Below, one piece after another: positions 1-37,379 of a stretch of DNA of 37,379 bases. Source of the DNA: a virus. Position 1 is the first letter of the stretch. Each line of letters begins with the position of its first letter. The notes under the pieces are model-generated. The model did no database searches. It was not told the DNA's origin and saw only the letters and a program-made list of their open reading frames with translations. The translations under genes and the position numbers were made by a program. The stretch is taken from positions 1-37,379 of IMG/VR virus record IMGVR_UViG_3300008050_000120; one strand, written 5' to 3'.

Positions 1-11
1 AAGGAGTAAGC

Positions 12-932
12 ATGGCATACGCAGGAGTTATTGCAAAAGTTAGAAAGGTTCGCCCTCTCATTATGAAGAATGGAGAGGAAGCTTCCTCTGTTAACCTTGC
101 TACCGTATTCGGCTATCAGATTGTCTTGGGGAAAGATATTAAGGAAGATACTCTTGGTATTTACTTCCCACCGGAAGGTCAGCTATCCAGAGAGATGTGT
201 ATGGCTAATAAGCTGTACCGTAAGCATCCAGACACCGGAGAGCCCATGGGCGGATACTTTGGACCCAATGGCCGCATCCGTGTTCAGAAGTTTCTGAATC
301 AGGAATCGTGGGGTTACTGGACGACGTTAGATTCTCTTCGTCTTCCGTGTGTATCTGAGGATATCTTTTCCAAACTAAGTGAGGGTGATGAAATTACTCA
401 TATGCCTGCTTATGATGGAGAGCCGTATGAGCAGTTGATTTGTCGCAAGTATTACTCCCCCAAGGCTACTGCGGCTATGCAGAGAGCACAGTCAGCTAAC
501 TCTAAAAATAAGAAGAAGCGGCGATTTGAGGTTGATTCTTTCCAAAAGCATTATGATACTGGAAAGCTTCGCATTAAGGGGCGTAACATTCCGGTTGGTT
601 CGGTTCTATACTTAACCGAAAAATGTCACGGGTGTGTTTCGGAAGATACTATTATTGAGACATTGGAACATGGCCCAATGAATATTAAAGATATTGTTGG
701 TGGGAAACTCAACCTTCACATCAAAGCTCTCGATATTCCTTCGGGCGAGGTCGTCTACTCTAGGATTGGAGATTGGTACTTGCTGGAAGACGACGGCGAG
801 TGGTACGAGGTCGAACTAGAAGACGGAACAATCTTGAAGATTACCGGAAATAATCCAGTCTGGATGCCAGAGATTAAGGCGTATAGATTAACAGAAGAAC
901 TTGAAGTTGGCGATTGTTTGCTAGTTGACTGA
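12..932 (+). CDS. RNA ligase, N-terminal half, fused to N-part of a split intein
   Basis: This encodes the first half of an ATP-dependent RNA ligase. Residues 1-207 are the N-extein: an N-terminal domain like the OB-type domain of DraRnl/Rnl5-family ligases, then nucleotidyltransferase motif I, EKCHG at 203-207, with K204 the expected AMP-accepting lysine (compare EKIHG in T4 Rnl2). Residue 208 is Cys and begins intein block A (CVSEDTIIET), followed by a block-B-like segment and VGDCLLVD, then TGA. The remaining ligase motifs are encoded at 1823-2665. Trans-splicing would join EKCHG to TSGR and give a ligase of about 449 residues. A strong Shine-Dalgarno (aaggag) sits at positions 1-6. Likely role is RNA or tRNA repair. 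Oddity: block B has ITGNNP where the usual His is expected. Confidence 0.85.
   Translation: MAYAGVIAKVRKVRPLIMKNGEEASSVNLATVFGYQIVLGKDIKEDTLGIYFPPEGQLSREMCMANKLYRKHPDTGEPMGGYFGPNGRIRVQKFLNQESWGYWTTLDSLRLPCVSEDIFSKLSEGDEITHMPAYDGEPYEQLICRKYYSPKATAAMQRAQSANSKNKKKRRFEVDSFQKHYDTGKLRIKGRNIPVGSVLYLTEKCHGCVSEDTIIETLEHGPMNIKDIVGGKLNLHIKALDIPSGEVVYSRIGDWYLLEDDGEWYEVELEDGTILKITGNNPVWMPEIKAYRLTEELEVGDCLLVD
633..929 (+). other. Split intein N-fragment (IntN, 99 aa)
   Basis: It starts with the catalytic Cys directly after the ligase EKCHG motif. It shows block A (CVSEDTIIET), a central beta-rich part and a block-B region (GTILKITGNNPVW) ending KAYRLTEELEVGDCLLVD. The TGA at 930-932 ends the polypeptide, so this is an independently translated IntN, not a contiguous intein. 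The matching IntC is at 1823-1936. Confidence 0.85.
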
Positions 933-994
933 AAAATCTCACTGACTGAGAAGATACACGCTAATAATCCTCCTACTAGTAGGGGGATAACAAT

Positions 995-1081
995 ATGTTG
1001 TGTAAATTTTGTGATAAAGAAATAAAAAGTACCACTAAAGGCAGTCACGCAGGAAGGTGTAGGGGTGGATTTCTTATATAA
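995..1081 (+). pseudogene. 28-aa zinc-finger fragment, likely displaced N-terminus of the endonuclease
   Basis: ATG at 995 follows an excellent Shine-Dalgarno (aggggg, 981-986). The product has a CKFC...H...C zinc-finger pattern and stops at TAA 1079-1081. The downstream endonuclease frame is open from 1063 but has no ATG and no good ribosome site. I infer that this finger is the true N-terminus of the endonuclease, separated from it by a -1 frame change within 1063-1078. No classic slippery heptamer is visible there, so a mutation is more likely than programmed frameshifting. It could also be an independent micro-protein. Confidence 0.45.
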
Positions 1082-1104
1082 ACAGAACGCTAACTGATAG
1101 TTTT

Positions 1105-1881
1105 TTGAGGACTAACTATATTACTCTTAAAAAAAGTACTGTAGATATTTCGAATGAGACTAATATTAGTGTTGCTACAATACATAGAAGGCTAGTCAAG
1201 CTTGGTCTTTCTAGATCCGCCAAAGAGGCGGCTACCACTCCACGGAAAGTAGAGAAGACTAAGGCGACTAATCTGAAAAATTATGGTTATGAGCATAATT
1301 TTTGCAAAGATCATCCATCTAGAAAAAAATGGGAAAAGCGCCTTTTGGACGAAGAAGGCATTGTAAACGTTTTTCAAAGAGCAGAGGTTAAAGAGAAAAT
1401 ATCAAAAACTCTCATTGAGAAGTATGGAGTTGAGTCACCGTCAAAAATAATTACCGCGCGTGGCAAGAATGTATATAGCTCTATACATAAGTTGGCTGTA
1501 GGTCTTCTTCAAAAAGAGGGTATCGAAGTTAAGATTGAAAAGAAGATCCCAAAGAAAAATGGATATTTTTATTCTTTTGATATTGTTATCCATCCAAAAA
1601 TTCTTATTGAGATCAACGGAGACTACTGGCATGGAAACCCAAGGATATATAAGCCGACGGATATCATATTAAAAGGTAGCTCGAAAGAAGTACTTGTATC
1701 TGATAAGTGGGCTTCTGATAAAAAGAAGATAGCGGTGGCAAGAAGAAGAGGATACTCTGTTCTTGTAATTTGGGAAAGTGATTTAAAAAGTAACCCTAAG
1801 CGAGAAATAAAAAGGATATTAGATGCCAAAAAGCGTAAAGATAAAAAGTATTCGAAAAATCCCAAAAATGGACAGGTATGA
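1105..1881 (+). CDS. Vsr-like (EDxHD-type) homing endonuclease, free-standing
   Basis: This 258-aa basic protein lies between the two halves of the RNA ligase gene. An N-terminal helix-turn-helix-like DNA-binding segment (about residues 11-38, with VATIHRRL..LGLSRS) is followed by a linker and a C-terminal Vsr-type nuclease fold. D159, E169, D173 and H176 lie in FDIVIHP and EINGDYWHG, and the closing part is RRRGYSVLVIWESDL. This is the signature of the endonuclease family found nested in fractured, split-intein-containing phage genes (I-Bth0305I-like). It probably cuts an intein-less ligase allele to spread the whole unit. The TTG start at 1105 is only the first possible one; there is no Met in the first 100 residues and no clear ribosome site, see the 995 fragment. 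Its 3' end overlaps the IntC gene by 59 nt. Confidence 0.8.
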   Translation: MRTNYITLKKSTVDISNETNISVATIHRRLVKLGLSRSAKEAATTPRKVEKTKATNLKNYGYEHNFCKDHPSRKKWEKRLLDEEGIVNVFQRAEVKEKISKTLIEKYGVESPSKIITARGKNVYSSIHKLAVGLLQKEGIEVKIEKKIPKKNGYFYSFDIVIHPKILIEINGDYWHGNPRIYKPTDIILKGSSKEVLVSDKWASDKKKIAVARRRGYSVLVIWESDLKSNPKREIKRILDAKKRKDKKYSKNPKNGQV

Positions 1882-1936
1882 CTTAACCATGCCAGAAACG
1901 CATAACTTTTTTGCTAATGGAGTATTGATTCACAAT
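1823..1936 (+). other. Split intein C-fragment (IntC, 38 aa)
   Basis: This is a short independent IntC of normal length for natural split inteins. It ends in His-Asn, with Thr as the +1 extein nucleophile (ACG at 1937-1939). The motif THNFFANGVLIHN matches other phage split inteins such as NrdJ-1. It pairs with the IntN at 633-929. Confidence 0.85.
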
Positions 1937-2665
1937 ACGTCTGGGCGAGCAGGAAATCTTCCTGTAGATTCGGCTCTGCATTGGGCAAAGCGATGGTGGA
2001 ATAATTTCGCCGGCTCAGCTGGTCTGCCTCAGTATTCGACAAGTAAGTATATGTATGTCAGTGGAACAAGGAATGTTGTTCGCAATCCTCTTGTTGAATT
2101 GCATGAGAATGCAACTCCCGATTTTAGAGCGCGAGTCGATGATGAGCTTAGAAACCTAGGGATTCATCAGGGAGAAACTCTTTTCTTTGAAATTGTAGGC
2201 TTCAAGGGAGCGGGCAGTCCAATTATGAATAGCCATGGAGTTAAAGATAAGATCCTTAAGAAGAAGTATGGAAGCGAAATGATATATTCCTATGGTTGTG
2301 ATAGGGATCAAGGAAATTACAAGATTCTTGTCTATAGGATTACACAGCAGGGGCATCACGGAGATACTGTTGAGCTATCTCAACAGCAGCTTCAAAGACG
2401 ATGTGATACTCTCGGTCTGACTGTCGTTCCAATGCTTGAGGGTCCATTTGTTTATAATGGGGATCTAGAGGCTCTACAGGGTCGTTGTGAGGAACTCAGC
2501 AAGGGTTGCTCCACTCTTGACGACAAACACATCAGAGAGGGTGTGGTGGTCCGCATAGAGGGTCAGCGCTCGACGGCTATGAAATATAAAGGCTACTGGT
2601 TCGCACACTTAGAGGGAATTAAGAAAAATGACGATACATATGTAGATCCAGAGGAAGTTTCTTAA
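1823..2665 (+). CDS. Split intein C-part fused to RNA ligase C-terminal half
   Basis: Residues 1-38 are the intein C-fragment, with block F (DRYDLTMPETHNFF) and block G ending VLIHN. Splicing would occur before Thr39. The C-extein continues the ligase: TSGR completes motif I, SGTRNVV (80-86) is motif III, FFEIVG (121-126) motif IIIa, REGVVVRIE (238-246) motif IV and AMKYKGYWF (252-260) motif V. The product is inert alone; trans-splicing with the 12-932 product restores the enzyme. The start ATG lies inside the 3' end of the endonuclease gene, so the two are probably translationally linked. Confidence 0.85.
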   Translation: MPKSVKIKSIRKIPKMDRYDLTMPETHNFFANGVLIHNTSGRAGNLPVDSALHWAKRWWNNFAGSAGLPQYSTSKYMYVSGTRNVVRNPLVELHENATPDFRARVDDELRNLGIHQGETLFFEIVGFKGAGSPIMNSHGVKDKILKKKYGSEMIYSYGCDRDQGNYKILVYRITQQGHHGDTVELSQQQLQRRCDTLGLTVVPMLEGPFVYNGDLEALQGRCEELSKGCSTLDDKHIREGVVVRIEGQRSTAMKYKGYWFAHLEGIKKNDDTYVDPEEVS

Positions 2666-2751
2666 TTAAATAAGCTCATTTATGCTACTTTCAGATATAG
2701 ATGTATGACGAGATTCTATTAAGTATCTCGCAGATTTGAAGGAGATTTATA

Positions 2752-2901
2752 ATGGATGAACTATATGTAATTGACTATATTCGCTTCATGCTTTATGCGG
2801 CAATTGTAATCGGAGGCTGGGAGTTTTGTTGGTTTGCCGGAAGGTCTTTGAGAAAAGGACTTGAGAAAATCTTTAAGAAGGATGTAGAAGAAGAATCCTG
2901 A
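2752..2901 (+). CDS. Small single-pass membrane protein
   Basis: This 49-aa protein has a Shine-Dalgarno (aaggag) 8 nt before the ATG. After an acidic N-terminus it has one hydrophobic segment (about residues 9-30, rich in aromatic residues) and then a basic/acidic tail (RSLRKGLEKIFKKDVEEE). An inner-membrane anchor with a cytoplasmic basic tail is likely. No family is recognised. A hairpin precedes it (CGAGAT/ATCTCG, about 2709-2730) and another follows. Confidence 0.65.
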   Translation: MDELYVIDYIRFMLYAAIVIGGWEFCWFAGRSLRKGLEKIFKKDVEEES

Positions 2902-2905
2902 GAGA

Positions 2906-2925
2906 GCCGGGAAAGTTGTCCCGGC
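2906..2925 (+). terminator. GC-rich hairpin after the small membrane gene
   Basis: There is a 7-bp stem (GCCGGGA/TCCCGGC) with a 6-nt loop just after the stop codon. No T-run follows, so termination is uncertain; it could instead protect the mRNA 3' end. Confidence 0.4.
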
Positions 2926-3093
2926 CTTCCGGGCAAAATCTTAACACCGATTAGCTGCGCCAATATTCATTCCAACTAAAGAGAATTACTATTGTTTTTC
3001 TAACTCATTCATCTTATTCTAATAATAATTTGAACACAAAAAAGATAATTATTACTTTTAAAATAATGAATGAAAGCGGAGGATGACATAATT

Positions 3094-3240
3094 ATGAATA
3101 TAGATGAAAAACTAAAAGACATATTATCTTGGCTCAATAAGCATGACTTAAGCAAAGAGGCTGCAGAATTGGAAGCTCTATTAAAAGAGGCATCTAATCT
3201 GGAGTCTGAAGTCAAGCCCGATGCAAACTCGAAAGAGTAG
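3094..3240 (+). CDS. 48-aa helical-hairpin mini-protein
   Basis: ATG at 3094 is preceded by ggagg (about 3078-3083). The product is almost wholly one amphipathic helical hairpin: leucines in an L-x2-I-L-x2-L pattern, a turn with His-Asp, then A-x2-L-x2-L-L, and a short acidic/basic tail. The same motif begins the proteins at 26539 and, on the reverse strand, at 20434, and appears at an internal Met (24988) of the HExxH protein. Function unknown; a packaging, targeting or assembly tag is one possibility. Confidence 0.65.
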   Translation: MNIDEKLKDILSWLNKHDLSKEAAELEALLKEASNLESEVKPDANSKE

Positions 3241-3270
3241 ACCCTCCTTTCTCCCTAGAGAAATTTTATA

Positions 3271-3300
3271 ATACGAGTTATCCCTCTACTATATTGAGGC
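3271..3300 (+). promoter_or_regulatory. Phage promoter motif, copy 1
   Basis: ATA at 3271-3273, then 14 nt including a TCCCTCT run, then ACTATAT at 3288-3294 and a G-rich start (TGAGGC). It is the same architecture as six other sites in this window. It would start the non-coding unit that follows at about 3300. Confidence 0.65.
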
Positions 3301-3735
3301 GTAGGCAAGTGGCCTTGTAGGGTCGGCTTTCAACCGGCTTTTAATTCGGCCATTAAAAGTTTTGAAAAAGAATGTTGACATTCTCAGAACGAAGCCTATT
3401 GTATTTCGGATGGTGTCTTAGCCGTCCGCATGGCGGAAGCTTGAAGTTACTACCGGCATGGTTGGCTGGTAGAGGGTGGGTTTCAAGGAACTTTGAGAAG
3501 CGCGGAGTGACGAGATAGAGTAGAGAATGGTTTAACATTGTTAATTGAGTTAAACTATATATGGATAATATAATTATAAAGATTGCCCTCCAGTCGGATA
3601 TATTTTTTCGCGCTATATATGTTCGGTGGTTTTATTATAGACAGATGAAAGTGCCATTGCTGGTTGGTCATTAGTAATCATCTTTTTGCAGAGAGGCATC
3701 TTAACTTATCATAGATGCCTCTCTGTTATAAAACA
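3300..3735 (+). ncRNA. Putative structured non-coding RNA, about 430 nt
   Basis: This 500-nt gene-free stretch is bounded by a promoter motif (3271-3294) and a strong terminator hairpin (3691-3723). Local hairpins are dense: GTCGG/CCGGC (3322-3338), CTTTTAAT/ATTAAAAG with loop TCGGCC (3338-3359), GAATG/CATTC (3370-3383), GGATGG/CCGTCC (3408-3427) competing with TCCGC/GCGGA (3425-3437), TACCGGC/GCTGGTA (3451-3471), and GTTTAAC/GTTAAAC (3530-3555). The TCGGCC loop could pair with GGCC near 3311 as a pseudoknot. The part after 3555 is AT-rich. An open 48-codon frame from ATG 3372 lacks a ribosome site and has a composition unlike the neighbouring proteins. It lies immediately before the tRNA region. 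No known RNA family is recognised; no RNase P or tmRNA hallmarks are visible. Confidence 0.55.
3691..3727 (+). terminator. Strong hairpin terminator of the ncRNA unit
   Basis: An 11-bp perfect stem (GAGAGGCATCT at 3691-3701, AGATGCCTCTC at 3713-3723) with an 11-nt loop, followed by TGTTAT. A T-run (CTTTTTG) precedes it. Confidence 0.65.
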
Positions 3736-3752
3736 GAACCGGAAGTAATACG

Positions 3753-4037
3753 ATGAGTGATACAAAGATGGAAGTTAAGGACATTGAAGATTATATTCTT
3801 CAGACCAACTCTGGAATCATTCCAAAGGATCTGTGGCTTACGATTAAGGCTTCTGGGGGAGATCCTTTTGCGGGATACTCTCCAGAAGAAGCTCGAAGGG
3901 TTAAGCGGAAGTTTCGGAAGTTAAAGCGGAAGCTTGGCATCAACAAGTATACTAGTGCAAGACTTATGTGGATTAACATTGATCTCCTTTTGAGATCAAA
4001 AGAGGGTATATCTGACGTTGAAACAGGGCTGGTATAG
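3753..4037 (+). CDS. Hypothetical protein, basic C-terminal half
   Basis: This 94-aa protein starts at ATG 3753. The N-terminal half is acidic and ordinary; the middle has a strongly basic helix (RRVKRKFRKLKRKLG) and the end is mixed, which suggests nucleic-acid binding. No family is recognised. It sits between the putative ncRNA and the tRNA-Asn gene, whose 5' end is 18 nt past the stop codon. Confidence 0.65.
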   Translation: MSDTKMEVKDIEDYILQTNSGIIPKDLWLTIKASGGDPFAGYSPEEARRVKRKFRKLKRKLGINKYTSARLMWINIDLLLRSKEGISDVETGLV

Positions 4038-4055
4038 TTCGTTGATAGTGGTTAT

Positions 4056-4131
4056 TGCGGGATAGCTCAGCTGGGAGAGCGTCGGTCCGTTAAATCGATG
4101 GTCGTGGGTTCAAACCCCACTCCCGCAGCCA
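4056..4131 (+). tRNA. tRNA-Asn (GUU), CCA encoded
   Basis: The cloverleaf is clear: acceptor TGCGGGA/TCCCGCA, D-stem GCTC/GAGC, anticodon stem TCGGT/ATCGA with loop CCGTTAA, T-stem GTGGG/CCCAC with loop TTCAAAC, discriminator G and encoded CCA. The anticodon is GTT, reading AAC/AAU. Position 33 is C instead of the almost universal T. The discriminator G agrees with bacterial tRNA-Asn. Confidence 0.9.
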
Positions 4132-4173
4132 TTTGATGAGGCGAGCAAGGTTCTCTATAAATAACACATATGT

Positions 4174-4248
4174 GCGGAATTAGCTCAGTGGTAGAGCATT
4201 GGGTTTCCAACCCGAGTGTCATCGGTTCAAGTCCGATATTCCGCTCCA
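4174..4248 (+). tRNA. tRNA-Gly (UCC), CCA encoded
   Basis: Acceptor GCGGAAT/ATTCCGC, D-stem GCTC/GAGC, anticodon stem TTGGG/CCCGA with loop TTTCCAA, T-stem ATCGG/CCGAT, discriminator T and CCA. The anticodon TCC reads GGA/GGG. The T discriminator is typical of bacterial tRNA-Gly. Confidence 0.93.
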
Positions 4249-4273
4249 CTTCTCTCTAGCGGCTATACTTTAT

Positions 4274-4393
4274 ATGGAAAGCAATGAAATACCACAAGCT
4301 TTACTTACAGCCTTGAAAATTAACCGCCCTATTCTGGAGATAAAACCCGGAGTAGGGTATTTGTATTGGAGCAATGATGCCAAAGATTGTTAG
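4274..4393 (+). CDS. Possible 39-aa protein
   Basis: An open frame from ATG 4274 that runs into the next gene (20-nt overlap). The product, MESNEIPQALLTALKINRP... ending DAKDC, looks like a folded-protein sequence, but no good ribosome site precedes it. No family is recognised. It could simply be leader sequence for 4374. Confidence 0.35.
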   Translation: MESNEIPQALLTALKINRPILEIKPGVGYLYWSNDAKDC

Positions 4394-4724
4394 CATAAAT
4401 GAAACGTGGGCAAGTGGTTGCCTTCAAGGATATATCAATATCAGTTATGATAGGCTTGTTGAAGCGTTCGGAGAGCCAATAAATAATAACGGCTATAAGG
4501 TTGATCCAGAGTGGGTAATTGAATTTGCCGATGGAAAAGTCGGAACCTTATATAATTATAAGGACGGAAAGAACTATCAGGGGGTCAATGGCTTAGCCAC
4601 AGAAGATATAACTGAATGGCATATTGGTGGCACCTCAAGTGATGTCGTCAGATACATAACTAATCACTTATTTAGCAATTGGCCTCCGGCCTTTGAAGAT
4701 ATTAGACAGGAAGCGGAGTACTAA
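4374..4724 (+). CDS. Conserved-type phage hypothetical protein
   Basis: This 116-aa protein has a Shine-Dalgarno (ggag, 4367-4370) before a double ATG (4374/4377). It contains an EAFGEP segment and alternating hydrophobic strands (WVIEFADGKVGTLYNYKDG), which suggests a small alpha/beta domain like those of auxiliary phage proteins. It ends one base before the next gene. Function unknown. Confidence 0.75.
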   Translation: MMPKIVSINETWASGCLQGYINISYDRLVEAFGEPINNNGYKVDPEWVIEFADGKVGTLYNYKDGKNYQGVNGLATEDITEWHIGGTSSDVVRYITNHLFSNWPPAFEDIRQEAEY

Positions 4725-4725
4725 G

Positions 4726-4938
4726 ATGAAACTGGAATGGAAAGGCTTCTGTCACAGGTGTCTCAAAGAGTCAATGATATACTCTATGTCTTGGTTTAAT
4801 GAGCAGCTTATTTGTAATGACTGCTCGGACAGTGAGAAAGACAGAGATGATTACGCAGAGGCGAGGCGCGCAAAAGCAGAGGCTCTGCGTAATGGCGACT
4901 ATAATTTTGCGGGGATAGGATTTAAGCATGAGCAATAA
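4726..4938 (+). CDS. Zinc-ribbon small protein
   Basis: This 70-aa protein has two CxxC knuckles (CHRC at about residues 9-12, CNDC at about 30-33) spaced as a zinc ribbon, followed by a charged helix and the terminal motif GDYNFAGIGF. The same CxxC...CxxC...GDYNF arrangement is common in small proteins of T4-like and jumbo phages. Its function is unknown; nucleic-acid or protein binding is likely. It overlaps the next gene by 11 nt. Confidence 0.75.
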   Translation: MKLEWKGFCHRCLKESMIYSMSWFNEQLICNDCSDSEKDRDDYAEARRAKAEALRNGDYNFAGIGFKHEQ

Positions 4939-5194
4939 AGCCGGAACAGAACATGACTTCTCAGCTAACAGCTGGGGGAATAGTTATTCTGTATCTAAAG
5001 TTAGAGACGGTGGAATGTCAATTTCTCTTTATGGTTGGCGATATGGAATTGAAGAGGGAGACTTTTTAATTCTGCCGAATAAAATGGAAACTACAAGATA
5101 TCGTGTTGCAAGCATTCGTTATGAGAACGACCCGCGAGATATGTGGTTTGCAGAGGCAGAGTTCGCCCCCAGACCCTTTGAGGAGGAAGAGTGA
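4928..5194 (+). CDS. Conserved phage hypothetical protein
   Basis: This 88-aa protein is beta-rich with the motifs GDFLILP, TRYRVASIRYENDPRDMWFAEAEFAPR and an acidic tail. The DPRDMWFAEAEFAPR ending recurs in small phage proteins of unknown function, as I recall. It overlaps the genes on both sides, which indicates one operon from 4374 to 6210. Confidence 0.7.
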   Translation: MSNKAGTEHDFSANSWGNSYSVSKVRDGGMSISLYGWRYGIEEGDFLILPNKMETTRYRVASIRYENDPRDMWFAEAEFAPRPFEEEE

Positions 5195-5427
5195 TACTAG
5201 GCTCATATGAAGAAGAAGAGGTCTTAGACCTAGCTACAGAGGCTCAGGTTGCTATAGAAGCAACGGTCGGAAGAGAATATTTCCTATATCGCAGAGAAGA
5301 TAAGTCTTGCTTTGTATCCATAGTTGAGCCGAAGTATTGGGGCGAGAGATTCCAGCTAGAGTTTCTTGCTGTAATTAAGTATGGCTCAGACCAAACTTGG
5401 TCCATCACCGGGCTCTATAGTAAGTAA
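5191..5427 (+). CDS. Hypothetical protein, GTG start
   Basis: This 78-aa product starts at GTG 5191, overlapping the previous stop (GTGA); the Shine-Dalgarno is the aggagg of the preceding gene's acidic tail. It has an acidic N-terminus and then alternating strands (REYFLYRREDKSCFVSIVEP). No family is recognised. Confidence 0.65.
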   Translation: MILGSYEEEEVLDLATEAQVAIEATVGREYFLYRREDKSCFVSIVEPKYWGERFQLEFLAVIKYGSDQTWSITGLYSK

Positions 5428-5443
5428 AGAATCGGAGAAAGAA

Positions 5444-5596
5444 ATGAAGCGTTGTAGTGAAATCTGCCCTGCTGATACTTGGGCAGAAGGAGAGTGGTGT
5501 ATTCATCCAGAGGGTCATGATGCTGACGGCGATTACTGGCATATCTTTCCGGCTGATACCAGAATGTTAATGACTCCAGAATACTTAGGAAGATAA
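5444..5596 (+). CDS. Small Cys/Trp/His-rich protein
   Basis: This 50-aa protein starts at ATG 5444 after cggag. It contains three Cys and several His/Asp (CSEIC...WCIHPEGHDADGDYWH), possibly a small metal-binding fold. The stop overlaps the next start (TAATG). An alternative upstream start at 5381 would lie within the previous gene and is less likely. Confidence 0.6.
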   Translation: MKRCSEICPADTWAEGEWCIHPEGHDADGDYWHIFPADTRMLMTPEYLGR

Positions 5597-6210
5597 TGAC
5601 TGCCAAAGTAAGGGGCAATAAATATTTTGATAAAGTCAAGAAGATTATTGCCTGGGTAAAGAGTGGTCCTATTTCTTCACAATATGGCGAATATAATTAC
5701 GCCATTGAAAAGGTTGATGAATATCTTGAAGCTTTCTTTGATACCTCTCCATTTTCTACGGGCGATAGAGTTGTCTTCAGGGAAGACAAGCCAGAGAGAG
5801 CAAGCGAGGGGTGGCGAGGTTTGCCTCTATTGTTCCGAAGGGGAAGTCCAGCAACAGTTGGAGAGATTGATTTTCAAAGGGATAGAGGTTGGATTGCTAA
5901 CTTCTCATTTGATTATATTTATCACAACAGTAAGCACGAAGGGGCTCCAACAGGAAAGACCTCTGGATATATCAAGGTAAGTGTTCCGAGGCCATCAGAC
6001 AAAACATGGCTGGTTATGAATCAGAATAACTTTGTTTTGATGGAAGAGTTTGACGGAGAGATTCTGAAAGCACCTTGGGATGGGTGTAAATGCGTAGGAG
6101 GCACCCCAGGTGATAGAGTTCTATGCAAAGCAGAAGGCTGTAAGGTCTGGTGCTGGCATCATCACGGCGAGTGTAGTGTGCATCCCGATAGCATTGCATA
6201 TACGAAATAG
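5596..6210 (+). CDS. Hypothetical protein with Cys/His-rich C-terminus
   Basis: This 204-aa protein is translationally coupled to the preceding gene. The first 45 residues are helical; the middle includes GDRVVFREDKPERAS and TVGEIDFQRDRGWIANFSFDY, resembling a small beta-barrel. The C-terminus has at least five Cys and five His (CKCVGG...CKAEGCKVWCWHHHGECSVH), probably a zinc site. No family is recognised. It is the last gene before the GIY-YIG endonuclease. Confidence 0.7.
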   Translation: MTAKVRGNKYFDKVKKIIAWVKSGPISSQYGEYNYAIEKVDEYLEAFFDTSPFSTGDRVVFREDKPERASEGWRGLPLLFRRGSPATVGEIDFQRDRGWIANFSFDYIYHNSKHEGAPTGKTSGYIKVSVPRPSDKTWLVMNQNNFVLMEEFDGEILKAPWDGCKCVGGTPGDRVLCKAEGCKVWCWHHHGECSVHPDSIAYTK

Positions 6211-6270
6211 TTTAAATCTTCATTTTCCTATTAATAATCAATCATATAATGATAATTATTAGGAGAGGTA

Positions 6271-7128
6271 ATGATAATATACGTGGCTACCAATAAGATA
6301 AATGGGAAGAAATATGTCGGTCAAACTATTGGCAAAATAAATAAACGAAAATGGCATCATATTGGCGATGCGATGAGAAGAAATTCTCAACGCGCTTTTC
6401 ACAGAGCTATACGAAAATATGGTGAAGCTAATTTTGATTGGGAAGTTATAGAGCGCTGTAAAACGATTGAAGAGTTAAACGGTAAAGAAAGGTTTTATAT
6501 AAAAAAGCTTAATACGTTTTATCGAGATCCAAAGTGCTGGGGGTACAATTTAACAATCGGCGGCGATGGAGCTTGTGGGTTTAAGCATAAGAATGTTCGT
6601 CGCGGTTCAGATAACCCAATGTATGGACGGGTGGTGTCTGAGGAAACGCGCGTCAGAATAAGAGAGGCGAAACGAGGATGTGTTGGTCACCCTCACACTC
6701 AGGAGGCTAAAAACAAAATATCCTCTGCTCATAAGGGCAAGAAGCTCTCTGAAGAACACAGGAAGAAGTTATCGCTCGCCAAACTTGGAAAGCCTGGACG
6801 GCCACATTCTGACGCAGAGAGAAAGGCTGCAAGCGTCAGAATGACTGGAAATAAGCTGAGCAAGGAGACCAAGGAAAAGCTTCGAATATGCAATCTAGGG
6901 AGAAAGGCTTCTGAAGAAACTAGGGCGAAAATGAGCAAGGCTTTAAAAGGAAAGGGAGTCAAGCCGGTTAGATGTATTGAGTTGAATTTGGACTTTGAGT
7001 CCGTAACACAAGCTGCATTATATTTTGATGCAAACCCCGGAGCAATAACTAGGGTCGCAAACGGTACAAGAAAGACGTTTAGGGGCTATGGTTTTTGCTA
7101 TATAAAAACACTCAGAAGGGATAATTAA
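6271..7128 (+). CDS. GIY-YIG homing endonuclease with NUMOD repeats
   Basis: This 285-aa free-standing endonuclease has a good Shine-Dalgarno (aggagagg). Residues 1-95 are the GIY-YIG nuclease domain (IIYVATN..NGKKYVGQT, a basic segment with KRKWHH, and a conserved Glu in NGKERFYIKKLN). Residues 105-235 contain NUMOD3-type DNA-binding repeats (SEETRVRIREAKRG, SEEHRKKLSLAKLGK, SKETKEKL, SEETRAKMSKALKG). The C-terminus is NUMOD1-like (PVRCIELNLDFESVTQAALYF). It abuts the DNA ligase gene with no gap, the usual setting for a Seg-type mobile gene. Confidence 0.92.
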   Translation: MIIYVATNKINGKKYVGQTIGKINKRKWHHIGDAMRRNSQRAFHRAIRKYGEANFDWEVIERCKTIEELNGKERFYIKKLNTFYRDPKCWGYNLTIGGDGACGFKHKNVRRGSDNPMYGRVVSEETRVRIREAKRGCVGHPHTQEAKNKISSAHKGKKLSEEHRKKLSLAKLGKPGRPHSDAERKAASVRMTGNKLSKETKEKLRICNLGRKASEETRAKMSKALKGKGVKPVRCIELNLDFESVTQAALYFDANPGAITRVANGTRKTFRGYGFCYIKTLRRDN

Positions 7129-8277
7129 ATGAAGCTGCCAACACTCTATGGAAAGTCAAAAAATGGAAAAATTAAGGAGTGGACAATCTCTGTTCTTGAA
7201 ATGGGAGACGGAACTTGCTATATAGAGACGGAACATGGTTACGAAGATGGGAAAAAGCAGCTCGATTCAAGATTGGTGTCTGAAGGTAAGAATTTGGGCA
7301 GAGCAAATGAAACTGATGCAAAAACTCAGGCATGTTCCGAAGCTAAGTCTTCTCACAATAAGAAGAAAGACGAAGGATATGTAGAAGATAAGACCAAGAT
7401 TCCGTCTGCATCAGACGGCTTGTTCCTTCCGATGCTTGCCCACCGATACGATAAGCATGCATCGAAGATTAAGTTCCCCTGTTTTGTTCAGGCAAAATTA
7501 GATGGAGCGAGGTTTTGTGCTAGAAAAGAAGATGGAAAAGTAACAATGTGGTCCCGGAAGGGAAAGGTCACAGAGATCTTAAGCAATATTATCTCTCAGC
7601 TAGAGACGCTTCTTGACGAGGGTCAGTCTGTAGATGGAGAGGCTTATGTTCATGGCTGGACATTCCAGCGGGTTATTTCTGCGGTTAAGAAGCAGAGGGC
7701 AGATACAGATGTATTAGAATATCATATCTATGATTTCCCGCATAAGACTCTTCCATTTGAGTCGAGAATGATTACTCATGATTCGGACGGGGTTCCGAGT
7801 TATTCTGCGTATAACCTTAACTTCAAAGATCGAATCAAGGGCTGTCCCAACATCAAGGTTGTAGAGACTTATACCGCAGATTCTAGTGATAATCTAAACT
7901 CTTATGAAGAAAAGTTTGTATCACTAGCGTATGAAGGATTAATGGCGAGAAATATTGGAAGTCCTTATGTTTACAAATCCCGGAGTTATTCTCTTCAGAA
8001 GGTTAAGCGTTTTATCTCGGATGAGTATGAGATTGTCGGATTTACCGATGGGGATGGGAGAGAGTCGGGCCTTGTTGTTTGGCGATGTGTGACTGATTCT
8101 GGGGATGAGTTTGGAGTCAGGCCGATGGGCACTCACGAAAGGCGAGCTGAATTATTTAAGAATGGAGACAAGTACATAGGGGAGAGGCTAACCGTTCAAT
8201 ATTTTGAGCTTTCGGAGGACGGTGTACCTCGTTTTCCGGTTGGCGTTGGACTGAGACCGGAATGGGATATGTCCTAG
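7129..8277 (+). CDS. ATP-dependent DNA ligase
   Basis: This 382-aa enzyme seals nicks in DNA. An N-terminal WGR-like segment (about residues 1-70) and a charged linker precede the nucleotidyltransferase core. The catalytic lysine is K123 in QAKLDGAR (motif I), with motif III DGEAYVHG (169-176), IIIa YHIYDF, IV YEGLMARN and V LQKVKRF, then an OB domain (YEIVGFTDGDGRE...FGVRPMGTHERR). All core motifs are intact. Its start codon directly follows the GIY-YIG stop. Confidence 0.93.
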   Translation: MKLPTLYGKSKNGKIKEWTISVLEMGDGTCYIETEHGYEDGKKQLDSRLVSEGKNLGRANETDAKTQACSEAKSSHNKKKDEGYVEDKTKIPSASDGLFLPMLAHRYDKHASKIKFPCFVQAKLDGARFCARKEDGKVTMWSRKGKVTEILSNIISQLETLLDEGQSVDGEAYVHGWTFQRVISAVKKQRADTDVLEYHIYDFPHKTLPFESRMITHDSDGVPSYSAYNLNFKDRIKGCPNIKVVETYTADSSDNLNSYEEKFVSLAYEGLMARNIGSPYVYKSRSYSLQKVKRFISDEYEIVGFTDGDGRESGLVVWRCVTDSGDEFGVRPMGTHERRAELFKNGDKYIGERLTVQYFELSEDGVPRFPVGVGLRPEWDMS

Positions 8278-8281
8278 GGCT

Positions 8282-8617
8282 ATGAGTAATGAAGTAATAA
8301 ATAACTTCACTATTAAAGATGGAGCGCTATTAGCTTCCGAAATGCACGTTTCTCTGGGTGATTATACCTCTCTTATGGGCGGAATAACATTCGCCGGTAT
8401 GGAGGGGTATCTTCCAACGTCAGATGGTTTCATCTTAGAGATAACAGATGACACTATAAACCATCTAGAGCATCAATATTTGAGTGAAGGATTTAAGCTA
8501 TTAATCTTAATGGCCCTATCGCTTGGCAGTGATAAGCTGATAGTCTCGAATAAAGTGGCCGAATGGCCTGGAGTTCCAGTTTATGAGCAGTATTATGAAC
8601 GACAGAATAATAAATGA
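8282..8617 (+). CDS. Tandem paralogue family, copy A
   Basis: 111 aa. First of five paralogues sharing an N-terminal F-x-I-x-D/N-x-L-A-S pattern, a central acidic/hydrophobic part, a conserved helix (SEGxxLLxLxAxSxG) and a final strand pair leading to G-V/I-P-x-Y-E. This copy has LSEGFKLLILMALSLG and PGVPVYEQYYE. No function is recognised; the shared fold looks small alpha/beta. The next start codon lies inside its PVYE codons. Confidence 0.75.
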   Translation: MSNEVINNFTIKDGALLASEMHVSLGDYTSLMGGITFAGMEGYLPTSDGFILEITDDTINHLEHQYLSEGFKLLILMALSLGSDKLIVSNKVAEWPGVPVYEQYYERQNNK

Positions 8618-8876
8618 CTTTGTAATTGAAGATGGAATGCTCTTAGCCTCAAAGAAGCATATAGAGGATACAGATATATTTATGATACTGGTTGACTCCT
8701 GTTTCTCTTCGGGTGCCTTTGAGGCCGAGGTAAGCTCGGCTCAAAGGTTTTATATAGACTCTACGGTTAGCGAGGGACTTTCTTTGTTGTATTTGTTTGC
8801 AGAATCATTCGGTTGTTGGAAAATACGATTCACTACAGACGGTCCGGTTTATGAGGGAATCCCAACTTATGAGTAA
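8583..8876 (+). CDS. Tandem paralogue family, copy B
   Basis: 97 aa; start ATG 8583 is embedded in the Tyr-Glu codons (tATGAG) of copy A, giving a 35-nt overlap. ATG 8595 is the alternative. It has IEDGMLLAS near the start, SEGLSLLYLFAESFGC in the helix, and ends DGPVYEGIPTYE. Very close to copies D and E in the helix and tail. Confidence 0.72.
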   Translation: MSSIMNDRIINDFVIEDGMLLASKKHIEDTDIFMILVDSCFSSGAFEAEVSSAQRFYIDSTVSEGLSLLYLFAESFGCWKIRFTTDGPVYEGIPTYE

Positions 8877-9291
8877 TCTTCCTATGGTTAGAGAGAAAGA
8901 GGGTTTTAGAGCTTCTACAAAACATGTTAAGTGGTCTGATTATTTTGCTTTAATGAGCCCGAACCAGAGAAAAACGTTTGCCTATAGTCTGAAGGGATTA
9001 AATGGATTCACTTTTCGCTTAGGAGACTCTGGTATAGAATCATTAGATAATGACGAGCTTAGTGAGGGGCTAAGGCTTCTCATACTGATGGCTATATCCT
9101 TTAACTGTGATTACCTAGAGGTATCTAAGGATGGAGAAATCTGGTCTGGAATTCCGACTTATGATCAGTCTATAACAGCTCATAGGCCAGTCCGAGGAAT
9201 TTCTTCTGATTTAATTTACTTAGACGAAGGTATGGGCATAGAACCTGTTTATCAGAAATTCTATACGAGAAAGATTAGGGAAGATGACTGA
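8869..9291 (+). CDS. Tandem paralogue family, copy C
   Basis: 140 aa from ATG 8869, again embedded in the final TAT GAG TAA of copy B (8-nt overlap). It is most like copy A (SEGLRLLILMAISFNC) and carries a longer C-terminus after IPTYD that ends EPVYQKFYTRK. Confidence 0.72.
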   Translation: MSNLPMVREKEGFRASTKHVKWSDYFALMSPNQRKTFAYSLKGLNGFTFRLGDSGIESLDNDELSEGLRLLILMAISFNCDYLEVSKDGEIWSGIPTYDQSITAHRPVRGISSDLIYLDEGMGIEPVYQKFYTRKIREDD

Positions 9292-9553
9292 TGACTTTCT
9301 CATTGAGAATGAGGAGCTTATAGCTTCCTTCGCTCACCTATCATACAGAGATATGGATGTGATAGAGCTTACTAGCATAACTTCTGATGCCTCTTTCATT
9401 AAGATAGCTGACACCACCAAGGACTTTATCACGGCAGCAACAATTGATGAGGGGCTGGGACTTCTATATTTGTTTGCAGAGTCCCTCGGCTGTAAGAAGA
9501 TAAGGTTTATTTTGGATGGTCCAACTTATGAGGGGATACCAACTTATGAGTAA
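9284..9553 (+). CDS. Tandem paralogue family, copy D
   Basis: 89 aa from ATG 9284, overlapping the end of copy C by 8 nt. It has IENEELIAS at the start, DEGLGLLYLFAESLGC in the helix and the end DGPTYEGIPTYE, matching copy B. Function unknown. Confidence 0.72.
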   Translation: MTDDFLIENEELIASFAHLSYRDMDVIELTSITSDASFIKIADTTKDFITAATIDEGLGLLYLFAESLGCKKIRFILDGPTYEGIPTYE

Positions 9554-9899
9554 TAAATTCCAAATAGAGAAGGTTCTTGTATCTTCGACTCTTCACATTA
9601 ATGATGAAGATGTTTGGCTAATAGAGGTTGAGGCTGAATCTTTTGATATTCCATATGAATTCGCAAGTGAGGAAATTTATATAAGAGTCTGTGAGGATTC
9701 AAAGATGATTATGAATTCAGCAAGTACAAGTGAAGGCTTTGCTCTGCTGTATCTGTTTGCAGAATCTTTCGGATGCAAAAATATACGCTTCAAAGCAGAT
9801 GGTCCAGTTTATGATGGAATTCCAACTTACCTTGATACTGAGGTGGGTTTTGATGCCTACGAAGCACATTATCACTCTGATTTGGATCCCAATTTTTAA
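9546..9899 (+). CDS. Tandem paralogue family, copy E
   Basis: 117 aa from ATG 9546, embedded in the terminal TAT GAG TAA of copy D as at the B/C junction. It shows SEGFALLYLFAESFGC and DGPVYDGIPTY, plus an extra acidic tail. Last copy of the array; a short spacer with an AATCAA/TTGATT inverted repeat (about 9918-9938) follows. Confidence 0.72.
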   Translation: MSNKFQIEKVLVSSTLHINDEDVWLIEVEAESFDIPYEFASEEIYIRVCEDSKMIMNSASTSEGFALLYLFAESFGCKNIRFKADGPVYDGIPTYLDTEVGFDAYEAHYHSDLDPNF

Positions 9900-9998
9900 C
9901 TCATTTATTGCATGAAAATCAATTAATATTCTTGATTAAGGAAACACTAACAACACCTATGAGGAGACACTTGCGGCCACTGGCCGTCGTATGAGAAT

Positions 9999-10202
9999 AT
10001 GAAAAACTTTAATAAGAAAACCATCTTGAAGGAAAATAATATTAAGAGAAATCAGACTCATGAAGACGATGATTACGATTATGATGACAGATGGGACGAA
10101 GTATATGATCGCTTATTCGATCAGAAACAGGCCGAAAAAGCCAGGAAGGCAGAGAGAAGAGAAGCCAGACCCTACAGCAAAAAGGGGCTAAAGTCGGAGT
10201 AG
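9999..10202 (+). CDS. Small highly charged protein
   Basis: 67 aa: a basic N-terminus (KNFNKKTILKENNIKR), an acidic central run (EDDDYDYDDRWDE) and a basic C-terminal helix (EKARKAERREARPYSKKG). Probably disordered or coiled; no family. The ribosome site is weak. It ends one base before the sigma factor gene. A palindromic CGGCCA/TGGCCG lies 20-30 nt upstream. Confidence 0.55.
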   Translation: MKNFNKKTILKENNIKRNQTHEDDDYDYDDRWDEVYDRLFDQKQAEKARKAERREARPYSKKGLKSE

Positions 10203-10203
10203 C

Positions 10204-11046
10204 ATGAATACAGAACTAATAGATAAAATCATCAGAGAAAATCCAATATTGCCCGCTGCCAGTCAGCTAGCCTTAATAGAGGAGTGGCAAGAGCGGGCAG
10301 ATAAGTCAGCGCTTGACAGGCTGGTTTTGTCAAATATGAGAATTGTGACAAAAGAAGCTTATGTTTTTAAAAAGAGAAACCAGCATTTATCTTATAGTGA
10401 CTTAGTCCAAGAGGGAATTGCCGGCCTTTTAAAAGCGGCGAAAATGTTCGATAGAGATAAGGAAACTCTGTTTCTAACATACGCTATGTGGTGGGTGAGA
10501 GTTAATATGAGACAGCACGTTATGTCGTACAGGTCCATTGTTAAGCTCGGAACCTCAAGAGACGATAGGGTTTTATTTTCTAATCTGTCCAAAACTACAA
10601 AGCTTGCGGAAGAAAAAGGTTTGGCCGGAGAGGATAAAATTTCTTTCATAGCAGAGCGATTGAATGTAAAACCTTCTTCTGTAAAAAAGATGAGCGGTTC
10701 TCTTCGCGGCTTTGACACAAGGCTTGATGCTCCGGTCAAGAGTAGCGATGGAAACAATACTTTAAAGGTAGACTTAGTTCCAGATGAGAGGTCAGAGCAA
10801 AACTTAGATAATATTTGTTTTAAGAAAGATAATATGAGCATCCTACTGAGAGCTTTGGTAGATAACATGCCTGATGATGAGGGTAAGATTCTAAGAGATA
10901 GGTTTCTCAGAGAAGAACCAAAGACTCTTCGGGAAGTCGCTAAGGAAATGGGAATTTCCAGAGAGTGGGTTAGAAAGTTAGAGCTTAGAGCTATTGATAG
11001 AATTAGAAAGCGATTAGCCTCTGAGCATGGAATCAGGGAACTTTGA
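10204..11046 (+). CDS. RpoH-like sigma-70 family RNA polymerase sigma factor
   Basis: This 280-aa sigma factor would redirect host RNA polymerase to phage promoters. Region 2 spans about residues 37-115 (DLVQEG at 66-71; TYAMWWVR at 92-99). Next comes a segment resembling the RpoH box (DRVLFSNLSKTTK, from 121), specific to heat-shock-type sigmas, and region 4 with a helix-turn-helix near the C-terminus (TLREVAKEMGISREWVRKLELRAIDRIRKR, about 240-270). Length and layout fit sigma-32. It heads a short operon: the methyltransferase start overlaps its TGA. It is the natural candidate to read the ATA-N14-ACTATA promoter family, some of which share a C-rich stretch with sigma-32 promoters. Confidence 0.88.
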   Translation: MNTELIDKIIRENPILPAASQLALIEEWQERADKSALDRLVLSNMRIVTKEAYVFKKRNQHLSYSDLVQEGIAGLLKAAKMFDRDKETLFLTYAMWWVRVNMRQHVMSYRSIVKLGTSRDDRVLFSNLSKTTKLAEEKGLAGEDKISFIAERLNVKPSSVKKMSGSLRGFDTRLDAPVKSSDGNNTLKVDLVPDERSEQNLDNICFKKDNMSILLRALVDNMPDDEGKILRDRFLREEPKTLREVAKEMGISREWVRKLELRAIDRIRKRLASEHGIREL

Positions 11047-11540
11047 TGGCTAAAAAAGATAAAGCTACTGAGATTTCCAAGCCCGTTGAGGTTACTAGCT
11101 GGAATACTGCTATCAAAAGACGTAAGCCGTCTGCACCACTCGCCCTCTTAATGGAAGAGGCTTTGTTGGAAGATAGCATCTTAGATTACGGATGTGGCCG
11201 TGGAGGCGATCTAAAACACCTAAAGAGCAATGGTCACAGCGTACATGGATATGATCCACATTGGGGACCAAAAGAGCTTATTGACAAAGAATACAATACA
11301 ATATTATGCACTTATGTGTTGAACGTATTGCAAGAGGATGAGGCGGATTATGTCGTTAGCGATATAGAGCGTAGGCTAGCTCCGGGCGGAACAGCATTTA
11401 TAACTGTCAGAAGAGATATATCTGTGGACGGAAAGACAACAAAAGGCTTCCAAAGAAATGTGGTATTAGACCTTCCTATTTACAAGGAAAAGAAGGGTCA
11501 GTACTGCATGTATGAAATAACAAGACCCGTAGGACAGTAG
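11046..11540 (+). CDS. Class I SAM-dependent methyltransferase
   Basis: 164 aa, start ATG 11046 overlapping the sigma stop (TGATG). SAM-binding motif I is ILDYGCGRGGDL (about 45-56); motif II ends in HGYDPHW; the motif IV region is YNTILCTYVLNVLQ; and the motif post-IV region is LAPGGTAFITVRRD. The substrate is not evident. Compact phage and DNA-phosphorothioation-associated methyltransferases have a similar plan. Possible targets are a small molecule, RNA or DNA base. Confidence 0.78.
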   Translation: MAKKDKATEISKPVEVTSWNTAIKRRKPSAPLALLMEEALLEDSILDYGCGRGGDLKHLKSNGHSVHGYDPHWGPKELIDKEYNTILCTYVLNVLQEDEADYVVSDIERRLAPGGTAFITVRRDISVDGKTTKGFQRNVVLDLPIYKEKKGQYCMYEITRPVGQ

Positions 11541-11546
11541 GTTTTT

Positions 11547-12695
11547 ATGATTTATAGAGATAAGAATGAGAGAATTAATCTATTGGTGAGGGAGCATTTG
11601 GTTCCAAACCGAGAGCTTTTGGCTCTAGATCCAATCATTGCAGGAGGGTCAATTCTCTTTTGCTATCTGTTAGAGAAATCTTGCCAGGAGAATTTCCACT
11701 GGAACCTTTTGCTAAAGCGACTAAAAATATCGAATGGTCGCAATCTTGCAAAGGGAGCTTCTAGCGGAGACTACTCCGACATTGACTTCTGGTTTACGGA
11801 AGACAACGATGTTCATTCAAATCCAGATTCTAAATATAAAGAGCTTGTAGCAGATTACACGGAACAACTTGCCTATTATAAGAAAGGCTTATCCTCCAAA
11901 TACTCTCTCTCTCAGAAGTTAGCGGGGGTCAAGAAACACCCAAACAATACTTTTAATGTGTTTGGAGAGATAGCTTCCGCTAAGGCGGGACATCTGGCGA
12001 TTGGGCAGACGTCAAAAATAGGTCGCTCTCTTGATCTTCAAGGGGTGCTTAGTTCGACAAATTGGGCAAATACTTTTTCTCCAAGAAATATTTCTCCACC
12101 GAGAATGAAAGATGTCAATCATCAGTTTATAAAGAAGCCGGTCGAATCAGTTGAGGCTCTCATATCTGATTTCGATTTTACGAACTGTATGGTGGCATGG
12201 AAAGATGACTATCTGTATTACGATTCAGAGTTGATGGACCTATTTAATAGCGGGACTCTAAAGCTAAATGCAGATGAACAATACGTGTCTGGAAGTCTTC
12301 CGTCTAAGGTTTTCAATGCATTGAGGGCTCTTAAGTACGGAAGGAGATACGGACTCGACTTTGATGAAACTTTAATGCAGCATATTTTCAAGGTTTATGT
12401 TGACTGCAAGTCTTTAGATTATGATGCTTATGATAAAAAGGTGGCTTATATTAAGTGGACTTATGGTCAAGAGCGGGCTACAAGTCATACTTTCAAATCA
12501 ATGGTTGCTCGCCTCAAGGGACAGTTTGAAACGGTATCAGAAATGAAAACCTTTAAGCAGGAGTATGCCCTATATCTTATTGATGATGAGAAGAATCTGC
12601 CAGGGCTTAAGGCTTATATAGATAAATTGGGAATCAATAAGGATGGGAAAGAAGAACAGGGTGTGGAACGGGTAGTCGAGGCTTTTAGCTTTTGA
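11547..12695 (+). CDS. Predicted nucleotidyltransferase-fold protein
   Basis: 382 aa. The N-terminal region has the nucleotidyltransferase signature: IIAGGSIL (30-37), a 40-residue spacer, then SDIDFWF (77-83), i.e. G-G-S followed by D-x-D. A later strand, ISDFDFTNC, probably provides the third carboxylate. The C-terminal half is helical (ALRALKYGRRYGLDFDETLMQ). Similar GGS...DxD proteins occur in large viruses, but their substrate is unknown. Nucleotide transfer to RNA or protein is inferred from fold only. Confidence 0.65.
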   Translation: MIYRDKNERINLLVREHLVPNRELLALDPIIAGGSILFCYLLEKSCQENFHWNLLLKRLKISNGRNLAKGASSGDYSDIDFWFTEDNDVHSNPDSKYKELVADYTEQLAYYKKGLSSKYSLSQKLAGVKKHPNNTFNVFGEIASAKAGHLAIGQTSKIGRSLDLQGVLSSTNWANTFSPRNISPPRMKDVNHQFIKKPVESVEALISDFDFTNCMVAWKDDYLYYDSELMDLFNSGTLKLNADEQYVSGSLPSKVFNALRALKYGRRYGLDFDETLMQHIFKVYVDCKSLDYDAYDKKVAYIKWTYGQERATSHTFKSMVARLKGQFETVSEMKTFKQEYALYLIDDEKNLPGLKAYIDKLGINKDGKEEQGVERVVEAFSF

Positions 12696-12724
12696 TTTCA
12701 AACAAGCAAAGAAAAGAGAAATAA

Positions 12725-13510
12725 ATGTCAAAAAAAATTAACAAGTCTTACGATAAATTCTTAGAGCTACTTTTGTCCTTAAATAAAAAGGAGAAAAAAT
12801 GGCGATGGGCAAGACAAAAATATACTGATGATTCGCGAGTCTTGGAATATTGGAAGACTTTATCTAATAAAGCAAAGACCGCAATCGTAGGAGACTCTAG
12901 GTGGAATCATTATCCGATTTGGACCTACTCTAGCACAGATGCAAAAAAAGGGTTCGGAGAGGTTTTTGAGAATCTTGTAGCGGCGCTCTGTTATAGTCAG
13001 ACCGATAGAAAGATTTTGGTAAATCATTCCAAAGGAATTTTCGCAATTCATGTTCTTGATACTGTGTCTTCAGAGGAACGGATTAAAATGTCAAGAAGAC
13101 TAATTAATTCCAAAGACTCTCGGGTTAGAGGCCGGGTTGTAAATATTCTTCCAATCGCTTCTGCAAAGAAGATGATGAGAAATAGATCATTGCGCTCGAT
13201 GCCAAGAAACATTCAGACGAAGTTGGTGGCTAGAATTGGATTTGATAACTGCTATAAGGATTTTATTCCAGAGAATATAAGCAAACGTCCTTGGGGACTA
13301 GAGCGCAGAGCTTTACGCTTGGCAACCAAGAAAGATCTTAATTCACTTATCGCTAAGGTAAAGAGCGGAACTTATGCTCCCAATAATCTTATTATTGAAG
13401 AAATAGTTAAGAAGCTTTCACCGGATGAAGTAATCTTTTTTCTTGGAGATATAGGGGATAATGAGAGAGCCGCAAAGATCGCGGCGACTATTTTGGACTT
13501 ATCCAAATAG
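12725..13510 (+). CDS. Helical, possibly HEAT-like, hypothetical protein
   Basis: 261 aa, basic. It is predominantly helical with short repeating units (SRVRGRVVNILPIASAKKM, RRALRLATKKDLNSL, ERAAKIAATIL) that suggest HEAT/ARM-like packing. Comparable helical proteins are encoded at 22828, 30479 and 31229, perhaps one expanded family. No catalytic motif is seen. Confidence 0.65.
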   Translation: MSKKINKSYDKFLELLLSLNKKEKKWRWARQKYTDDSRVLEYWKTLSNKAKTAIVGDSRWNHYPIWTYSSTDAKKGFGEVFENLVAALCYSQTDRKILVNHSKGIFAIHVLDTVSSEERIKMSRRLINSKDSRVRGRVVNILPIASAKKMMRNRSLRSMPRNIQTKLVARIGFDNCYKDFIPENISKRPWGLERRALRLATKKDLNSLIAKVKSGTYAPNNLIIEEIVKKLSPDEVIFFLGDIGDNERAAKIAATILDLSK

Positions 13511-13526
13511 TACACAAAGGACGGTT

Positions 13527-13796
13527 ATGAAGGCTAAAAAAGAGATAATAAAAGTCTTTGGATTTAAAGTTAGGAATCCAGCGACTGGAGAGTATTTAGG
13601 AAAGTGGGGTTGGACTAGTCGCGGGAAAGTGTGGACAAGAAAGTTTGACGCAATTAATGCTATTAAAAGTCAGATGGCCTCTATGAAGTACCATAGTGAT
13701 GGCTCACAAGAAGAGGCTTTAACGTGGGAGTTTGTGGAGCTAGGTGAGATCGGAACTTCTTCTGTCCTCTTTGTGCTAGAAAAACTAAGCTCTTAA
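13527..13796 (+). CDS. Hypothetical protein
   Basis: 89 aa from ATG 13527 after aaagga. Alternating strands (IIKVFGFKVRNPATGEYLGKWGWTSRGKVW) and a helix suggest a small alpha/beta domain. No family is recognised. Its stop overlaps the stop of a convergent reverse-strand frame. Confidence 0.65.
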   Translation: MKAKKEIIKVFGFKVRNPATGEYLGKWGWTSRGKVWTRKFDAINAIKSQMASMKYHSDGSQEEALTWEFVELGEIGTSSVLFVLEKLSS

Positions 13797-14038
13797 TCTG
13801 GAAGTTCTAGTTCAATTATTTCTTTTATGATAGGGTTGGACACTTCGAACTTACTGTCTATTATAGATCTCGTTGCAAGTGGTGTTGTAGATATATTATA
13901 CTCTACAGCGTAAGGTGTTTCGGTAGTTTTGCTTCTGTCATTTACTCTGCTAAAGACAACTCCTGCCGGAATAGCAGTGCCAAGAAATAGTAGGGCTAAC
14001 AAAAATAATTTACATACTTCATACGTGGTTTCCTTCAA
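13793..14038 (-). CDS. Possible reverse-strand membrane/secreted protein
   Basis: 81 aa with a strong hydrophobic stretch near the N-terminus (KLFLLALLFLGTAIPAGVVF), like a signal anchor, followed by a polar domain. Only a TTG start is available (14038) and no clear ribosome site is seen; an ATG preceded by GAAGGA lies nearby in another frame. It is convergent with the plus-strand gene ending at 13796. Real gene or chance; a frame error near the start is possible. Confidence 0.4.
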   Translation of the reverse strand: MKETTYEVCKLFLLALLFLGTAIPAGVVFSRVNDRSKTTETPYAVEYNISTTPLATRSIIDSKFEVSNPIIKEIIELELPD

Positions 14039-14146
14039 ACATACATTTGTGATCTAATCATTGAATATTAGCAGGTTTTTAGAACAATAATCTGCTAAAT
14101 AAAATGCTGGCTATCCGGCTTGAAATGGGGCTTGATAAATTTTCTA

Positions 14147-14176
14147 ATACGGCTTTCCCCTCTACTATATCTCGGT
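14147..14176 (+). promoter_or_regulatory. Phage promoter motif, copy 2
   Basis: ATA at 14147-14149, 14 nt with TTTCCCCTCT, ACTATAT at 14164-14170, then CTCGGTG. Transcription would start at about 14176, just ahead of tilS. This argues against the GTG at 14175 as start codon. Confidence 0.65.
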
Positions 14177-14198
14177 GAACCTGAACGAAAAGGCCAGC

Positions 14199-14819
14199 AT
14201 GATTACACTACTTGGAAGAATTCCAGATGACATTGCGGTAGCAGTGTCCGGTGGCGCAGATAGTATGGCCGCATTAGACTTTCTATATAACGGCGGAAAG
14301 AGAAATGTAACAATCCTTCACTTCAATCATGGGACAGACCATGCTTATGAAGCAGAAGAATTTGTTAGAGCTTACGCCGAAGAAAAGGGATTCCTACTCT
14401 TCGTAGGAAGTTTGACTCGGGAGATTAACCCTGGAGAGTCAAAGGAATGCTTCTGGAGGGAGCAGCGATATGCTTTCTTCGACTGGTTCGCCTCAAGAGA
14501 GAATATTCCGATTATTACCTGTCATCACCTTGATGACTTAGTTGAAACTTGGATTTTTACATCATTGCACGGCACTCCAAGGTTGATTCCAAAGTGCAGA
14601 GGCAGTTTTGTAAGGCCATTCCTTTCTACGAGAAAGTCAGAATTGCTGGCTTGGTGCGATAGAAGGAGCGTTCCCTATGTGAATGACCCATCAAATCTTG
14701 ATACGTCATACATGAGGAACTACATTAGACACGTCTTAGTCCCAAAGGCTTTGCTGGTTAATCCAGGACTTCACAAGGTGCTTAGGAAGAAGATTATGAA
14801 GGATGAGAACGGAGATTAA
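14199..14819 (+). CDS. tilS: TilS-like tRNA(Ile)-lysidine synthase domain
   Basis: 206 aa. PP-loop ATPase SGGADS at residues 17-22, then HFNHGTDHAYEAEEFVRAYA, ITCHHLDDLVETW and NDPSNLDTSYMRNYIRHVL, all diagnostic of the TilS N-terminal catalytic domain. The enzyme adds lysine to C34 of the CAU-anticodon tRNA-Ile. The C-terminal tRNA-binding domains of bacterial TilS are missing, as in other short versions. I chose ATG 14199 (Shine-Dalgarno AAAAGG) over GTG 14175 because the promoter box ends at 14170. No tRNA-Ile gene is visible in the window, so the target may be the host tRNA or lie elsewhere. Confidence 0.85.
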   Translation: MITLLGRIPDDIAVAVSGGADSMAALDFLYNGGKRNVTILHFNHGTDHAYEAEEFVRAYAEEKGFLLFVGSLTREINPGESKECFWREQRYAFFDWFASRENIPIITCHHLDDLVETWIFTSLHGTPRLIPKCRGSFVRPFLSTRKSELLAWCDRRSVPYVNDPSNLDTSYMRNYIRHVLVPKALLVNPGLHKVLRKKIMKDENGD

Positions 14820-14912
14820 ATAATCTCTGGACACGAATTGTTCCGTGATTATCATAATGGTATGCGGGGCGTTGCCGCTTCGGCAAGATTAGAACACTTA
14901 ACAAACGAGAAT

Positions 14913-15182
14913 ATGATGAGTAATCGAACAGAGTTTTCCAGGCTATATGGCCGACCTTATGACGAATTTAACTGCTTCCACATTCGGGATTTTGAAGCTG
15001 GAGATTGCATCCGCGTCTTTAGTCGAAGTCGAAAGGGAGAGCGAGAGAGGGGCATCGTAGGGTCTGTTGACCTAGAGAATAATGTAATTAGTTATTTCAC
15101 AGCAACCGAAGCCTCGTGCGCTGCTATTATCGAAGATATTATTTCTTTGGAAGAGCATCGGTCGGGCTGGCTTACCCGGTAA
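14913..15182 (+). CDS. Hypothetical protein
   Basis: 89 aa from ATG 14913 (weak acgag upstream); ATG 14862 in the same frame would add 17 residues. Contains AGDCIRVFSRSRKGERERGIVGSVD, resembling a small SH3-like barrel, and an acidic helix. No family is recognised. A TTGCCG/CGGCAA hairpin lies upstream (about 14870-14886), possibly a leader element. Confidence 0.55.
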   Translation: MMSNRTEFSRLYGRPYDEFNCFHIRDFEAGDCIRVFSRSRKGERERGIVGSVDLENNVISYFTATEASCAAIIEDIISLEEHRSGWLTR

Positions 15183-15216
15183 GTACCAGCCTTAAACAAT
15201 TAAAAGGAAGGAATTT

Positions 15217-15378
15217 ATGGACTCACAGACAGTGCCGGTGAATGATAAAGTAGAAGAGACTCCCCAGGACGGGGACCATGTTCCGGTGGCTATATCCATC
15301 TTAACGACAGATAAGCCTAAGCGTAAACAGAAGCGCTCTCCAAAGAGAGCAAGTGTAAAGATATTTGAAAAGGAATAA
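15217..15378 (+). CDS. 53-aa basic-tailed protein
   Basis: Excellent Shine-Dalgarno (aaggaagga) before ATG 15217. Acidic N-terminal half and strongly basic end (KPKRKQKRSPKRASVKIFEKE), probably disordered and nucleic-acid binding. Four bases separate it from the next gene. Confidence 0.65.
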   Translation: MDSQTVPVNDKVEETPQDGDHVPVAISILTTDKPKRKQKRSPKRASVKIFEKE

Positions 15379-15382
15379 ATAG

Positions 15383-15580
15383 ATGCTTAATAGAACCAAG
15401 AAGACCAAGTCACTAACTCTCAATGTCCGTAACGGAGACTCGCGAAAGCAGGCAGGAAGCAATCGCCTACAGATTGTTGCTCAGTCTGATGACTGGCGTG
15501 TTCCGAGTCAGACTGTCAATATGACGATTCGTGAGGCCCAGGCTCTCCGAAGTTTCCTAAACGAGACTCTTCCTGAGTAA
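15383..15580 (+). CDS. Small basic hypothetical protein
   Basis: 65 aa from ATG 15383. A basic N-terminus (NRTKKTKSLTLNVRNG) leads into strands and a C-terminal helix (REAQALRSFLNETL); the layout resembles small phage DNA-binding or transcription-associated proteins, without a recognisable family. A long hairpin follows. Confidence 0.65.
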   Translation: MLNRTKKTKSLTLNVRNGDSRKQAGSNRLQIVAQSDDWRVPSQTVNMTIREAQALRSFLNETLPE

Positions 15581-15600
15581 TATTCGTTTTGAATAATATC

Positions 15601-15636
15601 TAAGATAGCCGCAGGATTATACCTGCGGCTATCTTA
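15601..15636 (+). terminator. 15-bp perfect hairpin
   Basis: TAAGATAGCCGCAGG pairs completely with 15622-15636 around the loop ATTATA. It ends the small-gene operon. No T-run follows on this strand; the hairpin itself is very stable, so it may be a terminator or RNA 3'-end stabiliser. Confidence 0.6.
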
Positions 15637-15687
15637 GGTTAACCCTGAACCTCCAAAGAGGAGGTTGACCGTATTAGGCTGTAAAAG

Positions 15688-16365
15688 ATGAGAACTGTTC
15701 ATTGGGTACCAAGGTCGTCAGATAAAAAAATAGGTAAGATAGTCGCTTCATACTCCCCGCTTAGTTCGTGTCCGAATTCTTGTTCATTCAAGGACGGAGG
15801 CTGCTATGCTTGGGGTCTTTTCTATTTAAGGGTATTAGGAAAAAATATCGAAAGTGGAAAGCTTAAAGCGAAGACACTAACGGAAGCTCTAAAGAAGAGA
15901 CATAAGTCTGCTAGAGTTGTTCGGCATAGAGTTGCAGGAGACATTGTTGGCGATGTTCCTGGCACTATTGCGGAGTGTAATCAGGTAGAAGCCGAGGGGT
16001 TGATTAACATAGGTTACACCCATGCTTGGCGAGAAGATTATTCGCAGCCATTGAAGAAGTGGTTTAGAGCTTCGTGTAATACTATGGAAGATTTAAATGA
16101 TGCTCTTTCCATGGGGTGGTCTGCGGCGCTAGCTGTGACTGGAAAGAATATTCCAAAGAGTTTTGGACACGCAGGAAAGCGTGCCGTCCTCTGCCCGGCG
16201 AGGCATGACGTTGAAGGAAAAGAAGACATAAACTGTAACAACTGTACACTATGTACCGTGAATGATAAGACTAAGAATCTTATTGTAATGTTCGAGGTTC
16301 ATGGAAGCGGAAAAACAATAAAGGACGCCAAGGAGAAAGCAGTTGACATTAAAACCATTATCTAA
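15688..16365 (+). CDS. Conserved Cys-rich phage protein
   Basis: 225 aa. An N-terminal cluster CPNSCSFKDGGCYAW (about residues 28-42) and a C-terminal cluster CPARHDVEGKEDINCNNCTLC suggest two metal or Fe-S sites. Related phage proteins have the same CP-x2-C...GGCYA opening, as I recall, and no established function. The following nuclease gene starts inside its 3' end (23-nt overlap). Confidence 0.75.
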   Translation: MRTVHWVPRSSDKKIGKIVASYSPLSSCPNSCSFKDGGCYAWGLFYLRVLGKNIESGKLKAKTLTEALKKRHKSARVVRHRVAGDIVGDVPGTIAECNQVEAEGLINIGYTHAWREDYSQPLKKWFRASCNTMEDLNDALSMGWSAALAVTGKNIPKSFGHAGKRAVLCPARHDVEGKEDINCNNCTLCTVNDKTKNLIVMFEVHGSGKTIKDAKEKAVDIKTII

Positions 16366-17200
16366 GAAAGTTCTGATTATAGACGCATATAATATGATAC
16401 ACAGATGCCGCTTCAAGTGGGGCGGCGGATTGGCAGACGGAGAGTATCAGATAGTCTATAACTTTTTTAGAACACTAAGAGCTACAGTTGCTCAGTTTTC
16501 TCCTGACATTGTGTATTTTCCGTTAGATGGAAAACCTGTGGCTCGACTGGAGGCAGACCCGAACTATAAGGGAAACCGAGTTATAGATACTAGTGATCCC
16601 GAAATAGTTAAGCATTGGGAGTCTTTCCATAGGCAGAAGAGAATTATTATTTCTTCTATTCAGAAAGACTATCCAATCCGAACTGTATATCATCCAGACC
16701 AAGAGTGCGACGATCTTGTTCAGTATCTTATCGAGTATTATCATGATGCTGATGACGTTACTGTTATCTCTTCTGATACAGACTTCATTCAGCTTCTTAA
16801 TAAATTTCCAGAAACGGTAAAGCTATATAATCCTATCTCAAAAGAGTATCGTGAGAATACAGATTATGATTATGTTTCTTGGAAGGCAATGGTCGGAGAC
16901 AAAGCTGACAACATTCCTGGGGTTAAAGGTATAGGAAAGAAGACTGCTTCAAAGATTCTGGCAACAGCCGGACTTTTAGATTTGAGGCTCACAGAAGAGA
17001 AGTTCCGTAAGGCTTACGAAAAAAGTTATAATTTAATAAAATTTATTGACTTGAAGTCCGAAGAGAGTAACATCGTTTATACAAAATCTGTCCTAGATAT
17101 GGAGAGCATAGCTAACGATTTTCATGCTATGAACTTTACGTCCATACTAAAGCAGTCTTCAATAGACAAATATGAAGAAACCTTTTTAACTTTGCAGTAG
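16343..17200 (+). CDS. 5'-3' exonuclease / FEN-type flap endonuclease
   Basis: 285 aa. PIN-like FEN fold with D14 (IIDAYN), DGKP (62-65), YKGNR (75-79), ECDDL (121-125), SSDTDF (143-148) and the helix-hairpin-helix GDKADNIPGVKGIGKKTA (185-202). It removes 5' flaps or RNA primers during phage replication and works with the DNA ligase at 7129. The TTG start at 16343 follows an aggaga ribosome site; the first in-frame ATG would delete the active-site Asp. Confidence 0.92.
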   Translation: MTLKPLSKKVLIIDAYNMIHRCRFKWGGGLADGEYQIVYNFFRTLRATVAQFSPDIVYFPLDGKPVARLEADPNYKGNRVIDTSDPEIVKHWESFHRQKRIIISSIQKDYPIRTVYHPDQECDDLVQYLIEYYHDADDVTVISSDTDFIQLLNKFPETVKLYNPISKEYRENTDYDYVSWKAMVGDKADNIPGVKGIGKKTASKILATAGLLDLRLTEEKFRKAYEKSYNLIKFIDLKSEESNIVYTKSVLDMESIANDFHAMNFTSILKQSSIDKYEETFLTLQ

Positions 17201-17207
17201 GAATAAT

Positions 17208-18251
17208 ATGAGCACAACAATTATAAAAGCAGAATATCTTTGGCTTGACGGAAATGAAACTCAGGAATTAAGGTCAAAGACCAGAGTCTTAAACGTCTCG
17301 TCCGAAGAAGAAACTTGGACATTATCTTTAAAGGATTTGCCCGTTTGGGGCTTCGACGGTTCTAGCACCGGACAGGCAGACACTGAAGACTCAGACTTAG
17401 TTCTTCGCCCAGTGTTTGCTTGTTTGGATTCGAATCGTGAGAATGGAGTCTTGGTTCTCTGTGATGTTCTAAATACAGATATGACTCCGCACGAATCAAA
17501 TTACCGAGCCAAGTTAGTTGATGAAATGATAAAGCATCACGGAACAGAGCCAGTGCTTGGATTCGAGCAGGAATACTTTATGTTTAAGAATGGTATTCCC
17601 TTCGGTCATACCGAGAACGTAGGTCCACAGGGGCCTTATTACTGCGCTGTTGGATCAGATAACGTTGTTGGAAGAAACTTAACTGAGTTACATCTAAACT
17701 CATGTATTAACTCTGGACTTTCCATTGTAGGTATAAATGCAGAGGTGGCACTTGGTCAGTGGGAATATCAGATTGGAGGCCCCGGCACAAATGCAGTGCA
17801 GGCTTGTGATCATCTTTGGGTCTCTCGCTTTATTCTGCAGAGAGTTTGTGAAATGCAAGATATAAGCATTGACTTCGACCCAAGACCTCTCGATGGAGAC
17901 TGGAACGGAAGTGGCATGCACTCTAACTTTAGCACAGCATCAATGCGAGGAACCGGAGGCATTAGCTCTATATATAAAGCCTGTGAGGCTCTAGCCTCCG
18001 ATGAGGCTATTGCTTTGGCAAAAGAGTCCTATGGAGTTGGATTAGAGGATAGACTTACCGGAAGGCATGAAACATCAAGCATTGATGAGTTTAGCGTTGG
18101 GGTTTCAGATCGTAGTGCATCGGTTCGAATTCCATGGCATGTAGAGCGTGCTGGAGAAGGATACTTTGAAGATAGACGTCCTAACTCAAACGCTGACCCC
18201 TATAGAGTTGCAACAACTCTTATTTCAGTGGTGTGTCCACAGGAGGGATAG
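17208..18251 (+). CDS. Glutamine synthetase, type II (eukaryote-like GSII)
   Basis: 347 aa, full length for GSII. It makes glutamine from glutamate, ammonia and ATP. Signatures include GFDGSSTGQA (48-57), GFEQEYFMF (metal-binding Glu residues), NAEVALGQWEYQIGGPG, DWNGSGMHSNFST, RLTGRHET and GYFEDRRPNSNADPYRV. All key regions look intact. GSII in a phage is rare; it may supply glutamine for nucleotide amination, together with the PurA-family enzyme at 28.6 kb, or for base modification. Start ATG 17208 is 7 nt after the nuclease stop. Confidence 0.95.
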   Translation: MSTTIIKAEYLWLDGNETQELRSKTRVLNVSSEEETWTLSLKDLPVWGFDGSSTGQADTEDSDLVLRPVFACLDSNRENGVLVLCDVLNTDMTPHESNYRAKLVDEMIKHHGTEPVLGFEQEYFMFKNGIPFGHTENVGPQGPYYCAVGSDNVVGRNLTELHLNSCINSGLSIVGINAEVALGQWEYQIGGPGTNAVQACDHLWVSRFILQRVCEMQDISIDFDPRPLDGDWNGSGMHSNFSTASMRGTGGISSIYKACEALASDEAIALAKESYGVGLEDRLTGRHETSSIDEFSVGVSDRSASVRIPWHVERAGEGYFEDRRPNSNADPYRVATTLISVVCPQEG

Positions 18252-18782
18252 GTGAATCTGACTGACTTTAAAGCTAAATATAAAGTAGATAAGCTCTATG
18301 CTTATAGGCAAGATGCCGATTCCGAGTCAGCGAAAATATTCTTTGGATGGGAAAACACGGCGGTATTAAACTTATCAGAGAAGATAGTTCTGTCAACCGT
18401 TTCGAAATCAAAGAAGTTAACAGAGGAAGAGATTGAATGGTCGAAGAAAGAGGGCGTTACAGCAACAAGCCTTGAAGATTATGATCGCTTCTTTCGAGCC
18501 TCATTGGACGTATCTCCAGCAGACTTTCTTGAAAAGTGGGACTGTCGTTTGGGAGAACTTGAGCTAGAACGGAAAACTTCAAATCCTCTGTATAGAGACG
18601 GAGAAGGGAAGTTTTTGCTTGCGTTGGCGAGATTTATCTCTACAGAGAAGAGATTCTCATTGTTTGGTAGAGTCTATAAAGTAATTTCAATATCTGATTC
18701 CGAAGGGAACAGTGATGTATCTGGACACAAAAAGAAGAAAGACAAGAAGAGAAAGGTACAACGAAAAGCTAAAGAGAGCTAG
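18252..18782 (+). CDS. Hypothetical protein with Lys-rich tail
   Basis: 176 aa; GTG start at 18252 directly after the glutamine synthetase stop, with the strong ribosome site aggaggg in the end of that gene. The first 150 residues look globular (DFLEKWDCRLGELELERK); the end is a run of Lys/Arg (GHKKKKDKKRKVQRKAK). That tail overlaps the next gene in another frame (68 nt). No family is recognised. Confidence 0.65.
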   Translation: MNLTDFKAKYKVDKLYAYRQDADSESAKIFFGWENTAVLNLSEKIVLSTVSKSKKLTEEEIEWSKKEGVTATSLEDYDRFFRASLDVSPADFLEKWDCRLGELELERKTSNPLYRDGEGKFLLALARFISTEKRFSLFGRVYKVISISDSEGNSDVSGHKKKKDKKRKVQRKAKES

Positions 18783-19248
18783 GGAGATTCCGCTAGCGAT
18801 AGCTACTGTTAACTTTTCTTTTGATGAAAATTTAGCATTTCTAATTAGGAGTGCTGCATGTTTTGGAGTCAGGGATATCTTTATAATAGGATCACTACCA
18901 GATAGAAGCTTTTTAAATCCAAGATCTGGATCTCTTTATGATTATATTAACTTCAAAACATTTCCAAATCCAATGCGCTTTATCGAGTATTGCAAAGCCA
19001 ATGATTATAAGAAGGTTGCGGTAGAGTTAAACGAAAGCGCCGAGAGTGTTTTTGAATATGACTTTAACTTTTTAGAGAAGACGGTGTTTGTTCTAGGAAA
19101 CGAAGAGACAGGAGTTCCGGCGGAGATATCATTAAGGAATGATTCAGTTTTTATTCCAATGAATGGTCCGGGCTACTGCTTGAATGTTAGTCACGCTGGG
19201 ACTGCGGTAATGAGCGAATATTGCAGACAGTATTTTTTAAATAAATAA
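18715..19248 (+). CDS. SpoU (TrmH/TrmL) family RNA 2'-O-methyltransferase
   Basis: 177 aa. SPOUT-fold motifs: motif 1 ENLAFLIRSAACFGVRDIFI, motif 2 VFVLGNEETGVP, motif 3 VFIPMNGPGYCLNVSHAGTAVMSEY. SpoU enzymes methylate ribose 2'-OH in tRNA or rRNA. The short length with a basic N-terminal extension (TKRRKTRRERYNEKLKRAR) recalls tRNA-type members. ATG 18715 is preferred over GTG 18712. With TilS, the RNA ligase and the tRNAs it forms a phage RNA-maintenance set. Confidence 0.88.
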   Translation: MYLDTKRRKTRRERYNEKLKRAREIPLAIATVNFSFDENLAFLIRSAACFGVRDIFIIGSLPDRSFLNPRSGSLYDYINFKTFPNPMRFIEYCKANDYKKVAVELNESAESVFEYDFNFLEKTVFVLGNEETGVPAEISLRNDSVFIPMNGPGYCLNVSHAGTAVMSEYCRQYFLNK

Positions 19249-19259
19249 GGAGATAGATT

Positions 19260-19430
19260 ATGCCGAGTGAGCTAAAGACATCAGAAGAGCCAATTGTATT
19301 TTACTTTTTAAGAAGGGGTACGCGAAGAATCCGTGTAAGCCGAGAAGAGTGGGAGCGTGAGTGGCTTGATTGGTGGAACAGAAGGGGTTCTGCTGCACGA
19401 AAACAGGTTCTTCCAGAGCGCGGAAGGTAG
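19260..19430 (+). CDS. 56-aa Arg/Trp-rich protein
   Basis: ATG 19260 preceded by aaggaga. The product is rich in Arg, Glu and Trp (RRGTRRIRVSREEWEREWLDWWNRRG), helical and amphipathic. No family. Last plus-strand gene before the reverse-strand gene. Confidence 0.6.
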   Translation: MPSELKTSEEPIVFYFLRRGTRRIRVSREEWEREWLDWWNRRGSAARKQVLPERGR

Positions 19431-19459
19431 GCTTTAAAGCCGGAGTAGAATATTTTTCG

Positions 19460-19490
19460 ATACCATTTTTCCCTCCACTATATTGTGGTG
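19460..19490 (+). promoter_or_regulatory. Phage promoter motif, copy 3 (antisense to 19478-20434)
   Basis: ATA at 19460-19462, 14 nt with TTTTTCCCTCC, ACTATAT at 19477-19483, then TGTGG. Downstream on the plus strand is the antisense of the reverse-strand gene, whose TAG stop lies within this box, and then the gene at 20495. An inverted repeat (CCCTCCAC/GTGGAGGG, 19471-19495) surrounds the box. Confidence 0.55.
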
Positions 19491-20434
19491 GAGGGATTCG
19501 GGTAATTCTGCTCTATTCTCTTAATGTTTTCGATTGCTATATCTTTGATTCTATCAAAGTGGTTAGTCCAATATTTCTCAGAGAGATATTCGCTCAGAAA
19601 CTCTGCACCGATAAGTCCCATGCTTAATGCAAATCCAATTACGCCTGCGATTATATCTGCAACAGGAAGAGGCCCATCTATGAGGGTTGATAAAGCGGTG
19701 AGGATGTCGATTACTGACATGAGACTATTGGATAGCGCGAAGACAAAGTCCATATAGAAGGCGGAAATAACTTTGCAGATATCCAATAGTTCTGAAAGAT
19801 TTTCTGGATTATCTTTGTGATTATCAATTTGCTCAGAAAGCGTGCTTCCAATCGTGACTGCCGCAGGAGAGAATATCTTTAGAGCAGATAGATTATATTT
19901 TTGAAGCGGAAGTTTCTTTACAATTGTTTTGGCATTGTTGATTGCTTCTGTGATGTTTTTGGAAGCCGTACCAACTGATATGAAAGCTCCAGCGATAGGG
20001 GCTGCTCTTCCGAAGTATCCTGGCTTGATTTTTGAGGCATTACCATCTGTAAATAAGGATTTCCAATTCGCTGTCTTTATGACTTTGTTGCCCGAAGCTG
20101 CCGCCAAAGATTGAATCAATTCTTTTTTCTGCTCATTATCTACTGGAACATTTAGCTTATCAAATGATGCTGTCAACTCATCCGTTGACCCCGTTAAAGC
20201 TTTTCCGATTCCTTTTATTTCAAAGACAAGCTCTGAGGGCTGCCTTATAGATAAAAGCAAATTGTCCCAAGCTTTTAAATCAGGATCGTCTATATCGTAA
20301 AGGTGAAAATCATTAAGGCCGACATTCTCTTCGGCCAACTTGTGGATTTCCACAAGTCTAACAACCGCGTCAGAGAAATTATTTTGACCAATCTTATTTA
20401 GGTAGACAGCCAAAGAGTTTAGTCTATCATTCAT
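19478..20434 (-). CDS. Reverse-strand protein with N-terminal helical hairpin and hydrophobic segments
   Basis: 318 aa from ATG 20434. It begins with the helical-hairpin motif (NDRLNSLAVYLNKIGQ..FSDAVVRLVEIHKLAE) shared with three other proteins here. The C-terminal third has two hydrophobic, Ala/Gly/Leu-rich stretches (ISAFYMDFVFALSNSL; ADIIAGVIGFALSMGLIGAEF) that could span a membrane. A TTG 33 nt upstream is an unlikely start. It is the only sizeable gene on the minus strand. No family is recognised; candidate roles are a virion-internal or membrane-acting protein. Confidence 0.75.
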   Translation of the reverse strand: MNDRLNSLAVYLNKIGQNNFSDAVVRLVEIHKLAEENVGLNDFHLYDIDDPDLKAWDNLLLSIRQPSELVFEIKGIGKALTGSTDELTASFDKLNVPVDNEQKKELIQSLAAASGNKVIKTANWKSLFTDGNASKIKPGYFGRAAPIAGAFISVGTASKNITEAINNAKTIVKKLPLQKYNLSALKIFSPAAVTIGSTLSEQIDNHKDNPENLSELLDICKVISAFYMDFVFALSNSLMSVIDILTALSTLIDGPLPVADIIAGVIGFALSMGLIGAEFLSEYLSEKYWTNHFDRIKDIAIENIKRIEQNYPNPSTTI

Positions 20435-20494
20435 ATTTGACCCAAGCCTTCGTATAAAACGAACCAATATTAGTAGTATTATTTAAGGAATAAA

Positions 20495-20866
20495 ATGCCA
20501 CAGCTTAATGATTTTAGAGATATGATTAACGGTATTGATGACAAGGATCTTCTAGAGTCTGGACAGACATTGCTGAGAGAAATGATGAGGATTAACGCTC
20601 TAAAGCTAGAGCTAAAAGCCCTTGAGGATGGTCTGACAGAAGGCGGAAAGGCTGTATTTTACTTCTTTGCGGATGAGCTTGACGAAGAAGAGATTGTTTT
20701 TGCAACAGAGAGAATCTCTGGCAGAATCAAGAGGATTCAGAGGGTCGAAGAAGATAAGGCTCGAAAGAAGGCTAAGGCCGAAGAAGAGGCGGCTGCTGCG
20801 GCGGCAGAAAGCGAGGAGAGTACGGATGATTCTCCTTGCGAAGAGGCTGAAGCGCCAGTAGAATAG
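20495..20866 (+). CDS. Acidic coiled-coil protein upstream of groEL
   Basis: 123 aa, ribosome site aaggaa. A helical body (DFRDMINGIDDKDLLESGQTLLREMMR..LKLELKALE) is followed by an Ala/Glu-rich low-complexity tail (EEEAAAAAAESEESTDD). It sits 26 nt before the chaperonin gene; it does not resemble GroES. Function unknown. Confidence 0.7.
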   Translation: MPQLNDFRDMINGIDDKDLLESGQTLLREMMRINALKLELKALEDGLTEGGKAVFYFFADELDEEEIVFATERISGRIKRIQRVEEDKARKKAKAEEEAAAAAAESEESTDDSPCEEAEAPVE

Positions 20867-20892
20867 GGTAAATCGACACTCAGGGAGAATAC

Positions 20893-22497
20893 ATGTCTAA
20901 AGAAGTTAAGTTTAATACAGATGCCAGAAAGGGTTTACAAGAGGGTTTAGATATTCTCGCCAATGCAGTTAAAGCTACTCTGGGACCAAGAGGCCGACAC
21001 GCAGCAATAGAGAGAAACTTCGGGCCTCCTCTTATTACAAAGGACGGAGTAACAGTTGCTAGAGCCATCACTCTCAAGGGTAAAATCCAAAACATGGGAG
21101 CAGAGCTTATTAAGAGCGTAGCCTCTTCGACAAACTCTCTTGCTGGTGATGGAACTACTACAGCAACTGTTTTGGCTCAAGCTATTTATACAGAAGGCTC
21201 AAAGATGGTCGCGGCTGGACATAATCCGGTTCTAATCAAAAGAGGCATTGATAGGGCCGTTGAGATTGTATCTGCGAGTCTTAAGGATTTGGCTCAGGAG
21301 GTTTCCAGCGAAGACATTATTAACAGTGTGGCAATTATTTCTGCAAATAATGATGAGAAGCTAGGAAAGATAATCGGGAAAGTGATCTCTGCCGTTGGCG
21401 ATCATGGTTTGATTTCTGTTGAGGAGTCTGCTGGAGCGGAAACTAACGTTTCATATTCGGAAGGTCTATCCTTTGACAGAGGGTATATGTCTCCGATCTT
21501 TTCAACAAACTTGGACAGAATGACTGTAGAGTTTGAGAACCCGCTGATACTGGTTTATGACGGAAGGATAGCTAAAACGTCTGAATTAATGTCGGTTGCA
21601 CAGCAGGCAGCTAAAGATAATCGTCCACTATTGGTTATTGCACAGACTGTAGAGGGAGAGGCTTTTCAGACTTTAGTTCTAAATAAAGCTCGTAAAACTC
21701 TAACGTCCTGTGCGGTAAGAGCGCCTGGATTTGGAGATATGAGAAGGGATATGCTTGGAGATATCGCTACAGTATGCGGTGCTACGCTGTTTACTAATGA
21801 CGCAGGCTCTCCACTTGAAGATGCTCCGTTGGAGAGTCTTGGTTCTGCCAGAAGAGTGATCATCACAAGAGGTGACACTACAATTATAGACGGAGTCGGA
21901 ACAGAAGAGGCTGTAGAAAAAAGAGTTAACTCAATTAACATGAGGCTGGAGGAGTCCAGACTTGAGCGTTATGAGATTGCAGCACTCAAGCAGAGACTGT
22001 CTGCGCTGACTGGATCTATCGCTGTGCTCAAGGTTGGCGGAGTATCTGAGGAAGAGGTTAGAGAGAAGAAGGACAGAGTCGAAGACGCAATCAACGCTGT
22101 TAGAGCTGCAATAGAAGAGGGAATTGTTCCCGGTGGTGGTGCGGCATTGCTACATTGCCTTCCTGCTCTAGAAGAATTTAAGTCTACTGCAAATTTAACA
22201 ACAGAAGAGATTGTCGGATGTGATGTTGTTGCTTTCGCAATGAGGGCTCCATTTATTCAGATCTTAAAGAATGCAGGTACAGAATATCATTTGCATATGG
22301 AAACCATTATTAGCTCAAAGTCAACTGTGATGGGCTATGATGCTCTAGAGGGTTCTTTGAAAGAAGATATGGTAGAGGCCGGAATTATTGATCCGGTAAA
22401 GGTAGTTAGGACGGGGCTTGAAAATGCCGCATCATCTGGAGGAATCCTCCTTACTACCGAGGTTACAATTTATAGTTCTCCGGATGAACAGAAATAG
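20893..22497 (+). CDS. groEL: GroEL-family chaperonin
   Basis: 534 aa, close to the usual 540-550. Conserved ATPase elements: ATLGPRGR (28-35), ITKDGVTVA (48-56), AGDGTTTATVLA (84-95, with the catalytic-region Asp) and RVEDAINAVRAAIEEGIVPGGGAAL. Apical-domain and hinge sequences are recognisable. The C-terminus lacks the GGM repeat of bacterial GroEL. No groES is visible in the window. Phage chaperonins of this type occur in several giant phages and may fold virion proteins. Confidence 0.96.
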   Translation: MSKEVKFNTDARKGLQEGLDILANAVKATLGPRGRHAAIERNFGPPLITKDGVTVARAITLKGKIQNMGAELIKSVASSTNSLAGDGTTTATVLAQAIYTEGSKMVAAGHNPVLIKRGIDRAVEIVSASLKDLAQEVSSEDIINSVAIISANNDEKLGKIIGKVISAVGDHGLISVEESAGAETNVSYSEGLSFDRGYMSPIFSTNLDRMTVEFENPLILVYDGRIAKTSELMSVAQQAAKDNRPLLVIAQTVEGEAFQTLVLNKARKTLTSCAVRAPGFGDMRRDMLGDIATVCGATLFTNDAGSPLEDAPLESLGSARRVIITRGDTTIIDGVGTEEAVEKRVNSINMRLEESRLERYEIAALKQRLSALTGSIAVLKVGGVSEEEVREKKDRVEDAINAVRAAIEEGIVPGGGAALLHCLPALEEFKSTANLTTEEIVGCDVVAFAMRAPFIQILKNAGTEYHLHMETIISSKSTVMGYDALEGSLKEDMVEAGIIDPVKVVRTGLENAASSGGILLTTEVTIYSSPDEQK

Positions 22498-22508
22498 ATA
22501 ATTTTTTG

Positions 22509-22540
22509 ATATTGTTTTAGCCCTCACTATAGTGGGGAGA
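22509..22540 (+). promoter_or_regulatory. Phage promoter motif, copy 4
   Basis: ATA at 22509-22511, 14 nt containing TTTTAGCCCTC, ACTATAG at 22526-22532, then TGGGGAG. It stands between the groEL stop and the gene at 22568. Confidence 0.62.
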
Positions 22541-22567
22541 ATGGTGCTGTAGAGTTGAAAGGAAAAT

Positions 22568-22831
22568 ATGTCTAACGAATTGGAAGAGAAGACTAAAGAA
22601 ATTGAGCGAGTTACGTCAATGCTTATCGCAATTGCGGTAAATCATTTGCATAGCACATATGATAACAATCAGAAGCGTCTCAGGGCAAACTTCTTTGCCC
22701 TCCCGGCTTCTGAAGTCTTTAAGACTTGGGAGTGGCTGTCGGACAATAGCAAGCTCGCTGTACTTACAGCGAAGAGAGCCCTATTTGATAGAGTAATTAA
22801 GGACTTCTTAGAAAAAGGAGAGGTGGAATGA
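22568..22831 (+). CDS. Hypothetical helical protein
   Basis: 87 aa with good ribosome site (aaagga). All-helical (KEIERVTSMLIAIAVNHLHSTY; AKRALFDRVIKDFLEKG). First gene behind promoter copy 4; overlaps the next by ATGA. Confidence 0.65.
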   Translation: MSNELEEKTKEIERVTSMLIAIAVNHLHSTYDNNQKRLRANFFALPASEVFKTWEWLSDNSKLAVLTAKRALFDRVIKDFLEKGEVE

Positions 22832-23739
22832 GCATTCTCGAAACCTTGGCTAAGGCTGGTTCTGGATATCTTTTTGATAATTATAGTTATTATAATAATC
22901 ATCTAGATTTAAACCTCATCAAGAAGGCAGTCTTTGATTCAGGATATTTAGATGCCAAGCTAAATAACCTAGTCTTATCAGAACAGCGCACGAAGGATAT
23001 GTTTACTTCCTTCCTGTCTCTTTCCTCTGAGGAAAGAATAGCGGATTCCGCTTTTGCAAAAGCGGCAATCAAGGAGTATACTTCCGATGCTTTTATAGAG
23101 ATTCATAGTGGTGCGATTGCTCGCGGAGGAGTACCATGTGTCTTTGAGGCAGCAAAGAGAAATCCAAACTTTATATGGATGGATTTCTTTAAGAGTCTTT
23201 ACGCTTCTGGCTCCGGAAGATCATACGGATACGTTTATGACGGGCTGAGAATGGCTTTGGAGGAAAGTACAAAGCAAGACCCAAACGCTGTCAAGACATT
23301 TACTGAAAAAGAATTATTTGATAATCCATGTAAGCCGCATCACAATTGGCGCAGTGTATTTTACAGGGAGTTTATTAAAACAGGTTCCTTAACAAAGAAG
23401 TATGCTAGAAAAATTAGAAGCGAGTCAAGTGGGTCGGCCTCTCATGCTGGTGTGAAAGCTTTGATAGAGAATAAGGATTTATACACAAACTATGACGATT
23501 TGCTCTTAGGCATGAGTGATTCGAAATATGATTATGTCTTGGTTCTGCTAGCTAAAGAGCTTCCGATTCACCTTCTGACTTCAATTATGGGAAGCCAATC
23601 ACGCGAAGTGTTATACGCGATTGAAAGAAGAATGGAAGCTCACGAGAGAGAGCAGGAAGCTATAAAGAAAGCTGAAAAAGCCAAGAGGCTAAATACGATA
23701 ATTGAGGGAGCACCTGATTTGTTGGGTGATTTATTTTAA
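22828..23739 (+). CDS. Large helical hypothetical protein
   Basis: 303 aa, ATGA-coupled to the previous gene. It appears all alpha-helical with repeated short helices and a charged coiled-coil C-terminus (ERRMEAHEREQEAIKKAEKAKR). No enzyme motif. It resembles in character the proteins at 12725, 30479 and 31229. Confidence 0.65.
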   Translation: MSILETLAKAGSGYLFDNYSYYNNHLDLNLIKKAVFDSGYLDAKLNNLVLSEQRTKDMFTSFLSLSSEERIADSAFAKAAIKEYTSDAFIEIHSGAIARGGVPCVFEAAKRNPNFIWMDFFKSLYASGSGRSYGYVYDGLRMALEESTKQDPNAVKTFTEKELFDNPCKPHHNWRSVFYREFIKTGSLTKKYARKIRSESSGSASHAGVKALIENKDLYTNYDDLLLGMSDSKYDYVLVLLAKELPIHLLTSIMGSQSREVLYAIERRMEAHEREQEAIKKAEKAKRLNTIIEGAPDLLGDLF

Positions 23740-23769
23740 ATAGACTATAAAGAAAGTCTGGAGAGAAGT

Positions 23770-24042
23770 ATGGAGTACGTCTGGCTAGAAGAGCCTCTGC
23801 ATAAGAACCATTTTGGAAAGTTTGCATGGGATGAGTATCCTGAGATTGCTGACACGTTGATGATCAGTTTCGACGGATCAATTATGGCAGTAGCACGCAA
23901 CAGAGTGCAGCCTCACTATGAGGCGGAAAACGTAGAGGGCGTTAGAATGGGATACAAAGATCCCCCCAAGCCTGTCCGAAACCCAAAATTTGAAAGTATA
24001 GATGCTATCTATAAGGTCTTAGCTTATTACGTTAAGCTATAG
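23770..24042 (+). CDS. Hypothetical protein
   Basis: 90 aa from ATG 23770 with ggagaga upstream. Strand-rich start (EYVWLEEPLHKNHFGKFAWDEYPEIADTLMISFDGS). No family. A textbook terminator follows 15 nt after its stop, ending the operon from 22568. Confidence 0.65.
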   Translation: MEYVWLEEPLHKNHFGKFAWDEYPEIADTLMISFDGSIMAVARNRVQPHYEAENVEGVRMGYKDPPKPVRNPKFESIDAIYKVLAYYVKL

Positions 24043-24056
24043 TCTTAAAGCTTTGA

Positions 24057-24089
24057 AAAGGCTCCGACAAATTGTCGGAGCCTTTTTTT
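24057..24089 (+). terminator. Rho-independent terminator
   Basis: 13-bp perfect stem (AAAGGCTCCGACA/TGTCGGAGCCTTT) with loop AAT and a run of seven T. The best terminator in the window. Confidence 0.95.
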
Positions 24090-24128
24090 ATCTAGTAATA
24101 TGGTTACATAAAATAGTGAGACACTTAT

Positions 24129-24533
24129 ATGGATAATGGATTTACAAAGAAGGCTGGCCTTGAAGAGTCAGGAGTAACTGATAATAGAACTCAGTTGCCG
24201 ATTAGAGTGTCAACAACTGTCAGGTTAAAGTATAGAAAGTACTTTAGCAAAGAATGGGGAGATAGAAGAGACGTTCTATACGATCTAAATAATCCTGAAT
24301 TAAATGAAGTAATTGCTCAAGATTTTAGAGCAAACCATGGAAACGTCGTTCATATGTTTCCATCAAATCAGTCAGATATTTCTTCTAAAAAAAGAATGTG
24401 GGTTGAGATCAGAAAAGAATTTTCAACCGGCCGGCCTTTTAACTTCTTTTTTTCTATTATTAGACCTGATTCTATTGATATTATTGGAACAACTACTAAG
24501 TATGTAAAGCCTAAAAAGCCAAAGGTATTTTAA
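24129..24533 (+). CDS. Hypothetical protein before the HExxH protease
   Basis: 134 aa. Basic, with strand-like stretches (LPIRVSTTVRLKYRKYF; FFFSIIRPDSIDIIGTTTKYVKPKKP). Only 7 nt separate it from the next start, so they are probably co-transcribed. No family is recognised; ribosome site weak (gtgag). Confidence 0.6.
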   Translation: MDNGFTKKAGLEESGVTDNRTQLPIRVSTTVRLKYRKYFSKEWGDRRDVLYDLNNPELNEVIAQDFRANHGNVVHMFPSNQSDISSKKRMWVEIRKEFSTGRPFNFFFSIIRPDSIDIIGTTTKYVKPKKPKVF

Positions 24534-24540
24534 GAAACAT

Positions 24541-25851
24541 ATGTTAGATAAGAAAGCAAATGGCCCACACTATTGGCCGCAGGTTTTAAACAAGGTTAAG
24601 TCTATTGGGCTGCGTCCCGAGATATCAACCATGTTAAATAATGTTAACCAAATAGTTTGGGATCAATCGCCTCCTGCGGATAATCCAAATGCTATTGCTT
24701 ATGTATCATCGGAAGATAAAGATGATGATGGCAAGATTGACAAGATACATTTTGTTCTTTCTAAATTTCCTCCCAACGCAGAAGAGGGTGAGATAAATTC
24801 TATCGTAGAAATGGTTGCAAGAACGCTGGTTCATGAGTATGGTCATATGGAAGACTTTGACCCAGAGAAGGGATTTCCTGGCGGGGAAGGTGTCGCGGAG
24901 TCCGCTGAGAGACAATCGGAATCGACTATACAAAGCGGGCTAACAACACTGTCGGCTCTTAATAACTTTAAAGGAAAAGGATTAAACATGTTAAAAGAAT
25001 TACAAAAACTAGCAAATCATCTGGACGGACTCGGAGAGGTGGAGTTTGCAGACAGATTAGACTCAATTGTAGCTTCAAATATAAAGCTTGCAGCTATGCC
25101 AACAAGGCAGAGCGTTCGAGAGGGTGTAGATCTTTCTCAGGAAGAAATAGCTGCACTTGATATATGGGATGCAGTATTTAAAGAGGCTTATAATACTTAT
25201 AGTCCAGCTTATGCCATCGAAACAAGTCCGCTTAAGGCCTATCTTGATTCGGGAATTCATGTTTCTAAAGTTTGGAATGATCCACAGTTTAATTCTATTT
25301 CAGAAGGAACGGCTTTTAAGACGACTATTTCTCAGACAATTCCAAACTTTGAATCACTTATTAGCGGCGCACTAGTTAAGATAAATCCGCAGGATCAGCC
25401 ACAGGCTAAGGCAACTCGCACACATTCTAACCTTATGAAGATTCAGGATCTTGTCGGATCAACAGCCGATGGTATTTGGGGTCCAAATACGAAGGCTGCG
25501 GTAGAGACATTCCTTGGTCGTAATAGCAAGCATTTAATCCCAGAAGGACAGGCCGGAGTCAATCAGGCTATCAACGGATGGTGGACAACTGGAGTTGCAG
25601 GAGTTTCTGCCGCTGGTAAGTATGAGAAGTCCTGGCTTGGTTTGCTTAATCTTCTAACAGACTTAGAGGGTAAAGGCCAAGATGCTATGATGACTGATCA
25701 GGATGCCTCTCGGGCTCCCGATTCTGCTTATCAGACCCCAAGAGTTGAAGCTCCTGCGGCGCCGGCAACAGAAGCTCCAAAGGCAGAGGCTCCCGGTATA
25801 GGAGCGATTTCATCTGAGTTTAGTGTGGGAATCCCAAAGTTTAGCAGGTAA
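24541..25851 (+). CDS. HExxH zinc metallopeptidase fused to helical hairpin and peptidoglycan-binding-like segment
   Basis: 436 aa. HEYGH at 98-102 with Glu residues 15-20 residues further on (GGEGVAESAE) is a gluzincin-type zinc site. From Met150 comes the helical-hairpin motif (LKELQKLANHLDGL...FADRLDSIV) that elsewhere begins proteins. Then a region with SQEEIAALDIWDAVFKEAY, a segment resembling peptidoglycan-binding repeats (STADGIWGPNTKAAVETFLG, about 310-330) and an Ala/Pro/Glu-rich tail. An internal ribosome site (aaggaaaagg) before ATG 24988 could make a shorter protein starting at the hairpin. Probably a virion-associated or ejected protein; cell-wall or head maturation role inferred. 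Confidence 0.75.
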   Translation: MLDKKANGPHYWPQVLNKVKSIGLRPEISTMLNNVNQIVWDQSPPADNPNAIAYVSSEDKDDDGKIDKIHFVLSKFPPNAEEGEINSIVEMVARTLVHEYGHMEDFDPEKGFPGGEGVAESAERQSESTIQSGLTTLSALNNFKGKGLNMLKELQKLANHLDGLGEVEFADRLDSIVASNIKLAAMPTRQSVREGVDLSQEEIAALDIWDAVFKEAYNTYSPAYAIETSPLKAYLDSGIHVSKVWNDPQFNSISEGTAFKTTISQTIPNFESLISGALVKINPQDQPQAKATRTHSNLMKIQDLVGSTADGIWGPNTKAAVETFLGRNSKHLIPEGQAGVNQAINGWWTTGVAGVSAAGKYEKSWLGLLNLLTDLEGKGQDAMMTDQDASRAPDSAYQTPRVEAPAAPATEAPKAEAPGIGAISSEFSVGIPKFSR

Positions 25852-25852
25852 G

Positions 25853-26524
25853 ATGGACGAAGAAGCCGAAGAGTTTTCTCTATTAGATCTAATAGATTAT
25901 TACGAAGGGGGCCCTGTTATTAAGGGTAAAACTCCTGATGTTAATAGAGTTTTGTTTGGCCCAGGAGAAAATACTTATTCTAATAAACCCGTCCTCGCAT
26001 CGGGCAAAAACTCCACAACTGGAGATAGGCTTGCAGAGTTGCACAAAGAAGCCCTTGGTCTTTTTGATGTACCGGGCGGTTCCCCACCCGGAGCGCAAGG
26101 ATGGAGAAGCAGAGCAGAGGGCTTCAAAGCTGAAGACTCTGAAACATCCAATCTTGCCGGAGGCACAGACGATGCAAACGAAGAAGAGGCTTGGCCCGCT
26201 GTTAACATAGATAGAAAGAAAGATGAAACACAAGATGATGAAGAGTGGAATTTCTTTGACTTTCTGATGTCTTCATCCGGCTATAACGATTTTGAATCAG
26301 TAAAGAAAGGATTCTATATAGCAGACAAAGGACGAGTCTGGATGAAGAAAAGTACTGGATCTATTTATTATTCTAAATTTGATAATTCTAATAATATATT
26401 ATTAATTAATACAAAAGAAGGTTTGAGCAAAAGTCAGAAGACAATGTTGAAGAACAAAGTTAATATGGATAATTCTATTTCTAATAGAAAAAAAGAAGCT
26501 TACAGAGAAATCTTATCTAACTAA
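25853..26524 (+). CDS. Acidic low-complexity hypothetical protein
   Basis: 223 aa from ATG 25853 (upstream caggtaag). Acidic and largely unstructured (DDANEEEAWPAVNIDRKKDETQDDEEW), with a short globular C-terminal part (GFYIADKGRVWMKKSTGSIYYSKFD). Located between two proteins with wall-binding-like motifs; probably structural or scaffolding. No family is recognised. Confidence 0.65.
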   Translation: MDEEAEEFSLLDLIDYYEGGPVIKGKTPDVNRVLFGPGENTYSNKPVLASGKNSTTGDRLAELHKEALGLFDVPGGSPPGAQGWRSRAEGFKAEDSETSNLAGGTDDANEEEAWPAVNIDRKKDETQDDEEWNFFDFLMSSSGYNDFESVKKGFYIADKGRVWMKKSTGSIYYSKFDNSNNILLINTKEGLSKSQKTMLKNKVNMDNSISNRKKEAYREILSN

Positions 26525-26538
26525 TGGACGGAGTAGAA

Positions 26539-27861
26539 ATGAGTAATACGAAAACTGAACTATTAAAGCTGGCAAAAGCTTTAAGCAAGTCTGGGCATGA
26601 GGCTATCTCGAATAAAATTGCTAGCTTGACAAAGAGTGCCGCTCCTACTGCGGCTCAGGCTGCCGAAATGGCAGACGTGGCTACATATATTAAGAATAAT
26701 GTTTCTGTTAGCGATATAAATAAGGCGAAAGCTGATCCGAATCAGGCTTTCGTTTATGCTGCCGCTCCCAATGTCTCGTGGAATAAGGGAGGGTGGGGAA
26801 CAAAAGAGGAGCTTATGATTGCGGCTCTTTACTTTGGCCGGATAAGTGGCTCTTTTTCTGACGCTAAAGTCTTGGGGCTATTTCCTGCAACAGTGGTAGA
26901 TGCCGACTTTGTTAAGTACAGTGATTTATCAATAAAACAAATAATTGAGAAGGAGCTAAAGCATTCGCCATCACATCTGCAGATGGCTCTCAAGGCCAAC
27001 TCTCTTTCTTTGGGGTCTCACGATCCGAATAAGACTGATCCGAATAAGACTGATCCGAATAAGACTGATCCGAATAAGCCTTGGATTCCGGTTCAGACAA
27101 AGATGACTCAAATGGGTGCAACAAATATAGATGGCACACCACTAGCTTCTGATGGACGTTGGGGAAAGAATACTTCTGCTGCATGGAATAAGCTAACCGG
27201 AGATACTACCACTCCAACTGTCCCAACAACTTTAGCTCCTGCTGATGCTTTAGCAAAGCTTACTGGAGCTACGACTGCTCCGGGTGCGTCACAGGCTAGT
27301 GCGGTTTCAGCTACTTTATTAGAGGCTTATTGGAAGTTTCCAGAGACAGATAAGAGACTAACCCTAACTAAGAGAGATGCTCTCCTAAAGGCAGTTGGTC
27401 TTACAACGAAGGAATCAAAGCCGTATAGTGGATATACCCCCTCTTCACAGGCGAAGATTAGTGCCGCTTATGTTGCAGATCTTCAAGCTAATCCTAATAT
27501 GGAAATGGTTCTAGAGTCTCCGAAAGCTCAGAAGCCTGCTCAGCCTCAGTTTAATGCATCCGACTTCTTCTCGGCAGATGATGTTAGAATGAGAAAGGCA
27601 GACGGTGGTTTATTCTATGTCCCTGATCCTGCGAAGCCAAACACTGTAGCTCCGTTATCTCAGAGAAAGCCAGACTTCTTAACTCAGAGAGAGCAGCGCA
27701 GAATGATGGGAGAGATAAGGCGAGAAGAAAAGGATCCGAAAAAGAGGCGAGCGTATCGCCAGAAGATCTCGGGTCAGAGAAAGAGTGAGCGAGGCCTTAC
27801 TCGTGCAGAACGAGCGGCAGGAAAGACTAGAGAAAACAAGGGAACTACTGGCCTTACTTAA
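26539..27861 (+). CDS. Virion-type protein with helical hairpin, DPNKT repeats and wall-binding-like segment
   Basis: 440 aa from ATG 26539 (ggag 5 nt upstream; ATG 26524 lacks one). It begins with the helical hairpin (KTELLKLAKALSKSGHEAISNKIASLTKSA). A central four-fold DPNKT repeat leads to a segment like the peptidoglycan-binding fold (IDGTPLASDGRWGKNTSAAWNKLTG). Thr/Pro/Ala-rich linkers and a strongly basic C-terminus (EKDPKKRRAYRQKISGQRKSERGLTRAERAAGKTR) follow. Likely structural or delivered; inference only. Confidence 0.7.
   Translation: MSNTKTELLKLAKALSKSGHEAISNKIASLTKSAAPTAAQAAEMADVATYIKNNVSVSDINKAKADPNQAFVYAAAPNVSWNKGGWGTKEELMIAALYFGRISGSFSDAKVLGLFPATVVDADFVKYSDLSIKQIIEKELKHSPSHLQMALKANSLSLGSHDPNKTDPNKTDPNKTDPNKPWIPVQTKMTQMGATNIDGTPLASDGRWGKNTSAAWNKLTGDTTTPTVPTTLAPADALAKLTGATTAPGASQASAVSATLLEAYWKFPETDKRLTLTKRDALLKAVGLTTKESKPYSGYTPSSQAKISAAYVADLQANPNMEMVLESPKAQKPAQPQFNASDFFSADDVRMRKADGGLFYVPDPAKPNTVAPLSQRKPDFLTQREQRRMMGEIRREEKDPKKRRAYRQKISGQRKSERGLTRAERAAGKTRENKGTTGLT
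27022..27078 (+). repeat. 15-bp coding minisatellite (DPNKT)x4
   Basis: Three exact copies of a 15-bp unit (GATCCGAATAAGACT) plus a fourth that ends in AAGCC, in frame within the 26539 gene. It encodes Asp-Pro-Asn-Lys-Thr repeats, a flexible spacer. Copy number probably varies by slippage. Confidence 0.95.
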
Positions 27862-27893
27862 GTCAAAAATCTAGCTCGATAGTTAATTTAGTA

Positions 27894-27925
27894 ATATAAT
27901 TTTTCCCCGTACTATATCTTCCCAG
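27894..27925 (+). promoter_or_regulatory. Phage promoter motif, copy 5
   Basis: ATA at 27894-27896, 14 nt with TTTTTCCCCGT, ACTATAT at 27911-27917. It is 27 nt from the next start codon. An inverted repeat CCCCGTAC/GTACGGGG (27905-27937) encloses the box and lies in the 5' leader. Confidence 0.65.
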
Positions 27926-27943
27926 ATAGGTACGGGGAATTTT

Positions 27944-28582
27944 ATGATTCAGATTTTTGAAAGTAATAGCCCTTCAAAGCCCAAGCGACAGGGTGGAAGA
28001 AAGAGGCGAAGTAAGAAGCCTACCTCTCAAGAGGTAGACGCCAGAGCAAGGGCTCAGCTAGACAAGCTTAACCCGATGGTTATCCCAATGCTCGCTGTTG
28101 GATTGCAGAATAACCCAGAAAATAGCTTCTTTGCGTCGAGCCGTGACGTTATTATAAATACTCCACATAGACTTTCAGATAACTGGATTATCTCTTTGAA
28201 CCGTTGGGTCGAAGAGCAGATAAAGTCTGCTGTGTTAGATCCTCCTGCTGAGCTAATTATCGGTGCCAGACAAAGGGTCGGGCCGCTTATGATTCAGAAG
28301 ATCGTAAAGCCAAAGGCTAACGCACCCTATCCAACTCCAGGCCTTATGTGTATTGATAAGAATGGCTGGAAATATCTCTTTAAGACGGGAAAGGCATATA
28401 ACTTTGAGGCGGGAGAATACGTTTCCTTCTCGGGCAAGCTATCCGGTCATGGAGAGGGAATTTCATTCTTTAAGCGCCCGACAAAAATCGAAAAGGTTAT
28501 TCCGATTGATGGTTGCGAGGCGCCAGATAAGGCTTATACTCCTACTGCTCCACCTAGCGTGGGCAAGATAGATATCTTTTAA
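27944..28582 (+). CDS. Hypothetical basic protein
   Basis: 212 aa, first gene behind promoter 5. The N-terminus is basic and disordered (KPKRQGGRKRRSKKP). The C-terminal 80 residues have a strand-rich domain (GWKYLFKTGKAYNFEAGEYVSFSGKL...GISFFKRPTKIEKV), perhaps OB-like. No family is recognised; nucleic-acid binding is plausible. Confidence 0.65.
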   Translation: MIQIFESNSPSKPKRQGGRKRRSKKPTSQEVDARARAQLDKLNPMVIPMLAVGLQNNPENSFFASSRDVIINTPHRLSDNWIISLNRWVEEQIKSAVLDPPAELIIGARQRVGPLMIQKIVKPKANAPYPTPGLMCIDKNGWKYLFKTGKAYNFEAGEYVSFSGKLSGHGEGISFFKRPTKIEKVIPIDGCEAPDKAYTPTAPPSVGKIDIF

Positions 28583-28613
28583 CCAGACACTTAGACGAAA
28601 GGAGGAACGCAGC

Positions 28614-29642
28614 ATGATCAACAAAGCAGACATAGTAGTTGGTTTATGCTGGGGTTGACCTTCGGGTCAATCTCAATATAAAAGCGATGAAGCAAAAGGA
28701 AAGATTACTGCACAACTAGCAAGTAGTGGTGAGTACGATGTTATAGCAAGGTGGGCCGGAGGTAATAACGCCGGACATACAGTGTGGGTTGACAATAAGA
28801 AGTACAAGACACACTTGATTCCATCTGGCGTTTTCTACGGAGTAGAATCTGTTATTGGTCCCGCCTGCATTTTGCACCCGGAATCATTTCTCAGTGAGAT
28901 AGAATACCTAGATAAGAACGGATTTGATACGGGGTTAGTTAAAGTTTCCCCACGTTGTCATATTGTTTTAGATGAGCATATCGAATATGACAAGCGAAAT
29001 CTAGCATCAAAGCTTGGAACGACAAGCAAAGGGATTGCTCCATGCTATGCCTCTAAGGCAGCCAGAACAGGAGTCTTAGCGAAGGACGTTCTAGATCCCT
29101 CATGGATTTGGAATGAGAAGCTTAGTGGTTCAGTGCTGTGCGAGGGAGCCCAGGGAGTTTGGTTAGATATTGACTATGGTCTTTATCCCTATGTGACGTC
29201 ATCTACAACGCTGCCATACGGAGCCTGTTCAATCGGATTCCCACCTCAGAAGATTAACGATATTTGGGGTGCGGCAAAGATATATGATACAAGATCAGGT
29301 GAAGACCCCAGATTCCCAGACAGCTTGCTTGATGACGTGGAGTTAGCTGCGATAGCAAAGCTGGGAGAGGAGTATGGTGTGACAACTGGTAGACCAAGAA
29401 AGGTCAACTGGTTGAACCTAGACTCTCTAATACGAGCAATTAACCTTACTGGCACGACCAATCTGGTTATTAGTAAGTGTGACATTCTTCAGGAGTTTGG
29501 AGTCTTTAAGCTTGTCTATAATAATGAGAGTCGTAGCTTTGCAACTCTGGATAAGATGTGTTGGTTTATAAATGACGCCATATATTCGGCGTGTGTCTTA
29601 ATTGAGAATGTTAAATATTCTTACTCCCCGAAAGGAATATAG
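28614..29642 (+). CDS. Adenylosuccinate synthetase (PurA/PurZ family) with in-frame TGA in the P-loop
   Basis: About 340 codons from ATG 28614 (ggagg upstream). It should join Asp to a purine 6-oxo nucleotide using GTP. Family motifs are intact: GGNNAGHTV, TTSKGIAPCYASKAAR, EGAQGVWLDIDYG..PYVTSS, KIYDTRSGEDPRFP and TTGRPRKVNWL. The P-loop, normally GLQWGDEGKGK, reads GLCWG, then ten extra codons beginning with TGA (28656-28658), then DEAKGK in the same frame. The TGA lies in a 10-bp hairpin capped by TTCG. The rest of the gene is well preserved, arguing for recoding rather than decay: translational bypassing of about 30 nt is my leading idea. PurZ (2-aminoadenine pathway) cannot be excluded, but Asp of the loop is kept and no other Z-genome genes are seen. 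Confidence 0.8.
28651..28685 (+). promoter_or_regulatory. Candidate translational-bypass (recoding) element in purA-like gene
   Basis: Gly codon GGT (28653-28655) is followed by TGA (28656-28658). The stem TTGACC (28655-28660)/GGTCAA (28665-28670) has a TTCG tetraloop and extends with GGGG/TCTC to 10 pairs including wobbles (28651-28674). The family alignment requires 28656-28685 (30 nt) to be absent from the product. T4 gene 60 has the same kind of signal: Gly codon plus stop codon within a UUCG-capped take-off hairpin. Landing codon not obvious: AGC (28683) gives the exact family sequence; GGT (28665) matches the take-off codon but leaves six extra residues. Confidence 0.55.
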
Positions 29643-29643
29643 A

Positions 29644-30489
29644 GTGGCGAAAACAATGGTTCTTTATCACGCTGGCTGTCCAGATGGATTCGGTGCAGCG
29701 TGGGCTTTTAACCAGAAGTATGGGAGGAAAGCACAATATATGGCGGTCAGTCACAATGAGGAGCCTCCGATGGTTACTGGGCGTGATGTATTTATTGTGG
29801 ATTTTTGTTATCCCAGGGTTATAATGGATGAGCTAGAGGAGGAGGCAAATTCGATAGTGGTCATTGACCATCATAAGACTGGACTGCAGAATTGTGGTGA
29901 CTTGAATTACTGCCACTTCGATATGGAGCAATCTGGGTCTGTTCTGGCTTGGAAGTACCTCTTCAAAGGAAGGGTTGTTCCGGCACTTCTTCGGCACGTT
30001 CAAGATAGAGACTTGTGGAGTTGGAAGCTTGACTCGACGGAACAAATCTTATCGGTAGTTGACTCATACAATCGAAACTTTGCAGACTGGAATCAGCTAA
30101 ATCTTGATATGGGAGAAATTGGATCTCAAGGATGGAGGAAGATGGTTAATTCCGGGGCTGAAATTATGAGATATAAAAAGTCTACTATAAAAATAATGCT
30201 ATCAAATAAGCACCGAATAGATATTCTTGGAGAAAGCATTCCAGCAATAAACTCTGCTTGTTTTCAGTCTGAGTTGGGGAATATTCTTTCAGAGAATGAA
30301 GAGTATGCTGCCGTTTACTATTTTGATGGAGAGAAATATAGATTCTCCTTGAGGTCCTGGGACAATAGAATGGATGTATCCTCTATAGCTTCGGAGTTTG
30401 GAGGCGGTGGGCACAGAAAGGCCGCAGGATTTAGCATTAATAATATGGGTGAGTTAAAGACAGGAACAGGAGAATATAGTGGTGGATAA
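29644..30489 (+). CDS. DHH/DHHA1 family phosphoesterase
   Basis: 281 aa from GTG 29644 (aaggaa 7-10 nt upstream), directly after the purA-like stop. Motifs: HAGCPDGFGAAW (9-20), FIVDFCYP, IDHHKTG (DHH at 75-77), then a C-terminal DHHA1 domain with GGGGHRKAAGF. The family hydrolyses nano-RNA, pAp or cyclic dinucleotides (NrnA-like), or acts as a single-strand exonuclease. Here it may recycle short RNAs or blunt nucleotide second messengers; the exact substrate cannot be told. Confidence 0.85.
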   Translation: MAKTMVLYHAGCPDGFGAAWAFNQKYGRKAQYMAVSHNEEPPMVTGRDVFIVDFCYPRVIMDELEEEANSIVVIDHHKTGLQNCGDLNYCHFDMEQSGSVLAWKYLFKGRVVPALLRHVQDRDLWSWKLDSTEQILSVVDSYNRNFADWNQLNLDMGEIGSQGWRKMVNSGAEIMRYKKSTIKIMLSNKHRIDILGESIPAINSACFQSELGNILSENEEYAAVYYFDGEKYRFSLRSWDNRMDVSSIASEFGGGGHRKAAGFSINNMGELKTGTGEYSGG

Positions 30490-31177
30490 AAACGAACGCT
30501 TCGCAAACAGCATACGTGATATATTTAATGGTAATTCAAATTGGTCACAGCGTAGAGTTAAAGTTGCTTCTTTGATTGACACTAGTGGCAAGGGTGAAGT
30601 TAAACATGTCCTTATGAAAGAGCAAGTTTTTAACAAGGCTTTTTGTGGACTTTCTACATATTCTCCTTATTATGTAAGCGATATTGTCAGCAGACTCGTT
30701 TCTAAATTCCCTGACCTAGGAGATGCTCTTCTTAAATCAGAAATAGAAACAGTACGAACACTTATTTTGGAAAAATGTCTTTTTACAGATGTAAAGGTAT
30801 TGGATAAGTTTGCAAAATCAGGCACCAGCTCAGAGAAGAGATTTGCGGCAAAGGTTTGCTCTATTGCCGCCCTAAGAGGTTTGACTAAAGATGATGATTA
30901 TGTTGTTCGCAAGCTAGCTTTTGAGAGGCTAGGTCCCGCAGAGTGCTTAGATGAAATGCTCACAGATAAGCGAGCAGACATTAGAGCTATGGGCGCGGCG
31001 GCTGCTCCCTATGGGTATAAGAAGATAGGCGAAGTTATTATGAAGGAAATCGCAAAGCGTCCGTTTACAATAATGGTATCAAAGGTTCCAAGAGAATTTC
31101 TTCCGCTTATATTGGCGAATAGAAATCTTAAGTCTAAGTGGGTGGCAGAGCTTGTGCAGCAGAGAATGGATCAGTAA
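30479..31177 (+). CDS. HEAT-repeat-like protein
   Basis: 232 aa; GTG at 30479 (or 30482), behind aggaga and overlapping the DHH gene by 11 nt. Short helical repeats (KRFAAKVCSIAALRGL; DYVVRKLAFERLG; ADIRAMGAAAAPYG) are typical of HEAT/ARM arrays. Probably a protein-binding scaffold. Similar in character to 12725 and 31229. Confidence 0.65.
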   Translation: MVDKNERFANSIRDIFNGNSNWSQRRVKVASLIDTSGKGEVKHVLMKEQVFNKAFCGLSTYSPYYVSDIVSRLVSKFPDLGDALLKSEIETVRTLILEKCLFTDVKVLDKFAKSGTSSEKRFAAKVCSIAALRGLTKDDDYVVRKLAFERLGPAECLDEMLTDKRADIRAMGAAAAPYGYKKIGEVIMKEIAKRPFTIMVSKVPREFLPLILANRNLKSKWVAELVQQRMDQ

Positions 31178-31228
31178 TTCTTTTCATAAAGAGTTATACA
31201 CTTGTAAAAACTGTAGGAGATAACAAAT

Positions 31229-32131
31229 ATGTTTGATGAATTAAATGATTTTAAGAAAACCAGCAGTGGATCTTATCAGAAGATAGAATATAATGAGGTT
31301 TTGAATTATGCCTTAGATGGTGCGCTTGAAGCTTTAACTTATTACGACGGCGCCGGGGCTAATTCGATTATTAACGATGATACCTTTTCTTTTTTATGGG
31401 AATCTTGCCCGGAAAAAAGAGATAAACTTTTGGGGGTTATTCTGTCGAAAGCAGAAAACTCAAACTTTAATTACAGAGGGGCTCTTACTTATGACTATTG
31501 CCTGTGTTGGGCAAAGCAGTTTTATGATTATCTCTCTGCACAGGAAGAGCTATCCAAGGATGCTTTTCGCGCAAAGATGAGATTAACTCCTGTCGTAGAT
31601 AGGACGTATGACTATCTGGCTGCACTGTCTGATGCTGAACTTCGGCAGAACGCTGATGCTTCGGACTCTATCAAGAGAGCCGGCCTAGAGAATTCTGTGG
31701 ACTCAAACTTTTTTGATTACTGCTTCAGCAAGGTAAAGCGAGCGCCTGGGTCAGTCAATGAAAAGAGTCACATTCTTAATGCGGCAGCAGAACGTGGCGC
31801 ACTGTCAGACAGTCTTGTCAAGGCTATTGCTAAGTCTTCTCCTATCTCATTAAAACGACAGGTTGCCGCTCACCTATCTGATGTCGTCAGTAGCAACAGG
31901 AGGCGAAGTAAGCATCGGATATCTGATGAAGAGCGAGAACTTTATGAGAATAAAGTTGTCCATGCCGAATCCCTGATTATGTTGTTTGCAAGCACCGCTG
32001 ATTACAAAGTTATCGCTAGTCTAGCAGACTGTATTTCTAAGGATAATTTTCCCTGGATTATGCCTGCTGTATCTTCGATAAATCATTATTGGCTTACTAA
32101 AAAAGTAGAGAGGGCCATAGAGGCCGAATAG
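31229..32131 (+). CDS. Helical repeat-like hypothetical protein
   Basis: 300 aa, ribosome site aggaga. All-helical, with units such as SDSLVKAIAKSSPISLKRQVAAHLSDVV and a conserved-looking DEERELYENKVVHAESLIMLF. No catalytic motif. Likely same class as the preceding gene; function unknown. Confidence 0.65.
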   Translation: MFDELNDFKKTSSGSYQKIEYNEVLNYALDGALEALTYYDGAGANSIINDDTFSFLWESCPEKRDKLLGVILSKAENSNFNYRGALTYDYCLCWAKQFYDYLSAQEELSKDAFRAKMRLTPVVDRTYDYLAALSDAELRQNADASDSIKRAGLENSVDSNFFDYCFSKVKRAPGSVNEKSHILNAAAERGALSDSLVKAIAKSSPISLKRQVAAHLSDVVSSNRRRSKHRISDEERELYENKVVHAESLIMLFASTADYKVIASLADCISKDNFPWIMPAVSSINHYWLTKKVERAIEAE

Positions 32132-32145
32132 CCATTGGAGGCAAA

Positions 32146-32334
32146 ATGGGTTCTGAAAGAGAAGTTTTCTTAAACATAAGAGTTATCAATAGAGATACGA
32201 ACATCGTTTATGAGCACTCCAGTGTGCCGTTGGACCATGTAGAGATTTTGAGAATGAGTCCTAACCTTAGGGTCGAAGTAACGGGAAGGGCTAGGGGCGG
32301 AAGGCGAAGTGATAAGAACGCTAATAATCGTTAG
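32146..32334 (+). CDS. Small hypothetical protein
   Basis: 62 aa with ttggagg upstream. Strands (EVFLNIRVINRDTNIVYEHSSVPL) and a basic end (TGRARGGRRSDKN). Overlaps the next gene by 26 nt. Confidence 0.6.
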   Translation: MGSEREVFLNIRVINRDTNIVYEHSSVPLDHVEILRMSPNLRVEVTGRARGGRRSDKNANNR

Positions 32335-32914
32335 TGTAATAATTATACTTAGCTTCTCTGTGGTTAACGCGGAGCCTTACAAGTCAAAGTATATAGAAGA
32401 TATTCCAACAACTTGGGTTGTAGATGATTCTGTAGCTATGTCAAATCGAGCTTTAGATTATACCGTTTCATATCAATCGGATAAGAACAAAGACCTTCTG
32501 GTGGCTTATCCTCCGGAAGATATAAAGAACTCTTTGAACGAGATAGTCTCATATTACATGCTCTTTATGAAAAAAGAGGGAATGTCTTCGGCTGATTGCA
32601 GAATTGGGTTTAGCCCAAATATTTTTATTATAAGCAAAGAGAGGATGCTATCTGAAGATAGATTCTTGGCTTATTTTAAGTCTATAGGTTGGGACGGCGG
32701 AATTGTATATGCTTTTTATGATACGACTCCTGAGATTAAAGCCAATCCGGCAATCTTGCTGACAGATTTGTCTCCGCGACAAAACTATTTATCATTAGCT
32801 CACGAAATGGCCCACTACATGTGGGATAGGCAATGTCTGGTTAATTCGTATGGGAATAACTCTGAGTTATTTGCAAGCAAATTTGAGGCATATATCAAAG
32901 ATAACACTAAGTAA
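32309..32914 (+). CDS. Exported HExxH metallopeptidase-like protein
   Basis: 201 aa from GTG 32309 (ggaaggcgaa upstream). A classic signal peptide (MIRTLIIVSVIIILSFSVVNA, likely cut after Ala21) precedes a domain with HEMAH at 165-169 and a downstream Glu-rich helix (SELFASKFEAYI) that can give the third zinc ligand. Expected to act in the periplasm or outside the cell; perhaps lysis, superinfection block or host-surface change. No closer family is recognised. Confidence 0.72.
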   Translation: MIRTLIIVSVIIILSFSVVNAEPYKSKYIEDIPTTWVVDDSVAMSNRALDYTVSYQSDKNKDLLVAYPPEDIKNSLNEIVSYYMLFMKKEGMSSADCRIGFSPNIFIISKERMLSEDRFLAYFKSIGWDGGIVYAFYDTTPEIKANPAILLTDLSPRQNYLSLAHEMAHYMWDRQCLVNSYGNNSELFASKFEAYIKDNTK

Positions 32915-32932
32915 ACGTTGAGGAAAGAAGTT

Positions 32933-33274
32933 ATGACATATTTTGAAACACAGGTTCTATCGAGGCTTGACTCTATTGATGTAAGGCTTGCTGCAATAGA
33001 GGGAAGATTCGAAGAAGCTACAAGCTTTGCCAGTGATATGATTAATGATGAAGGCGGAGTGTTGGGATCTTTTGATTTAGATTCATTTAAGAACATTATG
33101 GCCTCTATTGTAAGTCCAGAGAAGCTAGCAGAGGCTTCCGATCTTGTTTCTGAGGTTGGGCCACTCCAAGAGTTGTCCGAAGCCTTACAGGGCTTTCGGG
33201 AGAGACTGGAGGGTGCTAGGGTTAGACTTATGGATGAAGCAACGGATCCTTCCACGGAAGAAGAAGTTGAATAG
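32933..33274 (+). CDS. Coiled-coil hypothetical protein
   Basis: 113 aa from ATG 32933 (aggaaag upstream); TTG 32918 rejected. Heptad-like helix (TQVLSRLDSIDVRLAAIEGRFEEA) and an acidic tail. No family. Last gene before the tandem promoters. Confidence 0.65.
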   Translation: MTYFETQVLSRLDSIDVRLAAIEGRFEEATSFASDMINDEGGVLGSFDLDSFKNIMASIVSPEKLAEASDLVSEVGPLQELSEALQGFRERLEGARVRLMDEATDPSTEEEVE

Positions 33275-33284
33275 AAGTTTTCTG

Positions 33285-33316
33285 ATATCATTTTACCCCC
33301 CACTATACAATGGCGA
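33285..33316 (+). promoter_or_regulatory. Phage promoter motif, copy 6
   Basis: ATA at 33285-33287, 14 nt with TTTTACCCCCC, ACTATAC at 33302-33308, then AATGGCG. First of two in tandem. A CGAGGG/CCCTCG hairpin (33314-33330) follows at the likely transcript start. Confidence 0.62.
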
Positions 33317-33384
33317 GGGATGCGCCCTCGGTTGTCCGAAAAATCACTCAAACAACAAAGAAACACAGCAACCGATATTTTTTA

Positions 33385-33416
33385 ATATCATTCGGGCATC
33401 TACTATATTGGGACGT
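33385..33416 (+). promoter_or_regulatory. Phage promoter motif, copy 7
   Basis: ATA at 33385-33387, 14 nt, ACTATAT at 33402-33408, then TGGGACG. Exactly 100 nt after copy 6. The spacer is less C-rich than in the other copies. It drives the MoxR/VWA genes. Confidence 0.62.
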
Positions 33417-33457
33417 GGAACCCTCCACGAATTGAATAAGCTGTAAGGAGATACACT

Positions 33458-34534
33458 GTGAATATTAGTCAGACCAAGGATATTCTGAAGAATATGCCTA
33501 ACGATAAGTCCATTATGCTTCACGCGAAGCATGGTGTTGGTAAGTCCTCTGTCGTGCGACAGGTTGTTGATGAGTTGTCGGCGGAAACTGGAGAGGATTA
33601 CGGCTTTTGGGACGTAAGACTTTCGCAGTGCGAAGTCGGTGACATTAAGGGAATGCCGCATAAGGACGTTAAGAAGGATGTTATCCGCTTTCTAAAGCAG
33701 GAGTGGTGGCCGCGCGACCAGAACTCAAGGGGAATTCTCTTCTTTGACGAACTGAACCGTGCATCGAAGGACGTTCTACAGGCTGTTTTCGAGATTTGTC
33801 TCGACCGTCGCCTTGACGGAGAGAAGCTGCCTGATGGTTGGCGCGTAGTTTCGGCTGTTAACTCAGACGATGATTACGATGTTGTCGAGCTTGACCCGGC
33901 ACTCAATGACCGTTGGTTCCACATTGATTTCGACCCGTCTACCGCTGAGTGGATGGATTGGGCGCGAACTGAAGATGTGCATAAGGCTGTGATTGAGTTT
34001 GTTAACCGCAACCACAACCTTCTTGACCCTCCGGTTGGAAATCTGGAAGCTGGTCGAACTTATCCCTCTCGGAGAAGCTGGGTCGCATTCAGTGATACCC
34101 TCATTCATATGAGTCTAGACACTCGAACTGATGATGGTATGCTCACTCAGGTTGCTAAGGGATGGCTCGGTCGAGAAATCGCCGTTATGTTCCAGAAGTT
34201 TCTAACGAATGAGTTCTCTCAACTTCGACCGGAAGAGGTTGTTGATTCTTTCGACAAGATTAAGGATAAGGTTGAGGCCGCTTGTAATGATATCGAAGTA
34301 ATTGCCGCCCTTTCTCGGTCGGTTGTGGCAGAGGTTAACAGCCGAAGCCTTACTAAGATGAAGACTAAGCAGCGAGATAACCTGCGTTCCTTCTTCATGA
34401 TGCTGCCAAATGATGTTGCGTCACAGGCATGGGTTTCTATGCTCGGTGGTGCGAAGACTAAGAAGATTGTCATGGAATGGCAGTCAGATGAGGTCTTCCG
34501 AGAGCATCTGAAGCAGATTTACCTCTCGAACTAA
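33458..34534 (+). CDS. MoxR-type AAA+ ATPase
   Basis: 358 aa from GTG 33458 with aaggag. Walker A AKHGVGKS (23-30), Walker B GILFFDEL (92-99) followed by NRA, and the sensor region SAVNSDDDYDVVELDPALNDRW, typical of MoxR ATPases. The C-terminus is helical. Paired with the VWA gene 72 nt downstream, as in RavA-ViaA-type modules that remodel or insert cofactors into target complexes. It uses more C-ending and GC-rich codons than its neighbours, suggesting strong expression. Confidence 0.9.
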   Translation: MNISQTKDILKNMPNDKSIMLHAKHGVGKSSVVRQVVDELSAETGEDYGFWDVRLSQCEVGDIKGMPHKDVKKDVIRFLKQEWWPRDQNSRGILFFDELNRASKDVLQAVFEICLDRRLDGEKLPDGWRVVSAVNSDDDYDVVELDPALNDRWFHIDFDPSTAEWMDWARTEDVHKAVIEFVNRNHNLLDPPVGNLEAGRTYPSRRSWVAFSDTLIHMSLDTRTDDGMLTQVAKGWLGREIAVMFQKFLTNEFSQLRPEEVVDSFDKIKDKVEAACNDIEVIAALSRSVVAEVNSRSLTKMKTKQRDNLRSFFMMLPNDVASQAWVSMLGGAKTKKIVMEWQSDEVFREHLKQIYLSN

Positions 34535-34606
34535 TCTAGTTTGGCCCACAGGTAGGCACAGGGTTATCAGGTGTCTAGACTTTCATTTAAATAATCGGAG
34601 ATTATT

Positions 34607-35752
34607 ATGGCAAACACAGAAGCAAGAAACAGGCTTAACTCAGCTATCTCAAAGCTAGTTGCATTCCAGCCTCTTTATGGAGAGGTCTTCCTCTTTTTGA
34701 ACAAAAAGGAGCGCATTGATATCCCCACTATGGCAGTCGGAGTTATTCGCCGTGTAGACCTTGCTCTATACTACAATCCCGATTTCATTAAGGGCCTATC
34801 TACAACTGAGCTTAGAGGCGTGCTAAAGCATGAGGCTCTGCACATTCTCCTTCACCACCTTACTCGTTCAAAGCACTTTGCTTATAACATGAAGGGGTAT
34901 AACATCGCCGCTGATGCAGCGATTAACTGTCATATTGAGGGGCTCCCAGAGGGAGCTATTTATCCCTCGACTCTTGGCGTCCCTGATAACCAGTCGGCAG
35001 AGTGGTATTATGAGAAGCTGAAGAAGGAGGGAGAGGAATCGGGGAAAGGCTTCGACGGAGTTGGAGATAAGTACGGTGACCCTCTAGATGACCACTCCAT
35101 GTGGGGCGACTTTGATGATGATATTGTCGAAGAGAAGATTCGGGGCATTGCCGAAAAGGCTATCAAGGCTCAGGAAAAGAAGGGTTGGGGCAACATTGCA
35201 GGCGGCATTGCTGCACGAATCATCGCGGCTAACAAGCCGGTAGTCAACTGGAAGAAGGAAGTCCGATGGTTCATCAACAAGCTCGTACTGATGGGTCGTA
35301 AGACCACGCGTATGCGCCCGAACCGACGTTACGGATTTATCTCACCTGGGTCAAAGCGTAATTACACAAGTCGATTGCTTGTGGCGTTTGATACATCCGG
35401 TTCTGTCTCGGATAAGCAGCTAGAATACTTTGCTACGGAATTAAACGGAATGATTGACCACGTCAAGGTTGATTTCATTCAGTTTGATACCAAGATTTAC
35501 GGAAAGCCTGTTGATTTTTCAAAGAAGAAGTCAACACTCACTATCAAGGGACGTGGCGGCACCTGTTTCGCTCCGGTTATTCAGTTGGTTGATGAGATGA
35601 AGTATGATGGACTCTGTATCTTTACGGATGGTTATGCTCCCTTCCCGGCAAAGCCAAAGGCTCGCGTTCTTTGGGCAGTTTGCAAGCAGGATGAAGGCGT
35701 TAATTTCCCTTACGGCAAAAAGGTCGTAATTGAACAGAATAATAAGGTATGA
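34607..35752 (+). CDS. VWA-domain metallopeptidase-like partner of MoxR
   Basis: 381 aa. The N-terminal part contains KHEALHILLHHL (HEALH at 75-79), a putative metallopeptidase domain; the C-terminal part is a von Willebrand factor A domain with MIDAS DTSGSVS (262-268) and the later IFTDG. This two-domain plan matches the DUF2201 type proteins that accompany MoxR ATPases. ATG 34607 after ggag. A terminator follows. Confidence 0.88.
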   Translation: MANTEARNRLNSAISKLVAFQPLYGEVFLFLNKKERIDIPTMAVGVIRRVDLALYYNPDFIKGLSTTELRGVLKHEALHILLHHLTRSKHFAYNMKGYNIAADAAINCHIEGLPEGAIYPSTLGVPDNQSAEWYYEKLKKEGEESGKGFDGVGDKYGDPLDDHSMWGDFDDDIVEEKIRGIAEKAIKAQEKKGWGNIAGGIAARIIAANKPVVNWKKEVRWFINKLVLMGRKTTRMRPNRRYGFISPGSKRNYTSRLLVAFDTSGSVSDKQLEYFATELNGMIDHVKVDFIQFDTKIYGKPVDFSKKKSTLTIKGRGGTCFAPVIQLVDEMKYDGLCIFTDGYAPFPAKPKARVLWAVCKQDEGVNFPYGKKVVIEQNNKV

Positions 35753-35780
35753 TAAGTTAGAAGCTAAAGCTTTTAACTCG

Positions 35781-35817
35781 AAAGGGGGCGGGGAATTATC
35801 CTTTGCCCCCTTTTTTT
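35781..35817 (+). terminator. Rho-independent terminator
   Basis: Stem AAAGGGGGC (35781-35789)/GCCCCCTTT (35805-35813) and a T-run to 35817. It ends the MoxR/VWA operon, 11 nt before the next gene. Confidence 0.92.
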
Positions 35818-35827
35818 GGGGTAATTA

Positions 35828-37021
35828 ATGATACACGAGATTTCTAAAACACACAGCAGGATTTCCACAATCATTGTGGCTTTTAATGCTGGCTCACGAG
35901 TAGAAACGAAAGGAAAATATAACTCTGGTATATCTCACATGCTGGAGCACTCTCTATTTAAGGGTACAGCAACGAGAAACGCATATGACATTCAGAGACA
36001 GATAGGATTTTTAGGAGGTTCATCTAATGCATTCACTTCGCATGAAGGAGTGGCATACTTTATCTCTGTTCCATTTGAGAACCTAGAGATTTGTATGGAC
36101 ATTTTGTCGGATATGGTTTTTAACCCTATCTTTCCAGAGGATGAAATTAATAGAGAAATAGAGGTTGTAAAAGAAGAAGAAATGTCATCTTTAGATGATG
36201 TATCTTCGTATATGTGGGATCATTTTTCTGATGAATTTTTCAGCAACTATTTGACAAAGCCAGTGATTGGTACGCAGGAATCTATCGCAAAATTCTCTGC
36301 TGATGAAGTGAGGCGTTTTCACGCTCAATTCTGTAATAGAAGCGATGCTATAGTATCTGTTTGTAGTAACTTAAAGAAAAAAGATACAAAAGCCCTCCTA
36401 AATAGGTATTTTGGAAAGGCTAATGGAAAAATAAAGAATCCTCACAAGTTTAGGGAATCCGAGTATAAGAATCGAAGATATAGTGAGCTTTCAAGGGGTG
36501 GAATTGAGCATTCATATGTTTGGCTTGGAATGCCGTCCAAGCCTACTAACTCTGAGATACGAAGCCCCATTATGGTGCTAACAACTCTTCTCGGAAGAGG
36601 TATGGACTCAAGACTCTTTGAGGAAGTACGCGAAAAGAGAGGACTTGTTTACAGTATCTCTGCCGGAACGACTGATTTTCAGGGCGGCGGAGCATCCCTG
36701 GTGGAGTTTTCGACAAGAGAAGAAAATATAACTCCGGCAATAGAAATTGTAGACAAGGAGTTAACTAGGATTAAAATCAGTATGCCTAGCGAAGAAGAGG
36801 TCCAGAGGGCCAAGAATAAGATCAAGTCTTCATTCTATTCTGCTATGGAAGATAGTTACAGTTTGGCCTATTGGGCAATTAGACGGAGGCTTAAGGGCCT
36901 TCCTTCTATCGAAGATTACATGGCCGGAGCAGAGGCGGTAACTCCCGCCGAGGTTTCCGAGGCAGCGAATGAAATCTTTGATCAGAGCAGACAGTTTACC
37001 GTTATCTGTAGAGGAGAATAG
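35828..37021 (+). CDS. M16 family zinc peptidase (insulinase-like)
   Basis: 397 aa. The inverted zinc motif HMLEH is at 37-41, with the acidic second ligand region INREIEVVKEEE near 107-118, in the normal M16 distance. The C-terminal half carries the M16 signature (LGRGMDSRLFEEVREKRGLVYSI) common in the non-catalytic repeat. Full-length for the compact bacterial PqqL/mitochondrial-processing type. M16 peptidases are unusual in phages; proteolysis of phage or host proteins after infection is inferred. Start ATG 35828 lacks a strong ribosome site (ggggtaatt). Confidence 0.9.
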   Translation: MIHEISKTHSRISTIIVAFNAGSRVETKGKYNSGISHMLEHSLFKGTATRNAYDIQRQIGFLGGSSNAFTSHEGVAYFISVPFENLEICMDILSDMVFNPIFPEDEINREIEVVKEEEMSSLDDVSSYMWDHFSDEFFSNYLTKPVIGTQESIAKFSADEVRRFHAQFCNRSDAIVSVCSNLKKKDTKALLNRYFGKANGKIKNPHKFRESEYKNRRYSELSRGGIEHSYVWLGMPSKPTNSEIRSPIMVLTTLLGRGMDSRLFEEVREKRGLVYSISAGTTDFQGGGASLVEFSTREENITPAIEIVDKELTRIKISMPSEEEVQRAKNKIKSSFYSAMEDSYSLAYWAIRRRLKGLPSIEDYMAGAEAVTPAEVSEAANEIFDQSRQFTVICRGE

Positions 37022-37216
37022 ATGGAAGATTATTGGTTATTTGTTTTTGTTACTGCGCCAGGTTCACCGCTTCATGCTACTGGAATTTTCCCTCCAGAAA
37101 TGGAAGAGGAAGCAGTGAAATATGCCGAGGATGGAAATGGTTATAGGACCATAAGAAAGTCTACTTGGAAATTCGGGCCGCTTCCGCATTACAATGATAC
37201 TATTCCATTTGAATAA
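37022..37216 (+). CDS. Small hypothetical protein
   Basis: 64 aa immediately after the M16 stop (TAGATG). Aromatic-rich start (EDYWLFVFVTAPG) and HYNDTIPFE end. No family; the ribosome site is the aggaga at the end of the M16 gene. Confidence 0.6.
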   Translation: MEDYWLFVFVTAPGSPLHATGIFPPEMEEEAVKYAEDGNGYRTIRKSTWKFGPLPHYNDTIPFE

Positions 37217-37369
37217 TAAGGCATAACTACAAAGCAAGGAAATGAAGTTACCCCGATTGTAGCGGGTGGGCCTTATGGGCATGGTTAAGTGGGTGGTTGC
37301 TTGATCAATTAATTAGGATAAGCGGATGTGAAGATTTTGCCCGGGTCAGTGTGGGCGGAAAGGAGTTGA

Positions 37370-37379
37370 ATGATGAATT
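37370..37379 (+). CDS. Start of a further gene (partial)
   Basis: ATG at 37370 preceded by aaaggag at the right distance; the window ends after three codons. Positions 37217-37369 contain no convincing gene. Confidence 0.4.

Follow-up and report, generated by a model that had tools for sequence, protein, structure and literature searches.

For more than 35 years, gene 60 of bacteriophage T4 has stood alone among phages as a well-established case of large-scale programmed translational bypassing. The gap in this gene is present in the transcript, and ribosomes pass over it without decoding (PMC3014915). It has been shown that a small A-site stem-loop forms and that, together with the nascent peptide, it blocks termination and favors a hyper-rotated ribosome; sliding is driven by EF-G, while refolding behind the ribosome gives it direction, with a processivity of about 0.99 per nucleotide up to 56 nt (PMC11194080). 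Bypassing in T4 also needs a nascent-peptide motif, at a distance of 25-30 residues from the P site (PMC5009743). Gene 60 is adjoined by mobA, a homing endonuclease gene that is apparently defective (PMC3014915), and the gap has been suggested to serve as a protection from endonuclease (PMC5009743). A 2016 review notes a long-standing presumption that counterparts with shorter gaps exist, and states that in-frame stop hops were not known from nature (PMC5009743).

Here, we describe an adenylosuccinate synthetase-like gene from a virus which is split in its P-loop by a stop codon and a hairpin. We consider it very likely that compact, hairpin-only programmed translational bypassing is the best explanation for this gene of the purA/purZ superfamily, an interpretation which is inferred from sequence alone and for which there are no protein, ribosome or RNA data. 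No earlier report of bypassing in purA or purZ was found in the literature searched, most subscription papers being outside its scope.

A stop codon and a hairpin within a viral P-loop

The window, i.e., the whole stretch of DNA analyzed, is a virus record of 37.4 kb whose plus strand carries an interrupted purA-like gene (28614-29642). After a Shine-Dalgarno sequence (AGGAGG, 28600-28605), a first open reading frame of 14 codons (MINKADIVVGLCWG; 28614-28655, ATG at 28614) encodes the first half of the P-loop, as judged by homology to plain relatives (those without insert). Its 14th codon, the putative take-off glycine codon GGT (28653-28655), is followed at once by TGA (28656-28658), the first triplet of the coding gap. 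The nine codons after this stop read CCT TCG GGT CAA TCT CAA TAT AAA AGC, and the last of them is the putative landing triplet (28683-28685), directly 3' of the hairpin base. TGA and these 27 nt, which part WG from DEAKGK inside the P-loop, form a 30-nt insert (28656-28685; a 27-nt gap plus the landing triplet) missing from plain relatives. The second open reading frame (28686-29642) opens with GAT GAA GCA AAA GGA AAG (DEAKGK) and stays open for 318 codons up to a TAG stop ending at 29642; it encodes the remaining part of the enzyme, as supported by profile matches and purifying selection. TGA serves as an ordinary stop elsewhere in the window, as had been claimed.

In a profile search, PF00709 matched the downstream part in two blocks (7e-44 and 1e-35), and the gene matched PHROG 1211 (phrog_1211, 7e-62). 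The gene belongs to the PF00709 superfamily by its profile match together with the catalytic motifs, namely the P-loop Asp and the His of NNAGHT. With a plain relative as query, the PDB relatives 4m0g and 1ade were found. Regarding assignment to PurA or PurZ, NCBIfam scores were under all cut-offs.

The junction is predicted to fold into an extended hairpin (28643-28682), with an outer stem formed by UUUAUG (28643-28648) and UAUAAA (28677-28682) and an inner stem of 11 bp formed by UGGGGUUGACC (28650-28660) and GGUCAAUCUCA (28665-28675), closed by a TTCG (UUCG) loop (28661-28664). Both the take-off codon and the stop sit in the 5' arm. The 45-nt element, from the GGT codon at -5 to the landing triplet, has a predicted folding energy of -18.5 kcal/mol versus -6.8 +/- 2.0 for dinucleotide shuffles (z -6.0), none of the 500 shuffles being as stable. 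An Rfam search revealed no RNA family or intron at this site and found only two tRNAs. A group I intron or another known RNA element was rejected, with no family match at the site and inserts which are too short.

Insert lengths, reading frames and selection

About a hundred related loci were considered, with 73 distinct coding sequences (70 different proteins) in the tree. Two carriers of inserts were discovered by protein search and the rest by a DNA pattern which did not demand any stop codon. Around 65 relatives read WG^DEAKGK or similar, without insert, and in nearly all relatives WG is directly followed by DEAKGK, DEGKGK or DTGKGK, WG being replaced by HG, FG, YG, KG or LG in a few. At exactly the nucleotide interrupted in the window, six other distinct phage genomes also carry a stop and a hairpin. 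Across the seven genomes, the inserts measure 30 (window), 32, 29, 13, 13, 12 and 12 nt, and none is present in the other relatives inspected. Their junctions read GGT TGA ccttcgggtcaatctcaacataaaaa GGT GAC in L003 = L004 (32 nt), GGT TGA cccttcggggttaacaacaacaa AGC GAC in L061 = L237 (29 nt), GGT TAA aacccc AGT GAT in L005 = L042 (12 nt), GGT TAA acccca GGC GAC in L047 = L079 = L232 (12 nt) and GGT TAA ctacccc GGC GAT in both L080 = L262 and L089 = L223 (13 nt each).

The window insert is not a sequencing error, because six other phage genomes carry the stop and hairpin at the identical position; an error is further countered by three of the six having been seen in two separate metagenome records each (L003/L004, L005/L042 and L047/L079). 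The original prediction, which placed a stop and a TTCG-loop hairpin inside the P-loop and left room for a sequence error, hence held in its first part by sequence, folding and same-site inserts, and the error failed. Plain relatives lack exactly the 30 nt of the window, as this prediction would have it, and the same insert followed by a decayed downstream sequence, which would have refuted it, was not seen, the frame being intact in all carriers.

The anatomy of the element is shared by these genomes. The take-off codon is GGT in 7/7 carriers, immediately followed by TGA or, in four of them, TAA, while plain relatives use GGT, GGC, GGA or GGG. The landing triplet is RGY in all seven: GGT in L003, GGC in L047, L080 and L089, and AGY in the other three, including the window, where AGC is found and not a matched GGT. 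The codon at which reading resumes is always GAY. The post hoc chance of RGY landing is about 3e-7 for the five insert types; this statistic, like that on codon invariance below, was chosen with the data already at hand. The gaps separating take-off and landing triplets span 9-29 nt, the nascent chain at take-off would count 14-17 residues, and the downstream frame is unbroken for 318-327 codons in all carriers.

Longer inserts (up to about 65 nt) were not found in purA, nor were inserts before P-loops of the DTGKGK type. No second purA-like gene was present in the carrier contigs, which are not certified complete. Known phage records gave no DNA match to the site, and PurA relatives there are below 60% identity. 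In a partial pattern scan of cellular genomes, the matches inspected proved to be normal purA genes preceded by TGGGG through chance, which does not establish that bacteria lack the element.

All three classes of insert length modulo 3 are represented. The inserts of the window, L005 and L047 are multiples of three, while those of L003 (32 nt), L061 (29 nt) and L080/L089 (13 nt) shift the frame, in one of two ways. The set as a whole is explained neither by readthrough nor by a single frameshift. Stop-codon readthrough, alone or with frameshifting, would insert a loop of 4-10 residues into the P-loop, and the in-frame inserts of three carriers are in its favor. The 30 nt of the window alone could not exclude this competing idea; its relatives of 29, 32 and 13 nt do. 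L003 and L061 possess further stops in the needed frame (TAA, 2 and 4 codons before GAY, respectively), two different stop codons are used, and a loop between WG and the catalytic Asp, which no relative has, would be expected to destroy the site. Readthrough is thus very improbable. Selenocysteine, initially judged less likely, is now excluded by TAA in four carriers, out-of-frame inserts and the absence of a corresponding residue in relatives.

Termination-reinitiation is common in phages, and reinitiation downstream could yield a second polypeptide complementing the first. The nearest in-frame stop upstream of GAY lies 2, 3, 3, 4, 7, 7 or 9 codons away depending on the carrier, and no ATG, GTG or TTG is present between this stop and GAY in any of them, so reinitiation at one of these common starts cannot supply the P-loop. 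In the window, the first listed downstream start (GTG, 28782) is beyond the P-loop, whose downstream codons are conserved to the nucleotide. This alternative therefore appears highly unlikely. In every carrier, the family P-loop is restored if the ribosome hops from GGT onto the triplet preceding GAY.

For the downstream part, pN/pS ranges from 0.22 to 0.35 (mean 0.30) among the seven carriers versus 0.14 to 0.37 (mean 0.26) among nine plain relatives, and dN/dS at unsaturated dS is 0.08-0.15. Motifs such as DEAKGK and NNAGHT, including the catalytic Asp and His motifs, are invariant in six aligned carriers. The downstream codons are under normal purifying selection, from which a functional enzyme, as originally proposed, is inferred; activity itself is not shown. 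Inactivation of the gene, the insert being a mutation or a defense scar and only a peptide of 14-17 residues being made, finds support in the stop codon which directly interrupts the P-loop. It is nevertheless very unlikely: purifying selection equals that of plain relatives across carrier lineages that are 25-34% divergent in amino acids, the catalytic motifs are invariant, and the insert diversified while the hairpin and flanking codons stayed.

The nucleotides around the junction are constrained as well. In carriers, 151 degenerate columns encode an amino acid that never varies; only nine of them are codon-invariant, and six of these nine flank the junction (hypergeometric 3.9e-8): GGT TTA at -5 and -4, the take-off GGT at -1, and GAA GCA AAA at +1 to +3. 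The same codon positions vary in plain relatives. In long types, the upstream constrained part pairs into the hairpin. The codons GAA GCA AAA (window 28689-28697) are synonymously frozen in the seven carriers, and no pairing partner was identified for them. Collectively, these sequence data show selection on the joined protein and on the flanking RNA sequence.

A hairpin is predicted in 7/7 carriers, the UUCG loop being restricted to the three long types. z scores are -6.0, -5.5 and -4.6 for long types, and -3.1, -2.1, -1.6 and -1.3 for short types, which are only modestly better than shuffles. The inner stems pair through different sequences (ACC-UUCG-GGU versus ACCC-UUCG-GGGU), with an added C-G pair in L061. 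In long types, the upstream UUUAUG pairs with UAUAAA or CAUAAA, L061 using instead UGUUG with CAACA. In short types, ACCCC pairs with the GGGGU that precedes the stop, and the loop begins with the stop itself (UAAA, UAA or UAACU); the landing triplet comes directly after the hairpin or within its stem base.

We infer that length variants and one conserved protein can be reconciled only by bypassing or by removal of RNA. In this main rival explanation, the insert would be cut out of the mRNA and the ends religated, for instance by an RNA ligase of phage origin or by some excision system not yet known. Every insert is excisable as GG^[TTRA...RG]^Y, leaving GGY; among the genes of the window phage is one for an RNA ligase, which is itself fractured and of the split-intein kind; and removal would also account for the three frame classes. 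Against it, inserts of 12-32 nt cannot be ribozymes, Rfam gave no intron at the site and, to our knowledge, no system is known to excise such hairpins. RNA removal also leaves unexplained the in-frame stop directly after Gly in 7/7 carriers, the frozen GGT and the close match to T4 gene 60. It is unlikely, although sequence does not exclude it. Bypassing akin to that of T4 gene 60, as first proposed for the window, is supported by length variants in all frame classes encoding one conserved protein, without protein, ribosome or RNA data.

Phylogeny and neighboring homing endonucleases

In the tree, the window, L003, L005, L089 and L080, all with inserts, form group A (support 92/98), and L047, L061 and the plain L277 form group B (93/95). 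Each group contains both UUCG and short types. The AU test mildly rejects a clade made up of carriers only (p 0.028), but not one of carriers plus L277 (p 0.25), so a single origin with loss in L277, or transfer, remains possible. A search with Gp23 gave no information.

In the genome containing L080 (G008), purA is separated from its usual upstream neighbor by a gene of 283 amino acids in opposite orientation (L262:2011-2859), which matches DUF7487 (1e-22) and the PHROG 3339 homing endonuclease (1e-16). In that containing L089 (G009), the last 28 codons of a G008-type endonuclease gene persist at the same place (L223:2779-2862, 82% amino-acid identity), the remainder being deleted. In the plain relative L035, an endonuclease homolog (44% over 257 amino acids) immediately precedes purA and has the same orientation. 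No endonuclease gene adjoining purA was found in the window or the remaining carriers. By analogy with T4, the insert probably arose in the recognition region of a homing endonuclease once adjoining purA, and the elements may have arisen or spread as a protection from it. The proposal that the element may be a mobile byp was partly borne out, with two insert families in two clades and an endonuclease or its remnant directly upstream in two carriers; a coarse scan of ten contigs found no copy of the element in another gene.

L035 (6500-7540) also shows a one-base frame break in its P-loop (GATGAAAGGC) and, before the endonuclease, a 13-bp P-loop-like copy (TGGGGTGATGAAG, at about 6524); these may be the mark of a cutting site or an error.

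Other interrupted or endonuclease-associated genes were observed. In the window, an RNA ligase gene (PHROG 968) is in three pieces (12-2665): the N-extein and intein start (12-932), a separate DUF7487-family endonuclease-like frame (1105-1881), and the intein end with the C-extein (1823-2665). This gene is likely fractured, with a split intein around a homing endonuclease. A GIY-YIG/NUMOD3 homing endonuclease gene (6271-7128) directly precedes an ATP-dependent DNA ligase gene (7129-8277). All open reading frames of ten contigs were compared with each other by tblastn for split collinear matches as second bypass sites, and only repeats, overlaps and one-base frame breaks were obtained. In G003:C1 (L339), an extra base in a CCCCC run (16760-16812) seems to break the frame of a gene intact in G001, probably through an indel or error.

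The carrier contigs resemble genomes of large tailed phages, with terminase-like matches in 4/7 records tested, mostly below cut-off. Carriers are likely large viruses, presumably of bacteria; all sequences are metagenomic and the host is unidentified. Terminase-like frames in G001:C1 (near 88746) and G005:C1 (near 17368) have about 950 codons versus about 600 in G011 and G013, and an intein or other insertion is possible. The window further encodes a GroEL-like chaperonin (20893-22497), about 46% identical to versions of other large phages, and the contig L343 of G009 encodes a tmRNA (12650-13026, tag ANNNYHYNSVALAA). tRNA-Gly(TCC) is present in the window, tRNA-Gly(GCC) and (TCC) in G007, and none was found in the other carriers; a special tRNA was rejected as an explanation, with no consistent link across carriers. 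G007, a 332-kb contig, also has a suppressor-like tRNA with anticodon CTA (L336:3576-3651), yet TAG ends many long frames there.

Putative mechanism and known cases of bypassing

The ribosomal mechanism of bypassing in purA and its efficiency are inferred. The ribosome would translate 14-17 codons up to the Gly codon GGU, whereupon the stop and hairpin would enter the A site. The hairpin would hinder release-factor binding, and peptidyl-tRNA-Gly would detach from GGU. The gap of 9-29 nt may then fold into a hairpin behind or within the ribosome, the tRNA re-pairing at the RGY triplet at the hairpin base and decoding resuming at GAY. The predicted product has an uninterrupted P-loop, GLxWG-DEAKGK.

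By analogy, an A-site stem-loop and refolding behind the ribosome, as in T4, could operate here. The nascent-peptide part cannot be that of T4, because only 14-17 residues, the conserved N terminus of the enzyme itself, exist at take-off. Short gaps may need less help, because T4 processivity is about 0.99 per nucleotide. Among the points against bypassing, 3/7 landing triplets are AGY, with a first-position C-A mismatch with the Gly-tRNA(GCC) anticodon, the distance of the peptide motif in T4 is unattainable with a chain of 14-17 residues, and the short hairpins surpass shuffles only modestly. Of the criteria of bypassing, those that concern sequence are seen, i.e., two open reading frames, a conserved joint protein and gaps in three frame classes.

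We lean, with some reserve, toward a bolder reading, in which these genes hold a family of minimal hairpin-only bypass elements. Ribosomes would hop 9-29 nt over a stop without a long nascent-peptide signal and land on cognate or near-cognate RGY with an efficiency sustaining the enzyme, and the elements would have been kept and remodeled through several phage lineages, having possibly arisen or spread via endonuclease protection. With at least five natural element sequences at one site in three frame classes, the series makes it testable which parts are needed among hairpin, stop, matched codons and nascent peptide. Owing to their size, the short elements lend themselves to reporter assays and structural work, and the series is relevant to the question of how such elements originate and are maintained.

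Among described systems, the byps of Magnusiomyces capitatus mitochondria are also short, frame-disrupting inserts which are skipped, with imperfect take-off and landing matches tolerated (PMC5009743). These are mitochondrial, number 81 sites, and are apparently context-independent with relaxed decoding, whereas purA has one conserved phage site with a hairpin and frozen context. Synthetic stop-hops likewise cross a stop flanked by like codons over a short distance, as L047 would (GGT TAA ACCCCA GGC), but they are reporter constructs, while in purA a hairpin is present and natural selection is indicated. Bypassing has also been proposed in other phage or bacterial genes, namely the Streptomyces phage Hau3 terminase, a Prevotella loescheii adhesin (29 nt) and the Corndog tape measure; Hau3, like purA, has WG before the site (PMC5009743, PMC4351075). 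In contrast to purA, these are single cases with limited evidence and no length-variant series at a fixed site.

T4 gene 60 is the closest match. In both, a stop directly follows a Gly take-off codon (7/7 carriers), take-off and stop are within a hairpin, capped by UUCG in T4 and in the long types of purA, and relatives without gap exist. Landing would be at a like codon in 4/7 carriers (Gly GGY), and the homing endonuclease neighbor, mobA in T4, has a counterpart in G008, a DUF7487-type gene, with a remnant in G009. Unlike T4, the purA elements belong to a different gene and different phages, have gaps of 9-29 nt versus about 50, and have GGU and not GGA as putative take-off codon and RGY, matched or near-cognate, as putative landing triplet. 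They lack a KKYK-like signal, the chain of 14-17 codons being part of a conserved enzyme motif, and in short types there is no tetraloop and the stop forms the loop. They also form a series of seven genomes, five insert lengths and three frame classes. From sequence alone, the purA elements are therefore inferred to work like T4 gene 60 but without its gap length and long nascent-peptide signal, and with different codons, so that they are not of that exact kind.
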